In this document: positions 1-64,000 of the stretch, piece after piece
Layout of the letters: each line of letters starts with the position of its first letter
Numbering within the stretch: the stretch's first letter is position 1
From: Reyranella sp.
Lineage (GTDB): Bacteria > Pseudomonadota > Alphaproteobacteria > Reyranellales > Reyranellaceae
Direction: 5' to 3'
Assembly (NCBI RefSeq): GCF_004297265.1
Contig: NZ_SCUT01000024.1
Span: 124,001-188,000, forward strand
DNA: 64,000 bases
Made by a program: the position numbers and the translations under genes
The notes under the pieces: model-generated
Database searches by the model: none
What the model was told of the DNA's origin: nothing
What the model saw: the letters and a program-made list of their open reading frames with translations, nothing else

Positions 1-1
1 C

Positions 2-394
2 TGGGATGTCGACGACACGGTGGCCTTCGCGCAGGAGCTGAAGGCGATCGGCGTCGACGTGATCGACTGTTCCTCCGGCGGAATCGCGGGCGCGGCGACG
101 GCGGCCGGGGTGAAGCGCGGCCTGGGCTTCCAGGTGCCGTTCGCGTCGACCGTGAAGAAGCAGGCCGGCATCGCGACGATGGCCGTCGGCCTGATCCTCG
201 ATGGGCCGCAGGCCGAAGCGATCCTGCAGGCGGGCGACGCCGACCTGATCGCGATCGGCCGGCAGGCGCTCTACGAGCCGTTTTGGGCGCTGCACGCCGC
301 GCAGGCGCTGGGCTGCGATCCCGACTTCGACTTGTGGACGCCGGAATACGGCTGGTGGCTCGAGAAGCGCGAGCACACGCTCGGCCGCAAATAA
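2..394 (+). CDS. NADH:flavin oxidoreductase, old yellow enzyme family (3' part)
   Basis: This is the C-terminal ~130 residues of an FMN-dependent ene-reductase of the YqjM/XenA class; the window opens inside the gene. The frame is readable from base 2 and ends at TAA 392-394. The segment QVPFASTVKK, then AVGLI and ADLIAIGRQALYEP, is the late TIM-barrel region that binds the FMN phosphate in this family. Such enzymes reduce the C=C bond of unsaturated carbonyls with NAD(P)H. The next gene starts 30 bp downstream on the same strand, so a shared operon with a CoA-transferase and an aromatic hydroxylase is likely. The true substrate cannot be read from this fragment. Confidence 0.9.
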   Translation, partial: WDVDDTVAFAQELKAIGVDVIDCSSGGIAGAATAAGVKRGLGFQVPFASTVKKQAGIATMAVGLILDGPQAEAILQAGDADLIAIGRQALYEPFWALHAAQALGCDPDFDLWTPEYGWWLEKREHTLGRK

Positions 395-424
395 CGAGAC
401 AAGCAATAGACACGGGAAACGTTC

Positions 425-1639
425 ATGACAGGCATTCTTGCGGGCCTCCGCATCGTCGAGGGCTCGGCGTTCATCGCCGCGCCGCTGGGTGGCATGACGC
501 TCGCCCAGATGGGTGCCGACGTGATCCGCTTCGACGACATCAAGGGCGGCCTCGACAATGAGCGCTGGCCGGTCACGGACAGCGGGCGGTCGATCTACTG
601 GGCCGGCCTGAACAAGGGCAAACGCTCGATCGCCGTCGACCTGCGCAATCCCCGCGGCCGCGAACTGCTCACGGCGCTGATCACTGCACCGGGCGAGGGC
701 GCCGGCATCTTCACGACCAACATGCCGGCCCGCGGCTGGCTCGCCTACGAGGAGCTGGCGAAGAAGCGTGCCGACCTGATCGCGCTCAACATCATCGGCG
801 CGCGCGACGGTTCGGCCCATGTCGACTACACGGTGAACGCCATCACCGGATTTTCCATGGTCACCGGCCCGGTCGGTCATGAAGGTCCGGTGAACGCGGT
901 CTGCCCGCCCTGGGATCTCGCCGCCGCCTATGCCGGCGCCCTGTCGCTGCTCGCCGCCGAGCGTCACCGCCGGATGACGGGGCAGGGGCAGAAGATCGTG
1001 TTGCCGCTGCAGGACATGGCGCTCGCGACCACCTCGGCGCTGGGCTACATCGGCGAAGCGGTGGTGAACGGCGTCGACCGGCCGCGCTTTGGCAACGAGA
1101 TCTTCGGTACCTTCGGCCGCGACTTCCGCACGAAGGATGGCCGCTTCGTGATGATCTGCATCTTCTCGGACCGCCATGTCGACGCGCTGGCCGCCGCGGG
1201 CGGGTTCGCGGACGCCTTCAGGAAGATCGAGGCCGAGACGGGTGTCGACCTCAAGAGCGATGCCGGCCGCTGGAACGCCCGCCAGCAGCTCATCGCCGTG
1301 ATCGAACCGTGGGTCGCGGCCCATGATGCGGCCGATGTCTCGGCTGCGCTCAAGAAGGCGGGTGCTCTCTGGGCGCCCTACCAGACGTTCCGCGAACTGG
1401 CCGCCGACAGGGCGAACGTGCTCGACAATCCAATGTTCACGATCCTCGATCAGCCGGGCATCGGCCGTTACCCCGTCGCCGCCTCGCCGATGCAGTTCGG
1501 CGCCGTGCCGCGCCAGCCACCGCAACCGGCGCCCGTCCTGGGCCAGCATACGGACGAGATCCTTTCGGGTATCCTCGGCCTGCCCGGGCACGAGATCGCC
1601 CGGTTGCACGACGACAAGGTCATCGGTGGCCCCCGATAG
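425..1639 (+). CDS. CoA-transferase family III (CaiB/BaiF)
   Basis: A 404-residue protein of the formyl-CoA transferase fold, which moves CoA between carboxylic acids through an enzyme-acyl anhydride. The N-terminal pattern LAGLRIVE...GADVIRFD and the later KRSIAVDLRNPRGRE are hallmarks of the family. Asp164 in CPPWDLAAAYAG sits where the family places its catalytic aspartate, so the enzyme is probably active. The C-terminus has the usual LGQHTDEIL motif. It lies between an ene-reductase and an FAD aromatic hydroxylase, whose GTG start overlaps its 3' end by 14 bases. A role in CoA activation of an aromatic or unsaturated acid is an inference. Confidence 0.9.
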   Translation: MTGILAGLRIVEGSAFIAAPLGGMTLAQMGADVIRFDDIKGGLDNERWPVTDSGRSIYWAGLNKGKRSIAVDLRNPRGRELLTALITAPGEGAGIFTTNMPARGWLAYEELAKKRADLIALNIIGARDGSAHVDYTVNAITGFSMVTGPVGHEGPVNAVCPPWDLAAAYAGALSLLAAERHRRMTGQGQKIVLPLQDMALATTSALGYIGEAVVNGVDRPRFGNEIFGTFGRDFRTKDGRFVMICIFSDRHVDALAAAGGFADAFRKIEAETGVDLKSDAGRWNARQQLIAVIEPWVAAHDAADVSAALKKAGALWAPYQTFRELAADRANVLDNPMFTILDQPGIGRYPVAASPMQFGAVPRQPPQPAPVLGQHTDEILSGILGLPGHEIARLHDDKVIGGPR

Positions 1640-2804
1640 GATCCTCATCGCCGGCGGCGGCATTGGCGGACTGGCTGCGGCGCTGGCGCTCGCCCAGAAG
1701 GGCATCGCCTCGCAGGTGCTCGAGAAGGCGAGCCGCCTCGGCGAGATCGGCGCTGGCATCCAGCTGGGCCCCAACGCCTTCCACTGCTTCGACCGGCTCG
1801 GCGTCGGCGAGGCGGCGCGCAGCATGGCGGTCTATATCGACCAGCTGCGCCTGATGGATGCGCTGGCCGACGGCGAAATCTGCCACATCGATCTGGGCAA
1901 CAAGTTCCGCGCCCGCTTCGGCAATCCCTATGCCGTCGTGCATCGCGGTGACCTGCACGGCGTATTCTTGAAAGGATGCGAAGATCATCCCCTGATCGAA
2001 CTGCGCACCAATGCCGAGGTCACCGGCTATGATCAGGATGGCACGTCGGTCGCCGCCCGGCTTCGAACGGGCGAGACGGTGCGGGGCCGCGCCCTGATCG
2101 GCGCCGACGGGCTATGGTCGAACGTGCGGGCGCAGGTCACCAACGACGGGCCGCCGCGTGTCTCGGGACACACGACCTACCGCTCGGTGATCCCGACTGA
2201 CCAGATGCCGGAGGATCTGCGCTGGAACGCTGCCACCCTATGGGCCGGGCCGAAGTGCCACATCGTTCACTACCCGTTGTCCGGCTGGAAGCTCTTCAAC
2301 CTCGTTGTGACCTATCACAACCACGCGCCCGAACCCGTCGCCGGCCGGCCGGTCGAGACGGAAGAGGTGCGCAAGGGCTTCGCGCATGTCTGCGAACGGG
2401 CGCGGAACATCATAGGCTGTGGCCGGAACTGGCACATGTGGGTTCTCTGTGACCGCGATCCGGTCGACCGTTGGGTCGATGGGCGGGTGGCGCTGCTCGG
2501 AGACGCTGCACACCCCATGCTGCAGTACATGTCACAGGGAGGCTGCATGGCGATGGAGGATGCCGTCTGCCTCGCCGATTCGCTATCCCGCAGCGATTCC
2601 ATCGAGGCAGGTCTCGTCACCTATCGCGACCGCCGCGTCCTGCGCACCGCAAGAACACAGCTGATGTCCCGCGCCATGGGCGATCACGTCTATCATCCGG
2701 CCGGCCCGCACGCGGCCTTGCGCAACGCGATGATGGGCGCTCGGACGCAGGATCAGTGGCTCGACTCTCTGGAGTGGCTTTACGGCGGCAACGGCCTCGG
2801 CTAG
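1626..2804 (+). CDS. FAD-dependent aromatic hydroxylase (3-hydroxybenzoate 6-hydroxylase / salicylate hydroxylase type)
   Basis: A group A flavoprotein monooxygenase of 392 residues. The dinucleotide motif GGGIGG is at residues 10-15, the DG motif (IGADGLWSNVR) at about 158-168, and the GD motif with LLGDAAHPMLQYMSQGG at 291-306. The HPMLQY variant is typical of 3-hydroxybenzoate 6-hydroxylases and salicylate hydroxylases, which use NADH and O2 to hydroxylate phenolic acids in the cytoplasm. I chose GTG at 1626 because it is preceded by an AAGG-like site and the dinucleotide fold begins immediately; the frame is open further upstream, but that stretch is antisense-like low-complexity sequence inside the preceding gene. 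Gentisate-type ring cleavage genes are not in the window. Confidence 0.87.
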   Translation: MAPDRILIAGGGIGGLAAALALAQKGIASQVLEKASRLGEIGAGIQLGPNAFHCFDRLGVGEAARSMAVYIDQLRLMDALADGEICHIDLGNKFRARFGNPYAVVHRGDLHGVFLKGCEDHPLIELRTNAEVTGYDQDGTSVAARLRTGETVRGRALIGADGLWSNVRAQVTNDGPPRVSGHTTYRSVIPTDQMPEDLRWNAATLWAGPKCHIVHYPLSGWKLFNLVVTYHNHAPEPVAGRPVETEEVRKGFAHVCERARNIIGCGRNWHMWVLCDRDPVDRWVDGRVALLGDAAHPMLQYMSQGGCMAMEDAVCLADSLSRSDSIEAGLVTYRDRRVLRTARTQLMSRAMGDHVYHPAGPHAALRNAMMGARTQDQWLDSLEWLYGGNGLG

Positions 2805-2843
2805 GGCTTCAGCTTCGTAGGGTGGGTCAGCGGAGTTTCAGGG

Positions 2844-3353
2844 ATGCGCCACGTCTTCTTCGTCCTCGCCTTGCTGTGCACCGCGCTGAACGCGGGCATC
2901 TTCTATTCCTTCTCCACCATAGTCATGCCAGGCCTCGATCTCGGTGGCGCCATGTCGGCAGTGAATTCGATGCACGGCATCAACACCATCGTGCGCAGTC
3001 CGCTCTTTGCCGTCGTCTTTTTCGGCGCCTTGGTTCTGCCGCTGCTGGCGGCACTCGGCGCCCGCTCGGCGGGGCATCGCGGCGCGTCACGTCTTGCCGC
3101 CCTCGCGGCGCTGATCTACGCCGCCGCCGTGATCGGCGTCACCCTGCAGGTCAACGTGCCGTTGAACGAGACGCTCGCCACCGTGGCGGGCGCCGATGCC
3201 AATGCCGCGAGCTACTGGAAGGACTTCTCGGTGCCATGGGCGTCGTGGAACCACGTCCGCTCGCTCGGGGCGATCCTGGCCTTCCTCTGCCTGCTCGGCG
3301 CTTGGGCGGTCGACCTCACGTCGGCCGGCCGCCGGTCCTACGGCCTGCGCTGA
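2844..3353 (+). CDS. DUF1772 four-helix membrane protein
   Basis: A 169-residue integral membrane protein with four hydrophobic segments (about 1-20, 50-70, 85-105 and 138-155). The features GIFYSFSTIVMPGL near the N-terminus, NVPLNETLA in the middle and the Trp-rich WASWNHVR before the last helix match the DUF1772 family, which includes fungal anthrone oxygenases and many uncharacterised bacterial proteins. ATG 2844 follows a GGAG site 8 bases upstream. It lies 39 bp after the hydroxylase gene and may be cotranscribed with it. No enzymatic activity can be assigned; an oxygenase role would fit the neighbourhood but is speculative. Confidence 0.8.
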   Translation: MRHVFFVLALLCTALNAGIFYSFSTIVMPGLDLGGAMSAVNSMHGINTIVRSPLFAVVFFGALVLPLLAALGARSAGHRGASRLAALAALIYAAAVIGVTLQVNVPLNETLATVAGADANAASYWKDFSVPWASWNHVRSLGAILAFLCLLGAWAVDLTSAGRRSYGLR

Positions 3354-3376
3354 AGGCGGGCCGTGGCTCGACGGCG

Positions 3377-5035
3377 TCAGATGATGACGTCCTCGTGCAT
3401 CGCGGCCATCAGGCCGGGATTGTCGCGATAGTCGACATGGACGCCGACCAGCACCGGCCCTTCCATTGCCATCGCCTTGCGCAGGGTCGGTCCGACTTCG
3501 TCGGCATCCCTGATCATGAGTCCCTGCGCGCCCATCGACTCGGCGAACTTGACGAGGTCGACCGGGCCGAAATGCACGCCTGAATCGCGGCCGTAGGCTG
3601 CGACCTGCTGGATGCCGACCATGTTGTAGCTGCCATCGATCCAGACGACGTGCACGAAGTTGCACTTGAGGCGCACCGCCGTCTCCAGCTCGACGGCGGA
3701 AAACAGGAAGCCGCCGTCACCGGAGATGGAGATCACCTTGCGACCGGGCTCCGCCAGGCAGGCCGCGATGCCCCAGGGCAGGGCGACGCCAAGGGTCTGC
3801 TGCCCGTTGCTGATCAGGATCTGCCGCGGCCGGTGGCTGATCAAATGCCGCGCCATCCAGATGTGGAACGAGCCCATGTCGGAGCAGAGCGTCACGTCCT
3901 CGTCGATCAGCGTCTGCAGTTCATGTACCAGCCGCAGCGGATGGACCGGCGCGCCGTTGCGCTTCGCCGCTTCTGCGGCGACCGTCGTGCGCTCGTTATG
4001 GATCTCGGCCAGCAAGGCCGACTGCGTCGGGTGTTCCTTTGGCCTCAGCAGCGCCGAGAGCGCGCGCAATGTGGCGGCGCTGTCGCCCATCAACTCGATA
4101 TCGGGGCGGTAGCATTGGTCGTAGTCGGCCGGGATGCAGTCGATATGGATCAGCTTGCGCTTGCGCCCGGCGTTCCAGAGTCCCGGATCGTATTCCACCG
4201 GATCGAATCCGATCGTGATCACGACGTCCGCCTGGTCGAGCAGCCGGTCGGCCGGCTGGTTATGGAACAGCCCGACCCGGCCGCCGAAGCAGTCGAGCCG
4301 GTCGCGCGGCACCACGCCCGCGGCCTGATAGGTGCCGGCGACCGCCAGCCGGGTCCGGGCGAGCAGCACGCGCACCGCTTCGGCTACGGGACCCTGGCTC
4401 GCCAGCATGCCCAGCAGCACCACCGGGCGTTCGGCGGCGTCGATCATTCTGGCGGCTTCGGCGATCGCGTCGCTGTTGGCGGCCCCCAGCTGCGGCACCA
4501 CTGCCGGCGTCAAGACGGGCCCGGGCGCAGATGCCTTCATCACGTCCTTCGGCAGGCCAAGAAAGGCCGTGCCCGGCCGGCCGGACTCGGCGGCGCGAAA
4601 CGCTGATGCAATGGCCTCGGAAATGGCCGACGGGGAGTCGATCTCGGCAGCGTACTTGGTGACCGGCCGCAGCAGCGCCACCGTGTCCATGCTCTGGTGC
4701 GCCTGCTTCAGCCGGTCGGCGATCGGCACGGCGCCGCCCAGCGCCACCACGGGATCACCCTCGGTGTTGGCGGTGGCTAGGCCGGTGGCCAAATTGGAGA
4801 CGCCGGGACCCGAGGTCACGAGCACCACGCCGGCCTTGCCGGTGAGGCGGCCGAGGCCGCCCGCGATGAAGGTCGCATTCTGCTCGTGCCGGCAGACGAC
4901 CAGCTTGATCCTCGACTCGACCAGCGCGTCGAACACGGGATCGATCTTGGCGCCGGGAATGCCGAAGATGTACTCGACACCCTGGGCCTCGAGGTTCCGC
5001 ACCAGAAGGTGTGCGCCGTTCTTCGGGTCGCTCAT
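3377..5035 (-). CDS. alsS: acetolactate synthase, catabolic (AlsS/IlvB-like, TPP-dependent)
   Basis: A 552-residue ThDP enzyme that condenses two pyruvates to 2-acetolactate. The N-terminal PYR domain holds the catalytic glutamate in CRHEQNA (Glu51) and the TSGPGVSN segment. The C-terminal PP domain holds SGDGGF (GDG at 439-441) with the partner Asn in DGSYN, forming the Mg/ThDP motif. I start at MSDPKNG (5033-5035) because the family homology begins there; the frame is open to 5125 but that part would overlap the divergent gene. It is transcribed away from budA across 89 bp. A decarboxylase partner and no nearby regulatory subunit argue for the catabolic acetoin type rather than the anabolic IlvBN enzyme. 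Confidence 0.85.
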   Translation of the reverse strand: MSDPKNGAHLLVRNLEAQGVEYIFGIPGAKIDPVFDALVESRIKLVVCRHEQNATFIAGGLGRLTGKAGVVLVTSGPGVSNLATGLATANTEGDPVVALGGAVPIADRLKQAHQSMDTVALLRPVTKYAAEIDSPSAISEAIASAFRAAESGRPGTAFLGLPKDVMKASAPGPVLTPAVVPQLGAANSDAIAEAARMIDAAERPVVLLGMLASQGPVAEAVRVLLARTRLAVAGTYQAAGVVPRDRLDCFGGRVGLFHNQPADRLLDQADVVITIGFDPVEYDPGLWNAGRKRKLIHIDCIPADYDQCYRPDIELMGDSAATLRALSALLRPKEHPTQSALLAEIHNERTTVAAEAAKRNGAPVHPLRLVHELQTLIDEDVTLCSDMGSFHIWMARHLISHRPRQILISNGQQTLGVALPWGIAACLAEPGRKVISISGDGGFLFSAVELETAVRLKCNFVHVVWIDGSYNMVGIQQVAAYGRDSGVHFGPVDLVKFAESMGAQGLMIRDADEVGPTLRKAMAMEGPVLVGVHVDYRDNPGLMAAMHEDVII

Positions 5036-5124
5036 CGTGTCGCTCCGCTCTCGATTCCAGGCTGCGTCCGGGTGATCATGCCCGTCCGGGCAGCCCTTGT
5101 CGCCCGCGGAGGAAGGAAGGCGCA

Positions 5125-5961
5125 ATGCCGAGGTTGACGACCGAAGTGTATCAATCGCTCATGGACGCGCTTGTGGCGCACTGCGAGAAGACTGGCGAGC
5201 CGCTGCGCCATTTCGTGTCGAGAGCATTGTCCGACGCGCTGGGCCTCGATCATTCGACCCTGTTCCAGGTCTCGACCACGGGTGCGCTGGTGCAGGGCGT
5301 CTATAACAAGGCTGTCACAGTCGGAGGTCTCAGGCCGCACGGCGACTTCGGCCTCGGCACATTCGAGGGGCTCGACGGCGAGATGGTCGTGCTCGACGGC
5401 GCGTTCTACCAGGCCCATGCCGACGGCAGCATCACTTCGCCGTCCGACAGTGCGTCCGTGCCGTTCGCGACGCTGACGAACTTTCATCCCCAGCACCGGG
5501 GCAGGATCGAGAACATCGAGTCCATGTCGTCGCTCATCGCGGCGCTCGACAGGCTGCGGCGCTCGGACAATCTTTTCTTTGCCGTGCGCCTCGACGGTCA
5601 TTTCGACGAGGTCTACTGGCGGGTCGCCTGCAAGGTCGAGGCGGGCGTGCACCTCGACAAGGCGACCGACGCGCAGGCCGAGTTCCGACAACAGAACGTC
5701 AGGGGGACGATGCTGGGCTTCTGGACGCCGGCCTATTCACGCACGATCGGCGTGGCAGGATGGCACCTGCATTTCCTGACCAAGGATCGTAAGAGCGGCG
5801 GTCATGTCCTGGGCGCGAAGGCAGCGTCGCTCGACGTCGAGGTCCACGACCTCGACAACCTCCACCTTGCGATTCCCGAGACGGCCGAGTTCCTACATGC
5901 CGACTTGACGCAGGACCCCGCGGCCGCGCTCGAAAAGGCCGAGATGGCAAAGGATCGCTAG
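5125..5961 (+). CDS. budA: alpha-acetolactate decarboxylase
   Basis: A 278-residue enzyme that decarboxylates 2-acetolactate to acetoin. It has the expected family blocks: the STTGALVQGVY N-terminus, GDFGLGTFEGLDGEMVVLDG, and the zinc site in GWHLHFLTKDRKSGGHVLG. His214, His216 and His227 are the likely zinc ligands. ATG 5125 follows an AGGAAGGAAGG ribosome-binding site. Family members usually have 235-260 residues, so this is of normal length apart from a short C-terminal tail. The gene is divergent from the acetolactate synthase, and together they form a complete pyruvate-to-acetoin branch. No acetoin reductase or AlsR-type regulator is adjacent. Confidence 0.92.
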   Translation: MPRLTTEVYQSLMDALVAHCEKTGEPLRHFVSRALSDALGLDHSTLFQVSTTGALVQGVYNKAVTVGGLRPHGDFGLGTFEGLDGEMVVLDGAFYQAHADGSITSPSDSASVPFATLTNFHPQHRGRIENIESMSSLIAALDRLRRSDNLFFAVRLDGHFDEVYWRVACKVEAGVHLDKATDAQAEFRQQNVRGTMLGFWTPAYSRTIGVAGWHLHFLTKDRKSGGHVLGAKAASLDVEVHDLDNLHLAIPETAEFLHADLTQDPAAALEKAEMAKDR

Positions 5962-6042
5962 GCCAATACCGAGGAATTGTCGCGCGAAGCCGGCCGCCAC
6001 CTTCCCTAAGGTCGGCCGTATCGAAGCCTGAGGGATCTGGAC

Positions 6043-6975
6043 ATGCGTATTCTCGTGGTCGGTGCCGGCGCGATCGGCGGCTATTTCGGCGCGCGCCTGC
6101 TGGCGGCCGGGAGTGACGTCACCTTCCTGGTGCGGCCGGGCCGTGCGGCGCAACTCGCGAAGACCGGCCTGATCGTGAAGAGCAAGCTGGGAGATCTCGC
6201 CCTGCCGCCGCCGCCCATGGTCACCGCGGACAAGCTGACCGGCCACTACGACCTCGTCCTGCTGAGCTGCAAGGCCTTCGACCTCGACAATGCGATGGAC
6301 TCTTTCGCCGCCGCCGTCGGGCCGAGCACGGCGATCCTGCCGCTGCTCAACGGCATGAGTCATCTCGACTCGCTGGTGGCGCGCTTCGGCGAGAAGGCGG
6401 TACTGGGCGGCCAGTGCGCCATCTCGCTGGTGCTCGATCCCGAAGGGCGGGTGCTGCATCTGAACGATGGCGGCACGATCTCCTTCGGTGAACGGTCGGG
6501 GCCGCGCACACCGCGCATCGACGCCATCGCCGAGGCCTTTGCCGCCGCCGGGATGCAGGGCGGCCCGAGCGACGCGATCCTCCAGGAAATGTGGGAGAAG
6601 TGGGTGTTCATCTCGACCGCCGCCGGCATCACCTGCCTGATGCGCGCGGCGGTGGGCGACATCGTGGCGGCAGGAGCGACTGACCGGACCCTGTCCCTGT
6701 TCGATGAAATCTCGTCCATCGCCGCGTCGCAGGGCTTCGCGCCGAGACCGGCGTCCGTGCAGCGCGGCAAGACCATGCTCACGAGCGCGGGCTCGCCGTT
6801 CACCGCCTCGATGCTGCGCGACGTCGAAAGCGGCCGGCCCATCGAAGCGGATCACATGCTGGGCGACCTGCTGAAGCGCAGCGGCGGGACGGACGGTTTC
6901 CCGATGCTGCGGTTGGCCTACGCTCATCTGAAGGCCTACGAGGCCCGCCGGACTCGAACCCAGATCAAGCCGTAG
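6043..6975 (+). CDS. panE: 2-dehydropantoate 2-reductase family (ApbA/PanE)
   Basis: A 310-residue NADPH-dependent reductase of the ketopantoate reductase family. The Rossmann motif GAGAIGGYFG is at 7-16. Family catalytic positions are visible: Lys77 in SCKAFD, Asn103 in LLNGM and Lys186 in EKWVFI, the last being the catalytic lysine. Length is normal. It would convert 2-dehydropantoate to pantoate in coenzyme A synthesis, but many alphaproteobacteria carry several paralogues acting on other 2-keto acids, and no pan genes are nearby. The gene stands alone, downstream of budA by 81 bp, with convergent transcription from the next gene. Confidence 0.82.
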   Translation: MRILVVGAGAIGGYFGARLLAAGSDVTFLVRPGRAAQLAKTGLIVKSKLGDLALPPPPMVTADKLTGHYDLVLLSCKAFDLDNAMDSFAAAVGPSTAILPLLNGMSHLDSLVARFGEKAVLGGQCAISLVLDPEGRVLHLNDGGTISFGERSGPRTPRIDAIAEAFAAAGMQGGPSDAILQEMWEKWVFISTAAGITCLMRAAVGDIVAAGATDRTLSLFDEISSIAASQGFAPRPASVQRGKTMLTSAGSPFTASMLRDVESGRPIEADHMLGDLLKRSGGTDGFPMLRLAYAHLKAYEARRTRTQIKP

Positions 6976-7011
6976 GAGTGGCGACGGCTGGTGGGCCGGC
7001 GTCCCTTTTGC

Positions 7012-7374
7012 TCAGGTCTTGGGTGTAGGCGGGTTCGCCAGGATTTCGGCGCAGGCGCGCGCCACGTCGGAATCGGCGTCCTTGGCGCCCGGCATCGTGG
7101 CGAAGCCGCTCTTGGCGATCACGTTGCCGCGGTCCCAGGTGCTGGCCTTGCCGAGTTCGGCAATCTTTACGGCAGCATCGCTCTGGCGGCTGAAGCGGTC
7201 GACGCAGATCGGCGCCAGGGCGACGACGACGGCGTCGCGAACCGCCGCAGCAGACTCCTTGCGCGCGGTTCCGCCGGTGACCCAGCCGCCCCAGGTGAAG
7301 CCGACGGCCATGGTGAGGACGGCGCCGCCGACGGCGCTCCAGATCAGGGTGGAGATGTTCTTTGGCATTTCCAT
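7012..7374 (-). CDS. small membrane-anchored protein, unknown function
   Basis: A 120-residue protein with one N-terminal membrane segment (about residues 7-28) that runs into the motif FTWGGWVTGGTA. The rest is a soluble, alanine-rich domain with Cys residues near positions 67 and 109. Proteins with this anchor and GGWVTGGTA motif are common, uncharacterised alphaproteobacterial hypotheticals. I chose ATG 7374 because a GGAAAG site lies just upstream and the anchor starts immediately; the upstream extension of the frame is Arg-rich and unlike coding sequence. It lies convergent to the panE-like gene with 36 bp between. No function is proposed. Confidence 0.7.
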   Translation of the reverse strand: MEMPKNISTLIWSAVGGAVLTMAVGFTWGGWVTGGTARKESAAAVRDAVVVALAPICVDRFSRQSDAAVKIAELGKASTWDRGNVIAKSGFATMPGAKDADSDVARACAEILANPPTPKT

Positions 7375-7636
7375 GTGAAGTCTTTCCGGGGCCGTGCGGC
7401 CCCTGTCAGCTCGGCGCGCGCAGGATTGCACAGCCGGCATTCGACAGAACGAGGAAGCTCGAGAACGAGACCGGCAACTCGGGCCGGTCCAGATGCGGTC
7501 GCCTCGGTACGCGGGCGGGAGCACACACATCTCTCAGCCATCGCAGGCCGACCATTTGGTGGGCGATGGTATAGACTTCGTACAGGTTGAGCGCGGGAGT
7601 GTCCAACCGGCTGCAATCCTGATCGGGGCGGAAGCG

Positions 7637-8353
7637 ATGAGATCGACCCACTTCCTGGCGACGCTTGCCGCGACGCTGCTCTTGGAAGCTGTGTCACTGC
7701 AGGCGCAGCCACAGGAGGCGCCGCAGTTCATCGCCCAATGGCAGAGGAGCAATGCCGCCTGCCGAGCGCCGACCACACCCGCCCTCGAAGCGATCGCCGC
7801 TTGCGAGCAGCGAGACACCTATTCAAAGCTGCTGTCGGCCTCGAACTATTGCTACGGGCCTGTCGAAGGGGCGTCTCCGGGCTGGACACCCTGCGGTGGC
7901 GATCCCGCGTCGGGCAAGCCGAGCGCCAAGGCGCTCTCAGACGCGGCGCTGGCGAGGGCGACGGAGCGATTCCAGAGGATGGGCGGCGTGTTCGTCCTGC
8001 CGGCCACCGTGAACGGCACCTCGACGGCATACTTCATCGTCGATTCCGGCGCGGCCAACGTCCAGATCCCAGAGGAACTCGCCGAGGAGCTGAAGCGCAA
8101 CGGCACGCTCACCGAGGCCGATTCGCTCGGGCAGCGGCGCTTCACCCTGGCCGACGGCAGCGGCCTTCAGCAGCGCATGGTGCGCCTGCGGTCGATCAGG
8201 ATCGGCGAGCGCACGATGGAGAACGTCATGGCCTCCGTCAGTCCAGCGCGCAGCCGCTCCCTGCTTGGGCAGAGCTTCCTGCGCCGCCTCAGCTCCTGGA
8301 AGATCGACAATGTGAGGAACTCGATCGAGTTCGAGTTCACCGGCTCGTTCTAG
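7637..8353 (+). CDS. secreted retropepsin-like aspartic protease
   Basis: A 238-residue protein with an N-terminal signal sequence (about 1-23, ending LQAQP). A single retropepsin-like aspartyl protease domain follows at about 118-235. The active-site motif is FIVDSGAA with Asp136-Ser-Gly138, and the C-terminal part shows LLGQSFLRRLSSWKID, the typical flap-closing LGxxFL segment of bacterial one-domain retropepsins (TIGR02281-like). A Cys-containing stretch at 40-90 precedes the domain. Such proteins act as homodimers, probably in the periplasm. ATG 7637 is preceded by GGGGCGGAAG. It stands alone, convergent to the TctC gene. Confidence 0.78.
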   Translation: MRSTHFLATLAATLLLEAVSLQAQPQEAPQFIAQWQRSNAACRAPTTPALEAIAACEQRDTYSKLLSASNYCYGPVEGASPGWTPCGGDPASGKPSAKALSDAALARATERFQRMGGVFVLPATVNGTSTAYFIVDSGAANVQIPEELAEELKRNGTLTEADSLGQRRFTLADGSGLQQRMVRLRSIRIGERTMENVMASVSPARSRSLLGQSFLRRLSSWKIDNVRNSIEFEFTGSF

Positions 8354-8375
8354 ACTGCGCGCTCCGGGCCAGCCG

Positions 8376-9338
8376 TCAGGTCGGCGCCGGGATTTTCGCT
8401 TCCTTGATGACCTTGCGCCAGCGCACGGTCTCGTCGGCCAAGCGCTTCACATAGGCTTCGGAGGTGCCGCCGGTCGGGATGAAGCCGAGCGACATGAGTT
8501 TCTCGCGCACCGCCTCGACCTTCAGCGCGGCATTCACCGCCGCGTTGAGCTGCTGGATGGTCTCCGGCGGCGTGCCGGCCGTCGTCGCCACGCCGAAATA
8601 GACGGCGGCCTCCAGCTCCGGGAGCCCAAGTTCGCTCGCCACCGGCACGGTCGGGATGTTGGCAACGCGGCTCTTGGCGCCGCACAGCAGGCCGCGCATC
8701 GTGCCGGCACGGATCTGCGCATCCACCGGCGTTGTCACGTCGACGAAGGCGGGTACGTGGCCGGCGACCGCATCGCGCAGCGCCTCGGCGGCGGCCTTGT
8801 AGGGAATGTGCTGCAGCTTGCCACCGGTGCGCGTGGCGATCACCTCGCCCCAGAGGTGCGGCAGGCCGCCGGTGCTCGAGGTCGAGTAGTGCACGGGGCC
8901 GGGCTGCGCCTTCACCCACTCGATGAATTCTGGGAAGGTCTTTGCCGGGTTGTTCGCATTGACCGCGAGCACGCAGGGGATGTCGGCGAGCTGCGACACC
9001 GGCGCGAGGTCCTTCTGCGGGTCGATCTGCATCGGAATGTCGAAGGCCGGCAGGAGCGCCGCCGTGGTGGTCAGCACCATCAGGCTGGTGCCGTCAGGCT
9101 TGCTCTTGGCGACGTTCACCATCCCGACCATCGTGCCGCCGCCCGGTCGGTTCTCGACCACGATCGTCTTGCCCGTGTCGGCCGACATGCGCTCGGCCAG
9201 GACGCGGCCGGCCGTGTCGGTCGAGCCACCGGGACCGTAGGGCACGACGAGGCGGATCTGCCCGCTCTGCCCGAAGGCGATCGAAGGCAGCGCGAGCGCG
9301 GCTACGGAGCCTGCGACGAAGGAGCGGCGGTTGACCAT
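8376..9338 (-). CDS. TctC/Bug-family tripartite tricarboxylate transporter substrate-binding protein
   Basis: A 320-residue periplasmic solute-binding protein. The N-terminus MVNRRSFVAGSVAALALP is a twin-arginine signal ending near IAFGQ. The mature part opens with IRLVVPYGPGGSTDTAGRV, the ligand-clamping motif of Bug proteins, followed by IVVENRPGGG and later HYSTSSTGGLPHLWGE and IPYKA. These proteins deliver carboxylates or amides to TctAB permeases, but no TctAB genes are in the window. It is the last gene of a minus-strand operon after CoA-transferase, HyuA and HyuB, and its start lies inside the end of hyuB (37-base overlap), which implies coupled translation and a shared substrate. Confidence 0.9.
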   Translation of the reverse strand: MVNRRSFVAGSVAALALPSIAFGQSGQIRLVVPYGPGGSTDTAGRVLAERMSADTGKTIVVENRPGGGTMVGMVNVAKSKPDGTSLMVLTTTAALLPAFDIPMQIDPQKDLAPVSQLADIPCVLAVNANNPAKTFPEFIEWVKAQPGPVHYSTSSTGGLPHLWGEVIATRTGGKLQHIPYKAAAEALRDAVAGHVPAFVDVTTPVDAQIRAGTMRGLLCGAKSRVANIPTVPVASELGLPELEAAVYFGVATTAGTPPETIQQLNAAVNAALKVEAVREKLMSLGFIPTGGTSEAYVKRLADETVRWRKVIKEAKIPAPT

Positions 9339-11083
9339 GATGTTTCTTCCCTGAGTTGATTGGTTCTTTTCTTGTCGACGCTTCTACCATCGGCGGCGAT
9401 TGCCACCGCATAGTCATTTTCCGCGCGTTCCGCACTCACGATTCCGTCGCGCACGTCGCGCAGCACCCGCTCCGGATCGCGCGTTCTGGGATCGCCGTAG
9501 CCGCCGCCGCCTGGCGACAGCGCGTGGTAGGTGGCCACGCCATGGCGTTCCACGCCGTATTTCGGCGCCTGGATGCGCTTGCCGTCGGCCAGCGTGAGAA
9601 TGACCTCGCCGCCGGCACCGGCCCGGCCGCCCGCGACACCGAAGCTCGACGGCGCGCCCGCGCCCTCGCCGCGGAAGGCATAGTCGGCCGGGGTGAAGAT
9701 CTCGACCTCGTAGTCGCAACCGGCACCACCGCGGAAACGGCCGGCCCCGGCGGTGTCGCAGCGCAGCTCCTGGCGACGGAAACGGGCCGGATAGAGCTGC
9801 TCGTAGGTTTCGAGGTTCGGCAGCGTGAGGCCGCCCAGGGTGATGAGATGGCCGATCAGATGGAAGCCATCGCGACCTTCGACGCCACCACCGGCCGGCG
9901 CACCGGCCCATTGGTACATGACGTAGCGTCCGCCCCCTCCATCCTTGTCGTCGCGCAGGCCCGCCGTGACGGCGTGCACTGCCTTCGACCAGCCGGCCGA
10001 GGCGCGTTCGGGCATGGCCTGGGCCAGCGCCTTCCACATCGCGTGAATGATCTCGTGGGCCACGAACACCGTGTTCATGGTCATCGGCGCCGGCATGCGC
10101 GCATTCACCAAGGTGCCCTCGGGCAGGCGGATCTCGACGCTGCGGAACGCGCCTTCGTTCTTGGGCAGGTCGGGCTCGAAGAACGAAGCCAGCGACATGA
10201 ACACTGCCGAGGTCGAGTTGGCGATCGAGCTGTTCTTGAAGCCGCGCACCTGCGGCGAGGTGCCGGCGAAATCGACGACCAGCTTGCGGTCCTTCACCGT
10301 GATCATGACGGCGATCTTCGCGTCGATCGGCTCGAAGCAGTCGTTGTCGACCGGCTCCTCGCCCTTCCACACGCCCTGCTGCAGGCGGTCGATGCAGGTC
10401 TGGAAGCGTCGGTCGGCATGGTCGAGCACACCCTCGAAGAACTCGTCGGCGCGATCGACACCCAGCTCCTCGACCAGCAGCGCGAGTCGCTCGGCGCCGA
10501 TGCGCGTCGAGCCGATCATGGCGCGCAGGTCGCCGTCGAGCGCCTCGGGCAGGCGTGTGTTCAGCATCAGCAGACGCCAAAGATCCTCGCGCACTTTGCC
10601 GGCTTCGATCAGCTTGAGCACCGGCAGGCGGATGCCCTCGTGGAAGATCTCGGTCGCCGCCGAATTGTAGGTGCCGGCCGCGCCGCCGCCGATATCGGCC
10701 TGGTGGGCCCGGTTGCAGGCGAACGCCACCAACTTGCCAGCGACGAACACCGGCCGCGTGATCACCCAGTCGGGCAGGTGGTTGCCGCCCGCCGTGTAGG
10801 GATCGTTCAGCAAGAACACGTCCTCCGGCGCAATGTCTCCCTTGAAGTCGCGCAGGATGGCGCGCACCGCGAAGCCGCCGCCGCCGGTATGGATGGGGAT
10901 GCCGTCGGCTTGGCTGATCAGGGTGCCGCGCGCATCGGCGATGAAGCAGGAGAAGTCGTGGCTCTGGCTGAAGATCGGCGAGCGCGCGGTGCGCGTCATC
11001 ACCCAGCCCATCTGGTGCGAGATATGGTCGAGCCGATTCTGCACCAGCGCGAGGGTGACGGGATCGAGAGTGGCGGTGCTCAT
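9302..11083 (-). CDS. hydantoinase B / oxoprolinase B family protein
   Basis: A 593-residue HyuB subunit. It begins MSTATLDPVTLALVQNRLD, the standard HyuB start, and carries DVFLLNDPYTAGGNHLPDW, HQADIGGGAAGTYN (the His/Asp metal region) and the C-terminal GGGGYGDPRTR motif. HyuA/HyuB pairs hydrolyse N-methylhydantoin, 5-oxoproline or related cyclic amides with ATP, or carboxylate ketones. The ATG overlaps the end of hyuA by four bases (ATGA). The C-terminus past GGYGDPRTRDPERVLRDV is a long tail that reads through the start of the tctC gene, which is unusual. The substrate is not identifiable from sequence alone. Confidence 0.9.
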   Translation of the reverse strand: MSTATLDPVTLALVQNRLDHISHQMGWVMTRTARSPIFSQSHDFSCFIADARGTLISQADGIPIHTGGGGFAVRAILRDFKGDIAPEDVFLLNDPYTAGGNHLPDWVITRPVFVAGKLVAFACNRAHQADIGGGAAGTYNSAATEIFHEGIRLPVLKLIEAGKVREDLWRLLMLNTRLPEALDGDLRAMIGSTRIGAERLALLVEELGVDRADEFFEGVLDHADRRFQTCIDRLQQGVWKGEEPVDNDCFEPIDAKIAVMITVKDRKLVVDFAGTSPQVRGFKNSSIANSTSAVFMSLASFFEPDLPKNEGAFRSVEIRLPEGTLVNARMPAPMTMNTVFVAHEIIHAMWKALAQAMPERASAGWSKAVHAVTAGLRDDKDGGGGRYVMYQWAGAPAGGGVEGRDGFHLIGHLITLGGLTLPNLETYEQLYPARFRRQELRCDTAGAGRFRGGAGCDYEVEIFTPADYAFRGEGAGAPSSFGVAGGRAGAGGEVILTLADGKRIQAPKYGVERHGVATYHALSPGGGGYGDPRTRDPERVLRDVRDGIVSAERAENDYAVAIAADGRSVDKKRTNQLREETSWSTAAPSSQAP

Positions 11084-13170
11084 GCGGCGGCTCCGACATG
11101 CACGAGGAAATCGTCGCGTTCGTCGACTTCGAGCAGGTCGTTGGGGCCGACGAAGGCAGTCGTCGTGCGCTCCTCGACCAGCAGCGGGCCATTGAGGCGG
11201 CAGCCGGGACGCAGGTCGGCGCCGTCGTAGATCGGCACGTCGAGCCAGCCGGTCGCCGGATCGATCCAGACCTTGCGTGTCTCGCGCGGCTTGGGCGCAT
11301 CGGTCTGCGGTGAGCGCGCCGCGGGCGGTGTCCAGTCCAGCCGGCCGCGGCCCACGACCCTCAGCGCGGTGATGTCGATGCGGCCGCCCGGCTGGATATG
11401 GCCGAACAGACGCTGATGCTCGGCTTCGAAAGCCTGGCGGGCCGCGGCGGCATCGAAGCCCGAGGCGGATAGCGGCGCACGGACCGGCCATTGCTGGCCG
11501 TCGTAGCGCAGGTCGAGCTGGCGCTCGATCACGACCTCGTCGGCGCCGAACCCGTCACGGGCCAGCGCCTCTCTCGCGCGCGCTTCGAGCTGGGCGAAGC
11601 CTGCTTCCAGAGTCGTGGTCTCGACCTTGTCGAGATCGGCCAGGAAAACCTGCAGGTAATCCTGCCGCACATCGGACTGCAGCATGCCCATGGCGCAGAA
11701 GGCGCCGGCGGCGCGCGGCAGCAGGGCGCGGCGGCTGCCGAGCGCGCGGGCGACGGCGGTACCGTGCATCGGTCCGGCACCGCCCGCGGCGACCAGCGTG
11801 AAGGTCGCGGGATTGTGGCCGCGCTCGATGCTGAGTCGCTCGACGGCATGCAGGAGGTTCTGCTCCAGCAGCCGGATGACGCCCGCAGCCGCGTCCTCGA
11901 CCGAGAGTCCGAGCGGCTTGGCGAGTTTGGTTTCGATAGCCTTGCGCGCGAGTGCCGCGTCGAGCGTGACCGCACCGCCGGCCAGCGGGCCGGGACGCAG
12001 CCGGCCCAGCACGAGCTGAGCGTCGGTGACGGTCGGGTTCTCGCCGCCCAGCCCATACGCGGCGGGACCGGGCCGTGCGCCGGCGCCCTGCGGGCCGGCA
12101 TGCAGGAGGCCGGCATCGTCGACCCAGGCGACGGTTCCGCCGCCCGCACCGACCGTGTGGATCTCCACCGAAGGCGTCGTGAGGTGATAGCCGTCGATGG
12201 TGAGTTCGTCGGTGACCGGCACGTCGCCGCGCGCCATCACCATCACGTCGCAACTCGTGCCGCCGATCTCCATCGAGATCAGGTTGGCTTTCTCGCCCGG
12301 CGCCGCACAGCCCTTGAGCGCGCCGACGCCGGCCGCCGGGCCGGACAGGACCAGCATGACCGGCCGTGCCGCCACCTGGTCGACCGACACCGCGCCGCCA
12401 TTGCTCTGCAGGAGCAGCAGCGAACGCGGCAGGCCGAACTGGCGCAGCTGCTCGTCGAGGGCGCGCAGGTAGCTCGTCACCTTGGGCGCCACATAGGCGT
12501 TCACGACGGCGGTAGAACCGCGCTCGTACTCGCCCATGGTCGGCATGACCTCGCTCGACAGCGAGACCCACTTGCCGTTCCAGGACTTGGCGAGCTGGCC
12601 GCCGACCGCGCGCTCGTGGGCGCCGTCGAGGAAGGAGTTGAACAGGCAGACCGCGACCGACTCGACGCCTTCCTCGGCGAAGACCTTCGCGGCGGCGTCG
12701 ACGTCTTCCGCTCGAATTGGCGTCAGCTCGGTGCCGTCGGCGGCGATGCGGCCGCGCACCGGCAGGCGCAGGTAACGCGGCACCAGCACCTGCGGGAAGG
12801 GAGCGCGATGGTCCCACTGGTTCTCGCGGATGCCGCGGCGGATCTCGAGCGAATCGCGGAAGCCCTCGGTCGTCAGCAGGCCGACCTTGGCACCCTTCTT
12901 CTCGAGGATCGTGTTGGTCGCCACCGTCGAGCCGTGCACGAACAGGGCGCAGTCGCGCAGCAGCGCTGTCAGTGTGATGTCGAGCTGCTGGGCCGCCAGC
13001 CGCAGCACGCCCAGCACACCTTCGCTGGGGTCGGCCGGGACGGAGGGCGACTTGAAGATGCGCACGGCGCCGGCGGCATCGCGCAGCACCATGTCGGTGA
13101 AGGTACCGCCCACGTCGACGCCGATGCGCCAGGGGGCAACGAGGGCGGCAGACGGGGCGGGGGGCGTCAC
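11080..13170 (-). CDS. hydantoinase A / oxoprolinase A family ATPase subunit
   Basis: A 696-residue HyuA subunit. The N-terminal phosphate-binding motif GVDVGGTFTD is at 17-26, followed by KSPSVPADPSEGVL and the HGSTVATNTILEKKGAKVGL segment typical of N-methylhydantoinase A. The ASKHA-like core continues with LSGPAAGVGALKG and MEIGGTSCDV, and the HTVGAGGGTVAWVD loop. It ends with a beta domain (about 560-690). It forms a complex with HyuB and couples ATP cleavage to ring opening or carboxylation. Its start overlaps the CoA-transferase stop by four bases and its end overlaps hyuB, so the operon is tightly coupled. Confidence 0.92.
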   Translation of the reverse strand: MTPPAPSAALVAPWRIGVDVGGTFTDMVLRDAAGAVRIFKSPSVPADPSEGVLGVLRLAAQQLDITLTALLRDCALFVHGSTVATNTILEKKGAKVGLLTTEGFRDSLEIRRGIRENQWDHRAPFPQVLVPRYLRLPVRGRIAADGTELTPIRAEDVDAAAKVFAEEGVESVAVCLFNSFLDGAHERAVGGQLAKSWNGKWVSLSSEVMPTMGEYERGSTAVVNAYVAPKVTSYLRALDEQLRQFGLPRSLLLLQSNGGAVSVDQVAARPVMLVLSGPAAGVGALKGCAAPGEKANLISMEIGGTSCDVMVMARGDVPVTDELTIDGYHLTTPSVEIHTVGAGGGTVAWVDDAGLLHAGPQGAGARPGPAAYGLGGENPTVTDAQLVLGRLRPGPLAGGAVTLDAALARKAIETKLAKPLGLSVEDAAAGVIRLLEQNLLHAVERLSIERGHNPATFTLVAAGGAGPMHGTAVARALGSRRALLPRAAGAFCAMGMLQSDVRQDYLQVFLADLDKVETTTLEAGFAQLEARAREALARDGFGADEVVIERQLDLRYDGQQWPVRAPLSASGFDAAAARQAFEAEHQRLFGHIQPGGRIDITALRVVGRGRLDWTPPAARSPQTDAPKPRETRKVWIDPATGWLDVPIYDGADLRPGCRLNGPLLVEERTTTAFVGPNDLLEVDERDDFLVHVGAAA

Positions 13171-14306
13171 TTCGGCAGGCTTCCCAGCACTTCGTCGGTA
13201 TGTTCACCCAGCGCCGGCGCGGAGCGCGGCGAATGCGGCCGCACATGGTCGAAGGAGATCGGCAGGCCGACCACCTTGGGTCCGCCGGGCAATTGCTGGA
13301 TGAGCTTCGAGGCTTCCATCTGCTCGGTGCGCGCCAGCTCGCCGATATCGTTCACGGCGGCGCAGGGCACGCCGGCCTTCTCCATGGCGTCCAGCCATTC
13401 GGCGCGCGGCCGGGCCTTCAGAGCCTCGGCGATCATCGGCAGCAGCTCGGCTTTGTGGGCAACCCGCTGCGCGCTCCTGGCGAACTTCGGATCGGTCGCC
13501 CATTCGTCATGGCCCAGCACCTTGGCGCAGCGCGCCCACAGCCGGTCGTTGCCAGGGGCCAGGCAGATCGGATGGTCGGCCGTGTCGAAGGTCTGGTAGG
13601 GCACGATCACCGGACTGCCGGTGCCGTGCCGCTGGGAGACGGTGCCGTTGGCGATGTAGCTGTTCACCTGACCCTCGACCCAATGCACGGCCGAGTCGAA
13701 GAGCGAGGTGTCGACGAGGCAGCCCTTGCCGGTCTTGTCGCGCAGCCGCAGCGCGGCCAGCGCACCGATGGTGCAGAACATGCCGGTCGCCTTGTCGTTG
13801 ATCGAGGCGCCGCAGAAGGTCGGCGGATCCTCCGGCCGGCCGGTCACGCTCATCATGCCGCCATAGGCCTGCAGCAGCGGATCGAAGGCCGGCTTCATGC
13901 GCAGCGGGCCCTGGTAGCCAAAGGCCCAGATCGAGCAGTAGATGAGGCGCGGATGGCGCGCGAGCATCGTCTCGGGCCCGATGCCGACCTCGTCGACCAC
14001 GCCGGGCCGCAGGTTCTGGATCAGGATGTCAGCCGTCTCGCAAAGCCCGTGGAGCTTCTCGATGTCTTCAGCGAGCTTCAGGTCGAGCACGACCGAGCGC
14101 TTGTTGCGGTTCTGCGAATAGAAGTAGAGCGAGGTCTTGCCGTCGGGGCCGAACGGAGGGCCCCAGATGCGGGCATCGTCGCCGCCGTCCGGCTTCTCGA
14201 TCTTGATGACGTCGGCGCCCATGTCGGCCAGCAGCACGCCGGCCAGCGGACCGGCCAGCGCCTGGCCCACTTCGATGACGCGAACCCCTTCGAGCGGTAG
14301 TGTCAC
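13167..14306 (-). CDS. CoA-transferase family III (CaiB/BaiF), first gene of hyu operon
   Basis: A family III CoA-transferase of 379 residues. It shows LEGVRVIEVGQALAGP, GADVIKIEKPDGGDDAR, QNRNKRSVVLDLK and the catalytic aspartate in GASINDKATGM. The C-terminus has ALGEHTDEVLGSL. I start at GTG 14306, where GGAAGAGGA lies 7 bases upstream; an in-frame ATG at 14336 is possible but adds a low-complexity MPSGSGRG. It heads the operon CoA-transferase, HyuA, HyuB, TctC, with a four-base overlap to hyuA. An acid made by the hydantoinase-type enzyme might be activated here, which is inference from context. Confidence 0.88.
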   Translation of the reverse strand: MTLPLEGVRVIEVGQALAGPLAGVLLADMGADVIKIEKPDGGDDARIWGPPFGPDGKTSLYFYSQNRNKRSVVLDLKLAEDIEKLHGLCETADILIQNLRPGVVDEVGIGPETMLARHPRLIYCSIWAFGYQGPLRMKPAFDPLLQAYGGMMSVTGRPEDPPTFCGASINDKATGMFCTIGALAALRLRDKTGKGCLVDTSLFDSAVHWVEGQVNSYIANGTVSQRHGTGSPVIVPYQTFDTADHPICLAPGNDRLWARCAKVLGHDEWATDPKFARSAQRVAHKAELLPMIAEALKARPRAEWLDAMEKAGVPCAAVNDIGELARTEQMEASKLIQQLPGGPKVVGLPISFDHVRPHSPRSAPALGEHTDEVLGSLPK

Positions 14307-14408
14307 TTTCAATCCTCTTCCCGAGCCTGACGGCATGCGTTTGTCGCCGGCATCCTAGCCGCCAGCGACCGTCACACGCTACGTGCAGGGCCTCGCGAAG
14401 CGGAACCG

Positions 14409-15179
14409 TTATTCGACGAAGGCCTTCTCGACGACGAACTCGCCGGGCGTGGTGGTGCTGCCCTCGGTGAGGCCCATGCCTTCGAGGAGGGCGCGGATGT
14501 CGGCCAGCATCTGGACGGAGCCGCAGAGCATGAAGCGGTCGTTCTCGCGCGACATCGGCGGCAGGCCGACATCCTTGGCCAGGGTGCCGTTCTCGATCAG
14601 GTGTGAGATGCGGCCGCGATACTTGAAGGGCTCGCGGGTCACGGTCGGGTAGTAGACGAGCTTGTCGCGCACCATGTCGCCCAGGATCTCGTCGGCCGGC
14701 AGCTCGTCGGCCAGGGTCGAGCGGTAGGCGAGGTCGCGGACATGGCGGCAGCCATGGACCAGGACGACCTTCTCGAAGCGCTCGTAGACGTCCGGGTCGC
14801 GCACCAGCGAGAGGAAGGGGGCGAGGCCGGTGCCGGTGCCCAGCAGGTAGAGATTGCGGCCGGGGGTGAGGCTGTCGAGCAGCAGGGTGCCGACCGCCTT
14901 GGCGCCCACCAGCACGGGATCGCCGGGGGACAGGTTCTTGAGATGCGAGGTGAGCTTGCCGTCGGGCACCTTGATCGAGAAGAACTCCAACTCGTCCACG
15001 TAATGGGGACTGGCGATGGAGTAGGCCCGGAGCACCGGTTTACCCTCGACCTTCAGGCCGATCATGGTGAACTGGCCGCTGGCGAAGCGGAAACCCTTGT
15101 CACGGGTCGTCCGGAAGCTGAACAACTCGTCGGTCCAGTGATGCACCGACAGTACGGTCTCGTTCCTCAACGCACTCAC
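14409..15179 (-). CDS. fpr: ferredoxin/flavodoxin--NADP+ reductase
   Basis: A 256-residue bacterial-type FNR that shuttles electrons between NADPH and ferredoxin or flavodoxin, used for Fe-S assembly, oxidative stress and reductive steps. The FAD site RAYSIAS is at 51-57, the NADP site GTGTGLAPF at 114-122, and the C-terminal FVVEKAFVE tail is characteristic of the alphaproteobacterial/Azotobacter subclass. I start at GTG 15179, which has TAGGAG 8 bases upstream and begins SALRNETVLSVHHW, as family members do; the frame is open to 15338 but that part is in the promoter region. A promoter and a dyad lie upstream (15225-15292). Confidence 0.92.
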   Translation of the reverse strand: MSALRNETVLSVHHWTDELFSFRTTRDKGFRFASGQFTMIGLKVEGKPVLRAYSIASPHYVDELEFFSIKVPDGKLTSHLKNLSPGDPVLVGAKAVGTLLLDSLTPGRNLYLLGTGTGLAPFLSLVRDPDVYERFEKVVLVHGCRHVRDLAYRSTLADELPADEILGDMVRDKLVYYPTVTREPFKYRGRISHLIENGTLAKDVGLPPMSRENDRFMLCGSVQMLADIRALLEGMGLTEGSTTTPGEFVVEKAFVE

Positions 15180-15224
15180 GCGCAAACTCCTACGCAACGG
15201 GCCGGCGCCACGCCGGGGCGATGG

Positions 15225-15253
15225 ATATAGTGCAGTGCAGCAAAAATAGCCAG
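15225..15253 (-). promoter_or_regulatory. candidate sigma-70 promoter of fpr
   Basis: On the minus strand a CTGGCT -35-like box (15248-15253) and a CTATAT -10 box (15225-15230) are separated by exactly 17 bp, about 45 bp upstream of the fpr GTG. The -10 is a good match to the alphaproteobacterial consensus and the -35 a poor one, which is typical of activator-dependent promoters. Confidence 0.45.
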
Positions 15254-15292
15254 ATACGCGAGTAATTCGCAATAGCAAGAATGTCGCGTATC
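15253..15292. promoter_or_regulatory. inverted repeat abutting the fpr promoter
   Basis: GATACGCGA (15253-15261) is repeated as its exact complement TCGCGTATC (15284-15292), with 22 bp between; inside are ATTC and GAAT half-sites in the same symmetry. The dyad touches the -35 box of the fpr promoter candidate, where an activator would bind. Which regulator uses it is unknown. Confidence 0.4.
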
Positions 15293-15423
15293 GGCGGCGC
15301 GTCAGGGCAGGAATTTCCACGCAGACCGCGTTCCGCACAGCTCTTTTGCCAAGGCTCCAAGCGGCTCGCGGACGGAAGCGGGCGTCCTATACTCAGTGGA
15401 ACCGGTAAGTGAGGTCGCGTGCG

Positions 15424-16158
15424 ATGAGGATGATTGTTGCGCTGCTGGGCATGATGCTGGCGCTGTTCTCTCCAGCGGTGCGGGCCGCGGAGCCGGTCGA
15501 CATGCTGCTGGTGCTGGCCGCCGACGTGTCGCGCAGCGTGACCGATCCCAAATTCAGGCTTCAGCGCGAGGGTGCCGCGGCCGCCATCACCCATCCCGAC
15601 GTGGTGCGGGCCATCACGTCAGGTCCGAACCGGCGCATCGCCATCTGCTTCGTCGAATGGGCCTCGGCCAACATGCAGAACGTCGTCATCGACTGGATGG
15701 TGATCGGCGACGGTGCCTCGGCGCGCAATTTCGGTGACAAGCTGATCGAGACTCCGCGCTCCTTTGCCGGCAGCACCTCGATCAGCGCCGCCATCGACTT
15801 CGCGGTCATGCATCTCGAGCGCGCGCCGTTCACAGCCGACCGACGGGTCATAGATGTGTCCGGCGATGGCAACAACATTGCCGGCCGCCTGGTCACCGAC
15901 GCGCGTGACGATGCGGTGGCGAAGAACATCACGATCAACGCGCTGGTGATCCTGACGCCCATCGAGGAAGCGTTCCGTCCCGAGCACACCAACCCGCCGG
16001 GCGGACTGGAAAAATACTTCCAGGACAACGTCATCGGCGGTCCCGGTGCCTTCACCATCGTTGCCGAGAATCATGGGGCGTTCGGCCGGGCGATGACGAA
16101 GAAACTGATCCAGGAGATCGCGGGATTGCCGCGCTCCCGGCTGGCAGCCGTCGACTGA
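15424..16158 (+). CDS. DUF1194 secreted VWA-type protein
   Basis: A 244-residue protein with a signal peptide (about 1-22, ending VRAAEP) and a von Willebrand factor A-like domain. DVSRSV (Asp34, Ser36, Ser38) is the metal-ion-dependent adhesion site DxSxS, and RRVIDVSGDGNN is the later conserved strand. This matches DUF1194, a family of unknown function common in Alphaproteobacteria, likely periplasmic. I start at ATG 15424 behind GTGAGG; a GTG at 15409 and an ATG at 15430 are alternatives. The stop codon abuts directly the stop codon of the convergent tctC-type gene, with no base between. Confidence 0.8.
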   Translation: MRMIVALLGMMLALFSPAVRAAEPVDMLLVLAADVSRSVTDPKFRLQREGAAAAITHPDVVRAITSGPNRRIAICFVEWASANMQNVVIDWMVIGDGASARNFGDKLIETPRSFAGSTSISAAIDFAVMHLERAPFTADRRVIDVSGDGNNIAGRLVTDARDDAVAKNITINALVILTPIEEAFRPEHTNPPGGLEKYFQDNVIGGPGAFTIVAENHGAFGRAMTKKLIQEIAGLPRSRLAAVD

Positions 16159-17160
16159 CTATTCCGCCGTCGCGCCCGACGCCTTGATGATGGGCAGCCA
16201 CAGCGCCTGGTCGTCAGCGATCAGCTTGCGGGCGGCGGCAGGCGTATCCGGCGGCAGGACCTCGAAGCCCTGGACCAGGAGCTTCTCCTTCACTTCCGGC
16301 ATCTGGGCGATGCGGCCGATCTCGGCATTGAGGCGCGCCACGATGGGCGTCGGCGTGCCGGTCGGCACCGCAAATCCCAGCCACGTGGCGACGACGAAGT
16401 CGGGCAGGCCCGCCTCCATCATGGTCGGCACGTCGGGCAGGATGACCGACCGGTCTTTCGTGGTAACGGCGAGCGCCTTCAGCTTGCCGGCCTTGATCTG
16501 GCCCACCACGGTCGGTGCATTGAAGAAGCCCATCGTCACCTCGCCGTTGATCACGGCGAGGACGGCGGCCGGCGCCCCTCGATAGGGCACGTGCTGCAGC
16601 TTCACCCCGGTGCGCTGCTCCGTGATCACGCCCGACATGTGCAGGCTGCTGCCGACCCCGCTCGACCCGTAGGTCAGCTCGCCCGGCTTGGCACGGGCCT
16701 GCGCGATCACGTCGGCGACGGTGTTGGCCGGGTTGGCGGTCGAGACGACCATCACGTTGGTCAGGATGCCGGTCGTGGAGACCGGGATGAGATCCTTCAG
16801 CGGGTCGTATCCGGGCGACTTGTAGAGCCCCATGTTGAAGACAGTCGCGCCCTGAGAGGTGAGCAGCAGCGTGTAGCCGTCGGCCGGCGCCCGCGCGCCT
16901 TCCGCAGTGCCCAGCAGGCCGCCGGCGCCGCCCTTGTTGTCTATCACGACCGGCTGGCCAAGCGCCTTCGCAAGCTGCTCGCCGAAGGTGCGGCCGACTG
17001 TGTCGGCGCCGGCGCCCGCAGCGAAGGGGATGATCATGCGGATCGGCCGCTCCGGCCAGTCGGCCGCCATCGCCTTGCCGGTCGCGAGTATTGTCGAGGT
17101 GAGGAGCAGCGTGCCGGTCAGGGTGTGCCGGCGCGTCAGAACCTGTCGTGATGAACTCAT
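16159..17160 (-). CDS. TctC/Bug-family substrate-binding protein
   Basis: A 333-residue periplasmic binding protein. A signal sequence of about 33 residues ends GKAMAADWP, and the mature part begins with PIRMIIPFAAGAGADTVGR, the Bug ligand-binding turn. VIDNKGGAGGLLGT and LTYGSSGVGSSLHMSG follow, then VPYRGAPAA. It is a monocistronic gene, separated by a hairpin from the solute-binding gene upstream and touching the DUF1194 gene at its end. No TctA or TctB partner is near, as is common for the expanded Bug family. The ligand, presumably a carboxylate, cannot be assigned. Confidence 0.88.
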   Translation of the reverse strand: MSSSRQVLTRRHTLTGTLLLTSTILATGKAMAADWPERPIRMIIPFAAGAGADTVGRTFGEQLAKALGQPVVIDNKGGAGGLLGTAEGARAPADGYTLLLTSQGATVFNMGLYKSPGYDPLKDLIPVSTTGILTNVMVVSTANPANTVADVIAQARAKPGELTYGSSGVGSSLHMSGVITEQRTGVKLQHVPYRGAPAAVLAVINGEVTMGFFNAPTVVGQIKAGKLKALAVTTKDRSVILPDVPTMMEAGLPDFVVATWLGFAVPTGTPTPIVARLNAEIGRIAQMPEVKEKLLVQGFEVLPPDTPAAARKLIADDQALWLPIIKASGATAE

Positions 17161-17230
17161 GTCAGCTCCTCCCTGGAGTGTCGTACAGGCGCGTTGTTCA
17201 CGCCCGCGTTACTTCCGACAGTACTATAAC

Positions 17231-17257
17231 GGCCGGGCCGCTCGTAGCGACCCGGCC
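17231..17257 (-). terminator. hairpin terminator after the solute-binding protein gene
   Basis: GGCCGGG (17231-17237) and CCCGGCC (17251-17257) form a perfect stem, continued inside by CGCT/AGCG after a single mismatch. It lies 14 bp past the stop of the family 5 solute-binding gene and before the next minus-strand gene. There is no clear T-run on the minus strand, so termination is plausible but not certain. Confidence 0.5.
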
Positions 17258-17271
17258 TTTGCAGCTCGTGC

Positions 17272-18864
17272 CTACTTGTCCAGCCAGACGTCCTCGAAGC
17301 GCGAGCCGTTGTAGAGGCTGTTCACCATCGGGCGGAAACCCTTCACGTAGGGGTGCCAGCAGGTTCCCGAGGCATTCCACATGATGATCGGGCGGAAGCC
17401 CTCCTCGAGGATCTGCTTGTCAATCTCCCAGACGAGCTTCTTGCGCTTCTCGATGTCGCGCTCGGCCGACTGGACCGGGAAGAGCTTCTCGATCTCGGGG
17501 TTGCAGTAGCCGACATAGTTGCGCTCCGACTTGCAAGCATAGTGCTCGAAGTAGGTCTGGTCGGGGTCGTCGACGCCGTTGCCGGTCGTGTTGAGGCCGA
17601 CCGAGTAGTCCTTGCGCGCGACCTTGTTGAACCACAAGGCGGTGTCGACCAGGTCGAGTTCGCCGTCGATGTAGATCTCCTTCAGCTGGTCGATCAGGAT
17701 CACCGCCGGGTCGCGATAGAGCAGGTGGTTGCGGGTCGAGACCTTGAGCTTCAGCCTGTTGTCCGGCCCGTAGCCTGCCTTCTTCATGAGGGCCTGCGCT
17801 TCAGCGCGGTTCTTGGCGACGTCGGGCCCGTATCCCTGGACCGTGTCGAACATCGCCTTCGGCATGCCCCAGACGCCGCCCGGCGCTGGCTCCATGACGC
17901 CGCCCGCCTCGCCGGCCCCCTGCGCGAGGATATTGATGAAGGATTGCCGGTCGATGGTGAGCAGCATTGCGCGACGGATGTCGGGATTGTTGAAGGGCGG
18001 CGCCTCGCTGTTCACGATCAGGTTGGTGCTGTTGTTCATCGGCGCCACCTCGCAGACGGCAGTCGAGGCCTGCGCCTTGATGTCCTTGAGCAGCGGGATG
18101 GTGACGGCATAGGGCGAGGTCATGTCGAAGCGGCCCGAGACGAAGCCCAGCATGGCGGTGCCGCGGGCCGGCACGATCGGCATCTCGATGCCGTCGAGAT
18201 AGGGCTTGCCCTTCTTGAAGTAGTCCGGGTTCCGGACGAGCTTGACGATCTCCTTCTGCTTGAATTCGCCCAGCTTGAAGGGACCGGTGCCGATCGGCTT
18301 GGTACGCATCTGTGCCGTCGGCACGTGGCAGGAATAGACGGGGCTGTAGCCCGAAGCGAGCAGGATCAGCAGCGAGGGTTGCGGCTGGCCGAGATGGAAG
18401 GTCACCTCGCGGTCGCCGTTGGTCGTGACCTCCTTGAGGTTCCAGTACCAGGAGATGCGCGGGTTCTTGCGCAGCTTCTGGGTCTCGCTCTTGCCCGTCA
18501 GCATGTCCCACGTGCACTTCACGTCGGCCGAGGTGAAGGGCTTGCCGTCATGCCACTTGGCATTGCCGACCAGCTTGAAGGTCAGCTTCTTGCCGTCCTC
18601 GCTCCACGACCAGCTTTCGGCCAGGTCGGGACGGATCGACTCGAGGCTGTTCTGCGGAATCTGCTGATCGAAGACGACGAGATTGTTGTAGAGTCCCATG
18701 AAGGGCACGACCGTCGATGTCGTCGCTTCCTCGTGAATCGAGGTGCTCGGCGGATTGTCCGCAATGTACATCTTGAAGGTGCCGCCGCTCTTCTGCGCGA
18801 GCGCCGGCGCGGCCGACAGGCCGAGCGCCGCCACGACACCGAGGAATCCGATCCATAAACGCAT
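17272..18864 (-). CDS. ABC transporter substrate-binding protein, family 5 (peptide/opine type)
   Basis: A 530-residue periplasmic binding protein of the SBP_bac_5 family. A signal peptide ends APALAQ (about residue 24). The mature protein has GGTFKMYIADNP, RPDLAESWSWSEDGKKLTF and KWHDGKPFTSADV, which are the family blocks, and a later PIGTGPFKLGEF. I start at ATG 18864 because GGGAGG lies 9 bases upstream; the ATG at 18873 touches that site with no spacing. It follows phnE on the same strand by 87 bp but is not a phosphonate-type binder, and no family 5 permease or ATPase genes are near. Ligand unknown. A hairpin covers its ribosome-binding site. Confidence 0.87.
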   Translation of the reverse strand: MRLWIGFLGVVAALGLSAAPALAQKSGGTFKMYIADNPPSTSIHEEATTSTVVPFMGLYNNLVVFDQQIPQNSLESIRPDLAESWSWSEDGKKLTFKLVGNAKWHDGKPFTSADVKCTWDMLTGKSETQKLRKNPRISWYWNLKEVTTNGDREVTFHLGQPQPSLLILLASGYSPVYSCHVPTAQMRTKPIGTGPFKLGEFKQKEIVKLVRNPDYFKKGKPYLDGIEMPIVPARGTAMLGFVSGRFDMTSPYAVTIPLLKDIKAQASTAVCEVAPMNNSTNLIVNSEAPPFNNPDIRRAMLLTIDRQSFINILAQGAGEAGGVMEPAPGGVWGMPKAMFDTVQGYGPDVAKNRAEAQALMKKAGYGPDNRLKLKVSTRNHLLYRDPAVILIDQLKEIYIDGELDLVDTALWFNKVARKDYSVGLNTTGNGVDDPDQTYFEHYACKSERNYVGYCNPEIEKLFPVQSAERDIEKRKKLVWEIDKQILEEGFRPIIMWNASGTCWHPYVKGFRPMVNSLYNGSRFEDVWLDK

Positions 18865-18868
18865 GTAA

Positions 18869-18903
18869 GCCATCCTCCCAAACCCAATTGCAGAGAGGAT
18901 GGC
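18869..18903 (-). promoter_or_regulatory. RNA hairpin covering the ribosome-binding site of the solute-binding gene
   Basis: GCCATCCTC (18869-18877) and GAGGATGGC (18895-18903) are perfect complements with a 17-bp spacer. In the minus-strand transcript the stem includes the GAGG of the Shine-Dalgarno site and a nearby ATG, so a folded leader would hide the translation start. It could also mark the end of the phn transcript. Confidence 0.4.
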
Positions 18904-18951
18904 GTGATGGGACTTCCGCGTCGAGAGCGCCCGTCCGGCTGGCGAATTGTC

Positions 18952-19746
18952 CTATCGGATCATGGCACGCAGTTTCGACGACATGAGGTCGGCGGCAAGC
19001 ACGAGGATCAGGATCACGATGACACAGGCCGCCGTGTCCTCGTAGGCGAAGAGCTTCATCGAGCTGATCAGTTCGAAGCCGATGCCGCCCGCGCCAACCA
19101 TGCCCAGCACCGTCGACACGCGGATGTTGGTTTCGAAGCGATAGAGCACGACCCCGATCCAGGCCGGAAGGACCTGTGGCAATACGCCGAACACGATCCG
19201 TTGCAGAGTGCTCGCGCCGGCCGCGCGCAGAGCGTCGAGCGGACCTTCGTCGATTTCCTCGATCGCCTCGGCGAAGAACTTGCCCAGCATGCCGGCGCCG
19301 TGCAGCGCGATGGCCAGCACGCCGGCAAACGGGCCGAGGCCCACGGCGGCGACGAAGATCAACGCCAGGATGATCTCGTTGATGCCGCGCATCACGTTCA
19401 GGACCTGGCGCAGCCCATGAAACACCCAGGCATAGGGCGAGAGGTTTCGCGCCGCGAAGAAGCAGACCGGCAGCGCCAGCACGATGCCGAGCAGGGTGCC
19501 CCACAGCGCGATCTGCACCGTCTCGATGGCGGGCTGCACCAGCTTCTGCATGAAGGCGAAGTTGGGCGGCAGCATGCGGCCGATGAAGTCGCCGATCCAG
19601 GGCAGGCCCTCGACGAAGCCGGATACGCTGAGGCGCGTGCCGACGGCCGACCACCAGAGAGCGGCGATCGTGAGGCCCCCGATCGGGACCATGATCCACC
19701 AGCCGAGCGGACCGCGCGGCTTGTTGACGACGAATTGCAAGGACAT
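18952..19746 (-). CDS. phnE: phosphonate ABC transporter permease
   Basis: A 264-residue inner-membrane permease with about six hydrophobic segments. The EAA-like loop is visible as EAIEEIDEGPLDALRAAGAS, followed by GVLPQVLPAWIG and the C-terminal RVSTVLGMVGAGGIGFEL, all characteristic of PhnE. With PhnC and PhnD it forms a type I importer for phosphonates or related oxyanions such as phosphite. It begins two bases after the phnC stop, so the genes are cotranscribed. Only one PhnE is present; many systems have two, but a homodimer is normal too. Confidence 0.9.
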   Translation of the reverse strand: MSLQFVVNKPRGPLGWWIMVPIGGLTIAALWWSAVGTRLSVSGFVEGLPWIGDFIGRMLPPNFAFMQKLVQPAIETVQIALWGTLLGIVLALPVCFFAARNLSPYAWVFHGLRQVLNVMRGINEIILALIFVAAVGLGPFAGVLAIALHGAGMLGKFFAEAIEEIDEGPLDALRAAGASTLQRIVFGVLPQVLPAWIGVVLYRFETNIRVSTVLGMVGAGGIGFELISSMKLFAYEDTAACVIVILILVLAADLMSSKLRAMIR

Positions 19747-19748
19747 TG

Positions 19749-20591
19749 TCAGGCCCTCTCTTCGACGGAGGCGGCTGAGGCTGCGAGCGCAATCTCGGCT
19801 TCCGCCGCGGCGCGGCGTCGCTCGGTAAGACGCTGCGCGGCGTCGAGTACGTTGGGATCGTCGAGGCCGGGATAGATGCTGCGGATCACGTCGCCGCTCA
19901 CGCCCGCCGGCGCGCCGTCATAGACGACGCGGCCGGCCGAGAGGCCCACCACCCGCTCGGCAAACTCGAGCGCATAGTCGATCTGGTGAAGGTTGCAGAG
20001 GACGGCGATGTTCGATTCCTTGCAACTCTTCTTCAGGTAGTTGAGCACGGTGCGCGAGGTCTTGGGATCGAGGCTCGCCACCGGTTCGTCGGCCAGCATG
20101 AATTTGGGCTGCTGGGCCAGGGCGCGGGCGATGCCGACCCGCTGCTGCTCGCCACCCGACAATGCATCGGCGCGATTGCGAGCCTTGTGATCCATCGCCA
20201 CCTGTTCGAGGCAGTGCAGCGCGATCTTCACGTCGGCCTCGGGAAAGAGCTGCAGGCTGCTCAGGATCGGCGAAAGGTCGGCCATGCGGCCGACCAGCAC
20301 GTTCTTCAAGACCGACAGGCGCTTCACCAGATTGTGCTGCTGGAAGATCATCGCGACGTTGCGCCGGAGCAGGCGCAGGTCGCGGCGGTTGGACGATAGC
20401 GAGGTGCCGTCGACCACGATGTCGCCGGCGGTTGGCTCGATCAGCCGGTTGATGCAGCGCAGCAGGGTCGATTTGCCGGCGCCCGACGGTCCCAGCACGA
20501 CGACGAATTCGCCGGGCCGGATCGAGAGGCTGACATCGTGCAGCGCCTGGTGATCGCCATAGGATTTGGCGAGGCCGCGGATTTCGATCAT
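19749..20591 (-). CDS. phnC: phosphonate ABC transporter ATP-binding protein
   Basis: A 280-residue ABC ATPase. Walker A GPSGAGKS is at 34-41, the Q-loop at FQQHNLV, the signature LSGGEQQ at 144-150, Walker B FMLADEP at 164-170 and the H-loop in CNLHQID. The insertion LRLLRRNVAMIFQQ and the length agree with PhnC. The last ~35 residues form an Ala/Glu-rich tail. It lies between phnD (28 bp upstream) and phnE (2 bp downstream) and powers phosphonate uptake across the inner membrane. Confidence 0.93.
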   Translation of the reverse strand: MIEIRGLAKSYGDHQALHDVSLSIRPGEFVVVLGPSGAGKSTLLRCINRLIEPTAGDIVVDGTSLSSNRRDLRLLRRNVAMIFQQHNLVKRLSVLKNVLVGRMADLSPILSSLQLFPEADVKIALHCLEQVAMDHKARNRADALSGGEQQRVGIARALAQQPKFMLADEPVASLDPKTSRTVLNYLKKSCKESNIAVLCNLHQIDYALEFAERVVGLSAGRVVYDGAPAGVSGDVIRSIYPGLDDPNVLDAAQRLTERRRAAAEAEIALAASAASVEERA

Positions 20592-20619
20592 GGGGCGATC
20601 TCCCTGCGAGCAGGCGTAG

Positions 20620-21510
20620 CTACTTCTGCTTCTTGAGATCGATGTTCGCGAGCTTCGCGGTCTCGCGAACGATGTCGTAGGCTTGGTCGTTGGTTTCCTT
20701 GAAGCCGTTCAGCTTGCCCTGGTCGGACCAGTTGAGGTCTTTGATCGACAGGAAGGCGGCCTTCACCTTGGCCTTCGTTTCCGGCGACAGGTCCTTGCGC
20801 CACACCATCGGCGATTCCGGGATCGGCGGCGATTCCCACACCACCTGGATCTGGTCGGCCTTGATGTGGCCCTTGGCGATGGCGGCGTCGAGGATGCGGT
20901 CGGCGATGGTCGCGGCATCGACTTTGCCGTTGGCCACGGCCAGCGCGTTGGCGTCGTGCGCGCCGGTGAAGATCACCGTCTTGAAGTCGCGCTTGGGCTC
21001 GATGCCGGCCTTGAGCAGGCCGGCCAGGGGGAAGGCATAGCCCGAGGTCGAGGCGGGATCGACGAAGGCGAAGTTCTTGCCCTTGAGATCGTCGAGCGTT
21101 TTGATGCCGCTCGACTTCAGGGCGATGATCTTGGAGTGGTAGTAGGTGCGGCCGGCCTTGGCGGTCTCGGCGATGGCGAAGGCTTCGACCGGCGTCACGG
21201 TGGTGGCCAGCACGTAGGAGAAGGGCCCGAGATAGGCGATGTCGAGGTGCTTGGCGCGCAGCGCCTCGATGACGCCGTTATAGTCGGTGGCGACGAAGCC
21301 CTGGACCTTCATGCCGGAGTTCTTCTCGACCGCGTCGAGGATGTCCTTGCTTTGGGCCAGCATCGCCCGCGAATCCTCGGAAGGAATGAGACCGACTTTG
21401 AGCACCTGCTGGGCCTGGGCGTGAGCCGTGCCCCAGGTTCCGATGGTGCCACCCCCCAGTAGCGAGCCAGCGGTCAAAAGCCCGAAATCGCGACGCGTCA
21501 TCCTGGTCAT
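20620..21510 (-). CDS. phnD: phosphonate ABC transporter periplasmic binding protein
   Basis: A 296-residue binding protein. The N-terminus holds a twin-arginine motif (TRRDFGLLTAGSLL), which suggests Tat export of the folded protein. The mature part starts VLKVGLIPSEDSRAMLAQ, and AYLGPFSYVLA and FVDPASTSGYAFP are the phosphate- and amine-binding segments of PhnD-type proteins. It delivers phosphonates such as 2-aminoethylphosphonate to PhnE/PhnC. It follows the alcohol dehydrogenase gene by 42 bp in the same direction. Confidence 0.9.
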   Translation of the reverse strand: MTRMTRRDFGLLTAGSLLGGGTIGTWGTAHAQAQQVLKVGLIPSEDSRAMLAQSKDILDAVEKNSGMKVQGFVATDYNGVIEALRAKHLDIAYLGPFSYVLATTVTPVEAFAIAETAKAGRTYYHSKIIALKSSGIKTLDDLKGKNFAFVDPASTSGYAFPLAGLLKAGIEPKRDFKTVIFTGAHDANALAVANGKVDAATIADRILDAAIAKGHIKADQIQVVWESPPIPESPMVWRKDLSPETKAKVKAAFLSIKDLNWSDQGKLNGFKETNDQAYDIVRETAKLANIDLKKQK

Positions 21511-21552
21511 TTTTGCTTCCTCCGTGGTTTCTTTTCTTTTGGTGCTTGACGT

Positions 21553-22665
21553 CTAAGCGGCCATCTCGGCCAACAGTGCCTCCCGTCGTCCGATGAAGTT
21601 GCGACCGCGATCGCCCGCCAGCGCGTCGTCGACGAGCCGCGCCCAGTCGCGAGCCGCGATGCCGTGCGCGGTGGCATCGGGCGAGATGCCGAGTGTCGTC
21701 AGGAACGTTTCGAGCCGCACGGCGCCCGCACCAAGGTCGTTGCCGAAGATGCGTCGCAGCGAGGCGTCGCAGGCGGCGTCGCAGCCGGCCACAGCGCGCA
21801 TCACCATGGGCAGGCTGAACGAGCAGGCGATGCCGTGCGGCACGCCGTGGTGCAGGGTCAGGTGATAGGACAGGGAATGTGCGAGCGCGGTGCGGGTATT
21901 CGAGAAGGCGAGGCCCGCGAACAGGCTGGCGCGCGCCAGCCGCGTGCGCAGCGCTTCGTTCCTGAGATCGTCGGCCAGCAGCGGCAGGGCGTCGATCACT
22001 TCTCGCGCGGCGACCTCTGCCAGCGAGCTCGAAACCGGGTTGGCGTTGACGTTCCAGATGCTTTCCAGCGCGTGACTGAGGGCATCGAGGCCGGTGCTGA
22101 TCGTGATCGCGCGCGGCAGGCCGAGGGTCAGCAACGGGTCGACGAGGGCCGCTTCGGGGTAGAGCGTCTCGCGGGCCAGCGAGTACTTCTTCATCGCAAT
22201 CGTGTCCCAGACCGTGGCCCAGGAGGTGACTTCGCTGCCGGTGCCGGCGGTCGTCGGAATGGCGATGATCGGCGTGCGGCCGAGCGAGTCGCCATCCTTG
22301 CCGGTCACCAGGTGGTGGCGGACCGTCTCGAAGTCGCCCTTGGCGGCGGCCAGCACCTTGGCGGCATCCATCACCGAGCCGCCGCCCAGCGCCACGATCG
22401 CTTCGACAGGACGCGCGGCGGTCGCGTAGGTGCGGCAGCATTCGGTGAGGCCGACGAAATCGGGATTGGGGCCGATGTTGCTCACCGCTACGGCGGGCGC
22501 ACCGGCCTGGGCGATCACGCGCCGTGTCAGGTCGGCGAAGACGCCGCCGCCATTGGCATCGTCGTAGGTGACGAGGCAGTAGGCCCGGCCGGCCAGCACC
22601 TTGCCCAGCGTCTCGAAGACGCCGGCGCCGAACTTCACGTCGACCGGATTACGGTAGCGCCACAT
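21553..22665 (-). CDS. iron-containing (group III) alcohol dehydrogenase, phosphonate-locus type
   Basis: A 370-residue group III dehydrogenase. GGGSVMDAAK is the NAD(P) site, PTTAGTGSEVT the nicotinamide region, and DALSHALE plus the His residues in LAHSLSYHLTLHHGVPHG supply the metal ligands. The start MWRYRNPVDVKFGAG resembles dehydrogenases found in phosphonate gene clusters that act on phosphonoacetaldehyde-like aldehydes. I chose ATG 22665; an in-frame TTG at 22716 directly touches a GGAGGA site and would add 17 residues, so it is less likely. It is the first gene of the phnDCE operon and divergent from the LysR gene. A phosphonate aldehyde or alcohol as substrate is inferred from context. 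Confidence 0.82.
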   Translation of the reverse strand: MWRYRNPVDVKFGAGVFETLGKVLAGRAYCLVTYDDANGGGVFADLTRRVIAQAGAPAVAVSNIGPNPDFVGLTECCRTYATAARPVEAIVALGGGSVMDAAKVLAAAKGDFETVRHHLVTGKDGDSLGRTPIIAIPTTAGTGSEVTSWATVWDTIAMKKYSLARETLYPEAALVDPLLTLGLPRAITISTGLDALSHALESIWNVNANPVSSSLAEVAAREVIDALPLLADDLRNEALRTRLARASLFAGLAFSNTRTALAHSLSYHLTLHHGVPHGIACSFSLPMVMRAVAGCDAACDASLRRIFGNDLGAGAVRLETFLTTLGISPDATAHGIAARDWARLVDDALAGDRGRNFIGRREALLAEMAA

Positions 22666-22753
22666 CCGCGCGTCACTCCCATGGCTCACTGGCTCTGCCT
22701 TGTCGGCTTTTGACAATCCTCCGGCCGGTACTCACATTTATCCAATTCAAACA

Positions 22754-22774
22754 TTCTCAAAGTGGCATTGAGAA
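22754..22774. promoter_or_regulatory. LysR-type operator dyad
   Basis: TTCTCAA (22754-22760) and TTGAGAA (22768-22774) form a perfect inverted repeat with a 7-bp spacer, fitting the T-N11-A pattern of LysR boxes. It lies between the divergent dehydrogenase/phnDCE operon and the lysR gene, 7 bp before the lysR ATG, the expected place for autorepression and co-activation. Confidence 0.65.
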
Positions 22775-22781
22775 AATCAAT

Positions 22782-23693
22782 ATGAGGCACACACAGCTCC
22801 GTTCCTTCCATGCCGTGGCGCAGCGTCTGAGCTTCACCGCCGCCGCGCGTGAACTGGGCGTGAGCCAGCCCACCATCACCACCCAGGTGAAGTCACTGGA
22901 GGGCGAGTTCGGAGTCGAATTGTTCGTGCGCCGCGGGCGCCGCATCGAACTCACCGAGACCGGCACGGGCCTCTTGGACATCACCCGCCGCCTGTTCGCC
23001 GACGAGAAGGAGGCGGCCGACTATCTCAACGAGACACGTGGCCTGCGCACCGGGCATCTGCGCGTCGGTGCCGTCGGGCCCTATCACGTCACCGATATGC
23101 TGGCGGCCTTCAACGCACGCCATCCCGGCCTCTACGTGTCGGTCACCGTCGGCAATTCACGCGACACGTTGCGCGACCTGCTGGACTACCGCACCGACGT
23201 AGCGGTGCTGGCCCATGTCGATCCTGATCCGCGGCTGGTCGCCATTCCCTATCGCCGCCACAGGGTGATCGCCTTCTGCCATATGGATCACCCCTTCGCT
23301 CAGCGGCGCAGCATTCGTGCCCGCGACATGGAGGGACAGCGGCTGGTCGTGCGCGAGGCGGGCTCGACGACGCGCCGTGCCTTCGACCAGGCGATGCGTG
23401 AGGCCGATGTGCGGCCCAAGGTCGTGATGGAGATCGGCAGTCGCGAATCGATCCGCGAGGCAGTCGCCAAGGGGATCGGCATGGGCGTGGTATCGGAGGC
23501 GGAGTTCATTCCCGACCCACGGATCAAGCCGCTGCCGATTACAGATGCCGAGATCTACACCTACGCGCACGTCGTGCATCTCAAGGAGCGGCAGAACGCG
23601 CGTCTCGTGCGCGCCTTCCTTCAGGTCCTGGGCGGGCTGCTGCCGGTCAGTTCGCCATCCAGCCGCCGTCGACCATCAGGTTCTCGCCGGTGA
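22782..23693 (+). CDS. LysR-family transcriptional regulator of the phosphonate locus
   Basis: A 303-residue LysR regulator. The winged helix-turn-helix spans about residues 1-60 (RLSFTAAARELGVSQPTITTQVKSLE), followed by the linker helix and a periplasmic-binding-like effector domain (about 90-295). Regulators of very similar shape are found next to 2-aminoethylphosphonate genes. It is divergent from the dehydrogenase-phnDCE operon and has a LysR dyad 7 bp upstream, so it is probably its activator. ATG 22782 is chosen; upstream TTG starts would run through the operator. The last 15 residues overlap the end of the convergent SDR gene. Confidence 0.88.
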   Translation: MRHTQLRSFHAVAQRLSFTAAARELGVSQPTITTQVKSLEGEFGVELFVRRGRRIELTETGTGLLDITRRLFADEKEAADYLNETRGLRTGHLRVGAVGPYHVTDMLAAFNARHPGLYVSVTVGNSRDTLRDLLDYRTDVAVLAHVDPDPRLVAIPYRRHRVIAFCHMDHPFAQRRSIRARDMEGQRLVVREAGSTTRRAFDQAMREADVRPKVVMEIGSRESIREAVAKGIGMGVVSEAEFIPDPRIKPLPITDAEIYTYAHVVHLKERQNARLVRAFLQVLGGLLPVSSPSSRRRPSGSRR

Positions 23694-24405
23694 TGAACGT
23701 CGCCTCGTCGGAGGCGAGGAACAACGCTGCGTTGGCCACGTCTTCGGAGCGGCCGAGGCGCGGCAGCGGCGTGCGGGCATGGGAATAGTCGATCCAGCGA
23801 GGCTCGATCGCGCGCCCCGTCTTGCCGGTGAGGATTTTCCCCGGCGCCACGGCGTTGCAGATGATGCTGTCGCGTCCGTAGTCCGAAGCGATCTGGCGCG
23901 TGATGTAGACGACCGCCGATTTGGAAACGCCGTAGGAGAAGTCCTCGGGCGAGGAGATCATGCCGTGCTGCGAGGAGATGTTGACGATGCGCCCGCGCGC
24001 CTCGTTGCGGATCTCCTGCGTCAGCATCCGGCGCACGGCAGCCCGGCACATCAGGAAGACGCCGGTGACGTTCACCTCCATCACCCGATTCCATTCCTCG
24101 AGGCTCGTGTCGGTGAGCTTCCTGGCCGAGCGGATAGCGGCGTCATTGACCACGATGTCGAGCCGGCCGGTCGGCAGGGCCGCCCGGCGCACCGCTTCCT
24201 CGACGTCCTTCTCGTTCGACACGTCGCCCTGGAAGAAGGGCACGTTCAGTATCTTGTGCGTCGGCTCGCCGCCCTCGACGACGGCCTCCGTGATGTCCAT
24301 CAGGAGGAGGGTCGCGCCCTCCGCCTGGAACTTCTTCGCGATGGCGCGGCCGATGCCCGAGGAGGCACCGGTGATGAGGGCGGTCTTGCCGGCAAGTCGG
24401 TTCAT
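23647..24405 (-). CDS. short-chain dehydrogenase/reductase (last gene of catabolic cluster)
   Basis: A 252-residue classical SDR. The cofactor motif TGASSGIG is at 12-19, the Asn-Ala-type motif appears as NDAA rather than NNAG, and catalysis is by Ser in NISSQHG and the YGVSK motif (Tyr, Lys). The C-terminus ITGENLMVDGGW is typical. I start at ATG 24405; a GTG three codons earlier is possible. It ends nine genes on the minus strand and overlaps the end of lysR by 47 bases. It probably oxidises a hydroxy intermediate of the cluster, but the substrate is unknown. Confidence 0.87.
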   Translation of the reverse strand: MNRLAGKTALITGASSGIGRAIAKKFQAEGATLLLMDITEAVVEGGEPTHKILNVPFFQGDVSNEKDVEEAVRRAALPTGRLDIVVNDAAIRSARKLTDTSLEEWNRVMEVNVTGVFLMCRAAVRRMLTQEIRNEARGRIVNISSQHGMISSPEDFSYGVSKSAVVYITRQIASDYGRDSIICNAVAPGKILTGKTGRAIEPRWIDYSHARTPLPRLGRSEDVANAALFLASDEATFITGENLMVDGGWMAN

Positions 24406-24432
24406 GGTGCCCACCGACGCAAGGATCGTGCC

Positions 24433-25233
24433 CTAGCCACGCCGGACGCTGGCGCCGCCATCGACCGGCAGGGTCACACCGGTGATGAAGCTCGCCTCGT
24501 CGGAGGCGAGGAAGAGGGCGGCATTGGCGACGTCCCAGCCGGTACCCATCTTCCTGCGCAGCGGCACCTTTGAATCACGCTCGGCCTCGACCTCGGCGCG
24601 ACTCTTCTTGAAGGTGCGGGCGCGCGTGTCCACCGCCATGGGGGTGTTCATCAGGCCGGGCAGGATGACGTTGGCGCGGATGCCGTATTGCGCGTTCTGG
24701 TAGGCGAGCTGCTCGGTGAAGGAGACCATCGCCGCCTTGGTCGCCTTGTAGGCGACGTAGGGATAGGTGGTGATCACCGCCATCGACGAGATGTTGATGA
24801 TCACGCCGCCCTGCTGCGCGCGCATGATCGGGAGCACGTACTTGGCCGCGAATATGCAGCTCTTGAGGTTGATCGCGGTGCAGCGGTCGAAGGCTTCCTC
24901 GGTGATGTCGAGCAGCTCGGCATCGCCGCCCGAGAGCGACACGCCGACATTGTTGTGCAGGATGTCGATCCGGCCCCAGCGGGCGTGCGCCTCGTCGACC
25001 ATCGCCTTGAGCTCGGCGCCCTTGGTCACGTCGGCCTTGAAGGCGACCGCCGTGCCCTGGTTGACGCCGATCATCTCGACCGTCTCCTTTGCGGAGTCGA
25101 GATTGTGATCGACGCAGAGGACCTTGGCACCCTCGCGTGCAAAGGTGAGCGCGGTGGCGCGGCCGTTGCCCATGCCTTCGCCGGGGCTCTGCCCGGCGCC
25201 AACGACGATGGCGACGCGATCTTTCAGGCGCAT
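24433..25233 (-). CDS. short-chain dehydrogenase/reductase with expanded glycine motif
   Basis: A 266-residue SDR. Its glycine-rich loop is longer than usual: VGAGQSPGEGMGNGRA in place of TGxxxGxG. It keeps HNNVG, Ser in NISSMAV and the YKATK catalytic motif, and ends SFITGVTLPVDGG. Another SDR in this cluster (25820-26638) shares the GxGNGRA variant, so they are a related pair. It overlaps neither neighbour but is one base from the carboxymuconolactone decarboxylase-like gene, suggesting coupled translation. Substrate unknown. Confidence 0.87.
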   Translation of the reverse strand: MRLKDRVAIVVGAGQSPGEGMGNGRATALTFAREGAKVLCVDHNLDSAKETVEMIGVNQGTAVAFKADVTKGAELKAMVDEAHARWGRIDILHNNVGVSLSGGDAELLDITEEAFDRCTAINLKSCIFAAKYVLPIMRAQQGGVIINISSMAVITTYPYVAYKATKAAMVSFTEQLAYQNAQYGIRANVILPGLMNTPMAVDTRARTFKKSRAEVEAERDSKVPLRRKMGTGWDVANAALFLASDEASFITGVTLPVDGGASVRRG

Positions 25234-25234
25234 G

Positions 25235-25789
25235 TCACTTCACTCCCGGCAGCGGGTACTGCTTCAGCACTTCCTTGTACTGCGGCTCGTTGTCGATCTG
25301 CATCGTGGCAAGCACGCGGACGACGGCGCAGTAGAAGGCGATGGTGAGCACCAGGTCCGTCATGTGCTCGTCGGACAGGTCCTTCTTGATCTCGGTGAAG
25401 GTCGCGTCGGACATGCCCAGGTCCTTCACCATCTCGCGCGCGCCCCTGAGGATCGCCTTCGCGAGCGGCTCGAGCTGCGAAGGCTTGCCCTCGGTCTCGG
25501 CCATCAGCCCCTGGATGTCCTCGTCGGTGACGCCGAACTCCTTGCCGATCTTCACGTGATGAGTGAATTCGTATTCGGACTTCTCCAGCCAGCCGACCTG
25601 CAGGATGGCGAGCTCGCGCAGGCGGGGATCGAGTTTGCTCTTGAAGCGGATGTAGCCGCCCAAGCCGCTGAAGGCCCGCGCCATGTCGGGCGAGTTGACC
25701 AGCAGCTTGTGCAGGTTGGTGTTGCGCTTGAGCATGTCGCGATACTCGGGCGCGACCTGGTCGGGCTCGAGATAGGGCAGCCGGGCCAT
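25235..25789 (-). CDS. carboxymuconolactone decarboxylase / AhpD-like protein
   Basis: A 184-residue all-helical protein of the CMD family. The core LRELAILQVGWLEKSEYEFTHHVKIG matches the family signature, but there is no CxxC pair, so a peroxidase (AhpD) role is unlikely and it resembles the decarboxylase or hydratase-like members. ATG 25789 begins MARLPYLEPDQVAPEY, the usual start. It sits between two SDR genes in the minus-strand cluster, 30 bp after one and one base before the other. It probably acts on a small acid or lactone intermediate; the reaction is not determined. Confidence 0.8.
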   Translation of the reverse strand: MARLPYLEPDQVAPEYRDMLKRNTNLHKLLVNSPDMARAFSGLGGYIRFKSKLDPRLRELAILQVGWLEKSEYEFTHHVKIGKEFGVTDEDIQGLMAETEGKPSQLEPLAKAILRGAREMVKDLGMSDATFTEIKKDLSDEHMTDLVLTIAFYCAVVRVLATMQIDNEPQYKEVLKQYPLPGVK

Positions 25790-25819
25790 CCTGGTTGTTC
25801 TCCCTTATTGGCTTGTTGT

Positions 25820-26638
25820 TCAATGATCCTGTGAATCGCGCTCCGGCCCCTGCAGCGTGACGCCACCGTCGACGACGAGGACCTGGCCGGTGATGTAGCG
25901 GGCATGGTTGCTCAGCAGGAAGCGCACGGCGTGGCCGACGTCCCAGCCCGTGCCCTCGGTCTTGAGGACGGAGGCCTTCGCACGTTGGGCGCGCGCGGCC
26001 TCGCTCATGCCGTTGCCGCGAGCATAGACCATCGGCGTGTAGACCGGCCCGGGACAGATGCAATTCACGCGGATGCCGTCACGGCCATGATCGACCGCCA
26101 TCGCCTGGGTGAGGCCGATCACGGCGGCCTTGGAGGTCGTGTAGGTGGTGAGGCCGCGCGGCCGCAGCGCCGAGATCGACGAGATGTTCACGATCGAGCC
26201 GCCCTTGGCGGTCTTGATCATGGCCGGAATCGCGTGCTTGGAGAGCAGGAACATCGTCTCTACGTTGACCTGCATCACGCGACGAAACTCTTCGGGCTTC
26301 TCGTCGACCACCGAGCCGCGGCTGCCGATACCGATATTGTTGTCGAGGAAGTCGAGCCGTCCCCAGCGGTCGACCGCGGCATCGACCAGCCGCTTGCACT
26401 CGGCCTCCTGCGTCATGTCGCCGGCATGGGCCGCGGCATGCCCGCCCTCCGCCTGGATCATCTCGACGGTGCGTTGCGCCAGCCTCAAGTCGCGGTCGGC
26501 CACCAGCACGCGGGTGCCCGCACGGGCGAGCAGGATCGCTGCGGCGCGTCCGTTGCCGATCCCGTCGCCGGCGGCGCCGCCGCCGGAGATGATCGCCACC
26601 TTGCCGGCCAGCCCGGCATAGTCCTCTGGACCTTTCAC
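25820..26638 (-). CDS. short-chain dehydrogenase/reductase with expanded glycine motif
   Basis: A 272-residue SDR. The cofactor loop reads GGGAAGDGIGNGRA, the same GNGRA variant as the SDR at 24433-25233. DNNIG replaces NNAG, catalytic Ser is in NISSISA and the YTTSK motif follows. The C-terminus GQVLVVDGGVTLQG is normal. It lies 9 bp downstream of the SMP-30 gene. Adjacent SDR paralogues that share a modified loop suggest successive steps on related intermediates or two stereoisomers of one substrate, but this is inference. Confidence 0.87.
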   Translation of the reverse strand: MKGPEDYAGLAGKVAIISGGGAAGDGIGNGRAAAILLARAGTRVLVADRDLRLAQRTVEMIQAEGGHAAAHAGDMTQEAECKRLVDAAVDRWGRLDFLDNNIGIGSRGSVVDEKPEEFRRVMQVNVETMFLLSKHAIPAMIKTAKGGSIVNISSISALRPRGLTTYTTSKAAVIGLTQAMAVDHGRDGIRVNCICPGPVYTPMVYARGNGMSEAARAQRAKASVLKTEGTGWDVGHAVRFLLSNHARYITGQVLVVDGGVTLQGPERDSQDH

Positions 26639-26647
26639 GCTTTCCTC

Positions 26648-27487
26648 CTAGGGCAGGCCCGCGCCGGGTACGTCGACGCGCATCGTCTCGATGCGGCCGT
26701 CCTTCTTGTCGGCGATCGCCGGTCCGCTGCCGCTGTTGGTCACGACGAAGAGGGTCCGGCGCCCCTTGCCGCCCAGCATGCAGGCATAGGCCGCGCGTTC
26801 GCCGAGATCGAGTTCGTGCGTGACCCTGCCGCCTTCGAGCACGCGGACCATGCGATGGGTGAAGGCGCCGGTGACCCAGATGCCGCCCTCGGTATCGAGG
26901 CAGATCCCGTCGGGATTGCAGGTCGGTGTCTCCGCCCAGATGCGCCGGTTGGAGAGCGTGCCGTCGTCGGCAATGTCGAAGGCCGTGAGACGTTTGGCGA
27001 AAGTCTCGCCGATGATCATCGTCCTGCCGTCGGGGGTGATGACGGTGCCGTTAGGGAACATCAACTCGTCCGCCGCCGCGTGAACCGAGCCGTCGGGATC
27101 GACCCGCGCCAGCACCGCGGCGCGCGGCTTCTCGCCGGCGTGCCGGTCGAAGCCGAAATTGCCGACATAGGCGCGGCCCTTCGCATCGACGACCATGTCG
27201 TTGCAGAGACCGGTCGCGACCGAGCCCAGCTCGGCCTCGACCGAGAGCTTGCCGTTCGCGAAACGCATCAGGCGGCGGTCGGTCATGCTGACGATCAGCA
27301 TCGTACCGTCCGGCCGCCAGCCCAGGCCCGACGGGCGTCCGGGCACCTCGACGATCGTCTCGGCCTTGCCGCTCTCGTCGACGGTGCGGACCTGATGGAC
27401 GTAGAAGTCCGAGAAATAGAGCCGGTCGTCGCGCCAGCGCGGGCCTTCACCGAAGGAGAGGCCGTCAAGCAGCGGTTCGAGCTTCAT
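26648..27487 (-). CDS. SMP-30/gluconolactonase-family lactone hydrolase
   Basis: A 279-residue six-bladed propeller protein. The metal ligands can be placed at Glu14 (FGEGPRW), Asn146 (MFPNGTV) and Asp193 (NPDGICLD), as in SMP-30 lactonases that open sugar or other lactones with a divalent metal. RPSGLGWRPDG is another family block. I start at MKLEPLLDG (27487), which overlaps the stop of the upstream MBL gene by four bases (ATGA). In a cluster with a luciferase-like oxygenase and dehydrogenases it may hydrolyse a lactone made by Baeyer-Villiger chemistry, which is a hypothesis. Confidence 0.85.
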   Translation of the reverse strand: MKLEPLLDGLSFGEGPRWRDDRLYFSDFYVHQVRTVDESGKAETIVEVPGRPSGLGWRPDGTMLIVSMTDRRLMRFANGKLSVEAELGSVATGLCNDMVVDAKGRAYVGNFGFDRHAGEKPRAAVLARVDPDGSVHAAADELMFPNGTVITPDGRTMIIGETFAKRLTAFDIADDGTLSNRRIWAETPTCNPDGICLDTEGGIWVTGAFTHRMVRVLEGGRVTHELDLGERAAYACMLGGKGRRTLFVVTNSGSGPAIADKKDGRIETMRVDVPGAGLP

Positions 27488-28362
27488 GGACGATCCCAGT
27501 CGATCCCGAAGGAGTTGCCCTGCGGCTTGATGTAGCCCGCATTGGCGCCGGGGAAGTGGGCGGGACAAAGGAGGGCGTTGCTCTCGACGCAATCCTCGAG
27601 GAGCTTGCGGCGCGAGCGGGCCGAGATTTCTTGATCCCAGCAGAACTGGCTCGACCAGTCGGGATGATAGACCTGGATCGGGTGGTGCATGATGTCGCCC
27701 GAGAAGCAGGCCTGCTTGCCCTGGTCCTTCAGGTTGATCGCGATCGAGCCCGGCGTGTGGCCGGGGTAGTCCGTGATGGTGAGCAGCGGGTCGGGCTGGT
27801 GATCGCTCTCGATCATCACCGCCTTGCCGGCCTCGACGACCGGCAGGACCGAATCGTCGAACGAGCCGCCGTTGGTCTCGAGTCCCTTGGTCTTGTGTTC
27901 AGTCTCCCAATGCGCGTACTCGCGCTTGGCGAACAGGTACCTGGCGTTCTTGAAGGTCGGCACCCAGCGGCCATTCTCGAGCTTGGTGTTCCAGCCGACA
28001 TGGTCGACATGCAGGTGGGTACACATCACGAAGTCGACCGAATCGGGATGGCAGCCGCAGGCCTCCAGCCGTTCGAGGAATGGCGTGTTGAGCTTGTTCC
28101 AGCCGGGATTGTGCCGGTCCTTGTGATTGCCGAGGCAAGTATCGATCAGGATCGTGTGCCGGCCGGTCTTCACGACCCAGGTATGGACCGATCCGATCAG
28201 CCGGTCGCTACCGGCTTCGACATGATCGGGCACCATCCAGCCCTTCTGCGCATCGAAGGCTTCCTGGTCGAACTTCGGGAACATGCGGGCGGGTTTGAAG
28301 CCCGGACCGCAGATCTCCTCGACCTTCTCGATCGTGGCGTTTCCGATGGCTCTGACGGCCAA
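27484..28362 (-). CDS. metallo-beta-lactamase-fold hydrolase
   Basis: A 292-residue MBL-fold protein. The zinc motif CTHLHVDHVGW gives His116, His118, Asp120 and His121; later GHTPGSIAI and SGDIMHH supply the remaining ligands. I start at TTG 28362, preceded by GGAGGG seven bases upstream; the frame is open for ~285 codons further, but inside the alcohol dehydrogenase gene. The domain architecture resembles quorum-quenching lactonases and related esterases. It sits between the class III dehydrogenase (14 bp) and the SMP-30 lactonase (4-base overlap), in line with hydrolysis of a thioester or lactone. Confidence 0.85.
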   Translation of the reverse strand: MAVRAIGNATIEKVEEICGPGFKPARMFPKFDQEAFDAQKGWMVPDHVEAGSDRLIGSVHTWVVKTGRHTILIDTCLGNHKDRHNPGWNKLNTPFLERLEACGCHPDSVDFVMCTHLHVDHVGWNTKLENGRWVPTFKNARYLFAKREYAHWETEHKTKGLETNGGSFDDSVLPVVEAGKAVMIESDHQPDPLLTITDYPGHTPGSIAINLKDQGKQACFSGDIMHHPIQVYHPDWSSQFCWDQEISARSRRKLLEDCVESNALLCPAHFPGANAGYIKPQGNSFGIDWDRP

Positions 28363-28376
28363 TTTTCCCTCCTGCG

Positions 28377-29489
<1,113 letters not shown>

Positions 29490-29544
29490 GCGATCCCCCT
29501 CAAAACTCTGGACTTGAAACCTAGAGCAGGGGGGCGCCCACCGT

Positions 29545-30525
29545 CTACGCCGCGGCGCTGCCCGCGAGCTGACGCGCCATTTGAGACTTCGCCTCGCGAT
29601 ACTGGGCGATCAGGCGCCGCACGAGATCGGCGGCGGTCGGAACGTCCTCGATGTTCCCGACGCCGTGACCGGCCGTGTAGATGTCCTTCCAGCGCTTCTT
29701 GTTCTCCTGGGCGCCGACGATCTTGCCCGGCAGGGTCGTGCGCAGCACGTCGAGATCGATGCCGGCCGCCAACAGGCTGGGCGTCAGCCAGTTGGCCGGC
29801 GCGCCGTCGACCGAGGCGGTGAGGAAGACGTCGGTTGCGCGCGTGCCCAGGATCATGTCCTTGTGCGGCTGTGCCGCCATCGATTCCTGGGTCGCGATGA
29901 AGCGCGTGCCGATATAGGCGAGGTCGGCGCCCATCGCCTCGGCCGCCAGCACGTCGCGGCCCGTGGTCTGGCCGCCGGCCAGCACCACGGCGAAACTGTC
30001 GCCCAACTGTCGCACCTCGTTCATCAGCGCGAAGGGATTGATCGTGCCGGTGTGCCCGCCGGCGCCGCCAGCCACCGCGATCACGCCGTCGACGCCGGCT
30101 TCCAGCGCCTTCTCGGCATGGCGCCGGTTGGCGATGTCGTGCAAGGCGACGGCACCCCAGCCATGGATGCGCTTGATGGCCTCGCCCGGGGCGCCCTTTG
30201 AAGTGAGCACTACCGGCACCTTGTACTTCTCGACCAGTTCGAGATCGCCCTGGTAGCGCGGGTTCGAGGCATGGACGACGAGGTTCACGGCCCACGGCGC
30301 GGGCTTCTTACCGGCATCCTCCAGGCGCTTCATCCCCTCGACCATCTCGTCGAGCCAGGCCTGGAATTCCTCACGGCTGCGCGTGCCATGCGCGGGGAAG
30401 CTGCCCATCAGCCCTTCGCCGCAGCAGGCGAGCGTCAGCGCGGGATTGGAAACCAGGAACATAGGAGCGGCGATGGCGGGGATCGCCATGCGCTCCATCA
30501 ACTTGTGCACTTCGGCGCGCGGCAT
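29545..30525 (-). CDS. nitronate monooxygenase-like FMN protein (2-nitropropane dioxygenase family)
   Basis: A 326-residue TIM-barrel FMN protein. Blocks typical of the family are [14 protein letters not shown] near the N-terminus, [28 protein letters not shown] and [17 protein letters not shown]-dependent members oxidise alkyl nitronates or related carbanions such as propionate 3-nitronate; others act as reductases. The gene ends three bases after the start of the CoA-transferase is read, so both are cotranscribed. A nitro or other stabilised carbanion in the pathway is possible, but only a family assignment is safe. Confidence 0.85.
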
Positions 30526-30528
30526 GGA

Positions 30529-32868
30529 TCAAACCTCTCCGATGGTGGGCGTGGTGGATGTCACGCCGCTGTCGTTCAACTGCTTCAGGCGGGCATCGTC
30601 GTAGCCCAGCAATTCGCGCAGCACTTCGTCGGTGTGCTGGCCGAGATCGGGCGCGGGCCGCTCGATGGCGAGACCCTTGCCGTCGAGGCGGTAGGGCAGG
30701 CCCTTCACGAGGCCGCCCTTCTCGTCGCGGAGTAGGGTCACGCCCTGCAGCGCGGTGTCGCGCAGCAGGTCGTTGCCGTCGAGGCAGGGCGCTGCAGCAA
30801 TGCCTTTGGCCAGCAGCGACTTCAATGCAGTCTCACGGTCCTGGCCGGCGCAGAAGGTGGCCATCGACGGATCGGGCGTGTCGAGGGTCACGGCCAGCCA
30901 TTTGCCGTCCGCACATCGATAGGAGTCCTGCTGCGCCACGCCCGCTTCGGTATTGCCGCGTGGTGCCAGCCGATGGTTGGGATCGGCCGAGGCGGCGAGA
31001 ATCTCCTCACCGAGCGTAAACGACGCGACCTCGCGCTGGGAGAAATCGAGGAAGGCACCCTTGCCGCTGCGGCGCGCTTCGATGACCGCGGCGATCACGA
31101 TGCCGGTGGCGAACAGCGACACGATCTGGTCGGGATAGTTCACGTCCATGCCGGAGATGCGCGGCTCCTCGCCCTCGTAGCCGGTGAGCGAGGCGATGCC
31201 CGAGGTGGCATCGAGCGTGCTGCCAAAGGACACATTCATGCGCTCGGGCCCTGTATCGCCCTGGCTGGAGATCGCGGCGAACACCAGGCGAGGGTTGATG
31301 GCGCTCAGATCCTTGTAGCCGAGGCCAGCGCGGTCGAGCACGCCGCGGCGGAAATTCTCGACCACGACGTCGCAGTGCGCGGCGAGTTCGCGGATGACGC
31401 GTTGGCCCTCGGGATCCTTCAGGTTCAGCGCCAGCCCGCGCTTGTTGCGGTTGGTGAAGCGGAACTGCGGCGAGCGGTTCCACCAGCCGTCGTCGTTGTC
31501 GATCTTGCCGACGACGCGAAACGGATCGAGATAGGCGCCGGACTCGATCTTGATCACGTCGGCGCCGAGATCGGCCAGCATCGCCGACGTGTTCGCCCCG
31601 GCGGTCAGCAGTCCGAAGTCGAGCACACGGATGCCGGCAAGGGGTCGTCCATTCTCCTCCCCATTCAAATGGGGAGGTGTCGCGGTCATCCGCGACGGAG
31701 GGGTCATGGGCTTTGAGAGGTCGCGCATGACCCCTCCGCCCTCGTGAGACGAGGGCACCTCCCCATTTGAATGTGGAGGTGGAAGAGCAGGTGCAGGCCG
31801 CGGTGCGAAGGAGCGGCCGTTCCATTGCACGGGCAGCTGCGGCAGGCGCAGCTTGCCTTCCGTTCGATGCATCATGTCGGCGAGGAAACCACGCGCCACG
31901 TATTGCTCAGTCTGCAGCAACTCGGCCGGCGAGAAGATCGGGCCGAAGGGCACGCCCCTGGCCTGCGCCGTCTTCTGGATCTCGTCGCGCGTCTTGTCGG
32001 CGAACCACGGCGCGAGCGCTGCATAGAGTTCGGCGATGTTCTTTCGTCGACCGGCCCGTGGGCTGAATTTCGGATCGTCGAGCCGGGGATCGCCGACCAG
32101 GGCGCGCGTCGCCGGCCACTGGGTGACGGTATAGACAACCGCGACATGCCCGTCGCGGCAGGGCAGCACCTGGAACTCCGAGTTCTTTCCCTCGCGGCCG
32201 GGCGAGACGCCCGAGGCGGCGGCGCCGGAGGCGGCCTTCCAGTTCACCCACTGCATGACTTCGGCCAGCGACACCCGCACAGAAGGCGCCCGGCGTCCCA
32301 CGTCGCGGGCGGCGAGAGCCGCCATGAGGCTGGTGAAGGCTGTGAGGCCTGCCGGATAGGAGGCCTGATGGCCGCCGAGCTTCAACGGCTTGCGCGCGGG
32401 CTCGCCGACCATATGCATCAGCCCGCCCAGCGCCTGGATCGCCAGTTCGCTGACCGGCCGTTGCGTCGCATCCATTTCGATCGGGAACGCCGCGATCTCG
32501 ATCGGCGCGGCCTTGCCCGCGCGCAATACCGACGCGACGGAAGCCGGTTCCTCGAACAGTACGGCATCGGCTCCGTCGATCACGGCAGCGAGTGCAGCGC
32601 GGCCGGCTTCGCTCGAAAGATCGAGCACCAACGAGCGCTTCGACGTGTTGAGGAATTGGAACAGCGCGCTTTCGCCCTGCGGCAGCAGGGGCGGCGCGCG
32701 GCGCATCGGATCGCCGCCGGGCGGCTCGATCTTGAGCACGTCGGCGCCGAGATCGGCCGCGATCTTCGCCGCAAGCGACGTCGCAAGACGCAGGCAGAGC
32801 GGCACTTTTGCGTCGTTGACCTCGACGATCTTGAAGCGTGCCAGTGGAAGGGAAGGGGCCTCGGTCAT
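30529..32868 (-). CDS. double-length CoA-transferase family III (two fused CaiB domains)
   Basis: A 779-residue fusion of two family III domains (about 10-360 and 406-775), twice the usual size. The C-half keeps DFGLLTAGANTSAM, GADVIKIESG, the FTNRNKRGLALNLK block and the catalytic aspartate as Asp580 (NYPDQIV). In the N-half the corresponding position is Ser170 (GGHQASYPAG), so that half probably cannot form the acyl-aspartyl anhydride. Between the halves, residues 364-405 are encoded by a 124-bp palindromic repeat, giving low-complexity sequence. ATG 32868 is the start. First gene of the nine-gene minus-strand cluster; divergent from the luciferase-like oxygenase. Confidence 0.88.
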   Translation of the reverse strand: MTEAPSLPLARFKIVEVNDAKVPLCLRLATSLAAKIAADLGADVLKIEPPGGDPMRRAPPLLPQGESALFQFLNTSKRSLVLDLSSEAGRAALAAVIDGADAVLFEEPASVASVLRAGKAAPIEIAAFPIEMDATQRPVSELAIQALGGLMHMVGEPARKPLKLGGHQASYPAGLTAFTSLMAALAARDVGRRAPSVRVSLAEVMQWVNWKAASGAAASGVSPGREGKNSEFQVLPCRDGHVAVVYTVTQWPATRALVGDPRLDDPKFSPRAGRRKNIAELYAALAPWFADKTRDEIQKTAQARGVPFGPIFSPAELLQTEQYVARGFLADMMHRTEGKLRLPQLPVQWNGRSFAPRPAPALPPPHSNGEVPSSHEGGGVMRDLSKPMTPPSRMTATPPHLNGEENGRPLAGIRVLDFGLLTAGANTSAMLADLGADVIKIESGAYLDPFRVVGKIDNDDGWWNRSPQFRFTNRNKRGLALNLKDPEGQRVIRELAAHCDVVVENFRRGVLDRAGLGYKDLSAINPRLVFAAISSQGDTGPERMNVSFGSTLDATSGIASLTGYEGEEPRISGMDVNYPDQIVSLFATGIVIAAVIEARRSGKGAFLDFSQREVASFTLGEEILAASADPNHRLAPRGNTEAGVAQQDSYRCADGKWLAVTLDTPDPSMATFCAGQDRETALKSLLAKGIAAAPCLDGNDLLRDTALQGVTLLRDEKGGLVKGLPYRLDGKGLAIERPAPDLGQHTDEVLRELLGYDDARLKQLNDSGVTSTTPTIGEV
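31656..31779. repeat. palindromic repeat element inserted in frame in a coding region
   Basis: A 124-bp inverted repeat: left arm 31656-31708 (53 bp) and right arm 31726-31779 (54 bp) are near complementary, with a 17-bp spacer. Each arm begins with a CTCCCCATT..AATGGGGAG-type palindrome, then a 7-bp stem (GTCGCGG/CCGCGAC left, GCCCTCG/CGAGGGC right) and ends GGAGGGGTCATG. The two inner stems differ in sequence yet each is perfectly self-paired, showing compensating change. It lies in the linker of the double CoA-transferase and keeps its frame. This resembles known palindromic elements tolerated within genes (for example Rickettsia RPEs). Confidence 0.85.
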
Positions 32869-32920
32869 CGCGGGATGATCTGCGCAAGCCGGTGCTGCGG
32901 TCAACGCCGCGCGCATGCTA

Positions 32921-32936
32921 CCGTCGCGCGCGACGG
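32921..32936. promoter_or_regulatory. 16-bp perfect palindrome in a divergent intergenic region
   Basis: CCGTCGCG followed by CGCGACGG is a perfect palindrome just before the ribosome-binding site of the luciferase-like gene, in the 77-bp gap with the CoA-transferase gene. A TTGACC box (minus strand, 32899-32904) is nearby. It could be an operator for both directions; the CG-rich core makes chance more likely than for an ordinary palindrome. Confidence 0.3.
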
Positions 32937-32945
32937 AGGACTTCC

Positions 32946-34160
32946 ATGGCACAGACCGGTAATCACAAGGGACTTACGTTCGGCATCTTCCTGGCGCCGT
33001 TCCATCGCGTGGGCGAGAACCCGACGCTCGCGATGGCGCGCGACATGGAGCTGATCGAGTGGATCGACGAGCTGGGCTACGACGAAGCCTGGATCGGCGA
33101 GCATCACTCGGCCGGTTGGGAGACCATCGCGTCACCGGAAGTGTTCATCGGCGCCGCCATCGAGCGTACACGCTACATCCGCCTCGGCTCGGGCGTGACC
33201 AGCCTGCCCTATCACCACCCGTTGATGGTCGCGAACCGCTTCGTGCAGCTCGACCATATGTCGCGCGGCCGCACGATGCTGGGTTGCGGTCCCGGCGCGC
33301 TGCCGTCCGACGCCTACATGATGGGCATCGATCCCTCGACCCAGCGGCCGCGCATGGAGGAGGCGCTCGAGGCGATCATGCGCCTGCTCGCATGCGAGGA
33401 GCCGGTCACGATGAAGACCGACTGGTTCGAGCTGAAGGAGGCGCGGCTGCATCTTGCGCCCTACAGCTATCCGCACTTCCCGATCGCCTGCGCCAGCACC
33501 ATCACCCCCTCGGGCATGATCGCGGCCGGCAAGCACGGGCTCGGAGTCCTGTCGATCGGCGCAGGCATTCCGGGCGGGCCGGAGATGCTCGGAAAGCAGT
33601 GGGGCATCTACGAGGAGACGGCGGCCAAACACGGCAAGACGGCGGACCGCAGCAAGTGGCGCGTCGTGGTGAACTGCCATGTCACGGAAGACGACGAGCA
33701 GGCGCTGCGCGAGGTCCATGCCGGCGAGCGGCGCGAGACCGTGACCTATTTCGAGGATACGCTGGGCCGCCCGCCGGGGCGGGCGGACGATCCGCTTCGC
33801 GAGGGCGTGAAGATGGGCACGACCCTGGTCGGCAGCCCCGACACGGTCGCCAAGGGGATCGAGCGGCTGCTCGGCTTCTCCAATGGCGGCTTCGGCGGCG
33901 TCCTGTTCCGCGCCCACGAGTGGGCGACGCGCGAACAGACCCTGCGCTCCTACGAGCTGTTCGCGCGCTACGTGATGCCGCGCTTCCAGGGTTCGCTCGA
34001 CACGATCGTCAACTCGAACCAGTGGGCCAAGGACAACCGCAAGGGCATCTTCGGTCCCAACGTGGCGGCCGTTAAGAAGGCCTTCACGGATGCCGGCCGC
34101 GAGGCCCCCGAGGAATTCCGCGCCCGCACGCCCGGTGCGCGCGACGTGGCGGGCGACTGA
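32946..34160 (+). CDS. luciferase-like (LLM class) flavin-dependent monooxygenase
   Basis: A 404-residue TIM-barrel protein that uses reduced flavin and O2. Blocks LTFGIFLAPFHRVGENP, DEAWIGEHHSAGW, RLGSGVTSLPYHHPL and FGGVLFRAHEW are typical of the LLM superfamily, near the limonene/alkanal type members with an EHH motif. ATG 32946 follows GGAGG six bases upstream. It is divergent from the nine-gene cluster; a flavin monooxygenase that inserts oxygen next to a carbonyl, followed by lactonase and dehydrogenases, would make sense, but the reaction is not proven. A flavin reductase partner is not visible in the window. Confidence 0.86.
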   Translation: MAQTGNHKGLTFGIFLAPFHRVGENPTLAMARDMELIEWIDELGYDEAWIGEHHSAGWETIASPEVFIGAAIERTRYIRLGSGVTSLPYHHPLMVANRFVQLDHMSRGRTMLGCGPGALPSDAYMMGIDPSTQRPRMEEALEAIMRLLACEEPVTMKTDWFELKEARLHLAPYSYPHFPIACASTITPSGMIAAGKHGLGVLSIGAGIPGGPEMLGKQWGIYEETAAKHGKTADRSKWRVVVNCHVTEDDEQALREVHAGERRETVTYFEDTLGRPPGRADDPLREGVKMGTTLVGSPDTVAKGIERLLGFSNGGFGGVLFRAHEWATREQTLRSYELFARYVMPRFQGSLDTIVNSNQWAKDNRKGIFGPNVAAVKKAFTDAGREAPEEFRARTPGARDVAGD

Positions 34161-34163
34161 CGC

Positions 34164-34739
34164 TTGGCGGCCGACCAATGGTTGGCGCGCTGGTTGCCGC
34201 TGCTCGCTGAGCGGGTCGGTGGGCAGCCGGTGCTGGAACTCGGCTGCGGTTGTGGACGCGATACCGCCACGCTGGTCGAGGCCGGCCATCGCGTGATCGG
34301 CGTGGAGCTATCGCCCGACGCCGCCAGCCGTGCCCGTGAGCGTGTGCCGTCGGCGGAGATCCATTGCCAGGACATCCGCGCGCCGTTTCCGCTCGTCAGT
34401 CCTGTCGGCGTCGTCGTCGCCAGCCTGTCGCTGCATTACTTCCACTGGCCGGAGACCCGCACCCTGGTCGATCGTGTGCGCGCGGCGTTGCGTTCTGACG
34501 GCATGCTGCTGTGCCGGCTCAACTCGACGAACGACCACCATTTCGGCGCAAGTGGTCATCCGGAGATCGAAAACGATTTCTATCTCGTCGACGGCGCGCC
34601 CAAGCGCTTCTTCGATCGCGAAGCCGTCGAAAGGCTGTTCACCCCCGGCTGGCGCACGATCGCCATCGAGGAGAAGGTGATCGACCGATACGATCACCCC
34701 AAGGCCGTGTGGGAAGTCGTCCTCGAACGGGCCGACTAG
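34164..34739 (+). CDS. class I SAM-dependent methyltransferase
   Basis: A 191-residue methyltransferase. SAM motif I is VLELGCGCGRDT, followed by the acidic strand IGVELSPDA and the DIRAPFP and SLSLHYFHW segments of the Methyltransf_25-type fold. It is TTG-initiated at 34164, three bases after the stop of the oxygenase gene, so it is probably cotranscribed with it. The core is short and lacks a separate substrate-binding domain, so the acceptor is unknown. Its last four bases overlap the end of the convergent MBL gene. Confidence 0.8.
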   Translation: MAADQWLARWLPLLAERVGGQPVLELGCGCGRDTATLVEAGHRVIGVELSPDAASRARERVPSAEIHCQDIRAPFPLVSPVGVVVASLSLHYFHWPETRTLVDRVRAALRSDGMLLCRLNSTNDHHFGASGHPEIENDFYLVDGAPKRFFDREAVERLFTPGWRTIAIEEKVIDRYDHPKAVWEVVLERAD

Positions 34740-35548
34740 AACGTCTTCTTCGTACCCGGCTCGGCATCGATCACTTCGATCGACGACTGGCCCAGAGCCG
34801 CCTTGTATTCCGCGGGCGTGCCCCGCAGGAACGGGTTGCTGGCGTAGTGCATGGGCCAGGCCATTTTGGGCTTGATCAGCTCCTTGGTGGCGTAGGCTGC
34901 CGCCTTCGGATCCATCACGTAATGACCGCCGATCGGGACCAGCAGCAGGTCGGGCTTGTAGTATTCGCCGATCAGCTTCATGTCGCCGAACATGCCGGTA
35001 TCGCCCATGTGATAGATCTTGAAGCCGTTCTCCAGCTCGATGATGAAGCCGCAGGGCTCGCCGGCGGCGTAGCTCGTGTCCTTGCCGGTCGCCGGGTCCT
35101 TGAGGATCATCTCCGAGGAGTGATCGGCATGGACCATGGTGATCTTGACGCCAGGGAAGGGCTCGATCGTGCCGCCCTTGCTCATGCGCGGCACGAGGTT
35201 GGCGGGCATCAGGCCGAGCGTCGCGAGGGTCTGGTTGAGGCCGGCCGGCGCCCAGATCGGCACATTGTTCTTCTTGGCGATCTCCATCGCGTCGCCCAGA
35301 TGGTCGCCATGGCCGTGCGTCACCAGGATCAGGTCGACCTTGCCGATCTTGTCGAGGTCCTTCAGCTCCGGCGGGATCTTGGTGGCGCCCATGATCCAGG
35401 GGTCGATCATGATGACCTTGCCGCTCTGGGTCGTGAGCTTGAAAGCGGCCTGACTGTACCACAGCAGCTCTGCCTTGCCCTGGGCCTGTGCCGCGCCGGC
35501 GAAGGCCAGGCCGGCTGCGGCGATGACGGAAAGAAGACGGAAGATCAT
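34736..35548 (-). CDS. secreted metallo-beta-lactamase-fold hydrolase (UlaG-like)
   Basis: A 270-residue protein with a signal peptide (about 1-24, AAQAQG) and an MBL fold. The metal motif is VTHGHGDHLGD, and later VHADHSSE and HMGDTGMFGDM give further ligands. UlaG/ComEC-like domains of this type (COG2220) hydrolyse phosphodiesters or lactones, but the secreted alphaproteobacterial group is uncharacterised. ATG 35548 starts the signal peptide; the frame is open up to 35653 but upstream residues are not signal-like. Divergent from the thiolase gene with 128 bp between. Confidence 0.83.
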   Translation of the reverse strand: MIFRLLSVIAAAGLAFAGAAQAQGKAELLWYSQAAFKLTTQSGKVIMIDPWIMGATKIPPELKDLDKIGKVDLILVTHGHGDHLGDAMEIAKKNNVPIWAPAGLNQTLATLGLMPANLVPRMSKGGTIEPFPGVKITMVHADHSSEMILKDPATGKDTSYAAGEPCGFIIELENGFKIYHMGDTGMFGDMKLIGEYYKPDLLLVPIGGHYVMDPKAAAYATKELIKPKMAWPMHYASNPFLRGTPAEYKAALGQSSIEVIDAEPGTKKTF

Positions 35549-35676
35549 GCGGCGTCGCTCCCCAATCGTTTCGCAGAGCCTAGCATCGTTCTTCGCTGCG
35601 AAAGTGCGCACTTTCCTGTGAGGCCCCGATCCCCCACCATGTGCGCTGCACAATGACCTAGGGGGATGGCTCGCCG

Positions 35677-36849
35677 ATGAGCATCAAGGGCAAGGCCTAT
35701 ATCGCTGGAATCTACGAGCATCCAACGCGGCTCGCGAAGGATATCTCGCTGGCCCAGATCCATGCACAGTGCGCCAAGGGCGCGCTGGAGGATGCGGGTC
35801 TCACCAAGGACGATGTTGACGGCTACTTCTGCGCCGGCGATGCGCCGGGCCTCGGCCCGATGTCCATGGTCGAATATATGGGCCTCAAGGTCCGTCACGT
35901 CGATTCGACCGATACCGGCGGCTCGTCCTACGTGCTCCATGTCGGCCACGCCGCCGAGGCGATCGCCGCGGGCAAGTGCAAGGTGGCCCTGATCACCCTG
36001 GCTGGCCGGCCGCGCGCCGAAGGCATGGCGACCGGTACGGTGCCGCGCAGCCGCGGCGGGACGCCGACGCCCGACGATCCGTTCGAATTCCCCTACGGCC
36101 CGACGGTCGTGAACATGTACGCCAACTGCGCGATGCGTCACATGTACGAGTTCGGCACGACCTCCGAGCAGCTCGCGTGGATCAAGGTCGCTGCTTCGCA
36201 TCACGCACAATACAATCCGCATGCCCTGCTGAAGGACGTGGTCACGGTCGAGGAAGTGGTGAACTCGCCGATGATCTCCGATCCGCTGCACAGGCTGGAC
36301 TGCTGCGTCATCACCGACGGCGGCGGCGCCATCGTCGTCGTGGCGCCGGAGATTGCGGCGACGCTGAAACGGCCGAAGGTCAAGCTGCTGGGCGCCTCGG
36401 AGTTCATCAAGACGCAGATGGGCGGCAAGGTCGATCTCACCTACTCCGGCGCGCGCTTTACCGGCCCGGCGGCCTTCGCCGAGGCGGGCGTGAAGCCCTC
36501 CGACATGAAGTACGCCTCGATCTACGACAGCTTCACCATCACCGTGCTGATGCAGCTCGAGGATCTCGGCTTCTGCGAGAAGGGCAAGGGCGGTGCCTTC
36601 GTGGCCGACGGCAACCTGATCTCGGGCATCGGCAAGCTGCCGTTCAACACCGACGGCGGCGGCCTGTGCAACAACCATCCCGCCAACCGCGGCGGCCTCA
36701 CGAAGGTGCTGGAGGCCGTGCGTCAGCTGCGCGGCGAGGCGCACCCGAAGGTGCAGGTGAAGAACTGCGATCTGGCCATCGCGCACGGTACGGGCGGCTC
36801 GCTCGGGCTGCGCCACGGCAGCGCGACCGTCATTCTGGAGAGGGAGTAG
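35677..36849 (+). CDS. SCP2-type thiolase-fold protein lacking the nucleophilic cysteine
   Basis: A 390-residue thiolase-superfamily protein (acetyl-CoA acetyltransferase/lipid-transfer type). It carries the fold-defining segments GALEDAGLTKDDVDG, the C-terminal NNHPANRGG (histidine of the GHP motif) and AHGTGGSLG. Where thiolases have the acylated cysteine, it has TDTGGSSYVLHVG (about residues 78-90) with Ser instead. Such Cys-less members paired with DUF35 proteins include steroid side-chain retro-aldolases (Ltp2 type). It is followed four bases later by a DUF35 gene, so the two probably form a complex that cleaves or condenses an acyl-CoA. The steroid role itself is not implied. Confidence 0.82.
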   Translation: MSIKGKAYIAGIYEHPTRLAKDISLAQIHAQCAKGALEDAGLTKDDVDGYFCAGDAPGLGPMSMVEYMGLKVRHVDSTDTGGSSYVLHVGHAAEAIAAGKCKVALITLAGRPRAEGMATGTVPRSRGGTPTPDDPFEFPYGPTVVNMYANCAMRHMYEFGTTSEQLAWIKVAASHHAQYNPHALLKDVVTVEEVVNSPMISDPLHRLDCCVITDGGGAIVVVAPEIAATLKRPKVKLLGASEFIKTQMGGKVDLTYSGARFTGPAAFAEAGVKPSDMKYASIYDSFTITVLMQLEDLGFCEKGKGGAFVADGNLISGIGKLPFNTDGGGLCNNHPANRGGLTKVLEAVRQLRGEAHPKVQVKNCDLAIAHGTGGSLGLRHGSATVILERE

Positions 36850-36852
36850 ACC

Positions 36853-37248
36853 ATGTCGGAGACCAAGGAGCGCAAGCTGCCGCCTCCCGCCATCAGCGAA
36901 GAAACGCAGGCCTATTGGGATGCCGCGGGCAAAGGCAAGCTTCTGGTGCGCAAGTGCACGAGCTGCGGCCAGGCGCACCACTATCCTCGCACGATCTGCC
37001 CGTTCTGCTTCAGTGACAAGACCGAATGGGTCGAGGCGTCGGGCAAGGGCACGATCTATTCGTACAGCGTGATGCGCCGCGCGCCGGTGCCCTACGCAAT
37101 CGGCTACGTCACCCTGGCCGAAGGTCCGCGCATGCTGACCAACATCGTCGATTGCGACTTCGACAAGCTGAAGTGCGATCAGGCGGTGACGGTGGTCTTC
37201 AAGCCGACCGACGGCGGCCCGCCGCTGCCGATGTTCACGCCGGCCTGA
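36853..37248 (+). CDS. DUF35 zinc-ribbon/OB-fold acyl-CoA-associated protein
   Basis: A 131-residue protein. The N-terminal helix (YWDAAGKGKLLVRKC) leads into a zinc ribbon with Cys35, Cys38, Cys49 and Cys52, then an OB-fold domain containing GTIYSYSVMRRAP and YAIGYVTLAEGPRM. This is the classic DUF35 partner of thiolase-like enzymes; it usually binds the acyl-CoA or stabilises the partner. It starts four bases after the thiolase-fold gene and ends at a strong hairpin, so the pair is a two-gene operon. Confidence 0.88.
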   Translation: MSETKERKLPPPAISEETQAYWDAAGKGKLLVRKCTSCGQAHHYPRTICPFCFSDKTEWVEASGKGTIYSYSVMRRAPVPYAIGYVTLAEGPRMLTNIVDCDFDKLKCDQAVTVVFKPTDGGPPLPMFTPA

Positions 37249-37256
37249 CGTTCGGG

Positions 37257-37282
37257 GCGGGAGGCTCCAGCGAGCCTCCCGC
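37257..37282. terminator. bidirectional hairpin terminator
   Basis: A perfect 10-bp stem (GCGGGAGGCT at 37257-37266, AGCCTCCCGC at 37273-37282) with a 6-base loop lies between the convergent DUF35 and hydroxylase genes, 9 bp after each stop. There is no T-run. A near copy of the stem is at 38755-38774. Confidence 0.6.
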
Positions 37283-37290
37283 ATGGACGG

Positions 37291-38703
37291 TCAGCCTCGC
37301 CAGTTCAGGGCGGATCGATGGTGCGTTTCCAGTGTCGCGCGGTCGTCGGCGAGAGCGAAGACGTAGCGATCCGGGCGCAGAATCGCAGCGCGCGAACCAT
37401 GACGGGCCAGCCAGTCGGCAGCAACGCCCGGCAGCAGGGCGGCTGAGGTTTCAAGGCCCGCGAGCATCTCGGCATCGCCCACGATTGCGAAGCGCTGGCC
37501 GATGACCTCGTCCATCAGCCGTCCGTCGGCGAGGCGCGGCTGCGGGAAGATCGTGCCGACAGGCGGCGGTGCGTCAGTGCGGCAGCCCGGCCCGAGTTGC
37601 GGCTGCGGAAAGTCGAACAACTGCGCACCGGTGGCGAAGCGCGCGTCACGCGCCGCGGCGGCGGCGGGATCGGTCTCCTGCAGCACGGCGCCGAGCTTCA
37701 CCGCGAGCTCGATGAAGGCGCGGACATGCGGCAGGCGCTCGCTCTCGTAGGTGTCGAGCAGCGACTCGGGCGCGCCCTCGCCCAGCACGCTGGCGAGCTT
37801 CCAGGCGAGGTTGCTGGCGTCGCGCATCCCCGCGCACATGCCCTGGCCGAGGAAGGGCGGCGTCTGGTGACAGGCATCCCCCGCCAGCAGCAGCTTTCCC
37901 CGGCGCCAGCCCTCCTGCACGACCGAATGGAAGGTGTAGACGGCGGCGCGCTCGATCCGCGCGTCGTCGGGCCCGACCCAGCGCGCCATCATCGGCCAGA
38001 ATATGTCCGGGGCGGCGAGTCGCTCCGGATCGTCGCCGGGCATCAGCATGATCTCCCAGCGGTGCCGCGCGCCGCCGACATGCACGACCGTCATCGGCCT
38101 CGCCGGATCGCAGAGCTGGACGGTATGGTCGGGTAGCGCCTTCACCCGCGGCGAGTCGGGATTGCACAGCAGGTCGACCACCAGCCAAGGCTGGTGCAGG
38201 CCGAGGTCGCCCTGCCGGCTGCCGATCGCGCGGCGCACCAGCGAGCGCGCGCCGTCGCATCCGACGATGTAGCGGGCGTCGAGCTCGCCCACGTCGGCGA
38301 TCTCGCGACCGAGATGGACTGTCACGTTCGGGAAGCGCGCGACGCCGGCGCGCAGGATTTCTTCGAGCTCCGGTTGGTGAAAATACCAGTTGCCCGCCCA
38401 GCCGTGCGGCCCAGGTCCGTCGATGCCGCGCCGAACCATCAAGGTCTGGCCGTCGGCATTGACGAAATGCATGCCCTTCGACGAGGCCCGCGTCATCGCG
38501 GCGATCTTCTCCGCCAGGCCGACCGACTGGAAGATCCGCATCACCTCGCCGTCGAAATGCACCGCGCGCGGCAGCGCATGGATAGCCGTGTCGCGCTCAT
38601 GCACGGCGACCGACAGCCCGGACTGGCCCAGCAGGTTTGCCAGCAGCGCGCCAACCGGGCCGTAGCCCAGGATGGCGACGTCGGGAGATATCGCGGAAGT
38701 CAC
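37291..38703 (-). CDS. FAD-dependent monooxygenase, MhpA/PheA type
   Basis: A 470-residue group A flavin monooxygenase. The FAD motif GYGPVG is at 13-18, DGARSLVRRAIG is the DG region, and GKLLLAGDACHQTPPFLGQGMCAGMRDASNLAWKL (about 300) the GD region, as in 3-(3-hydroxyphenyl)propionate hydroxylases. Ring hydroxylation of a phenolic acid is the likely activity. The start is set at GTG 38703, where the FAD domain begins; an ATG at 38742 with GAGG four bases upstream is an alternative that adds 13 residues. Monocistronic, flanked by two hairpins of the same sequence type. Confidence 0.83.
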   Translation of the reverse strand: MTSAISPDVAILGYGPVGALLANLLGQSGLSVAVHERDTAIHALPRAVHFDGEVMRIFQSVGLAEKIAAMTRASSKGMHFVNADGQTLMVRRGIDGPGPHGWAGNWYFHQPELEEILRAGVARFPNVTVHLGREIADVGELDARYIVGCDGARSLVRRAIGSRQGDLGLHQPWLVVDLLCNPDSPRVKALPDHTVQLCDPARPMTVVHVGGARHRWEIMLMPGDDPERLAAPDIFWPMMARWVGPDDARIERAAVYTFHSVVQEGWRRGKLLLAGDACHQTPPFLGQGMCAGMRDASNLAWKLASVLGEGAPESLLDTYESERLPHVRAFIELAVKLGAVLQETDPAAAAARDARFATGAQLFDFPQPQLGPGCRTDAPPPVGTIFPQPRLADGRLMDEVIGQRFAIVGDAEMLAGLETSAALLPGVAADWLARHGSRAAILRPDRYVFALADDRATLETHHRSALNWRG

Positions 38704-38754
38704 GCGCCGGGTTAGCGCAGCGACTTCAGCCTGTCGAGGCATAGGGCCTCGTTG

Positions 38755-38774
38755 GGAGGCTCTAGCGAGCCTCC
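38755..38774. terminator. hairpin at the end of the SGNH hydrolase gene, copy of 37257-37282
   Basis: GGAGGCTC (38755-38762) pairs with GAGCCTCC (38767-38774) around a TAGC loop; the loop contains part of the SGNH gene stop codon. The 26 bases from 38754 differ from those from 37259 at only two positions, so this is a second copy of the same hairpin. Confidence 0.5.
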
Positions 38775-40015
38775 TGCATTTTCCCGAGCGCTGCCGCGAG
38801 ACGCTTGGCGGCGATCTCGGTGCCCAACTCGGTCCAGTGGCCATCGGAGACGCGATAGGTTCCCGTCACGCCCTTGAGGTCGTCCGTCAGGTCGACGACC
38901 GTCACGCCCTGGGCCTCCAACTCGCGACGCAACAGGCGGTGCTTGGCCTCGTTCTGGCGCGGGTAGCTCATGTAGCGCGGCCACGGACGCCAGAATTCGG
39001 CATAGCCCGGATCCACCAGGCCCACCGGCGCCAGGGCGACAAGGAACTTGATCCCGCGTTCGCGTGCGAGGTCGCGGGCGCCGAGCAGCCAGGTCAGGGT
39101 CGAGGCGACCTGTTCCTTGTTCAGCGATTGCTCGATCTCGGCCGGCGTCACCGGCACCGTCCAGGTGGCAGTCTCCCAGTCGACCATGCTGGCGAGCCAC
39201 CAGGCCTGGAGATATTCCTCGTCGCGGTCGCGCGGCTCGAACCGGTCCCAGAATCCGTCGCCGCCGCGAGACAGGATTTCGCGAATCACCTTCTCGTCTT
39301 TCTCCGGGTAGTAATGGGTCTTGACGAGCCGGACCATGGCGTCGAGCCGCTGGTCGCGCGGCATCTTCGTGATCTCCCGTACCTCATCGGTCGCAGCCTT
39401 GTTCGCGCGGCCGAACTCCGACAGTCCGAGCCGGTTGACCAGCAGCCACGTGAGGCGCGGCGCAACCGCCCCGAGCCACGACGGCTGTGGACGCTCGGCG
39501 ATGGGGGGCGGGATACGCCACGGCGACAGGGCATCCGATACGAAATCGTTGCCGGCGTAGAACATCAGCACGAGCGCATCGGGCTGCAGCGACAGGGCGA
39601 TGTTGCGGATGCGATAGTAGTACTGCGGCGGTCCCGTTGCCGAGATGCCGAGGCTCATCACCTCCCAATTGCGATGGCCCTCCGCCTGCCAGATCTCCTC
39701 GAGCCGCGCGCCGACCGATTTCTCGACGAAGGCGCCTTCCAGGAAACTGTCGCCGACCAGGACGGTGCGGGAAATTCCGGCCGGCTTCTGCGGCGGATGC
39801 TCCCGGTCGCGCAGGCCCCAGCTGTTGTACGTCGGGACCGCCTGCGCGCCGCTGAGCGTGCTCGCGACGGCGGCATTGGACACCTCGATGGGCCGCAAAT
39901 CGCGCGCCGGCCACGGAGGCACGACGAACGAGCTGAGGACCTCGAGGCCGGCCACCGTGATCGCCACGAGCAGGGCCGTGAACACGCCCCAGAACCAGAA
40001 CCGCTTTTGCTTCAT
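38762..40015 (-). CDS. membrane-anchored SGNH/GDSL-type hydrolase
   Basis: A 417-residue protein with one N-terminal transmembrane segment (about 8-28), so the catalytic domain is probably outside the cytoplasm. GDSFLEG holds the nucleophile Ser90 (block I), Gly123 lies in SLGISATG (block II), Gly155-Asn156-Asp157 in YAGNDF (block III), and Asp391/His393 in DGHWTELG (block V). The long middle region (190-310) is Trp- and charge-rich and unlike minimal esterases. SGNH proteins deacetylate or acylate polysaccharides or cleave esters; which applies here is unknown. Ends at a hairpin. Confidence 0.8.
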   Translation of the reverse strand: MKQKRFWFWGVFTALLVAITVAGLEVLSSFVVPPWPARDLRPIEVSNAAVASTLSGAQAVPTYNSWGLRDREHPPQKPAGISRTVLVGDSFLEGAFVEKSVGARLEEIWQAEGHRNWEVMSLGISATGPPQYYYRIRNIALSLQPDALVLMFYAGNDFVSDALSPWRIPPPIAERPQPSWLGAVAPRLTWLLVNRLGLSEFGRANKAATDEVREITKMPRDQRLDAMVRLVKTHYYPEKDEKVIREILSRGGDGFWDRFEPRDRDEEYLQAWWLASMVDWETATWTVPVTPAEIEQSLNKEQVASTLTWLLGARDLARERGIKFLVALAPVGLVDPGYAEFWRPWPRYMSYPRQNEAKHRLLRRELEAQGVTVVDLTDDLKGVTGTYRVSDGHWTELGTEIAAKRLAAALGKMQEAR

Positions 40016-40274
40016 CGGGCCAGCTCATAGCCGATCCAGGCCGCTCCTCCAACCTGACCGCGATTGCCGCGCTCACAACCCGCAGGGCCGGAGGACGCGT
40101 GACCCTCGTGGCCGTTCGGCGCCGCCCACTGCCGCGCCCGTGACCCGCATCGTCGATGGCGACGCACCGGCTGTCACGAGATGAAGATACTCAACCCAGG
40201 CTTGATCTGGTGTTCGGCCCCGCTTAACGTTTTGGGAGGCGGGCTTCCGCATGCCCGCGGGATTGGAGGCTTCA

Positions 40275-41942
40275 GTGGGCGAAATCTCCGTCGGCTCCAT
40301 CAGCATTCCGGTTGACGTGATTTTCGTTGGGGCCGCCCTCTTGATCGTGCTGGCCGTGCTGTGGCTTGGCGTAAAGCTGTTCTTTCTTCCGTTGCGGCTG
40401 GTTTGGAGATTGGGTCGCGATCTGGCCACCCAGATCGGGGTGATTCCCTTGATGCTGGTCTTGGTCTGGACGGCCGCGTTTGAGCCCGCGCCATTCCTCT
40501 ACCTTTGGCGATGGTCATTGCGCTTCGGGCAGGCGCTGCTCTCGGAGACGCCACGGAGGTTCGCGAATTTAGTCAATCAGGTGCATGAATCCTGTATTCG
40601 CGCGAACTACAATTGTGCCGAGGCGGCAAACGTCGCCGGTTATCAGCTCTGGACGACCGCCATCGGCAATCCCATCCGGGAATTCGAGATTCCACCCGGT
40701 ATTGCATCTGCCGTGTTGGCGTTCGCCATCGGGATGACGGTTGCAGTGGCGGCGAGGCAGGATCTGGCGGGCAACGGAGTGCTTCGAAGCGGCTCTCGCA
40801 CAGTGCTCGCTCTGGGCGCTTCGTTTCTCCTCGCGTTGTATCTTTCGATCGTGGCCATCATCGCGATCCCCATCTTCGGTGAAAGGGTCGAGGATACCTC
40901 GTCTTATCGCAGCCGCCTTGCTGCTCAACTGAAGGAAGCGATTGCCGCTGCCGATACCAAGTATTCCATCGACGAGCTCGATGCGGCGAAGAAGGCGCTG
41001 CCGAACATCGATGACGTCGACATAGCCCTGAGGGGGTTTGCCAAGTCCGCTTGGCTTGTCCAGCTTGGTGCGTGGGAAGAGTCGCGCGGTCGACTAGCTT
41101 CGGCGCTTGCTCTGCAGAAGGAAGCTGCGGAATTTGCCAAGCATCTCGAAGGTCACTTTCAGGCCAGTAACGAAGGTCGTGTCGGAGGAATAGCGACCAG
41201 CCGACATGCGACCATGTTGACGAATTCCTTTCAGCTCTGGCTTGCCACCTACCGCGAACGTCTCGAGGGATGCTTCGCCGTCCTGCGCCAAGATCTGCAA
41301 AGCCTGCGGCAAGTCCATAGCGATCTGCTTGTCATCAAGCTCGAGCCAAACACCGTCAGAAATGCCCTGAATGAGGTGGATGGCGCCTTTAGGAACCAGA
41401 GTCGGCGCGCCACCTGCTACGATGACATCAGGCCATACACGAAGGAATACATTCTGGACCGTAGCGGCCCGGTGGAGACGCTCGGTCACTTTGGCACCGC
41501 GGCGGCTTGGCTTCTCCGAACGGAGAGCCAGGAGCTGGCCCTGATCGTGGGGTTGCTCGGCTTCGGCTTCTTCGGGGCACTCGCCGCGAGCTTCATCAAG
41601 GAGTTTGCCGGCACGCCGGGCAACGAACTTCCAGCCGTTGGCTTCATCTTGCCCGCTCTGGTGCGTGGCGTTGGCGCCGCGATCCTGGTGTTCCTGCTGG
41701 CCAAGGGCGGTACGGCGATCCTAACGCGTGGCGATGCCTCACCCAACGCCTACGCCATCTTCGTCGCGTGCTTCGTGGCGGCGGTCTTCAGCGAAGATGT
41801 CTGGTCCTGGGCGCGCACGCGGCAGAAGCGCCAGTTCGATGGTGACAATGGGAGCGATTCCAGCAAACCAGCAGCCCAGCCAACGGAAAATTCGGCGAAC
41901 GAGACCGATCGGGCCACGACGGATTCGAGGCCGGCAACATAG
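40275..41942 (+). CDS. large polytopic membrane protein, unrecognised
   Basis: I do not recognise this 555-residue protein. It has hydrophobic segments near residues 8-30, 55-75, 140-160 and 180-200, then a long soluble domain (about 210-420, with helical, charged sequence such as SYRSRLAAQLKEAIAAADTK), then more membrane segments at about 430-455, 470-495 and 505-525, and a hydrophilic tail. GTG 40275 is preferred, with GGAGG five bases upstream, over ATG 40251. Its codons look less GC-rich than its neighbours, hinting at separate ancestry. A membrane-tethered, possibly coiled-coil structure resembles sensors or transport-linked proteins, but no domain is clear. Confidence 0.65.
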   Translation: MGEISVGSISIPVDVIFVGAALLIVLAVLWLGVKLFFLPLRLVWRLGRDLATQIGVIPLMLVLVWTAAFEPAPFLYLWRWSLRFGQALLSETPRRFANLVNQVHESCIRANYNCAEAANVAGYQLWTTAIGNPIREFEIPPGIASAVLAFAIGMTVAVAARQDLAGNGVLRSGSRTVLALGASFLLALYLSIVAIIAIPIFGERVEDTSSYRSRLAAQLKEAIAAADTKYSIDELDAAKKALPNIDDVDIALRGFAKSAWLVQLGAWEESRGRLASALALQKEAAEFAKHLEGHFQASNEGRVGGIATSRHATMLTNSFQLWLATYRERLEGCFAVLRQDLQSLRQVHSDLLVIKLEPNTVRNALNEVDGAFRNQSRRATCYDDIRPYTKEYILDRSGPVETLGHFGTAAAWLLRTESQELALIVGLLGFGFFGALAASFIKEFAGTPGNELPAVGFILPALVRGVGAAILVFLLAKGGTAILTRGDASPNAYAIFVACFVAAVFSEDVWSWARTRQKRQFDGDNGSDSSKPAAQPTENSANETDRATTDSRPAT

Positions 41943-42041
41943 TCGAGCGATCCGTTCGTCGAGATCCTCCCATCCAAAACCGCATCCTGATGGCCGGATC
42001 GATGCGCCGATGCTCGAGCCGGCATTATCGATGGTCAGCAC

Positions 42042-44378
42042 TCAGGAGTTGAGAGCTTCCCATACCCGTTCGGGCGTGGCCGGCATGTTGATGTGCTTGC
42101 CGCCCAGCGCGTCGGAGATGGCATTCATCACCGACGGCAGCGAGCCCGCGCAGCCGGCCTCGCCGCAGCCCTTGGCGCCCAGGACGTTCGTCTTGGCCGG
42201 CACCGAGTGGTAGTCGATCTTGAACGATGGCGCGTCGCCCGCCCGTGGGATCGCATAGTCGGTGAAGCTGCCGGTCAGCGGCTGGCCTTCTTCACTGTAG
42301 ACGACGCGCTCGAAGATCGCCTGGCTGATGCCCTGTACGACACCGCCATGGCTCTGGCCCTCGACCAGTAGCGGATTGATGACCGTGCCGAAGTCGCCGA
42401 CCATCGTGTACTTCACGACCTCGACATGGCCGGTGTCGGGGTCAATCTCGACCTCCGCCACATGGGTGCCATTCGGATAGGCCGACGGTGCCGCCTCGTG
42501 GACGTGGCTGACGTCGAGCGTCGTGGGTACGCCCTCGGGCAGCTTCATGCCGCTGCGCAGCCTGGCGGCCAGCTCCATGATGCCCATACCGCGGTCGGTG
42601 CCGACGATCTCGAAGCGGCCGAGCTTGAACTCGATGTCGGCGGCCGAGGCTTCGAGCGCCACGCCCGCAATCTCCTTGCCCTTCTCGATCACCTTGTCGG
42701 AGGCCTCCATGATCGCCGCGCCCGAGGCCATGATCGACTTGGAGCCGCCGGTGCCGCCGCCGGCGATCAGCAGGTCGCTGTCGCCCTGCTTCAGCTTGAT
42801 CCGATGGAACGGAATGCCGAGTTTGGACGTCAGCACCTGGGCGAAGGCCGACCAGTGGCCCTGGCCGTAGTCGAGCGTGCCGGTGATGATCGTGACGTCG
42901 CCATTCTCCTCGAAACGAAGGCCGCCCATCTCGTTCATCGGGGGCGCCGTGACTTCGAGATAATCGCCGATGCCGAGGCCGCGCAGCTTGCCGCGCTTCC
43001 TGCTTTCTTCCTTGCGGGCGGCGAAGCCTGAAACGTCGGCCAGTTCCAGCGCCTTGTCGAGCAGGACGGTGAACTCGCCGCTGTCGTAGACCGTGCCCGA
43101 TGCCGTCTTGTAGGGCATCTCCTCGGGCTTGATGTGGTTGCGCCGGCGCATCTCCATCTGGTCGAGGCCCATTTCGCGGGCCGCGGTCGTGATCAGGCGC
43201 TCCATGAAATAGTTGGCCTCGGGCCGGCCGGCGCCGCGATAGGCGCCGATCGGCGAGGTGTGGGTGAAGGCAACCTTGGTCTGCACCTCGATCAATGGCG
43301 TGCGGTAGACCGCCGCGAGATTGCGCGAGACGCCCAGCGCGCCCATGGCCGCGCCGACGTTGGAGAGATAGGCACCGAGATTGGCGTACCCCTTGAGGCG
43401 CACGGCGAGGAAGGTGCCGTCCTTGTCGAGGGCCAGTTCGGCGTCGAAATCGTGGTCGCGGCCATGCTGGTCGCTGAGGAAGCTGCCGGAGCGATCATCA
43501 GTCCATTTCACCGGACGGCCGAGGATCTTGGAGGCATGGAAGAGGCCGGCATATTCGGGATAGGGCGAGCCCTTCATGCCGAACGAGCCGCCGACGTTGC
43601 CGGTGACCACGCGCATCTGCGCGGGCTTGATGCCGAGCAGGGCCGCCATCTGGTTCTTGAGGCCGAACACGCCCTGGCAGCCAGCATAGAGTGTCGAGCG
43701 GTCGGTCTCCTTGTCGTAGTGGCCGATCGCCGTGCGCGGCTCCATGGCGCAGACGACGATGCGGTTGCTGACGATATGCAGCTTCGTCACGTGCGCGGCC
43801 TTGGCGAAGGCCTCGGCGACCTTGGCGCTGTCGCCGAACTGGAAGTCGGCGCAGACATTGTCCGGCACGTCGTCGAACACGATCGGCGCGCCGGGCTGGG
43901 CGGCCTCGCGCGCCTCGGTCACCGCGGGGAGCGCTTCGATGTCGAGCACGACCGCTTCCGCCGCATCGCGGGCCTGCGCCTGGGTCTCGGCGACGACGAA
44001 GGCCACCGGGTCGCCGACGAAGCGGACCTTGTCGGTGGCCAGCGAATAGCGCGTCGGCGTCTTCATCTGCGAGCCGTCGCGGTTCGGCACCATCATCACC
44101 GTCTTCAGCGCGCCGTACCCTGCAGCGTTGAGGTCGGCGCCGGTCCAGATTCCCAGCACGCCCGGCATGGCGCGGGCTTCCTCGGAATCGATGCCCTTCA
44201 GGAGCCCGTGCGCCACCTGGCTGCGGACCATCACGGCGTAGGCCTGGCCGGGCAGGTTGATGTCGTCGGTATAACGGCCCTGGCCCTGCAGCAGGGTCGG
44301 GTCTTCCTGGCGCGGCACGGGCTGGCCGACGCCGAATTTCATCAAATCGAGATTGTCGGCGGCAAGAGGCGCGTTCAT
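42042..44378 (-). CDS. molybdenum hydroxylase large subunit (xanthine dehydrogenase / CO-dehydrogenase-like)
   Basis: A 778-residue molybdopterin-binding subunit. Blocks are GRYTDDINLPGQAYAV, GNVGGSFGMKG, GAYRGAGRPEANYF and GTLDYGQGHW, and the catalytic glutamate is Glu740 in GCGEAGCAG. The AYRGAGR sequence marks the form II/aldehyde oxidoreductase type, not true form I CO dehydrogenase (AYxCSFR). The family needs a [2Fe-2S] subunit and usually an FAD subunit, yet neither is adjacent. ATG 44378 begins MNAPLAADNLDLMKFG. It is divergent (79 bp) from the orphan HyuB operon. The substrate, an aldehyde or N-heterocycle, is unknown. Confidence 0.9.
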   Translation of the reverse strand: MNAPLAADNLDLMKFGVGQPVPRQEDPTLLQGQGRYTDDINLPGQAYAVMVRSQVAHGLLKGIDSEEARAMPGVLGIWTGADLNAAGYGALKTVMMVPNRDGSQMKTPTRYSLATDKVRFVGDPVAFVVAETQAQARDAAEAVVLDIEALPAVTEAREAAQPGAPIVFDDVPDNVCADFQFGDSAKVAEAFAKAAHVTKLHIVSNRIVVCAMEPRTAIGHYDKETDRSTLYAGCQGVFGLKNQMAALLGIKPAQMRVVTGNVGGSFGMKGSPYPEYAGLFHASKILGRPVKWTDDRSGSFLSDQHGRDHDFDAELALDKDGTFLAVRLKGYANLGAYLSNVGAAMGALGVSRNLAAVYRTPLIEVQTKVAFTHTSPIGAYRGAGRPEANYFMERLITTAAREMGLDQMEMRRRNHIKPEEMPYKTASGTVYDSGEFTVLLDKALELADVSGFAARKEESRKRGKLRGLGIGDYLEVTAPPMNEMGGLRFEENGDVTIITGTLDYGQGHWSAFAQVLTSKLGIPFHRIKLKQGDSDLLIAGGGTGGSKSIMASGAAIMEASDKVIEKGKEIAGVALEASAADIEFKLGRFEIVGTDRGMGIMELAARLRSGMKLPEGVPTTLDVSHVHEAAPSAYPNGTHVAEVEIDPDTGHVEVVKYTMVGDFGTVINPLLVEGQSHGGVVQGISQAIFERVVYSEEGQPLTGSFTDYAIPRAGDAPSFKIDYHSVPAKTNVLGAKGCGEAGCAGSLPSVMNAISDALGGKHINMPATPERVWEALNS

Positions 44379-44457
44379 GGGGATTCCGCTTCGAAAAGTG
44401 GGGGATTTGAATGCCATCATAGCGCAGCAAGGCACGGCCTGTGCTAGTCATTCGGAC

Positions 44458-46155
44458 ATGTCGAACCTCGATCCCGTCACCTTGACAGTCATCCAGAACG
44501 GCCTGATCCAGGTCTGCAACGAGATGGATCTGGCCTTCGTTCGTGCCGCCTTTTCGCCGGTGATCTCCGAAGGCATGGACCGCTCCGACGGCATCTACGA
44601 CACCGTCGACGGCTCCTTGATCGCCCAGGGCGAACTCGGGCTGCCGGTTTTCGTCGGCACCATGCAGTTTTCCACCCGCGCCGTGATAGAGAGGGTGAAG
44701 ACGCACTATGCCGGCAAGGTCGATCCGGGCGACGTGTTCATCGTCAACGATCCCTATCTCGGCGGCACGCATCTGATGGATGTGCGCTTCGTGAAGCCGT
44801 TCTTCTACAAGGGCGAGCTGTTCGCTTGGCTCGCCAATACCGGCCACTGGCCGGATGTCGGCGGCATGGTGCCGGGCGGCTTCTCCGCCAGCGCGACGGA
44901 GGTCGAGCAAGAGGGGCTCCGCCTGCCGCCGGTGAAGTTCTTCAAGAAGGGCGAGATGGACCAGGAGATCCTGTCCATCATCCTGTCCAACATCCGCATC
45001 GCCGATCAGCGCATCGGCGACATCAAGGCGCAGGCCGCCGCGCTCACGACCGGCGAAGTCCGGCTCACCGAACTGATCGACCGCTACGGTGCCGACGTCG
45101 TACGGGCCGCGATCGCGGAGATGCGCCATCGGGCGGAGCGGCAGATGCGCGCCAAGATCGCCGGCATTCCCGACGGCGTGTACGAGGGCGCCTCGCAGGT
45201 CGACAGTGATGGCGTGGTCGACGAGCCGCTCACCATCAGGATGAAAGTCACGAAGAAGGGCGAGGAGCTCACCTTCGACATGACGGGATCGAGCCCGCCT
45301 TGCCGCGGCCCGATGAACAGCGTGATCGCCACCACCAAGTCGGCGATCTATCTCGCGGTGAAGCATGTTTTCCCCGACGTGCCGATCAACGCCGGCACCT
45401 TCGAGCCGCTGCGCATCGTCGAGCCCGAGGGCACGTTCCTGTACGCGAAGTATCCGCGGCCGGTGTCGGGCTGCGCGGCCGAGGTGAGCCAGCGTGTTGC
45501 CGAGGCGGTGTTCGTGGCGCTCACCAAGGCGATCCCCGATCTGCTGTTTGCGGCGCCCGCTGGCACATCCGGCAATCTCGGCGTCGGCGGCTACGATCCG
45601 GAGCGCAAGCGCAACTACATCATGTATCTGTTCACGGGCGGAGGCTACGGCGGCTTCCAGGGCGGCGACGGCCTGAGCAACGGCTGCTCGACCATCGGCA
45701 TCTCCAAGATGCCGCCGGTCGAGGTGCTGGAACAGTTCTATCCCGTGCTGTTCGAGGAGTTCTCGCTGCGCGAAGGCTCCGGCGGCGCCGGCGAGTTCCG
45801 CGGCGGCTTCGGCATCAATTACGCGATCAAGCTCCGGCGCGGCGAGGCGCGGGTGTCGATGGTGATGGACCATGGTCGCACCGGCCCGCAGGGTGTGCTG
45901 GGCGGGAAGGACGGCGGTACCAACACGGTGCAGGTCGAGCAGGGCGGCCGCGCCTACCATCCGCCGCATCTCTCGAAGGACCAGGACATCGAGATCGGCG
46001 TCGGCGATGTCGTGCGCGTTTCGACCCCGGGCGGCGGCGGCTTCGGCGATCCGGCCAGGCGCCATCCGGACGCGGTCGCCCGCGACGTGGCGCGCGGCTA
46101 CTACACGGCGGCCGAAGCCCGCGAGAAGTTCGGATCGGCGCAGGCCGCCGAATGA
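44458..46155 (+). CDS. hydantoinase B / oxoprolinase B family protein, without a HyuA partner
   Basis: A 565-residue HyuB. It begins MSNLDPVTLTVIQNGLIQ, has VFIVNDPYLGGTHLMD and NTGHWPDVGGMVPGG (the HxxD metal region), GSSPPCRGPMN and ends PGGGGFGDPARRHPD. HyuB normally works with HyuA, but no hyuA is near; the next genes overlapping by ATGA are a secreted protein and an asparaginase. Solo HyuB-like proteins exist but their activity is not well described. ATG 44458 is the obvious start; it is 79 bp from the divergent molybdenum enzyme gene. Confidence 0.88.
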   Translation: MSNLDPVTLTVIQNGLIQVCNEMDLAFVRAAFSPVISEGMDRSDGIYDTVDGSLIAQGELGLPVFVGTMQFSTRAVIERVKTHYAGKVDPGDVFIVNDPYLGGTHLMDVRFVKPFFYKGELFAWLANTGHWPDVGGMVPGGFSASATEVEQEGLRLPPVKFFKKGEMDQEILSIILSNIRIADQRIGDIKAQAAALTTGEVRLTELIDRYGADVVRAAIAEMRHRAERQMRAKIAGIPDGVYEGASQVDSDGVVDEPLTIRMKVTKKGEELTFDMTGSSPPCRGPMNSVIATTKSAIYLAVKHVFPDVPINAGTFEPLRIVEPEGTFLYAKYPRPVSGCAAEVSQRVAEAVFVALTKAIPDLLFAAPAGTSGNLGVGGYDPERKRNYIMYLFTGGGYGGFQGGDGLSNGCSTIGISKMPPVEVLEQFYPVLFEEFSLREGSGGAGEFRGGFGINYAIKLRRGEARVSMVMDHGRTGPQGVLGGKDGGTNTVQVEQGGRAYHPPHLSKDQDIEIGVGDVVRVSTPGGGGFGDPARRHPDAVARDVARGYYTAAEAREKFGSAQAAE

Positions 46156-46679
46156 CTCGCTACAGGCGGTCTTTTCTCGCGCTGCCGGTGGCATTGCTGG
46201 CGGCGGACGCAGCGGCGCAGTCGGCCTCGTGGTTTCCGGTCGAGGGCGCCGACAAGTCGTTCTTCGTCGAGATGCCGGGCGCGCCAGTCTACAAGGTGCT
46301 CGATACGGTGTCGGCCGGCGGCACGCCCTTCGTCTATCACTCCTACAGCCTCGAATACCGGCGCCTGTCGTTCGTGGCGCAGAGTGCGCTCTTTCCCGCC
46401 GATGTCGACGTGCGGCAACCCAAGGTCAACCTGCAATCCGCGCTCGACGATCGCGCGCTGCGCCTGGCCGGGGCCAAGTGGACCAGCGTCGACTGGAAGA
46501 CGGTGCAGGGTGCGCCGGCCGTCGAATCGACGGGGCCGCTGGCCGGCGGCAATGCGCTTCGGCAGCTCGTCGTGCTGAAGGGCCGCCAATACGTTTCGCT
46601 GGGCTATCTCGCGCCGGCCGATGCGCTGCGTGCGCCGGAAGCCGAGCGCTTCTTCCGCTCCCTGAGGCTCCTGTCATGA
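46152..46679 (+). CDS. small secreted protein of unknown function
   Basis: A 175-residue protein with a signal peptide (about 1-23, DAAAQSAS) and a single soluble domain of the type found in many secreted hypotheticals (SWFPVEGADKSFFVEMPG near the start). It starts inside the stop of hyuB (ATGA) and ends overlapping the asparaginase start (ATGA), so translation is coupled to both neighbours. No catalytic motif is visible. Since its neighbours are cytoplasmic enzymes, a secreted partner is odd and may be a substrate-binding or processing factor; that is a guess. Confidence 0.75.
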   Translation: MTRYRRSFLALPVALLAADAAAQSASWFPVEGADKSFFVEMPGAPVYKVLDTVSAGGTPFVYHSYSLEYRRLSFVAQSALFPADVDVRQPKVNLQSALDDRALRLAGAKWTSVDWKTVQGAPAVESTGPLAGGNALRQLVVLKGRQYVSLGYLAPADALRAPEAERFFRSLRLLS

Positions 46680-47695
46680 CCCTTCCGCGTATCCAGATCC
46701 TGGCCCTTGGCGGCACAATTGCGACAGCACCGGATGCGTCGGGCGCCATGCAGATGGGACTGGGCGCCGACGATCTCGTCGCCGCCGTACCGCTGCTGGC
46801 CACGCTCGCCGACATTCGCGCGGAGACGGTGTCGCGAGTCGGCAGTCATTCGCTGTCCTTCGACCAGATCCACGCGCTGGCGAACAAGATCATGAACCTC
46901 GATGTCGACGGCGTGGTAGTGACGCAGGGTACCGACACGCTCGAGGAGACCAGCTTCCTGCTCGACCTGCTGGTCGAGCGCGACATCCCGATGATCGTGA
47001 CGGCGGCGATGCGCAATCCCGCACTCACGTCGGCGGACGGGCCCGGCAATCTGCTCGCGGCGGTGCGCGTCGCCTGCGATCCCTGGGTGAAGGCGCACGC
47101 GAAAGCGCTGGGCGTCGTCGCGGTGATGCTGGACGAGGTCTATGCAGCATCCGACGTGCTGAAGATCCATCCGACGCGGCTCAATGCCTTCGCCTCACCG
47201 CAGACCGGCCCGCTCGCGGCGCTGGTCGAGGAGAGGGTCGTGCCGCTGTCGCTGCCGGTTCGTGCGCCCGTCGAGGCAGCGCGCAAGCGGCTGGGCGCGG
47301 CGTCGGCAGGAAGGGAGCAGCCGGTGGCGCTGCTGTGGCTGGGGCTCGACGAGCCGGGCTATATCCTCGAGGCAATGGTCGATCATCGCGACCAGCTCGG
47401 CTATCGCGGCGCCGTCGTGGGCGCGATGGGCGGCGGTCACGTTCCTGAGCGGGTCGCCTCGCTCGTCGGACAACTTGCCGAGATCATTCCCACCGTCGTG
47501 TCGCCACGCGCCGGCGGTGGGCCGCTGCTGCGCCAGACCTATGGTGGGCCCAGTTCGGAGATCGCCCTGCGCAAGGCCGGTCTCATCTGGGGTGGCCGCC
47601 TCAATCCGCTGAAGGCGCGCGTGCTGTTGCAGACTTGTCTGCGTGCCGGGCTCGATCGATCGGCGATTGCCGAGGTCTTCGACGTTTTCGGTTAA
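46676..47695 (+). CDS. asparaginase-family amidohydrolase
   Basis: A 339-residue type I/II-like asparaginase. The first catalytic threonine is in LGGTIATA (Thr14), and the second site is GTDTLEET (Thr86, Asp87), followed by MRNPALTSADGPGNLLAAV (conserved Ser/Asp block). No signal peptide is seen, so it is cytoplasmic. It could hydrolyse asparagine or another amide; linked with HyuB, a ureido or amide intermediate is conceivable. Translation is coupled to the secreted-protein gene by a four-base overlap. Ends 34 bp from the convergent amine oxidase. Confidence 0.88.
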   Translation: MTLPRIQILALGGTIATAPDASGAMQMGLGADDLVAAVPLLATLADIRAETVSRVGSHSLSFDQIHALANKIMNLDVDGVVVTQGTDTLEETSFLLDLLVERDIPMIVTAAMRNPALTSADGPGNLLAAVRVACDPWVKAHAKALGVVAVMLDEVYAASDVLKIHPTRLNAFASPQTGPLAALVEERVVPLSLPVRAPVEAARKRLGAASAGREQPVALLWLGLDEPGYILEAMVDHRDQLGYRGAVVGAMGGGHVPERVASLVGQLAEIIPTVVSPRAGGGPLLRQTYGGPSSEIALRKAGLIWGGRLNPLKARVLLQTCLRAGLDRSAIAEVFDVFG

Positions 47696-47712
47696 GCGAG
47701 CTTTTCCCGGAC

Positions 47713-47724
47713 CCTCGATCGAGG
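47713..47724. terminator. short palindrome between convergent genes
   Basis: CCTCGATCGAGG, a perfect 12-bp palindrome, lies 18 bp after the asparaginase stop and 6 bp before the amine oxidase stop is reached from the other side. It may act as a weak bidirectional terminator. Confidence 0.3.
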
Positions 47725-47729
47725 CCGCC

Positions 47730-49667
47730 TCAGTCGACGCAGCAGCTCATGATGCTCGCGGAGGGCGGGACATCGAGAGCCGGATTTTCCGTGAAGAATC
47801 CCGCGGGATGAAGGGCGAAACCGGCGGTGATCACGGGCTGGACCGGGAAATCCTCGGGGCGCGGAATATGGTGCAGACCGAAGCTGTGCCAGATCACGAC
47901 ATCGGTATCGACCAGCCGTCGGTCCGATTCCGTCCAGGCCGGCAACCCATCGCCGCCGCCACTCTGGTTGGGGTAGCGCCCGGCCGCGTAGATCTCGTCG
48001 GGATGGTAGGCGGTGACCCAGAGTTGCCGGGTCATGAAGGCCGCGCGCCGGGAGACCATCGACTGGGGATGTGAGAACGTGGGAATCGGGCTCAACGGGA
48101 GCAACTTGTAGGCGGTGGGCTGGCCCAGCCGGTTGCGGACCTCGGCACTCTCGATCTTCCAGAAGCGGGCGGCGTTGAAGTCGACGCTGCGCTGCGCGCC
48201 CTGCTCGGTTTCGAGGACCGTCTCGCGTGTGGTGAAGGCATTGCCGTACGGATTGTCGGGGCCCATGGGCAAGGCCACGGTGTCGACCTCGACGACGCGG
48301 TTGCGCTCGCCGTCGACCGCCACGTCGAGGCGCATGTTGAATACGTGCTGATGGTAGTGGGCATAGACGCCCGGCGACACGATCGTCCCATAATCCGGCG
48401 CCTCGCCGGGCCGGAGGCCGGCGGTGTTCATGATACCGGTCGCCTTCATCTCGAAGTGGATCGAGCCGTCCTGGTGAAAGTACCAGAACGAGCCGTACTC
48501 GTAGTTGCCGACCGTCGAGATCGACGACACGACCAGCCGCCGGGCGCGCCTCACGTCGACTTCGCCCGTGAACAGGTCGGTATGCTTCCACAGGATGCCG
48601 AAATCCTCCTCGTGCAGACAAACCGCGCTCTCGATGCAGTAGGGATCGCCCTTGCTGTCGGCCAGCCAGGCGTCGAAGTAGCGGATGGCGCCGAGACAGT
48701 CGCAGCCCAGTGTCAGGGAATTGGCCAGCACGCCGATGCCGTACTCGCCGACATCGAAGGCATTCTTGCGAAAATGCCCGCCGCCGGGGTGACCGTAAGG
48801 CACGACCATCTCGGACAACGCTGCCCGGTGCAACACCGACCGCAGCCGTCCATCGTCCTCGTAGCCGATCGCATGTAGCACCAGCCCTTCGCGGGCATTG
48901 AAGCCGACGCGGAAGCGCCATTTCTGCCAGCGTACCTCGTTGCCCTCGACGACGAAGCTCGGGCCGGCCGGCTGGACGATCTCCAGAGGCTTCACGTCAT
49001 CGCGAAAGACGCTTCGATAGCGGGCGGCATAGTTGCGATCGGGCCTCGGGACCTCGGCCACGCCGTAGTCGTCGACACGTAGCACCTCGGCCCGATCGAG
49101 ATCGACGACGGCACAGAGCCCCTCGATGGGGTGGGCATAGCCGTTGTCGTTCTTCTCGCTGCGGTACCAGCAGAAAGTATGCGAGAGCCGCCGGCCCTCT
49201 TCGTCCGGCAGCCCGTAATTGCCGGCCGACCAGGGGTCGACCTGGACGTTTTCGATGTCAGTTATGCCACGCCGCGCCAGGGCCTCGCGGAAGCGGGGAT
49301 CGGCTCGCGCCACCTCTCCGACCAGTGTTATGTCGTCGAGCAGGATGCGCGGCCGGACGCCGGGAACGTGACGCCAGTCGACGACCTTGTCGGCAATGAG
49401 GTCCACCCGGGCCTCCCAGACCTTGCCGTTGGTGCGGTCGAAAGTGCAAACGAACGCCTCGCGCGGAAACGACGCACCCGCCCGGAAGTCCTTCACGACG
49501 CTCTTGTCGGGTTCGTGCAGGCTCACCGTTTCGAACATCATGCCCGGCCCGAGATCGTGTGCCGCACGCACGGCCGCCGACGCTCGGCGTATCTCGTCGG
49601 GGGTCAGTGGATCGAGCGGATGGCCGGGGGCCGCGTGCGTCGGAGTCTCGGCGATGGCATCGGGCAT
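47730..49667 (-). CDS. copper-containing primary amine oxidase
   Basis: A 645-residue amine oxidase. The TPQ cofactor tyrosine is Tyr389 in VGNYEYGSFWYF, and the catalytic base is Asp305 in NAFDVGEYG, 84 residues earlier, the same spacing as in Arthrobacter enzymes. Copper histidines are in HYHQHVFNMRLD (437-441) with a further His in GLHHIPRPEDFPV. It oxidises primary amines to aldehyde, ammonia and H2O2. No signal peptide is seen. N2 and N3-like domains precede the catalytic domain. It is monocistronic, convergent to the asparaginase and next to the DUF983 gene. Confidence 0.95.
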   Translation of the reverse strand: MPDAIAETPTHAAPGHPLDPLTPDEIRRASAAVRAAHDLGPGMMFETVSLHEPDKSVVKDFRAGASFPREAFVCTFDRTNGKVWEARVDLIADKVVDWRHVPGVRPRILLDDITLVGEVARADPRFREALARRGITDIENVQVDPWSAGNYGLPDEEGRRLSHTFCWYRSEKNDNGYAHPIEGLCAVVDLDRAEVLRVDDYGVAEVPRPDRNYAARYRSVFRDDVKPLEIVQPAGPSFVVEGNEVRWQKWRFRVGFNAREGLVLHAIGYEDDGRLRSVLHRAALSEMVVPYGHPGGGHFRKNAFDVGEYGIGVLANSLTLGCDCLGAIRYFDAWLADSKGDPYCIESAVCLHEEDFGILWKHTDLFTGEVDVRRARRLVVSSISTVGNYEYGSFWYFHQDGSIHFEMKATGIMNTAGLRPGEAPDYGTIVSPGVYAHYHQHVFNMRLDVAVDGERNRVVEVDTVALPMGPDNPYGNAFTTRETVLETEQGAQRSVDFNAARFWKIESAEVRNRLGQPTAYKLLPLSPIPTFSHPQSMVSRRAAFMTRQLWVTAYHPDEIYAAGRYPNQSGGGDGLPAWTESDRRLVDTDVVIWHSFGLHHIPRPEDFPVQPVITAGFALHPAGFFTENPALDVPPSASIMSCCVD

Positions 49668-49827
49668 GGTCTTCCTCTCGATCGCATTGTCACGTTGGCG
49701 ATCGCAGAGCGCAAGAAGCCAGGGCGTGCAAGCGCGGACCTTGAGCTCCGACGAAACAAGACGCCGAATCCTATGGCTCGAATGGAATTGGCGCCGCCAG
49801 GTTCAATGGTCCATCTGGGAGAGGTGG

Positions 49828-50214
49828 CTAACAGTATTCGGCGCGGGCTTGCTTCGCCGCGGCGAAGCCGTGCATGCCCATGTGCCACTGCAGCGCGACG
49901 ATCATGCCCTTGATCGGCTGCAGCAGGCCGATCGACAGAAGGATCACCAGCGGCGCCCACAGGGCCGTGTGCAGCCAGTAGGACGGCTGGTAGACGATCT
50001 CGACGTACATCGCGATCGGCACCACCAGATGGCCCACCAGGAAGATCGTCAGGTAGGCGGGAAAGTCGTCGGCGCGGTGATGGTGCAGGTCCTCGCCGCA
50101 GGCCGGGCAGCGATCGGCCACCTTCACGAAGGCGCGGAACAGCTTGCCCTCTCCACAGGCCGGGCAGCGTCCCATCATGCCCCTCATCAGATAAAGACCG
50201 CCCTTCCCAGCCAT
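49828..50214 (-). CDS. DUF983 zinc-ribbon membrane protein
   Basis: A 128-residue DUF983 protein. It has two CxxC pairs in RCPACGEGKLFRAFVKVADRCPACG (a zinc ribbon) and two hydrophobic segments (about 50-75 and 80-105). DUF983 proteins are common in Alphaproteobacteria, often near respiratory oxidase genes; an assembly role has been suggested but not shown here. A GGAGG lies 5 bases before ATG 50214; the ATG at 50217 has too little spacing. It is divergent from a MocR-type regulator. Confidence 0.82.
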   Translation of the reverse strand: MAGKGGLYLMRGMMGRCPACGEGKLFRAFVKVADRCPACGEDLHHHRADDFPAYLTIFLVGHLVVPIAMYVEIVYQPSYWLHTALWAPLVILLSIGLLQPIKGMIVALQWHMGMHGFAAAKQARAEYC

Positions 50215-50238
50215 CATGTCCTCCTTCGATTGTCTGCT

Positions 50239-50264
50239 TGTATATCCATACGTATGGCCATACA
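50239..50264. promoter_or_regulatory. candidate MocR operator
   Basis: A 26-bp inverted repeat built as TGTAT..CCATACGTATGG..ATACA, with the 12-bp core (50246-50257) a perfect palindrome. CCATAC also recurs directly at 50258-50263 and its complement GTATGG at 50287-50292 over the mocR start. Two directly repeated sites plus an inverted one fit MocR-type operators, which bind direct repeats. It lies between DUF983 and mocR. Confidence 0.55.
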
Positions 50265-50288
50265 TTCAAGGACAAGGAGCGATATTGT

Positions 50289-51662
50289 ATGGATTGGAGC
50301 CCTACACTCGACACAGACGGGCCGGTTTACGAAGGCATCGTGGCGGCACTCGAGCGCGACATCGCCTCCGGTCGCCTGCATCGCGGCCAGCGCCTGCCGA
50401 CCCACCGGGCCCTCGCCAGGGCGTTGGATGTCGACCTGACGACGGTGACCCGCGCCTACAACGAAGCGCGCCGCCGCGGGCTTACGGATGCGCGAGTGGG
50501 GCAGGGCACCTTCGTCGCCGAGAATCGCACGCGGCCGGCCAGCCGCACCGCCGCCGGCATCGACACAGACCTGTCGATGAACCTGCCGCCGTCGCCCATC
50601 GAGGCCGATCTCGAAGGTCGGATCCTGCGGGGGCTGGCGGCCCTGCAGCGCGACCACGGCTTCTCCGATCTCCTGAGCTACCAGCAGGCGGGTGGCAGCA
50701 TGGTGGATCGCGGTATCGCGGCCGAGTGGCTGCGGCGGCGTGTTCCCACGGTCCAGGCGGACCGGCTTGTCATCTCTCCCGGCGCGCAGAGCGCGCTCAT
50801 GGCGCTTCTCCTGGTGGTGACGAGGCCGGGCGACGTCGTGCTGACCGACCGGCTCACCTATCCGGGCTTCAGGTCGGCGGCCGCATCGCTTGGCGTGCGT
50901 CTCGTCGGTGTGGCATCCGACGGCGAAGGCATGGATCCCCAGGCGCTCGAGGAAGCCTGCCGCCGTCACGCGCCCAAGGCGGTCTACCTGCTGCCGACGA
51001 TTCACAATCCAACGACCGCGACAATCGGTCTGCCGCGTCGCGAAGAGCTTGCGGAGGCCGTTCGTCGTCACGATCTGGTGCTGATCGAGGACGACGCTTA
51101 TGGAAGTTTCGAGCCGACTCCGCTGCCGATTGCGACGCTCATCCCCGAGCGCAGCTATCTCGCGATGACGCTGTCGAAGTGCATGGCGCCGGGATTGCGT
51201 GTGGCCCATGTGCTGGCGCCCGATCGCACCGCCGCGTCAGGCCTTGCCAATGCCCTGCGCACGGTATCGCAGATGCCGGCGCCGCTGATGGTCGCGCTGG
51301 TCTCGCGCTGGTTCGCCGACGGTAGCGCCGACGCCATCGTGTCGGCCGTCGCCGCTGAGGCTGCGGCCAGACAGGGCCTGGCGATCAAGGCGCTTGCGGG
51401 CCAGAGCTACGCCGCTCACGGCAAGGGTCTTCACGTGTGGCTGAGACTGCCCGCGACGTGGACCCGCGCAGAATTTGCGTCGCACGTTCAGCGACAGGGG
51501 CTTGCCGTGGTCACGAGCGACAGCTTCAGCGTCGATGGCGAACCGGAACACGCCATCCGCATCGCGCTGGGCGCGGCGCGAAGCCGTGCGGAACTCGTGG
51601 CGGCGCTGGACGTACTGGTCGTCGCATTGAAGTCGCCCGCTTACGCGTCGCGCATCGTCTAG
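50289..51662 (+). CDS. MocR-type regulator (GntR helix-turn-helix fused to aminotransferase domain)
   Basis: A 457-residue MocR protein. The winged helix is at about 10-78 (QRLPTHRALARALDVDLTTV), then a linker and a fold type I aminotransferase-like domain. The PLP lysine is Lys297 in TLSKCMAPG; Asn240-Pro241 and Asp269-Tyr271 bind the cofactor. Such regulators respond to PLP-linked amino acids or amines. ATG 50289 follows an AAGGAG site. It is directly upstream of the cydAB operon (10 bp) and divergent from DUF983, so it may regulate either; a nearby amine oxidase is another possible target. Confidence 0.9.
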   Translation: MDWSPTLDTDGPVYEGIVAALERDIASGRLHRGQRLPTHRALARALDVDLTTVTRAYNEARRRGLTDARVGQGTFVAENRTRPASRTAAGIDTDLSMNLPPSPIEADLEGRILRGLAALQRDHGFSDLLSYQQAGGSMVDRGIAAEWLRRRVPTVQADRLVISPGAQSALMALLLVVTRPGDVVLTDRLTYPGFRSAAASLGVRLVGVASDGEGMDPQALEEACRRHAPKAVYLLPTIHNPTTATIGLPRREELAEAVRRHDLVLIEDDAYGSFEPTPLPIATLIPERSYLAMTLSKCMAPGLRVAHVLAPDRTAASGLANALRTVSQMPAPLMVALVSRWFADGSADAIVSAVAAEAAARQGLAIKALAGQSYAAHGKGLHVWLRLPATWTRAEFASHVQRQGLAVVTSDSFSVDGEPEHAIRIALGAARSRAELVAALDVLVVALKSPAYASRIV

Positions 51663-51672
51663 GGAGAACGTG

Positions 51673-53091
51673 ATGTTCGAGGGACTGGACGCCATCTTCC
51701 TCGCCAGACTGCAATTCGCCTTCACCGTCTCGTTCCACTTCATCTTCCCGTCCTTCTCGATCGGACTGGCGAGCTATCTCGCCGTGCTCGAGGGCCTGTG
51801 GCTATGGACGGGTCGCCAGGTCTATCTCGACCTCTTCAAGTACTGGCTGAAGATCTTCGCGCTCGCCTTTGGCATGGGCGTCGTGTCGGGCATCGTCATG
51901 TCCTATCAGTTCGGCACCAACTGGTCGGTCTTCTCCGACAAGGCAGGACCGGTCATCGGACCGCTGATGGCCTACGAGGTGCTGACGGCCTTCTTCCTCG
52001 AGGCGGGCTTCCTGGGCGTCATGCTGTTCGGCATGAACCGGGTGGGCAAGGGCCTGCACTTCGCGGCGACGCTCGCCGTCGCGGTCGGCACCTTCATTTC
52101 GGCCTTCTGGATCCTGAGCGCCAACAGCTGGATGCAGACGCCGGCCGGCCACGCGATCAATGCAAGCGGCCAGTTCGTGCCGGTCGACTGGTGGGCGATC
52201 ATCTTCAATCCGTCCTTCCCCTACCGGCTCGTGCATACGGTGTTCGGTGCCTACCTGACGACGGCGCTGGTCGTCGGCGCGGTCGGTGCATGGCACTTGT
52301 TGCGGGAGCGCGGCAACGAGGGTGCGCGGGTCATGTTCTCCATGGCGATGGGCATGATCACCGTCGTGGCGCCGCTGCAGATCTTCGCCGGTGACCAGCA
52401 TGGGCTGAACACGCTGGAGCACCAGCCGGTCAAGGTCATGGCCATGGAAGGTCACTTCCAGAGCCATCCCGACGGTGCGCCGCTGGTGCTGTTCGGGTGG
52501 CCCGACGAGGCTGCCGGCAAGAACCTGTTCGCGGTCGAGATTCCCAAGGCTTCGTCGCTGATCTTGAAGCATGCGTGGGACGCACCTCTGAAGGGGCTCG
52601 ACACGGTCGACCGCAAGGACTGGCCGCCGGTGCCCGTCGTGTTCTGGTCCTTCCGGATCATGGTCGGCATGGGCATGCTGATGCTGGCCCTGGCGGCTTT
52701 CAGCCTGCTCGCGCGTGCACGCAAGCGCCTTTACGACTGGCCTCTGCTGCACCATTTCGCCCTGGCGATGGGACCGGCAGGGTTCGTTGCGGTCATCGCC
52801 GGCTGGGTGACGACGGAAGTCGGACGCCAGCCCTATACGGTGTACGGCCTGCTACGAACGGTCGATTCGGCCTCCGCGCTCGACGCGCCGGCGGTCGGTG
52901 CCTCGCTGATGGCCTTCGTCGTCGTCTACTTCTTCGCCTTCGGCGCCGGCACCTACTACATCCTGAAGCTGATGTCGCATCCGCCGCATCGCGGCGAGGA
53001 GGGGCCGCGGCGCGACCAGCCGGTGCGCGCCGCGGGCATCACGCCTGCCCCGGCGGTGGCCGATTCGCTCGCGACGGACAAGGAGGCCTGA
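51673..53091 (+). CDS. cydA: cytochrome bd-type quinol oxidase subunit I (cyanide-insensitive type)
   Basis: A 472-residue, nine-helix subunit I. The haem b595/d histidines correspond to His22 (FHFIFPS) and the haem b558 His188 (RLVHTVFG), with the conserved Glu102 and Glu110. The Q-loop is short (VMAMEGHFQS), lacking the long insertion of E. coli CydA, which marks the CIO subclass. GRQPYTVYG replaces GRQPW. With subunit II it reduces O2 using quinol in the inner membrane. ATG 51673 behind AGGGAGAACGTG; the preceding GTG at 51670 is an alternative. Follows mocR by 10 bp. Confidence 0.93.
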   Translation: MFEGLDAIFLARLQFAFTVSFHFIFPSFSIGLASYLAVLEGLWLWTGRQVYLDLFKYWLKIFALAFGMGVVSGIVMSYQFGTNWSVFSDKAGPVIGPLMAYEVLTAFFLEAGFLGVMLFGMNRVGKGLHFAATLAVAVGTFISAFWILSANSWMQTPAGHAINASGQFVPVDWWAIIFNPSFPYRLVHTVFGAYLTTALVVGAVGAWHLLRERGNEGARVMFSMAMGMITVVAPLQIFAGDQHGLNTLEHQPVKVMAMEGHFQSHPDGAPLVLFGWPDEAAGKNLFAVEIPKASSLILKHAWDAPLKGLDTVDRKDWPPVPVVFWSFRIMVGMGMLMLALAAFSLLARARKRLYDWPLLHHFALAMGPAGFVAVIAGWVTTEVGRQPYTVYGLLRTVDSASALDAPAVGASLMAFVVVYFFAFGAGTYYILKLMSHPPHRGEEGPRRDQPVRAAGITPAPAVADSLATDKEA

Positions 53092-53093
53092 TC

Positions 53094-54095
53094 ATGCCGT
53101 TCGACCTTCCGATGTTCTTCGCCTTCATCATCGCCTTCGCCATCCTGGCCTACGTCGTCATGGACGGGTTCGACCTGGGCATTGGCATCCTGTTTCCGTT
53201 CTTGCCGGTCGGTCGCGAGCGCGACAGCGCCATGAATTCGGTGGCACCCGTCTGGGACGGTAACGAGACATGGCTGGTGATGGGCGGCGGCGGCCTGTTG
53301 GCTGCCTTTCCGCTGGCCTACGGCATGATCCTCTCGGCCCTCTATGCACCCATCATCGCGATGCTTCTGGCACTGGTCTTCCGCGGCGTGGCCTTCGAGT
53401 TCCGTTGGCGCAACCCGCGCCATCGTGGGCTGTGGGACATGGCATTCAGCGGCGGCTCGATCGTGGCCACTCTCGCGCAGGGCATCACCCTGGGGGCGCT
53501 GCTGCAGGGAATCGCGGTCCAGAACCGTGCTTACGCCGGCGGCTGGTTCGATTGGCTGACGCCGTTCAGCCTGCTCGTTGGCGTGAGCCTTCTCTGCGGC
53601 TACGCGCTCCTGGGTTCGACCTGGCTGGTGATGAAGAGCGAGGGCTCCTTGCAGGAGCGTTGCTATCGCCTGGCGTTTCGCCTCGGCGTTGCGACGATCG
53701 TGGCGATGGCGGCGGTGAGTGCAGCGACGCCTTTCCTGCGCGACGCCTATTGGATGCGCTGGTTCGCCTGGCCGCAGGTCCTGTTCACGGCCCAGGTCCC
53801 GCTGCTGGTGGCGATCGTCACCTTCGTTCTGTTCTGGAGCTTGCGCCGCGGGCATCACTACACGCCGTTCCTGATGGCGCTCGCGCTGTTTGGCCTGGGA
53901 CTAGCCGGCCTCGGCATCAGCCTCTATCCCAATGTCGTGCCGCCATCGGTCTCGATCTGGGATGCCGCGGCGCCGCATGACAGCCTGAAGTTCATGCTGC
54001 CCGGTGTCCTGGTGATCGTGCCGATCATCCTGGCCTATACCGGTTTTTCCTACTGGGTGTTCCGCGGCAAGACTGGTCACGAGGGCTATCACTGA
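53094..54095 (+). CDS. cydB: cytochrome bd-type quinol oxidase subunit II
   Basis: A 333-residue, eight-helix subunit II. The N-terminus (AILAYVVMDGFDLGIGILF) and GNETWLVMGGGGLLAAFPLAYG are the standard CydB blocks; GLWDMAFSGGSIVATLAQGI and YTGFSYWVFRGKT are others. ATG 53094 comes two bases after the cydA stop, and the frame ends TGA at 54093-54095. It has no redox centres but holds the complex together. It is followed by a tiny DUF2474 gene whose ATG overlaps its stop by one base. Confidence 0.94.
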   Translation: MPFDLPMFFAFIIAFAILAYVVMDGFDLGIGILFPFLPVGRERDSAMNSVAPVWDGNETWLVMGGGGLLAAFPLAYGMILSALYAPIIAMLLALVFRGVAFEFRWRNPRHRGLWDMAFSGGSIVATLAQGITLGALLQGIAVQNRAYAGGWFDWLTPFSLLVGVSLLCGYALLGSTWLVMKSEGSLQERCYRLAFRLGVATIVAMAAVSAATPFLRDAYWMRWFAWPQVLFTAQVPLLVAIVTFVLFWSLRRGHHYTPFLMALALFGLGLAGLGISLYPNVVPPSVSIWDAAAPHDSLKFMLPGVLVIVPIILAYTGFSYWVFRGKTGHEGYH

Positions 54096-54196
54096 TGCCT
54101 AAAGCACGGCAGTGGCTGTGGTTCGTCGGCCTGTGGGCCGGCGGCGTCGGCGTCACGGCGCTGGTCGGCTACGCGATCAAGCTCTGGCTGAAGTAA
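54095..54196 (+). CDS. DUF2474-type small membrane peptide of the bd oxidase operon
   Basis: A 33-residue peptide, MPKARQWLWFVGLWAGGVGV... with one membrane segment and basic ends. ATG 54095 overlaps the cydB stop by one base (TGATG). Tryptophan-rich single-helix peptides of the DUF2474/CydX kind are known third or fourth subunits of bd oxidases, stabilising the haem site. The translational overlap and position make this a convincing gene despite its size. Confidence 0.75.
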   Translation: MPKARQWLWFVGLWAGGVGVTALVGYAIKLWLK

Positions 54197-54252
54197 CTGC
54201 AAGCAGACATTCCGCTTGACGTTCAATCCGGCGGACGACAGTTTCGAAGAAC

Positions 54253-54366
54253 ATGATCGGGAACCACAACCTTTGTGATCGACGCCGACGTCGCTGCACC
54301 CAAGCGGCGGCTCTTCGGGCTGCGCGTCGATCAGCGTCCGTCGGTGTGGTGACTACGTCACCGTAG
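54253..54366 (+). CDS. possible arginine-rich leader peptide upstream of argC
   Basis: A 37-codon frame, ATG 54253 to TAG 54366, with five consecutive arginine codons at 54280-54294 and two more at 54325-54330. It precedes a hairpin terminator and argC, the arrangement expected for attenuation by charged tRNA-Arg. The ribosome-binding site (GAAGA) is weak, and the same bases also read as VIDADVAAP in another frame, so chance composition in GC-rich DNA is possible. Not a confirmed gene. Confidence 0.3.
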   Translation: MIGNHNLCDRRRRRCTQAAALRAARRSASVGVVTTSP

Positions 54367-54414
54367 ATCCCACCCGTCGGAAGTACTCCGGCCCGCGTTC
54401 CCGAACCCCCGCAG

Positions 54415-54439
54415 CCCCCGGCTCCGGGGGTTTTGTTTT
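54415..54439 (+). terminator. intrinsic terminator upstream of argC
   Basis: CCCCCGG (54415-54421) and CCGGGGG (54424-54430) form a 7-bp stem with a 2-base loop, followed by TTTTGTTTT. It is 25 bp upstream of the argC start on the same strand. A second C5 run (54406-54410) could compete for the G5 strand, making an alternative fold possible. Confidence 0.75.
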
Positions 54440-54463
54440 GCCCAGACCCCAGAGGACACCATC

Positions 54464-55441
54464 ATGAGCATTCGCGTCGGTATTGTCGGCATCAGTGGCT
54501 TTGGCGGCGGCGAGGCGATGCGCCTGGTCGCGAGCCATCCGTCTTTCGAACTGGTCTACGCCGCGGGCGAGGGCAGCGCGGGCAGCCGGCTGGTCGACCG
54601 CTTCCCCGGCTTGCCGGCCAGGCTGGCCGACCTCGTGATCGAGAAGTGGGATCCGGTGACCCTGCCGAAGCTTGACGTGCTGTTTGCCTCCTTGCCCACG
54701 GGCGCCTCGGCGGAGGCGCTGGCGCGCGTTCCGAAGGACGTGAAGATCGTCGATATCGGCGGCGACCACCGCTACGTCGAGGGTTGGGCGTATGGTCTCG
54801 CCGACGTCTGGCCTGCCGAGATCGCCGGGAAGACCCGCGTCGCCAATCCCGGCTGCTTTCCCGCAGCGACGCTGACCGCGCTGGCGCCGCTGCTGGCCGA
54901 CAGGCTGATCGAGCCCGGCAACATCGTGATCGACGCCAAGACCGGTATTTCCGGAGCCGGCCGCGGCGGCGCCGACAGCCGGTTCGGCTATGCCGAGAGC
55001 AATGAGAACCTGGTGCCCTACGGCCTGCTGAAGCACACCCACATGCCGGAGATGGCCAGGACGATCGAGCGGCTGAGCGGCGGCAGCGCCGCCGGGCTGG
55101 TGTTCACGCCGCACCTTGTGCCGATGACCCGCGGCGTGCTTGCCACCATTTACTGCCGCGGCCGCGCCACGACGGACCAGTGCCTGGACGCGGCCCGGCG
55201 TTTCTACGCCGGCCGGGCCTTCGTGCGCGTGACCGACAAGCCGCCGCAGACCAAGTGGGCGACCGGCTCGAACCTCGCCTTCGTCAGCTATGCGGCCGAT
55301 CCGGAGCGCAATCTGGTGATCGCGTTGGGCGTGGTCGACAATCTCGGCAAGGGAGCCGCCGGCCAGGCGGTGCAGAACGCGAACCTGATCTGCGGCCTGC
55401 CGGAAACCGCCGGGCTCGACGGCGCACCTGTTTGGCCGTGA
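54464..55441 (+). CDS. argC: N-acetyl-gamma-glutamyl-phosphate reductase
   Basis: A 325-residue ArgC that reduces N-acetylglutamyl phosphate to the semialdehyde in arginine synthesis, using NADPH. The nucleotide loop is GISGFGGGEAMRL, catalytic Cys131 is in NPGCFPAA and His217 in TPHLVPMTRG. GAGRGGADSRFGYAE is a family block. It belongs to the short class found in many bacteria. Its expression may be controlled by the terminator/leader region upstream. It is followed by the convergent lipoprotein gene two bases beyond its stop. Confidence 0.95.
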   Translation: MSIRVGIVGISGFGGGEAMRLVASHPSFELVYAAGEGSAGSRLVDRFPGLPARLADLVIEKWDPVTLPKLDVLFASLPTGASAEALARVPKDVKIVDIGGDHRYVEGWAYGLADVWPAEIAGKTRVANPGCFPAATLTALAPLLADRLIEPGNIVIDAKTGISGAGRGGADSRFGYAESNENLVPYGLLKHTHMPEMARTIERLSGGSAAGLVFTPHLVPMTRGVLATIYCRGRATTDQCLDAARRFYAGRAFVRVTDKPPQTKWATGSNLAFVSYAADPERNLVIALGVVDNLGKGAAGQAVQNANLICGLPETAGLDGAPVWP

Positions 55442-55443
55442 CC

Positions 55444-55794
55444 TTAAGTCGTGCGGCGCTGCGGTTGGCAGTTGGAGGCGAGCGGCGCCCCGCCGCTCAG
55501 CGCCTTGAGCGTGCCTGCATTGCCCGGGCCGGACCATTCGGTCGAGGAATCGGCGTAGCGGAAGCCCTGGCCGCCGCCCTGATATTCCATGCGCCATGTC
55601 CGGTCGCCCAGTGTCACCGAGGCGCGGTTCTTGGCGTAGACCACCGACACTTCCTTCCGACCTTCACAGAGATAGGCAATGCCTGTCGGCGTCGCCTCGT
55701 CGGGCGCGGGGCGTGGAATGTTGCTCGTCACCACTTGTTCCTGGGGCCCGCATCCACTCAACAGAGCCAAAGCAACAATCGACAGGCGCTTCAT
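55444..55794 (-). CDS. MliC-type lipoprotein (lysozyme inhibitor-like)
   Basis: A 116-residue lipoprotein. The lipobox LLSGC places the lipidated cysteine at Cys15, and the mature part contains the MliC-like domain: IAYLCEGRKEVSVVYAKNRASV, an internal YQGGGQGFRYAD loop and the ending ALASNC with a second Cys. MliC proteins inhibit c-type lysozymes at the outer membrane. ATG 55794 starts the signal peptide; the frame is open slightly further upstream. Divergent from the hydrolase operon. Confidence 0.72.
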   Translation of the reverse strand: MKRLSIVALALLSGCGPQEQVVTSNIPRPAPDEATPTGIAYLCEGRKEVSVVYAKNRASVTLGDRTWRMEYQGGGQGFRYADSSTEWSGPGNAGTLKALSGGAPLASNCQPQRRTT

Positions 55795-55843
55795 GGTGCG
55801 CTTTCCTCCTGGGGCGAACATAGCAAATCGCTTAGGAGACGGA

Positions 55844-56638
55844 ATGGCCCTGTTCAAGCTGCGTGACGGCGCCGAACTCTACTACGAGGTCCATGGCAGC
55901 GGCCCCGCGCTGTTTCTGGTCGCCGGCCTCGGCGGCGATGGCCGATGGTGGGGCGACAACGTGTCCGAGCTCGCAAAGAATTTCACCGTCGTCGTGCACG
56001 ATCATCGCGGCACCGCGCGCAGCAGCCTTTCGAGGATCGACTACAGCGTCGAACAGATGGCCGACGATGCACTGCAGCTCATCGAGGGGCTGGGCTACGA
56101 CAAGGTCCATTGGTGCGGCCACTCGACCGGCGGCGCGATGGGGCAGGTCCTGGCGATCGAGCATCCCGCACGCATCGACCGGCTTGTGCTGAGCGCCACC
56201 TGGGCCAAGACCGACGCCTTCTTCCGGCGGCTGTTCGAGGTGCGTTCGCTGATGCTGCGCGAGCTGGGACCGGCGGCCTATCTGAAGTCGAGTGCGCTGG
56301 CGTTGAATTCGCCGGCCTGGGTACGCGACCACGATGCCGACCTCGTGGCCGCCGAAGCGAAGGCCCTCGATGCCATTCCCGTTCCCGAGATCGTCCTGTC
56401 GCGCATCGCCGCCATCGTGGCGCACGACCGGCGCGCGCAGCTGCAGAAGGTGGCGGCGCGTACCCTGGCCGTCTGTGCCCGCGACGATACGGTGACGCCG
56501 CTCTATTTCACCGAAGAGCTGGTGCGCCTGATCCCGGGGGCACGCGCCTATGTGCTGCCGGACGGTGGCCATGCATATCCGAACGTGCACGGCGCGGAGT
56601 TTCGTCGTGTAATGACCGCCTTCCTTTTGGAGTCCTGA
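55844..56638 (+). CDS. alpha/beta hydrolase
   Basis: A 264-residue alpha/beta hydrolase with catalytic Ser94 in GHSTGG, Asp214 or Asp215 in CARDDTVTP and His243 in GGHAYPN. AGLGGDGRWW near residue 28 is the oxyanion loop. It resembles RutD/epoxide hydrolase-type enzymes, though the specific reaction is unclear. TTAGGAGACGGA precedes ATG 55844. It heads a four-gene operon with an M20 amidohydrolase, a membrane protein and a chromene-isomerase-like protein, all closely spaced. Confidence 0.83.
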   Translation: MALFKLRDGAELYYEVHGSGPALFLVAGLGGDGRWWGDNVSELAKNFTVVVHDHRGTARSSLSRIDYSVEQMADDALQLIEGLGYDKVHWCGHSTGGAMGQVLAIEHPARIDRLVLSATWAKTDAFFRRLFEVRSLMLRELGPAAYLKSSALALNSPAWVRDHDADLVAAEAKALDAIPVPEIVLSRIAAIVAHDRRAQLQKVAARTLAVCARDDTVTPLYFTEELVRLIPGARAYVLPDGGHAYPNVHGAEFRRVMTAFLLES

Positions 56639-56643
56639 CCGCC

Positions 56644-57819
56644 ATGAAGATCGAACCGCTGATCGCCGCCGCCGCCGCCGAGCTGACCGCCCTCCGGCGC
56701 GACATCCACGCGCATCCGGAACTGGGCTTCGAGGAGGAGCGCACCAGCACCATCGTCGCCCAGAAGCTGAAGGAGTGGGGCTGCGAGGTCACGACGGGTA
56801 TCGGCAAGACTGGTGTCGTCGGCACCATCCGCGTCGGCAACAATCCGCGTGCCATCGGCCTGCGGGCTGACATGGATGCGCTGCCGATGGACGAGCTCAA
56901 CACTTTCGATCACCGCAGCACGCACAAGGGCCGCATGCATGCCTGCGGCCACGACGGCCATACCGCGATGCTGCTGGGCGCCGCCAAGTATCTCGCCGCG
57001 ACCCGCAACTTCGACGGTACGGTGCATCTCATCTTCCAGCCGGCCGAAGAGGGGCGCGGCGGCGCCGAGGCAATGGTCAAGGACGGGCTGTTCCAGAAGT
57101 TCCCCTGCGAGATCATCTTCGGCATGCACAACAGGCCGAAGCTCGACGTCGGCAAGTTCGCCATCCGCTCGGGCCCGCAGATGGCAGGCGGCGGCCTGTT
57201 CGACATCCACATCACCGGCAAGGGCGCGCATGGCGCGCGGCCCGAGACCGGCATCGATCCGGTCATCATTGCGACGCAGATCATCTCGGCGCTGCAGAGC
57301 GTGGTTTCGCGCAACGTGGCACCGCTCGATTCGGCGGTGATCTCGGTCACGCAGATGCATTCGGGCGACGCCTACAACGTGATCCCGCAGGAGGCCGTGC
57401 TGCGCGGCACGATCCGCGCCTTCCGGAAGGAGACGATGGCGCTCATCAAGGAGCGCATCGAGACGATCTCCAGCGGCATCGCCGCGAGCCTGGGCGGCAG
57501 CGCTAAGGCCGACGTGCGCATCGCCTTCCCGCCGCTGGTGAACGACAAGGACGCGGTGAAGTTCATCGCCGACGTGGCGGCCGAGATCGTGGGCCCGGAG
57601 AACATGAACCGCGAGGGCCCGTTCGTGATGGCCTCCGAGGATTTCTCGTACATGCTGGAGCAGGTCCCGGGCGCCTTCATCAACATCGGCAACGGCGGTG
57701 GCGAGGGTGGCTGCGAGGTTCACAATCCCAGCTACGACTTCAACGACGAGGCGCTCACCCTGGGCTCGACCCTGTGGGCGCGCGTGGTCGAGAAGCGGCT
57801 GGCGAAGGACGCACGGTGA
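56644..57819 (+). CDS. M20-family amidohydrolase (hippurate hydrolase type)
   Basis: A 391-residue dimetal amidohydrolase. Metal sites are Cys101/His103 with Asp104 in ACGHDGHTAML and Glu135/Glu136 in QPAEEGRGG; GKGAHGARPETGIDP marks the dimerisation domain, and the late His is in CEVHNPSYDF. Such enzymes (hippurate hydrolase, indole-acetyl-amino acid hydrolase, N-acyl aminoacylase) cleave N-acyl amino acids. The ATG lies 5 bp after the hydrolase stop; its own stop overlaps the next gene. A shared pathway for an amide or N-acyl compound is a reasonable guess. Confidence 0.87.
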   Translation: MKIEPLIAAAAAELTALRRDIHAHPELGFEEERTSTIVAQKLKEWGCEVTTGIGKTGVVGTIRVGNNPRAIGLRADMDALPMDELNTFDHRSTHKGRMHACGHDGHTAMLLGAAKYLAATRNFDGTVHLIFQPAEEGRGGAEAMVKDGLFQKFPCEIIFGMHNRPKLDVGKFAIRSGPQMAGGGLFDIHITGKGAHGARPETGIDPVIIATQIISALQSVVSRNVAPLDSAVISVTQMHSGDAYNVIPQEAVLRGTIRAFRKETMALIKERIETISSGIAASLGGSAKADVRIAFPPLVNDKDAVKFIADVAAEIVGPENMNREGPFVMASEDFSYMLEQVPGAFINIGNGGGEGGCEVHNPSYDFNDEALTLGSTLWARVVEKRLAKDAR

Positions 57820-58349
57820 GCACCGCCGGCGACGGCGCCGGCCGGCACTGGCTGGTGCGGGAGCTGCCCTATGTGGCGATGCTGGCCCTGGCGGTCGGGG
57901 GCATCATCCTGACCGGCTTTCGGGGGCCCACCACCTACGCCTACTGGATGGTCCTGGCGCCGATCTACGGCCTTGCCTGCGTGATGTCGGGATGGCGGGA
58001 GGTCGACAAGACGGCCGATCACCTGCGGCTCATCGTGACGCAGGCGCTGCACTGGCTCGCCTTCCTGGCGGCAATGTGGCTGATGTTCCTGCCCGAGGTG
58101 CGCGGCGTGGTGAACGACAATGCGACCAGCCTCGCGCTCCTGATCCTGCTGGCGCTCGGCACCTTCGTGGCGGGCGTCCACGCGCGGGTGTGGCGCATCT
58201 GCCTGGTCGGCCTGTTCCTCGCTTTGTCGGTGCCGGCCGTGGCGTGGATCCAGGATTCGGCCATGCTGCTGCTGGTCGGCACGTTGATGGTCGTCGCGGT
58301 CGGCGGCGTGTTCTGGTGGCTGTGGAGGCGCGAGAGGAGCGCGCCGTGA
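57816..58349 (+). CDS. small polytopic membrane protein, unknown
   Basis: A 177-residue integral membrane protein with about five hydrophobic segments (18-34, 42-56, 72-92, 100-118, 122-165). It begins GTG 57816 overlapping the M20 stop (GTGA) and ends overlapping the next gene (GTGA), so its translation is coupled to both. No domain is recognised. It may be a small exporter or a membrane anchor for the operon; this cannot be decided from sequence. Confidence 0.7.
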   Translation: MSTAGDGAGRHWLVRELPYVAMLALAVGGIILTGFRGPTTYAYWMVLAPIYGLACVMSGWREVDKTADHLRLIVTQALHWLAFLAAMWLMFLPEVRGVVNDNATSLALLILLALGTFVAGVHARVWRICLVGLFLALSVPAVAWIQDSAMLLLVGTLMVVAVGGVFWWLWRRERSAP

Positions 58350-58954
58350 CTGATCGCGCGAAAGTCATCCTCTGGAGCGACTATGTGAGTCCTTACGCCT
58401 TCGTGGCGAAGGCGTGGGCCTACGAACTCGAGGCCGACTACGAGATCGACCTCGACTGGCGGCCGTACACGCTCGACATCGCCTCGTTCCAGGGCTCGGT
58501 GGAGCAGCGCGATCCGCATCATTGGCGGCGTGTGCGCTATGCCTACATGGATGCCCGCCGTTTCGCCAACAAGCAGGGCCTGACCCTGATGGGACCGAAG
58601 AAGATCTACTATGCGCGGGCGATCAACGCTGGAATGCTCTACGCCCAGCAGCACGGCGTCTTCCGAGCCTACAACGATCTCGCGTTCGACCGTTTCTGGC
58701 GCCGCGATCTCGACCCCGAAAACGTCGCGGCCGTGAGTGCTGTCCTCGAACAGGCCGGCGCGCCTCCGGGCTTTGCTGGCTTCCTCGAAGGCGAGGGCGG
58801 GGCCCGGCACGATGCCCTCCGCAGCGAAGCCGAAGCGTCGGGCATTTTCGGTGTCCCGAGCTTCGTCCTCGACGGCGAGATTTTCTGGGGCGGCGATCGA
58901 GTCTTCCTTCTGCGGGAGAGACTCGACGAAAAAGGCGTGCCGCGCCGGCGCTAA
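58346..58954 (+). CDS. DsbA-fold 2-hydroxychromene-2-carboxylate isomerase-like protein
   Basis: A 202-residue thioredoxin/GST-fold protein. WSDYVSPYAFVAKAW replaces the CxxC with SPY (Ser instead of Cys), typical of the glutathione-dependent HCCA isomerases and DSBA-like oxidoreductases of the kappa GST type; the C-terminal GIFGVPSFVLDGEIFWGGDRV is the other signature. Reported functions are cis-trans isomerisation in naphthalene degradation, but paralogues are common. GTG 58346 overlaps the previous stop. The last four bases overlap the end of the convergent hpf-like gene. Confidence 0.82.
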   Translation: MTDRAKVILWSDYVSPYAFVAKAWAYELEADYEIDLDWRPYTLDIASFQGSVEQRDPHHWRRVRYAYMDARRFANKQGLTLMGPKKIYYARAINAGMLYAQQHGVFRAYNDLAFDRFWRRDLDPENVAAVSAVLEQAGAPPGFAGFLEGEGGARHDALRSEAEASGIFGVPSFVLDGEIFWGGDRVFLLRERLDEKGVPRRR

Positions 58955-59334
58955 CCTTCCGCGCGATCCAGCGTGCGCTCGACGCGCTCGTGCAGGTTCT
59001 TCACCTCGCCCCGCTGCTTGCGCGCTCGTTCCTTGATCTGGCGCTTGGCGCGCCGGAACGCATCGTTCACCGCGAAGGTCGGATCGGCAAACCGCTCGTC
59101 GTCGTGCGACATATGATCGATGTTCACGTCGATATTGCCCGGCAGCGCGATGTGGATGTTGACGCTGTAGAGATTGCTTGTGCGGTGATGGCGGTCAGGC
59201 ACCTGCACGATCACCTGGCAGGAAGTCAGCCGGCCATGCAGCTTCTCGAGCGTCTCGACATGGTCGTTGATCAGGGAGTTCAGCGCTTCGCTGGCTGTCC
59301 CACCCTGGTAGCTGATCCGCAAAGCAGTTTCCAT
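58951..59334 (-). CDS. ribosome hibernation-promoting factor (HPF/RaiA-like)
   Basis: A 127-residue protein of the S30AE family (short type), likely binding in the ribosomal decoding centre in stationary phase. It shows GGTASEALNSLINDHVETLEKLHGRLTSCQVIV, YSVNIHIALPG and an HMSHDDE segment, with a basic C-terminus KRQIKERARK. The length matches short HPF (about 95-130). It is transcribed towards the isomerase gene, overlapping by four bases. The 5' region (59335-59657) holds its promoter. Confidence 0.8.
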   Translation of the reverse strand: METALRISYQGGTASEALNSLINDHVETLEKLHGRLTSCQVIVQVPDRHHRTSNLYSVNIHIALPGNIDVNIDHMSHDDERFADPTFAVNDAFRRAKRQIKERARKQRGEVKNLHERVERTLDRAEG

Positions 59335-59657
59335 TACAGCCTCCGCTTCTGTTCGCTTCCCCGCAGAAAACGTAGCACGTCGGGAAGGGGTTGCGCTTCT
59401 GTGGAGGGCGTCCCGGCCACCCTCATTTCATGACATAGGTCGCCGGTGCCGCGTGCCATAGGGGCGCGGCGAAAAAATCCGATGGCGGGTCAGGCCCCGG
59501 TGGCGATCGATAATTATGGAACGTTGCGCGATCGTCGGCGGCCGGGAATTAGCCCAGGGGCACGCCGTGCGCGAAACTGTTCCCCGCCCGTTCGCCATGA
59601 CCAGAGAGGCGAGGGCTATGAAAGGCCCAAGGCAGGCCGGCAGGCTAAGGCGTTCGG
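59335..59657. other. gene-free stretch upstream of hpf-like and DUF6356 genes
   Basis: A 323-bp region between the divergent start of the hpf-like gene (minus strand, to the left) and the end of the DUF6356 gene. Frames present are short, arginine-rich and lack ribosome-binding sites, and none has homology I recognise. It should contain the promoter of the hpf-like gene. I see no tRNA or clear terminator here. Confidence 0.5.
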
Positions 59658-59906
59658 CTAGTCGCCCGCCGCGACGACCGTAGCGTCGTCCTTTGCAGGA
59701 CGCACCACGCGATGGCTCACCATGCGGTGATGAAGTGCGCGGATCGTATCGCTTCCGCGGGTCAGGCATACCCATGGAAGGATACCGTGCACGAAACAGG
59801 CGAGCGAGCCAACCAGCATCCTGGCGCCGAAGCCGAAGGCCATGCCCATGTGCTGGAGGTAGGTCTCGTTGACCGAGGCGGGGTGGTCGGTGAAGCGGCG
59901 GAACAT
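59658..59906 (-). CDS. DUF6356 membrane protein
   Basis: An 82-residue protein of the DUF6356 family: FTDHPASVNETYLQHMGMAFGFGARMLVGSLACFVH, a long hydrophobic segment, then PWVCLTRGSDTIRALHHRM. This conserved alphaproteobacterial/cyanobacterial family has no known function. A TACAAT -10 box lies six bases before ATG 59906, so the mRNA might be leaderless; there is no ribosome-binding site. Divergent from the Lrp gene. Confidence 0.82.
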   Translation of the reverse strand: MFRRFTDHPASVNETYLQHMGMAFGFGARMLVGSLACFVHGILPWVCLTRGSDTIRALHHRMVSHRVVRPAKDDATVVAAGD

Positions 59907-59912
59907 GAGTAA

Positions 59913-59918
59913 ATTGTA
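59913..59918 (-). promoter_or_regulatory. candidate -10 box giving a leaderless DUF6356 transcript
   Basis: TACAAT on the minus strand ends six bases before the DUF6356 ATG and no Shine-Dalgarno is seen, so transcription would begin at or next to the ATG. The -35 (AAGCCG, 17 bp away) is poor, making this tentative. Confidence 0.3.
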
Positions 59919-59996
59919 CCGGCCATCGCGGGAAACGGCTTGCTACCTTCCCTGTGGCGCGCCCAAACTTGAGAACGCAATTCCTCGGGGAAGCCC

Positions 59997-60476
59997 ATGG
60001 CCGGAAAATTCACACTGGATTCCTTCGACAAGAAGATTCTGGATTGCCTACAGGACAATGCCGACATGCCGCTGGCCGAGGTTGCAAAGCGCGTCGGCCT
60101 GTCGACGACGCCATGCTGGCGGCGCATCAACCGGCTGCAGGAGGAGGGCATCGTGCGCTCGCGCGTGGCGCTGCTCGACCGCAAGGCCGTCAACGCCCAC
60201 GTCACCGTCTTCGTGGCGGTGCGCACGGCGCAGCACAATGCCCAGTGGCTGACCCGCTTCGCCAAGGCCGTGGCCTCCTTTCCCGAGGTCATGGACTGCT
60301 ATCGCATGAGTGGTGAAATCGATTACCTGATCCGTCTCGCCCTGCCTGACATCGAGGCCTACGACGCCTTCTACAAGCGCCTGATCGCAAAGATCGAACT
60401 GTCCGACGTCACCTCGATGTTCGCGATGGAGGAGATCAAGTCCACCACGCGGTTGCCGTTGAACTACCTGCCCTAG
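59997..60476 (+). CDS. Lrp/AsnC-family transcriptional regulator
   Basis: A 159-residue Lrp/AsnC regulator. The helix-turn-helix spans about 22-50 (MPLAEVAKRVGLSTTPCWRRIN), followed by the linker and the RAM ligand-binding domain with VMDCYRMSGEIDYLIRL (Asp-type ligand loop). ATG 59997 begins MAGKFTLDSFDKKIL. It precedes a phosphoglycerate-dehydrogenase-like gene by 74 bp and may regulate it or amino-acid genes elsewhere. It probably senses an amino acid. Confidence 0.9.
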   Translation: MAGKFTLDSFDKKILDCLQDNADMPLAEVAKRVGLSTTPCWRRINRLQEEGIVRSRVALLDRKAVNAHVTVFVAVRTAQHNAQWLTRFAKAVASFPEVMDCYRMSGEIDYLIRLALPDIEAYDAFYKRLIAKIELSDVTSMFAMEEIKSTTRLPLNYLP

Positions 60477-60550
60477 CGGCTGGCTCTGGCCTCCCGCGCC
60501 GGTGAGCCTTAGGATCGCGCCCGTTTGCACAGCATGATCCAGGGGAAACG

Positions 60551-61546
60551 ATGAATACGGGCCCGAATACAGGCAAGAATCGCAAGAAGGTGCTGATCGT
60601 CGGCCGCATGCCGGAGGCGGGAATCGACGTCCTCAAGGCGCGCGACGATGTCGACTACGAAATCCTGACCGACGACACGGTGCCGTCGCTCCATCCCAAG
60701 CTCAAGGACGCGAACGCCGTGACCCTGGGCGCCACGCCGTTCCGCCAAGCCGAGCTCGATGCGGCGCCTGGCATGATGGTGGTGGCGCGTCTGGGCGTCG
60801 GCTTCGATGCCGTCGAGATCCCGGCACTGAATAAGCGCAAGATCCCGCTGATGACCACCGGCATCGCCAACTCGGTCTCGGTGGCCGAGCATGCGATGTA
60901 CATGCTGCTCGCCGCCGCGCGCCTCACCAAGAAGTCCGACCGCTGGGTGCGTACCGGCGCCTGGGGCGAGCGACTGAGCGACCTGCCGTCCGATGTCGCG
61001 GGCAAGAAGGTGCTGGTCGTCGGCATGGGCCGCATCGGCTCGCGCACGGTCAAGCGCTGCGTCGCGTTCGAGATGGAGACTTATGTGCTCGATCCCAACG
61101 TGTCGAAGGCCGACATCGAGAAGGCCGGCGCCACCAAGGTCACCGATCTCAAGGCGATCCTGCCGGAGGTCGACTATGTGTCGATCCACTGCCCGAAGGG
61201 GCCGGAGACGATCGACATGTTCAATACCGAGACGCTGGGGCTGATGAAGCCGACGGCGTTCCTGGTGAACACCGCGCGCGGCGGCATCGTCAATGAGGAC
61301 GCGCTCTATGCCGCGCTGAAGGGCGGCAAGCTGCGGGGTGCCGGCCTCGACGTGCTCGACCGCGAGCCGCCGGATCCGAAGAACAAGCTGTTCGAGCTGG
61401 AGAACGTGTTCTTCAGCCCGCACATGGCAGGCGTCACCAAGGAAGCCAGCGACCGCATGGCCGTCACCGCCGTCGAGAACATCCTGAGCGTGTTCGACGG
61501 AAGGATCAACGCGGCGAACGTCGTGAACAAGGAAGTGCTCGGCTAG
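60551..61546 (+). CDS. D-3-phosphoglycerate dehydrogenase-like 2-hydroxyacid dehydrogenase
   Basis: A 331-residue D-2-hydroxyacid dehydrogenase. The NAD motif GMGRIG is at 158-163, and the triad Arg243 (TARGG), Glu272 (DREPP) and His291 (SPHMAG) is complete. It lacks the C-terminal ACT domain of SerA, so the substrate may be another hydroxy acid such as glyoxylate, hydroxypyruvate or phosphoglycerate. The N-terminus is lysine-rich for 13 residues. It follows an Lrp regulator and is followed by a hairpin. Confidence 0.88.
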   Translation: MNTGPNTGKNRKKVLIVGRMPEAGIDVLKARDDVDYEILTDDTVPSLHPKLKDANAVTLGATPFRQAELDAAPGMMVVARLGVGFDAVEIPALNKRKIPLMTTGIANSVSVAEHAMYMLLAAARLTKKSDRWVRTGAWGERLSDLPSDVAGKKVLVVGMGRIGSRTVKRCVAFEMETYVLDPNVSKADIEKAGATKVTDLKAILPEVDYVSIHCPKGPETIDMFNTETLGLMKPTAFLVNTARGGIVNEDALYAALKGGKLRGAGLDVLDREPPDPKNKLFELENVFFSPHMAGVTKEASDRMAVTAVENILSVFDGRINAANVVNKEVLG

Positions 61547-61575
61547 CCGCGGGCACGAAATCGGAGTGTGTGAAG

Positions 61576-61605
61576 GCGGCATCGGTCGACAGCGACCGGT
61601 GCCGC
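61576..61605 (+). terminator. hairpin terminator after the hydroxyacid dehydrogenase gene
   Basis: A 13-bp stem (GCGGCATCGGTCG at 61576-61588 with CGACCGGTGCCGC at 61593-61605, one T-G wobble) with a 4-base loop lies 30 bp past the stop, followed by AGCTCTTTAAGG. It separates the dehydrogenase gene from the aldo/keto reductase gene. Confidence 0.55.
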
Positions 61606-61625
61606 AGCTCTTTAAGGGGGTATCG

Positions 61626-62606
61626 ATGAAGTACGGACCGCTCGGCCACTCGGGCCTGATCGTCAGCAGGATCTGTCTCGGCGGGAATTCATGGGGCGCC
61701 AAGGGTCGGCGGGGCTGGGGCAAGTTCGACGAGTCCGAAGCGCCGGCCTATTTCAAACGCGCGCTCGACGTCGGCATCACCTTCTTCGACACCGCCGATA
61801 CCTACAATTTCGGCCGCTCCGAGGAGATCATGGGCGCGACGCTCATGAAGATGGCGAATCGCGAGGATTTCGTGCTGTCGACGAAGGTCGGCATCCGCAT
61901 GAGCGAGAACCAGAACGACGTCGGCACCGGCCGCAAGCACCTGATGGCCTCGGTCGACGCCCAGCTGAAGCGCCTGCAGACCGACTATATCGACCTCTAC
62001 CAGGTTCATCGTCTCGACCCACACACGCCGATCGAGGAGACCATGTATTCGCTCGACCAGATCGTGCGCTCGGGCAAGGTCCGCTACATCGGCGGTTCGA
62101 CCATGCCGGCCTACAAGTTCGCACAGATGGTCATGGTTGCCGACTGGAAGGGTTACGCAAGGCCGATTGCCATGCAGAACCTCTACAACCTGATCCAGCG
62201 CGAGGAGGAGCATGAGATGAACCGGCTCTGCCACGAGCAGGGCGTCGGTCTGATCCCCTATTCGCCGCTGGCGCGCGGCTTCCTGGCGGGCAACCGCAGC
62301 AAGGACGGTGGCGGTTCGACCGAGCGCGCGAAGAACGACACGGTCGTGAAGGACGGCACCTACCGTGACTGCGACTGGGAAATCGTCGAGCGGCTGAAGA
62401 AGATCGCGAGCGGGAAGGGCTGCACGCCGGCCCAGGCAGCGCTCGCCTGGCTGCTGCACAAGCCTTACATGGGCTCGCCGATCATCGGCGCGACCGATCT
62501 TGACCAGCTGACTTCGGCCGCGAAGTCGACCGAGATCTCGCTCACGCCAGAGGAGTGCAAGGAGCTCGAGGCGCCCTATCAGTTCCGGGTTTCGCCGGTC
62601 AACTGA
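61626..62606 (+). CDS. aldo/keto reductase
   Basis: A 326-residue NADPH-linked aldo/keto reductase. The catalytic tetrad is Asp55 and Tyr60 (FFDTADTYNFG), Lys87 (STKVG) and His128 (VHRL). GRKHLMASVDAQLKRLQTDYIDLYQ is the standard block and SPLARGFLAGN the later conserved region, as in the voltage-gated K-channel beta/YhdN group. It would reduce an aldehyde or ketone. ATG 61626 follows an AAGGGGG site. Its 3' end overlaps the end of the convergent MFS gene by 28 bases. Confidence 0.9.
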   Translation: MKYGPLGHSGLIVSRICLGGNSWGAKGRRGWGKFDESEAPAYFKRALDVGITFFDTADTYNFGRSEEIMGATLMKMANREDFVLSTKVGIRMSENQNDVGTGRKHLMASVDAQLKRLQTDYIDLYQVHRLDPHTPIEETMYSLDQIVRSGKVRYIGGSTMPAYKFAQMVMVADWKGYARPIAMQNLYNLIQREEEHEMNRLCHEQGVGLIPYSPLARGFLAGNRSKDGGGSTERAKNDTVVKDGTYRDCDWEIVERLKKIASGKGCTPAQAALAWLLHKPYMGSPIIGATDLDQLTSAAKSTEISLTPEECKELEAPYQFRVSPVN

Positions 62607-63817
62607 GCGCGCCGGCCGATCGCGGCGGAGAACCAGAAGGCCAGCAGCGGCAGCACGAGAGCGGCCGCCCAGAAGACGGGCGGCGCTCCCCAGCGGTCGA
62701 CGATCGGCGCCGCGATGGGCACGCCGATCGCCTGGCCCACGAACAGGCAGAGCGCGAACAGCGCCATGCCGGCGCCGCGGGCTTCCGGCGCCATCTGGGT
62801 GCCGTTGGTCTGCAGCGTGTTGTGCAGCATGTAGAACGACACGCCCGACAGGACGATGGCGGCGAACTCGACCTCGGCGGTCGGCGCCAGCGCCATGGCC
62901 GCGAAGGCGATGCCCAGCCCCGTGCCGCCCCAGGTGCAGAGGCCGCGCTCTCCCAGGATGCGCACGAGATGGTGCGCCACCATCACGTAGAGGAAGCCGC
63001 CGGCGCCGAAGGCCGCGACCGCCAGTCCGATGGCGGCGAAGCCCAGGTCGAAGCGCTGGTGCAGGTCGGCGCCGACGAAGGTGAAGGCGCCCCAGAAGAC
63101 GCCGCCCTCCAGCGCCACGACCAGGATGACCGTCATGGCCCAGGGTCTTTTGAGGACACCGACCATCTGGCCGATCATCGAGCCCGCAGCCCGTTCGCCC
63201 GGACGGGCGATGTCGGGCCGGGCGCGCATGACGGCGAACAGCGCGCCGCCAGCTAGGATGTATATCGCGGCCAGAACCCAGAAGACCGAGCGCCAGCCCA
63301 GCCAGTCGCCGATCGCCCCGCCCAGCGCCGATCCGGTCATCAGGCCGAGCGTCTGGCCGGTGAGGAAACGGGCCAAGGTCGCCTGCCGCTTCTCGTAGCT
63401 CACATTGTCGCCGACCCAGGCGATGGCGAGCGGGATGATCGCCGAACCGGTCACGCCCGTCAGGAAGCGCGCCAGGGTGAGCATCCCGAGCGACGTGGAG
63501 ATCGCGCCCAGCATGCAGCAGAGGGCGGCGCCGATGCAGGCGATGGCGACGACGGGCATCTTGCCGTAGCGGTCGCCGAACGGGCCGTGCACCAGCACGA
63601 AGACACCGTTGGCGAAGAGGAAGGCCGTTGCGGCGATCGAGGCCGCGCCGACTGTGACGCCGAAGGAGGCGGAAAGCTGCACCAGCAGCGGATCGATCAC
63701 CCTCATGTTGGCGGCCGACGCAAAGGCGGCGACCGACAGGAGCACGATGGCGATCGTCGGGGCGGCAGGAAGGGGACTGGCTGGGGAGGGCCGCGGCGGA
63801 ACGGCGGGGGAAGACAT
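62579..63817 (-). CDS. MFS transporter
   Basis: A 412-residue major facilitator protein with twelve predicted helices (from about 30 to 400) and a 20-residue Pro/Ser-rich N-terminal tail. Motif A between helices 2 and 3 reads GPFGDRYGK, and motif C-like glycines lie in helix 5 (GLMTGSALGGAIGDW), which suggests a drug or small-molecule exporter of the DHA1 type. ATG 63817 is the first plausible start; upstream codons are out of the family pattern. It converges on the aldo/keto reductase. Substrate unknown. Confidence 0.85.
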   Translation of the reverse strand: MSSPAVPPRPSPASPLPAAPTIAIVLLSVAAFASAANMRVIDPLLVQLSASFGVTVGAASIAATAFLFANGVFVLVHGPFGDRYGKMPVVAIACIGAALCCMLGAISTSLGMLTLARFLTGVTGSAIIPLAIAWVGDNVSYEKRQATLARFLTGQTLGLMTGSALGGAIGDWLGWRSVFWVLAAIYILAGGALFAVMRARPDIARPGERAAGSMIGQMVGVLKRPWAMTVILVVALEGGVFWGAFTFVGADLHQRFDLGFAAIGLAVAAFGAGGFLYVMVAHHLVRILGERGLCTWGGTGLGIAFAAMALAPTAEVEFAAIVLSGVSFYMLHNTLQTNGTQMAPEARGAGMALFALCLFVGQAIGVPIAAPIVDRWGAPPVFWAAALVLPLLAFWFSAAIGRRAQLTGETRN

Positions 63818-63894
63818 CGGTTGCGGGCTTAGCGGCTCGGCCCTGCAAAAGAAAGGTCTCTTGGCGCGACCCAGCAATGACCTATGGTGGTGGG

Positions 63895-64000
63895 ATGATG
63901 GAAGAGCTTCTCGTCCTCGCCCGCGACCCGCAAGCCTGGGCCGCGCTCGCGACCCTCGTGATCATGGAAGTCGTGCTGGGCATCGACAACCTGATCTTCA
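63895..64000 (+). CDS. TerC-family membrane protein (5' end)
   Basis: The first 35 residues of a TerC/YkoY-type membrane protein, cut by the window end. ALATLVIMEVVLGIDNLIF is the first transmembrane segment with the VLGIDN motif, the metal-binding hallmark of the family. These proteins are thought to export metals such as manganese or to support secreted metalloenzymes. Two ATGs (63895, 63898) are adjacent. Divergent from the MFS gene by 77 bp. Confidence 0.78.
   Translation, partial: MMEELLVLARDPQAWAALATLVIMEVVLGIDNLIF

Follow-up and report, generated by a model that had tools for sequence, protein, structure and literature searches.

A dispersed REP-like palindrome very probably fused two overlapping CoA-transferase genes in Reyranella

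Introduction

How does a 124-bp palindrome come to encode the linker of an enzyme, and did the two-domain enzyme exist before the palindrome arrived? These questions are raised by a minus-strand gene in the 64,000-nucleotide stretch of Reyranella sp. DNA analyzed here (the window), which encodes two CoA-transferase domains with a large inverted repeat between them. The first-pass annotation of this locus took the repeat for a member of a dispersed family, similar to the RPEs of Rickettsia, that had inserted in frame into the linker of an existing double-length protein. By comparing the junction between the two domains across related genomes, we arrive at a different order of events, to which we assign a probability of about 0.87: a REP- or BIME-like Reyranella repeat would have inserted at the overlapping stop and start codons of two coupled CoA-transferase genes and fused them into one two-subunit protein.

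Results

The element joins two genes that are separate in most relatives

As first annotated, the element lies in frame in the open reading frame for the 779-residue protein (Table 1). Its relatives were compared at 58 distinct loci encoding both domains; duplicates were removed, a locus present in two collections was counted once, and loci that lacked one of the domains or whose domain 1 match ended before residue 330 were dropped. The two domains are encoded by two genes in different frames at 42 of the 58 loci, where the anchor-to-anchor gap is 26 to 62 nt and always 2 mod 3, and the stop codon of gene 1 and the start codon of gene 2 share a 4-nt overlap in all of these split loci except one (41/42; the exception is L071). 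The other 16 loci, about a quarter, are fused, with junctions of 81, 84, 93, 99, 132, 150, 153, or 159 nt. Every one of the 16 fused junctions is a multiple of 3, free of stop codons, and in a single frame, and the element was recognized in all but L027, whose linker is too decayed for it to be identified. Of the two remaining frames on this strand, one or both contain a stop codon at each of the 16 loci, and across all 16 junctions the coding frame alone stays open among the six.

Table 1. Positions of the fused gene and of the parts of the inserted element in the window
Feature	Position	Strand	Remark
Gene for the 779-aa fused protein (two family III CoA-transferase domains)	30529..32868	-	CoA_transf_3 matches
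Domain 1 (putative former gene 1), residues 1-356	31801..32868	-	Without the catalytic-motif Asp
Domain 2 (putative former gene 2), residues 408-779	30529..31647	-	Asp 580 of YPDQ
51-codon junction: 7-codon prefix, element, 8-nt suffix	31648..31800	-	26-62 nt in split relatives
Whole palindromic insert: a pair of REP-like units with outward palindromes and inward tails	31656..31779	.	Residues 364-405 of the fused protein (P0001)
Unit 1 outer palindrome, CCTCCCCATTCAAATGGGGAGG	31656..31677	.	
Unit 1 variable inner stem, GTCGCGG.TCAT.CCGCGAC	31679..31696	+	
Unit 1 constant tail, GGAGGGGTCATG	31697..31708	+	
Unit 2 constant tail	31726..31737	-	Coding strand reads GGAGGGGTCATG: SD-like motif and in-frame ATG
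Unit 2 variable inner stem, GCCCTCGT.CTC.ACGAGGGC	31738..31756	-	
Unit 2 outer palindrome, one mismatch	31758..31779	.	

The comparison with homologues that the first-pass annotation had proposed thus found residues 364-405 to be cleanly absent from split relatives. Since the domains are encoded by separate and, in 41 of 42 cases, overlapping genes where the element is absent, the alignments indicate that the insertion is what created the two-domain protein and that it was not a neutral insert in an existing linker. The annotation's view of the insert as an addition to a protein that was already double in length does not hold up, nor did the insert keep a preexisting reading frame; it joined two genes that relatives encode in different frames. 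The junction of close split relatives is 32 nt and that in the window is 153 nt, a net gain of 121 nt; because this gain is 1 mod 3, it brings the frames of gene 1 and gene 2 together. The flanks of the element in L028 and L141, aligned to the split state by eye, read ...CTCGCG, element, TGAGCGAG, which places the insertion at the overlap itself, with removal of the ATG of gene 2.

When 21 dispersed full copies from the window's genome were considered in both orientations, 7 of 42 combined a length of 1 mod 3 with an open frame and would have fused these genes. In four fused loci (L020, L021, L027, and L029), half or most of the palindrome has been lost and the frame has been kept. Across seven fused loci, the dN/dS ratio is 0.56 for the linker versus 0.12 and 0.11 for the two domains, and this ratio, together with the constant frame, implies that the sequence of the linker is loose and its frame is held. 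Such rates are to be expected of a linker that is tolerated or useful between constrained domains. One fused gene (L018) belongs to a named isolate, Reyranella aquatilis KCTC 52223, and most of the other fused loci come from MAGs; Reyranella soli NBRC 108950 has the split state. In one further MAG, the assembly breaks off near the junction and each domain has its own contig (G066:C25 and G066:C491; L151), perhaps because of the repeat.

The element belongs to a repeat family that adjoins stop codons

A BLAST search of the element against the 6.0-Mb genome that contains the window (G000) returned at least 91 matches over the two strands together; of 70 candidate stretches, 40 were scored. The 16-nt core, with at most one mismatch, occurs 64 times in the forward and 62 times in the reverse orientation, compared with 0 matches to a reversed-pattern control, and the 22-nt palindrome occurs 55 times on each strand; we accordingly count 55 to 64 copies of the outer palindrome in this genome. 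The dispersed family that the first-pass annotation had suspected is therefore real, and the genome-wide search for the arms that it proposed found many further copies. Matches to the family were present in 22 of 25 genomes of the genus and in 0 of 16 other genomes. The palindrome was found in 2 of 289 sampled genomes of the class, both from the window's genus, of which three members had been sampled.

Direct inspection of 40 stretches from the window's genome gave the layout of the unit: a near-constant 22-nt palindrome, a hypervariable second stem, and a tail of the GGAGGGG(TCATG) / GGAGGGGTCATG type. A sub-type reads CTTCCCC...GGGGAAG...GATGGGG. Units occur either singly or in inverted pairs, with the palindromes facing outward or inward.

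The copies were placed relative to genes with a home-made, codon-usage-based gene caller trained on the window. Outside genes lay 42 of 43 copies in the window's genome, 23 of them between two stop codons, 19 between a stop and a start, and 0 between two starts. With 33 stretches sampled from G048 and 27 from G079 included, 0 of 98 classed copies lay between divergent genes, compared with 12 divergent pairs among the 61 adjacent gene pairs of the window. Outside these 98 were six copies without a neighbor on one side and three "inside" calls, one of which (L102:495-565) we dismissed because its match to the motif was weak. The median distance to the nearest stop codon is 9 to 10 nt. In the three genomes surveyed, the gene caller found copies inside only two genes, the fused gene of the window and one other gene (in two genomes), consistent with the annotation's remark that such a location is uncommon. 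Nine copy-spanning open reading frames elsewhere in the window's genome were inspected by eye and rejected as in-gene copies: either the parts flanking the element look non-coding or the element precedes the start of the gene.

Over 58 flanks from the window's genome, each 25 nt long, GANTC, the CcrM-type methylation motif, occurs 13 times beyond the outer palindrome, mostly at positions -10 and -9. Its density in these flanks is 0.0090 per nt, versus 0.0017 per nt further out, an approximately fivefold enrichment. The concentration at -10 and -9 suggests that the real ends of the element probably lie some 10 nt further out on both sides.

The fused state has a patchy history

A quickly computed tree of the two domains (57 rows; split row L055 was too short and was left out) required six changes of the fused label, at least five of them supported by starred branches. 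Within the window's clade, grouping the nine fused loci as a single clade was rejected (p-AU 0.0012). A gyrB tree of 25 genomes (5 of the 30 had no gyrB among the loci fetched and were left out) required five changes and likewise rejected a single fused clade (p-AU 2e-7). As an alternative marker, rpoB gave no match in eight of the 30 genomes, namely seven others and the window's genome, whose completeness is given as 100. The gyrB tree contains the window's clade (nine fused loci, two split, and one without an assigned state), a second clade formed by G005, G024, and G054, and G074, which lies beside the split G021. The close relatives L031 and L033 are both split, and L031 (G041) is nested among fused loci with support of 99/99 in the gene tree and 100/100 with gyrB. 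Since the gene trees and gyrB agree, the genes follow the species and the state of the junction does not. Because the fused loci are not one clade and L031 and L033 are split, a single insertion passed down by descent does not account for the distribution; the presence of the fused state in three lineages with different element types requires either repeated insertion or local recombination.

Recombination could have acted on a single insertion, with short tracts moving fused and split junctions between Reyranella species, and the nested position of L031 fits such an exchange. So does L022 (G074), which belongs to a split lineage by both the gene tree and gyrB. Its junction element has the same length (124), the same stems, and the same order as that of the window; it is 89 to 90% identical to the elements of the window and L017 but reaches only 81% against the closest of the further copies scored in its own genome (40 of 63 candidates). 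Because it resembles the window's clade more closely than its own copies, this element favors local recombination. However, each 150-nt block read on either side of it is closer to split loci, so the exchanged tracts must have been shorter than that. L023 is also suggestive, as its domain 1 resembles the window's clade and most of the domain 2 blocks read, three of the later ones among them, are 96 to 97% like split L068 (the last is 92%). However, fused L023 and split L068 are found in a single MAG (G013) with 6% contamination, so this mixture reflects either contamination or recombination.

The elements of the second clade (L024 to L026) argue against a single insertion. They differ in length and stems from those of the window's clade, L022, and L023, to which they are 62 to 74% identical over the longer length, and the L026 element reaches 85 to 90% BLAST identity, a different measure, with the closest dispersed copies found in G005 and G077. 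These differences and the match to dispersed copies favor a separate insertion. Based on these sequence comparisons, at least two insertions at the junction are likely, and a single insertion spread by recombination is possible but doubtful. We hold somewhat more readily, if still tentatively and at less than even odds, the broader view that the family is a recurrent gene-fusing module, in which at least two independent insertions would have struck the same stop and start codons, only frame-joining lengths would have been kept, and a selfish palindrome would have become the linker of a single-chain heterodimer.

The fused gene encodes two different family III domains

Both halves of the fused protein match CoA_transf_3 and have a family III relative in the PDB; NCBIfam gave no match above its cutoff for the whole protein. 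In domain 2, Asp 580 of the YPDQ motif occupies the alignment position at which other family III enzymes have their Asp. In domain 1, Ser 170 of the window's protein faces the Asp of 4ed9 in the alignment, and across loci this catalytic position is occupied by Ser, Pro, Ala, or Cys, with Asp in 0 of the 47 loci where the motif pattern was found (the pattern was unmatched in domain 1 of 11 loci and in domain 2 of 1). Membership in family III is thus indicated by the fold for both domains and by the catalytic Asp for domain 2 alone. These alignments suggest that domain 1 is probably a non-catalytic and domain 2 a catalytic family III subunit. An AlphaFold2 model built with 42 sequences (pLDDT 75, pTM 0.83; the other four models had pLDDT values of 72 to 55) folds both domains and gives residues 365-406 a pLDDT below 50; the linker is therefore predicted to be disordered.

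By fold, the model best matched BbsEF (PDB 9fn0), succinyl-CoA:(R)-benzylsuccinate CoA-transferase, which likewise consists of two different family III subunits. Chain A of BbsEF scores better for domain 1 and chain B for domain 2. BbsEF differs in having separate chains and is 27% identical, and by sequence 4ed9 (domain 1) and 9br6 (domain 2) score better. We infer that the fused protein ties together two subunits of one heteromer.

A fraction of domain 2 might still be produced on its own, because an in-frame ATG or GTG lies within the junction of 14 of the 16 fused loci, preceded in 5 of them (the window, L022, L024, L025, and L026) by an SD-like motif on the coding strand. This raises the prospect that there is no functional fusion at all and that the element, through GGAGGGGTCATG, supplies a ribosome-binding site and a start codon from which domain 2 is translated. 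Nothing in such an arrangement would hold all 16 junctions stop-free and in one frame while L020, L021, L027, and L029 lost their arms, and the junctions of L027 and L029 contain neither ATG nor GTG (TTG and CTG were not counted). An internal start as the whole explanation thus appears unlikely, and the fused chain would be the main product.

Pairing is a trait of the family

The element is the large inverted repeat that the first-pass annotation described. Its outer arms (31656-31679 and 31756-31779) are 24 nt long and 96% complementary, and its central 16-nt arms are 94% complementary. One outer arm contains the palindrome CCTCCCCATTCAAATGGGGAGG and the other a copy with one mismatch, each followed by a small second stem; as annotated, these two stems differ in sequence, and both are perfectly paired (GTCGCGG/CCGCGAC, 7 bp, and GCCCTCGT/ACGAGGGC, 8 bp). 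The minus-strand RNA of the element has a predicted folding energy of -94.2 kcal/mol, versus a mean of -45.0 for shuffled sequences (z-score of -13; 0 of 200 shuffles as good), and the predicted fold consists of one outer stem and three inner stems. Across the copies from the window's genome (L010 to L126), 72 units contain 37 different inner-arm sequences, and 67 of the 72 have an uninterrupted inner stem of at least 5 bp, compared with 3.7% of shuffles; the outer palindromes are identical in 32 of the 72.

The annotation had read the perfect pairing of differing stems as a sign of selection for folding. The pairing stands, but this conclusion from it is not forced, since template switching is described as able to create and mend perfect stems without selection for folding (PMC8794818). 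Both selection for folding and template switching are candidate causes of the perfect variable stems.

The strength of the fold and the conserved pairing of variable stems might also mean that evolution has conserved the palindrome for a local function of its RNA or DNA structure and that the protein linker is incidental. Given that the same pairing is found in dispersed copies, it is a trait of the family. Moreover, the four fused loci that lost half or most of the palindrome kept their frame, and no Rfam family reached its gathering score in a scan of the window. A local structural role is therefore very improbable. Matches to Rfam microRNA models fell below threshold (best E value 1.2e-4, with 34 bits where the gathering score is 94) and were taken as chance similarity between hairpins. 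Finally, the idea that an old two-domain protein had a linker that drifted into a palindromic or low-complexity sequence, as tandem domains of one family might suggest, is refuted by the separate genes at 42 of 58 loci, which include the most divergent rows of the tree, and by the presence of the same repeat elsewhere in the genome.

A second conserved gene carries the repeat in frame

The other gene with in-frame copies is a conserved gene assigned to NF003322 (NCBIfam, "hypothetical protein") from its G048 protein, which had no Pfam match; we take this gene to be UPF0280. Copies of the family lie within it at L233:1501-1623 (G048) and L263:1501-1620 (G079). The gene was matched in 64 of 65 genomes, and 30 of its loci were compared: 4 carry the element (G079, G043, G045, and G048), with a gap of 144 or 168 nt, both multiples of 3; in 24 the gap measures 6 or 18 nt; and two (L286 and L295) were unreadable. 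The insert also appears to be present in G066, where the contig ends. Its distribution is patchy, as it is absent from G041, G008, and G056, which are close to G045 and G079 by gyrB.

Discussion

Our preferred reading is that fusion followed from where the family tends to sit. Its copies adjoin stop codons, and at the CoA-transferase pair, the stop of gene 1 (probably the non-catalytic subunit) would also have been the start of gene 2 (the catalytic one). Insertion at this overlap, with its net gain of 121 nt, would take the gene 1 stop out of frame, so that ribosomes translating gene 1 would enter the frame of gene 2 and produce both subunits as one covalent chain, joined by a disordered linker of ~45 residues. 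The fused chain may work as a single-chain heterodimer, and the fusion may have been tolerated or favored because the subunits act together.

Among known systems, the family most resembles REPs and BIMEs, which are described as often forming inverted dimers, being present in many copies, and lying near gene ends and sometimes inside open reading frames (PMC3733652). The Reyranella family likewise has a short palindromic unit in many dispersed copies, is mostly extragenic and near the 3' ends of genes, and often forms inverted pairs. GTAG REPs, which are mobilized by RAYTs, have a RAYT flanked by the repeat. We found no such arrangement: Y1_Tnp had 0 matches in the window's genome at an E value of 0.001 (18 of 31 genomes of the genus have one), and none of 10 RAYT loci fetched was flanked by a full element (tail motif, 0; loose palindrome match, 2). 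We therefore rejected a RAYT as the mover, and the Y1_Tnp search found no dedicated transposase for the family. In this respect, the family is like the CGTC REPs, for which the available text of PMC3733652 gives an alphaproteobacterial home and no dedicated transposase. Their layout, according to the same text, is a CGTC tag, a stem of 8 to 9 bp opening with AT, a loop of 4 to 5 nt, and a CCA tail, and we did not recognize it in the Reyranella unit, compared by eye alone. In contrast to REPs, the Reyranella unit consists of two successive hairpins, the 22-nt palindrome and the variable stem, followed by the GGAGGGGTCATG tail, and the part of the REP account available in PMC3733652 does not describe the fusion of two neighboring genes.

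Other families share single features. RPEs are described as palindromic repeats that lie in frame in protein genes of Rickettsia and are translated (PMC2229807 and PMC3733652). The likeness that the first-pass annotation saw to them is one of behavior only, namely, in-frame insertion in two genes that evolution has kept; most Reyranella copies lie outside genes, and that in the CoA-transferase gene joins two. The Caulobacter CIR1 to CIR4 repeats (Chen and Shapiro 2003, as cited in PMC2229807) are alphaproteobacterial, ~110 bp long, and built of two inverted repeats with GANTC sites. That source says that they are absent from genes, have stops in all frames, and carry GANTC at the terminal loop, whereas in Reyranella, GANTC lies outside the palindrome and in-gene copies exist, so the family does not group with CIRs. 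Small mobile repeats of the MITE type are described as translated and fused to other open reading frames (Delihas 2007, as cited in PMC2229807). The Reyranella repeat instead joins two conserved enzyme genes, and the split state survives in 42 related loci. Of the features of MITEs, long inverted repeats are present, the two sites compared yielded neither exact ends nor a definite target duplication, and the search for a parent element was the one for Y1_Tnp. We recognized no REP- or MITE-made fusion of neighboring genes, no Reyranella repeat, and no fused family III enzyme in the literature searched, which is not proof of absence. REPs, in-gene palindromes, and MITE-made fusions are thus already known; what is probably new is the joining of two subunit genes at an overlapping stop and start, probably repeatedly.

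In-gene palindromic repeats are known mostly as tolerated inserts, whereas here the states before and after insertion both survive in relatives, and a course can be followed in which a repeat joins coupled subunit genes and the linker then decays with its frame held. Where genes overlap, such fusions are a likely outcome with a family that sits next to stop codons. The naturally fused and split pairs within one genus make the costs and benefits of subunit fusion testable, and the hypervariable paired stems beside a near-constant palindrome are natural material for telling template-switch repair apart from selection for folding.

The genes around the fused CoA-transferase provide a minor observation. 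Downstream on the same strand, with one open reading frame (29545-30525) between, the gene at 28377-29489 matches TIGR02818 above its cutoff, as a class III alcohol dehydrogenase / S-(hydroxymethyl)glutathione dehydrogenase.
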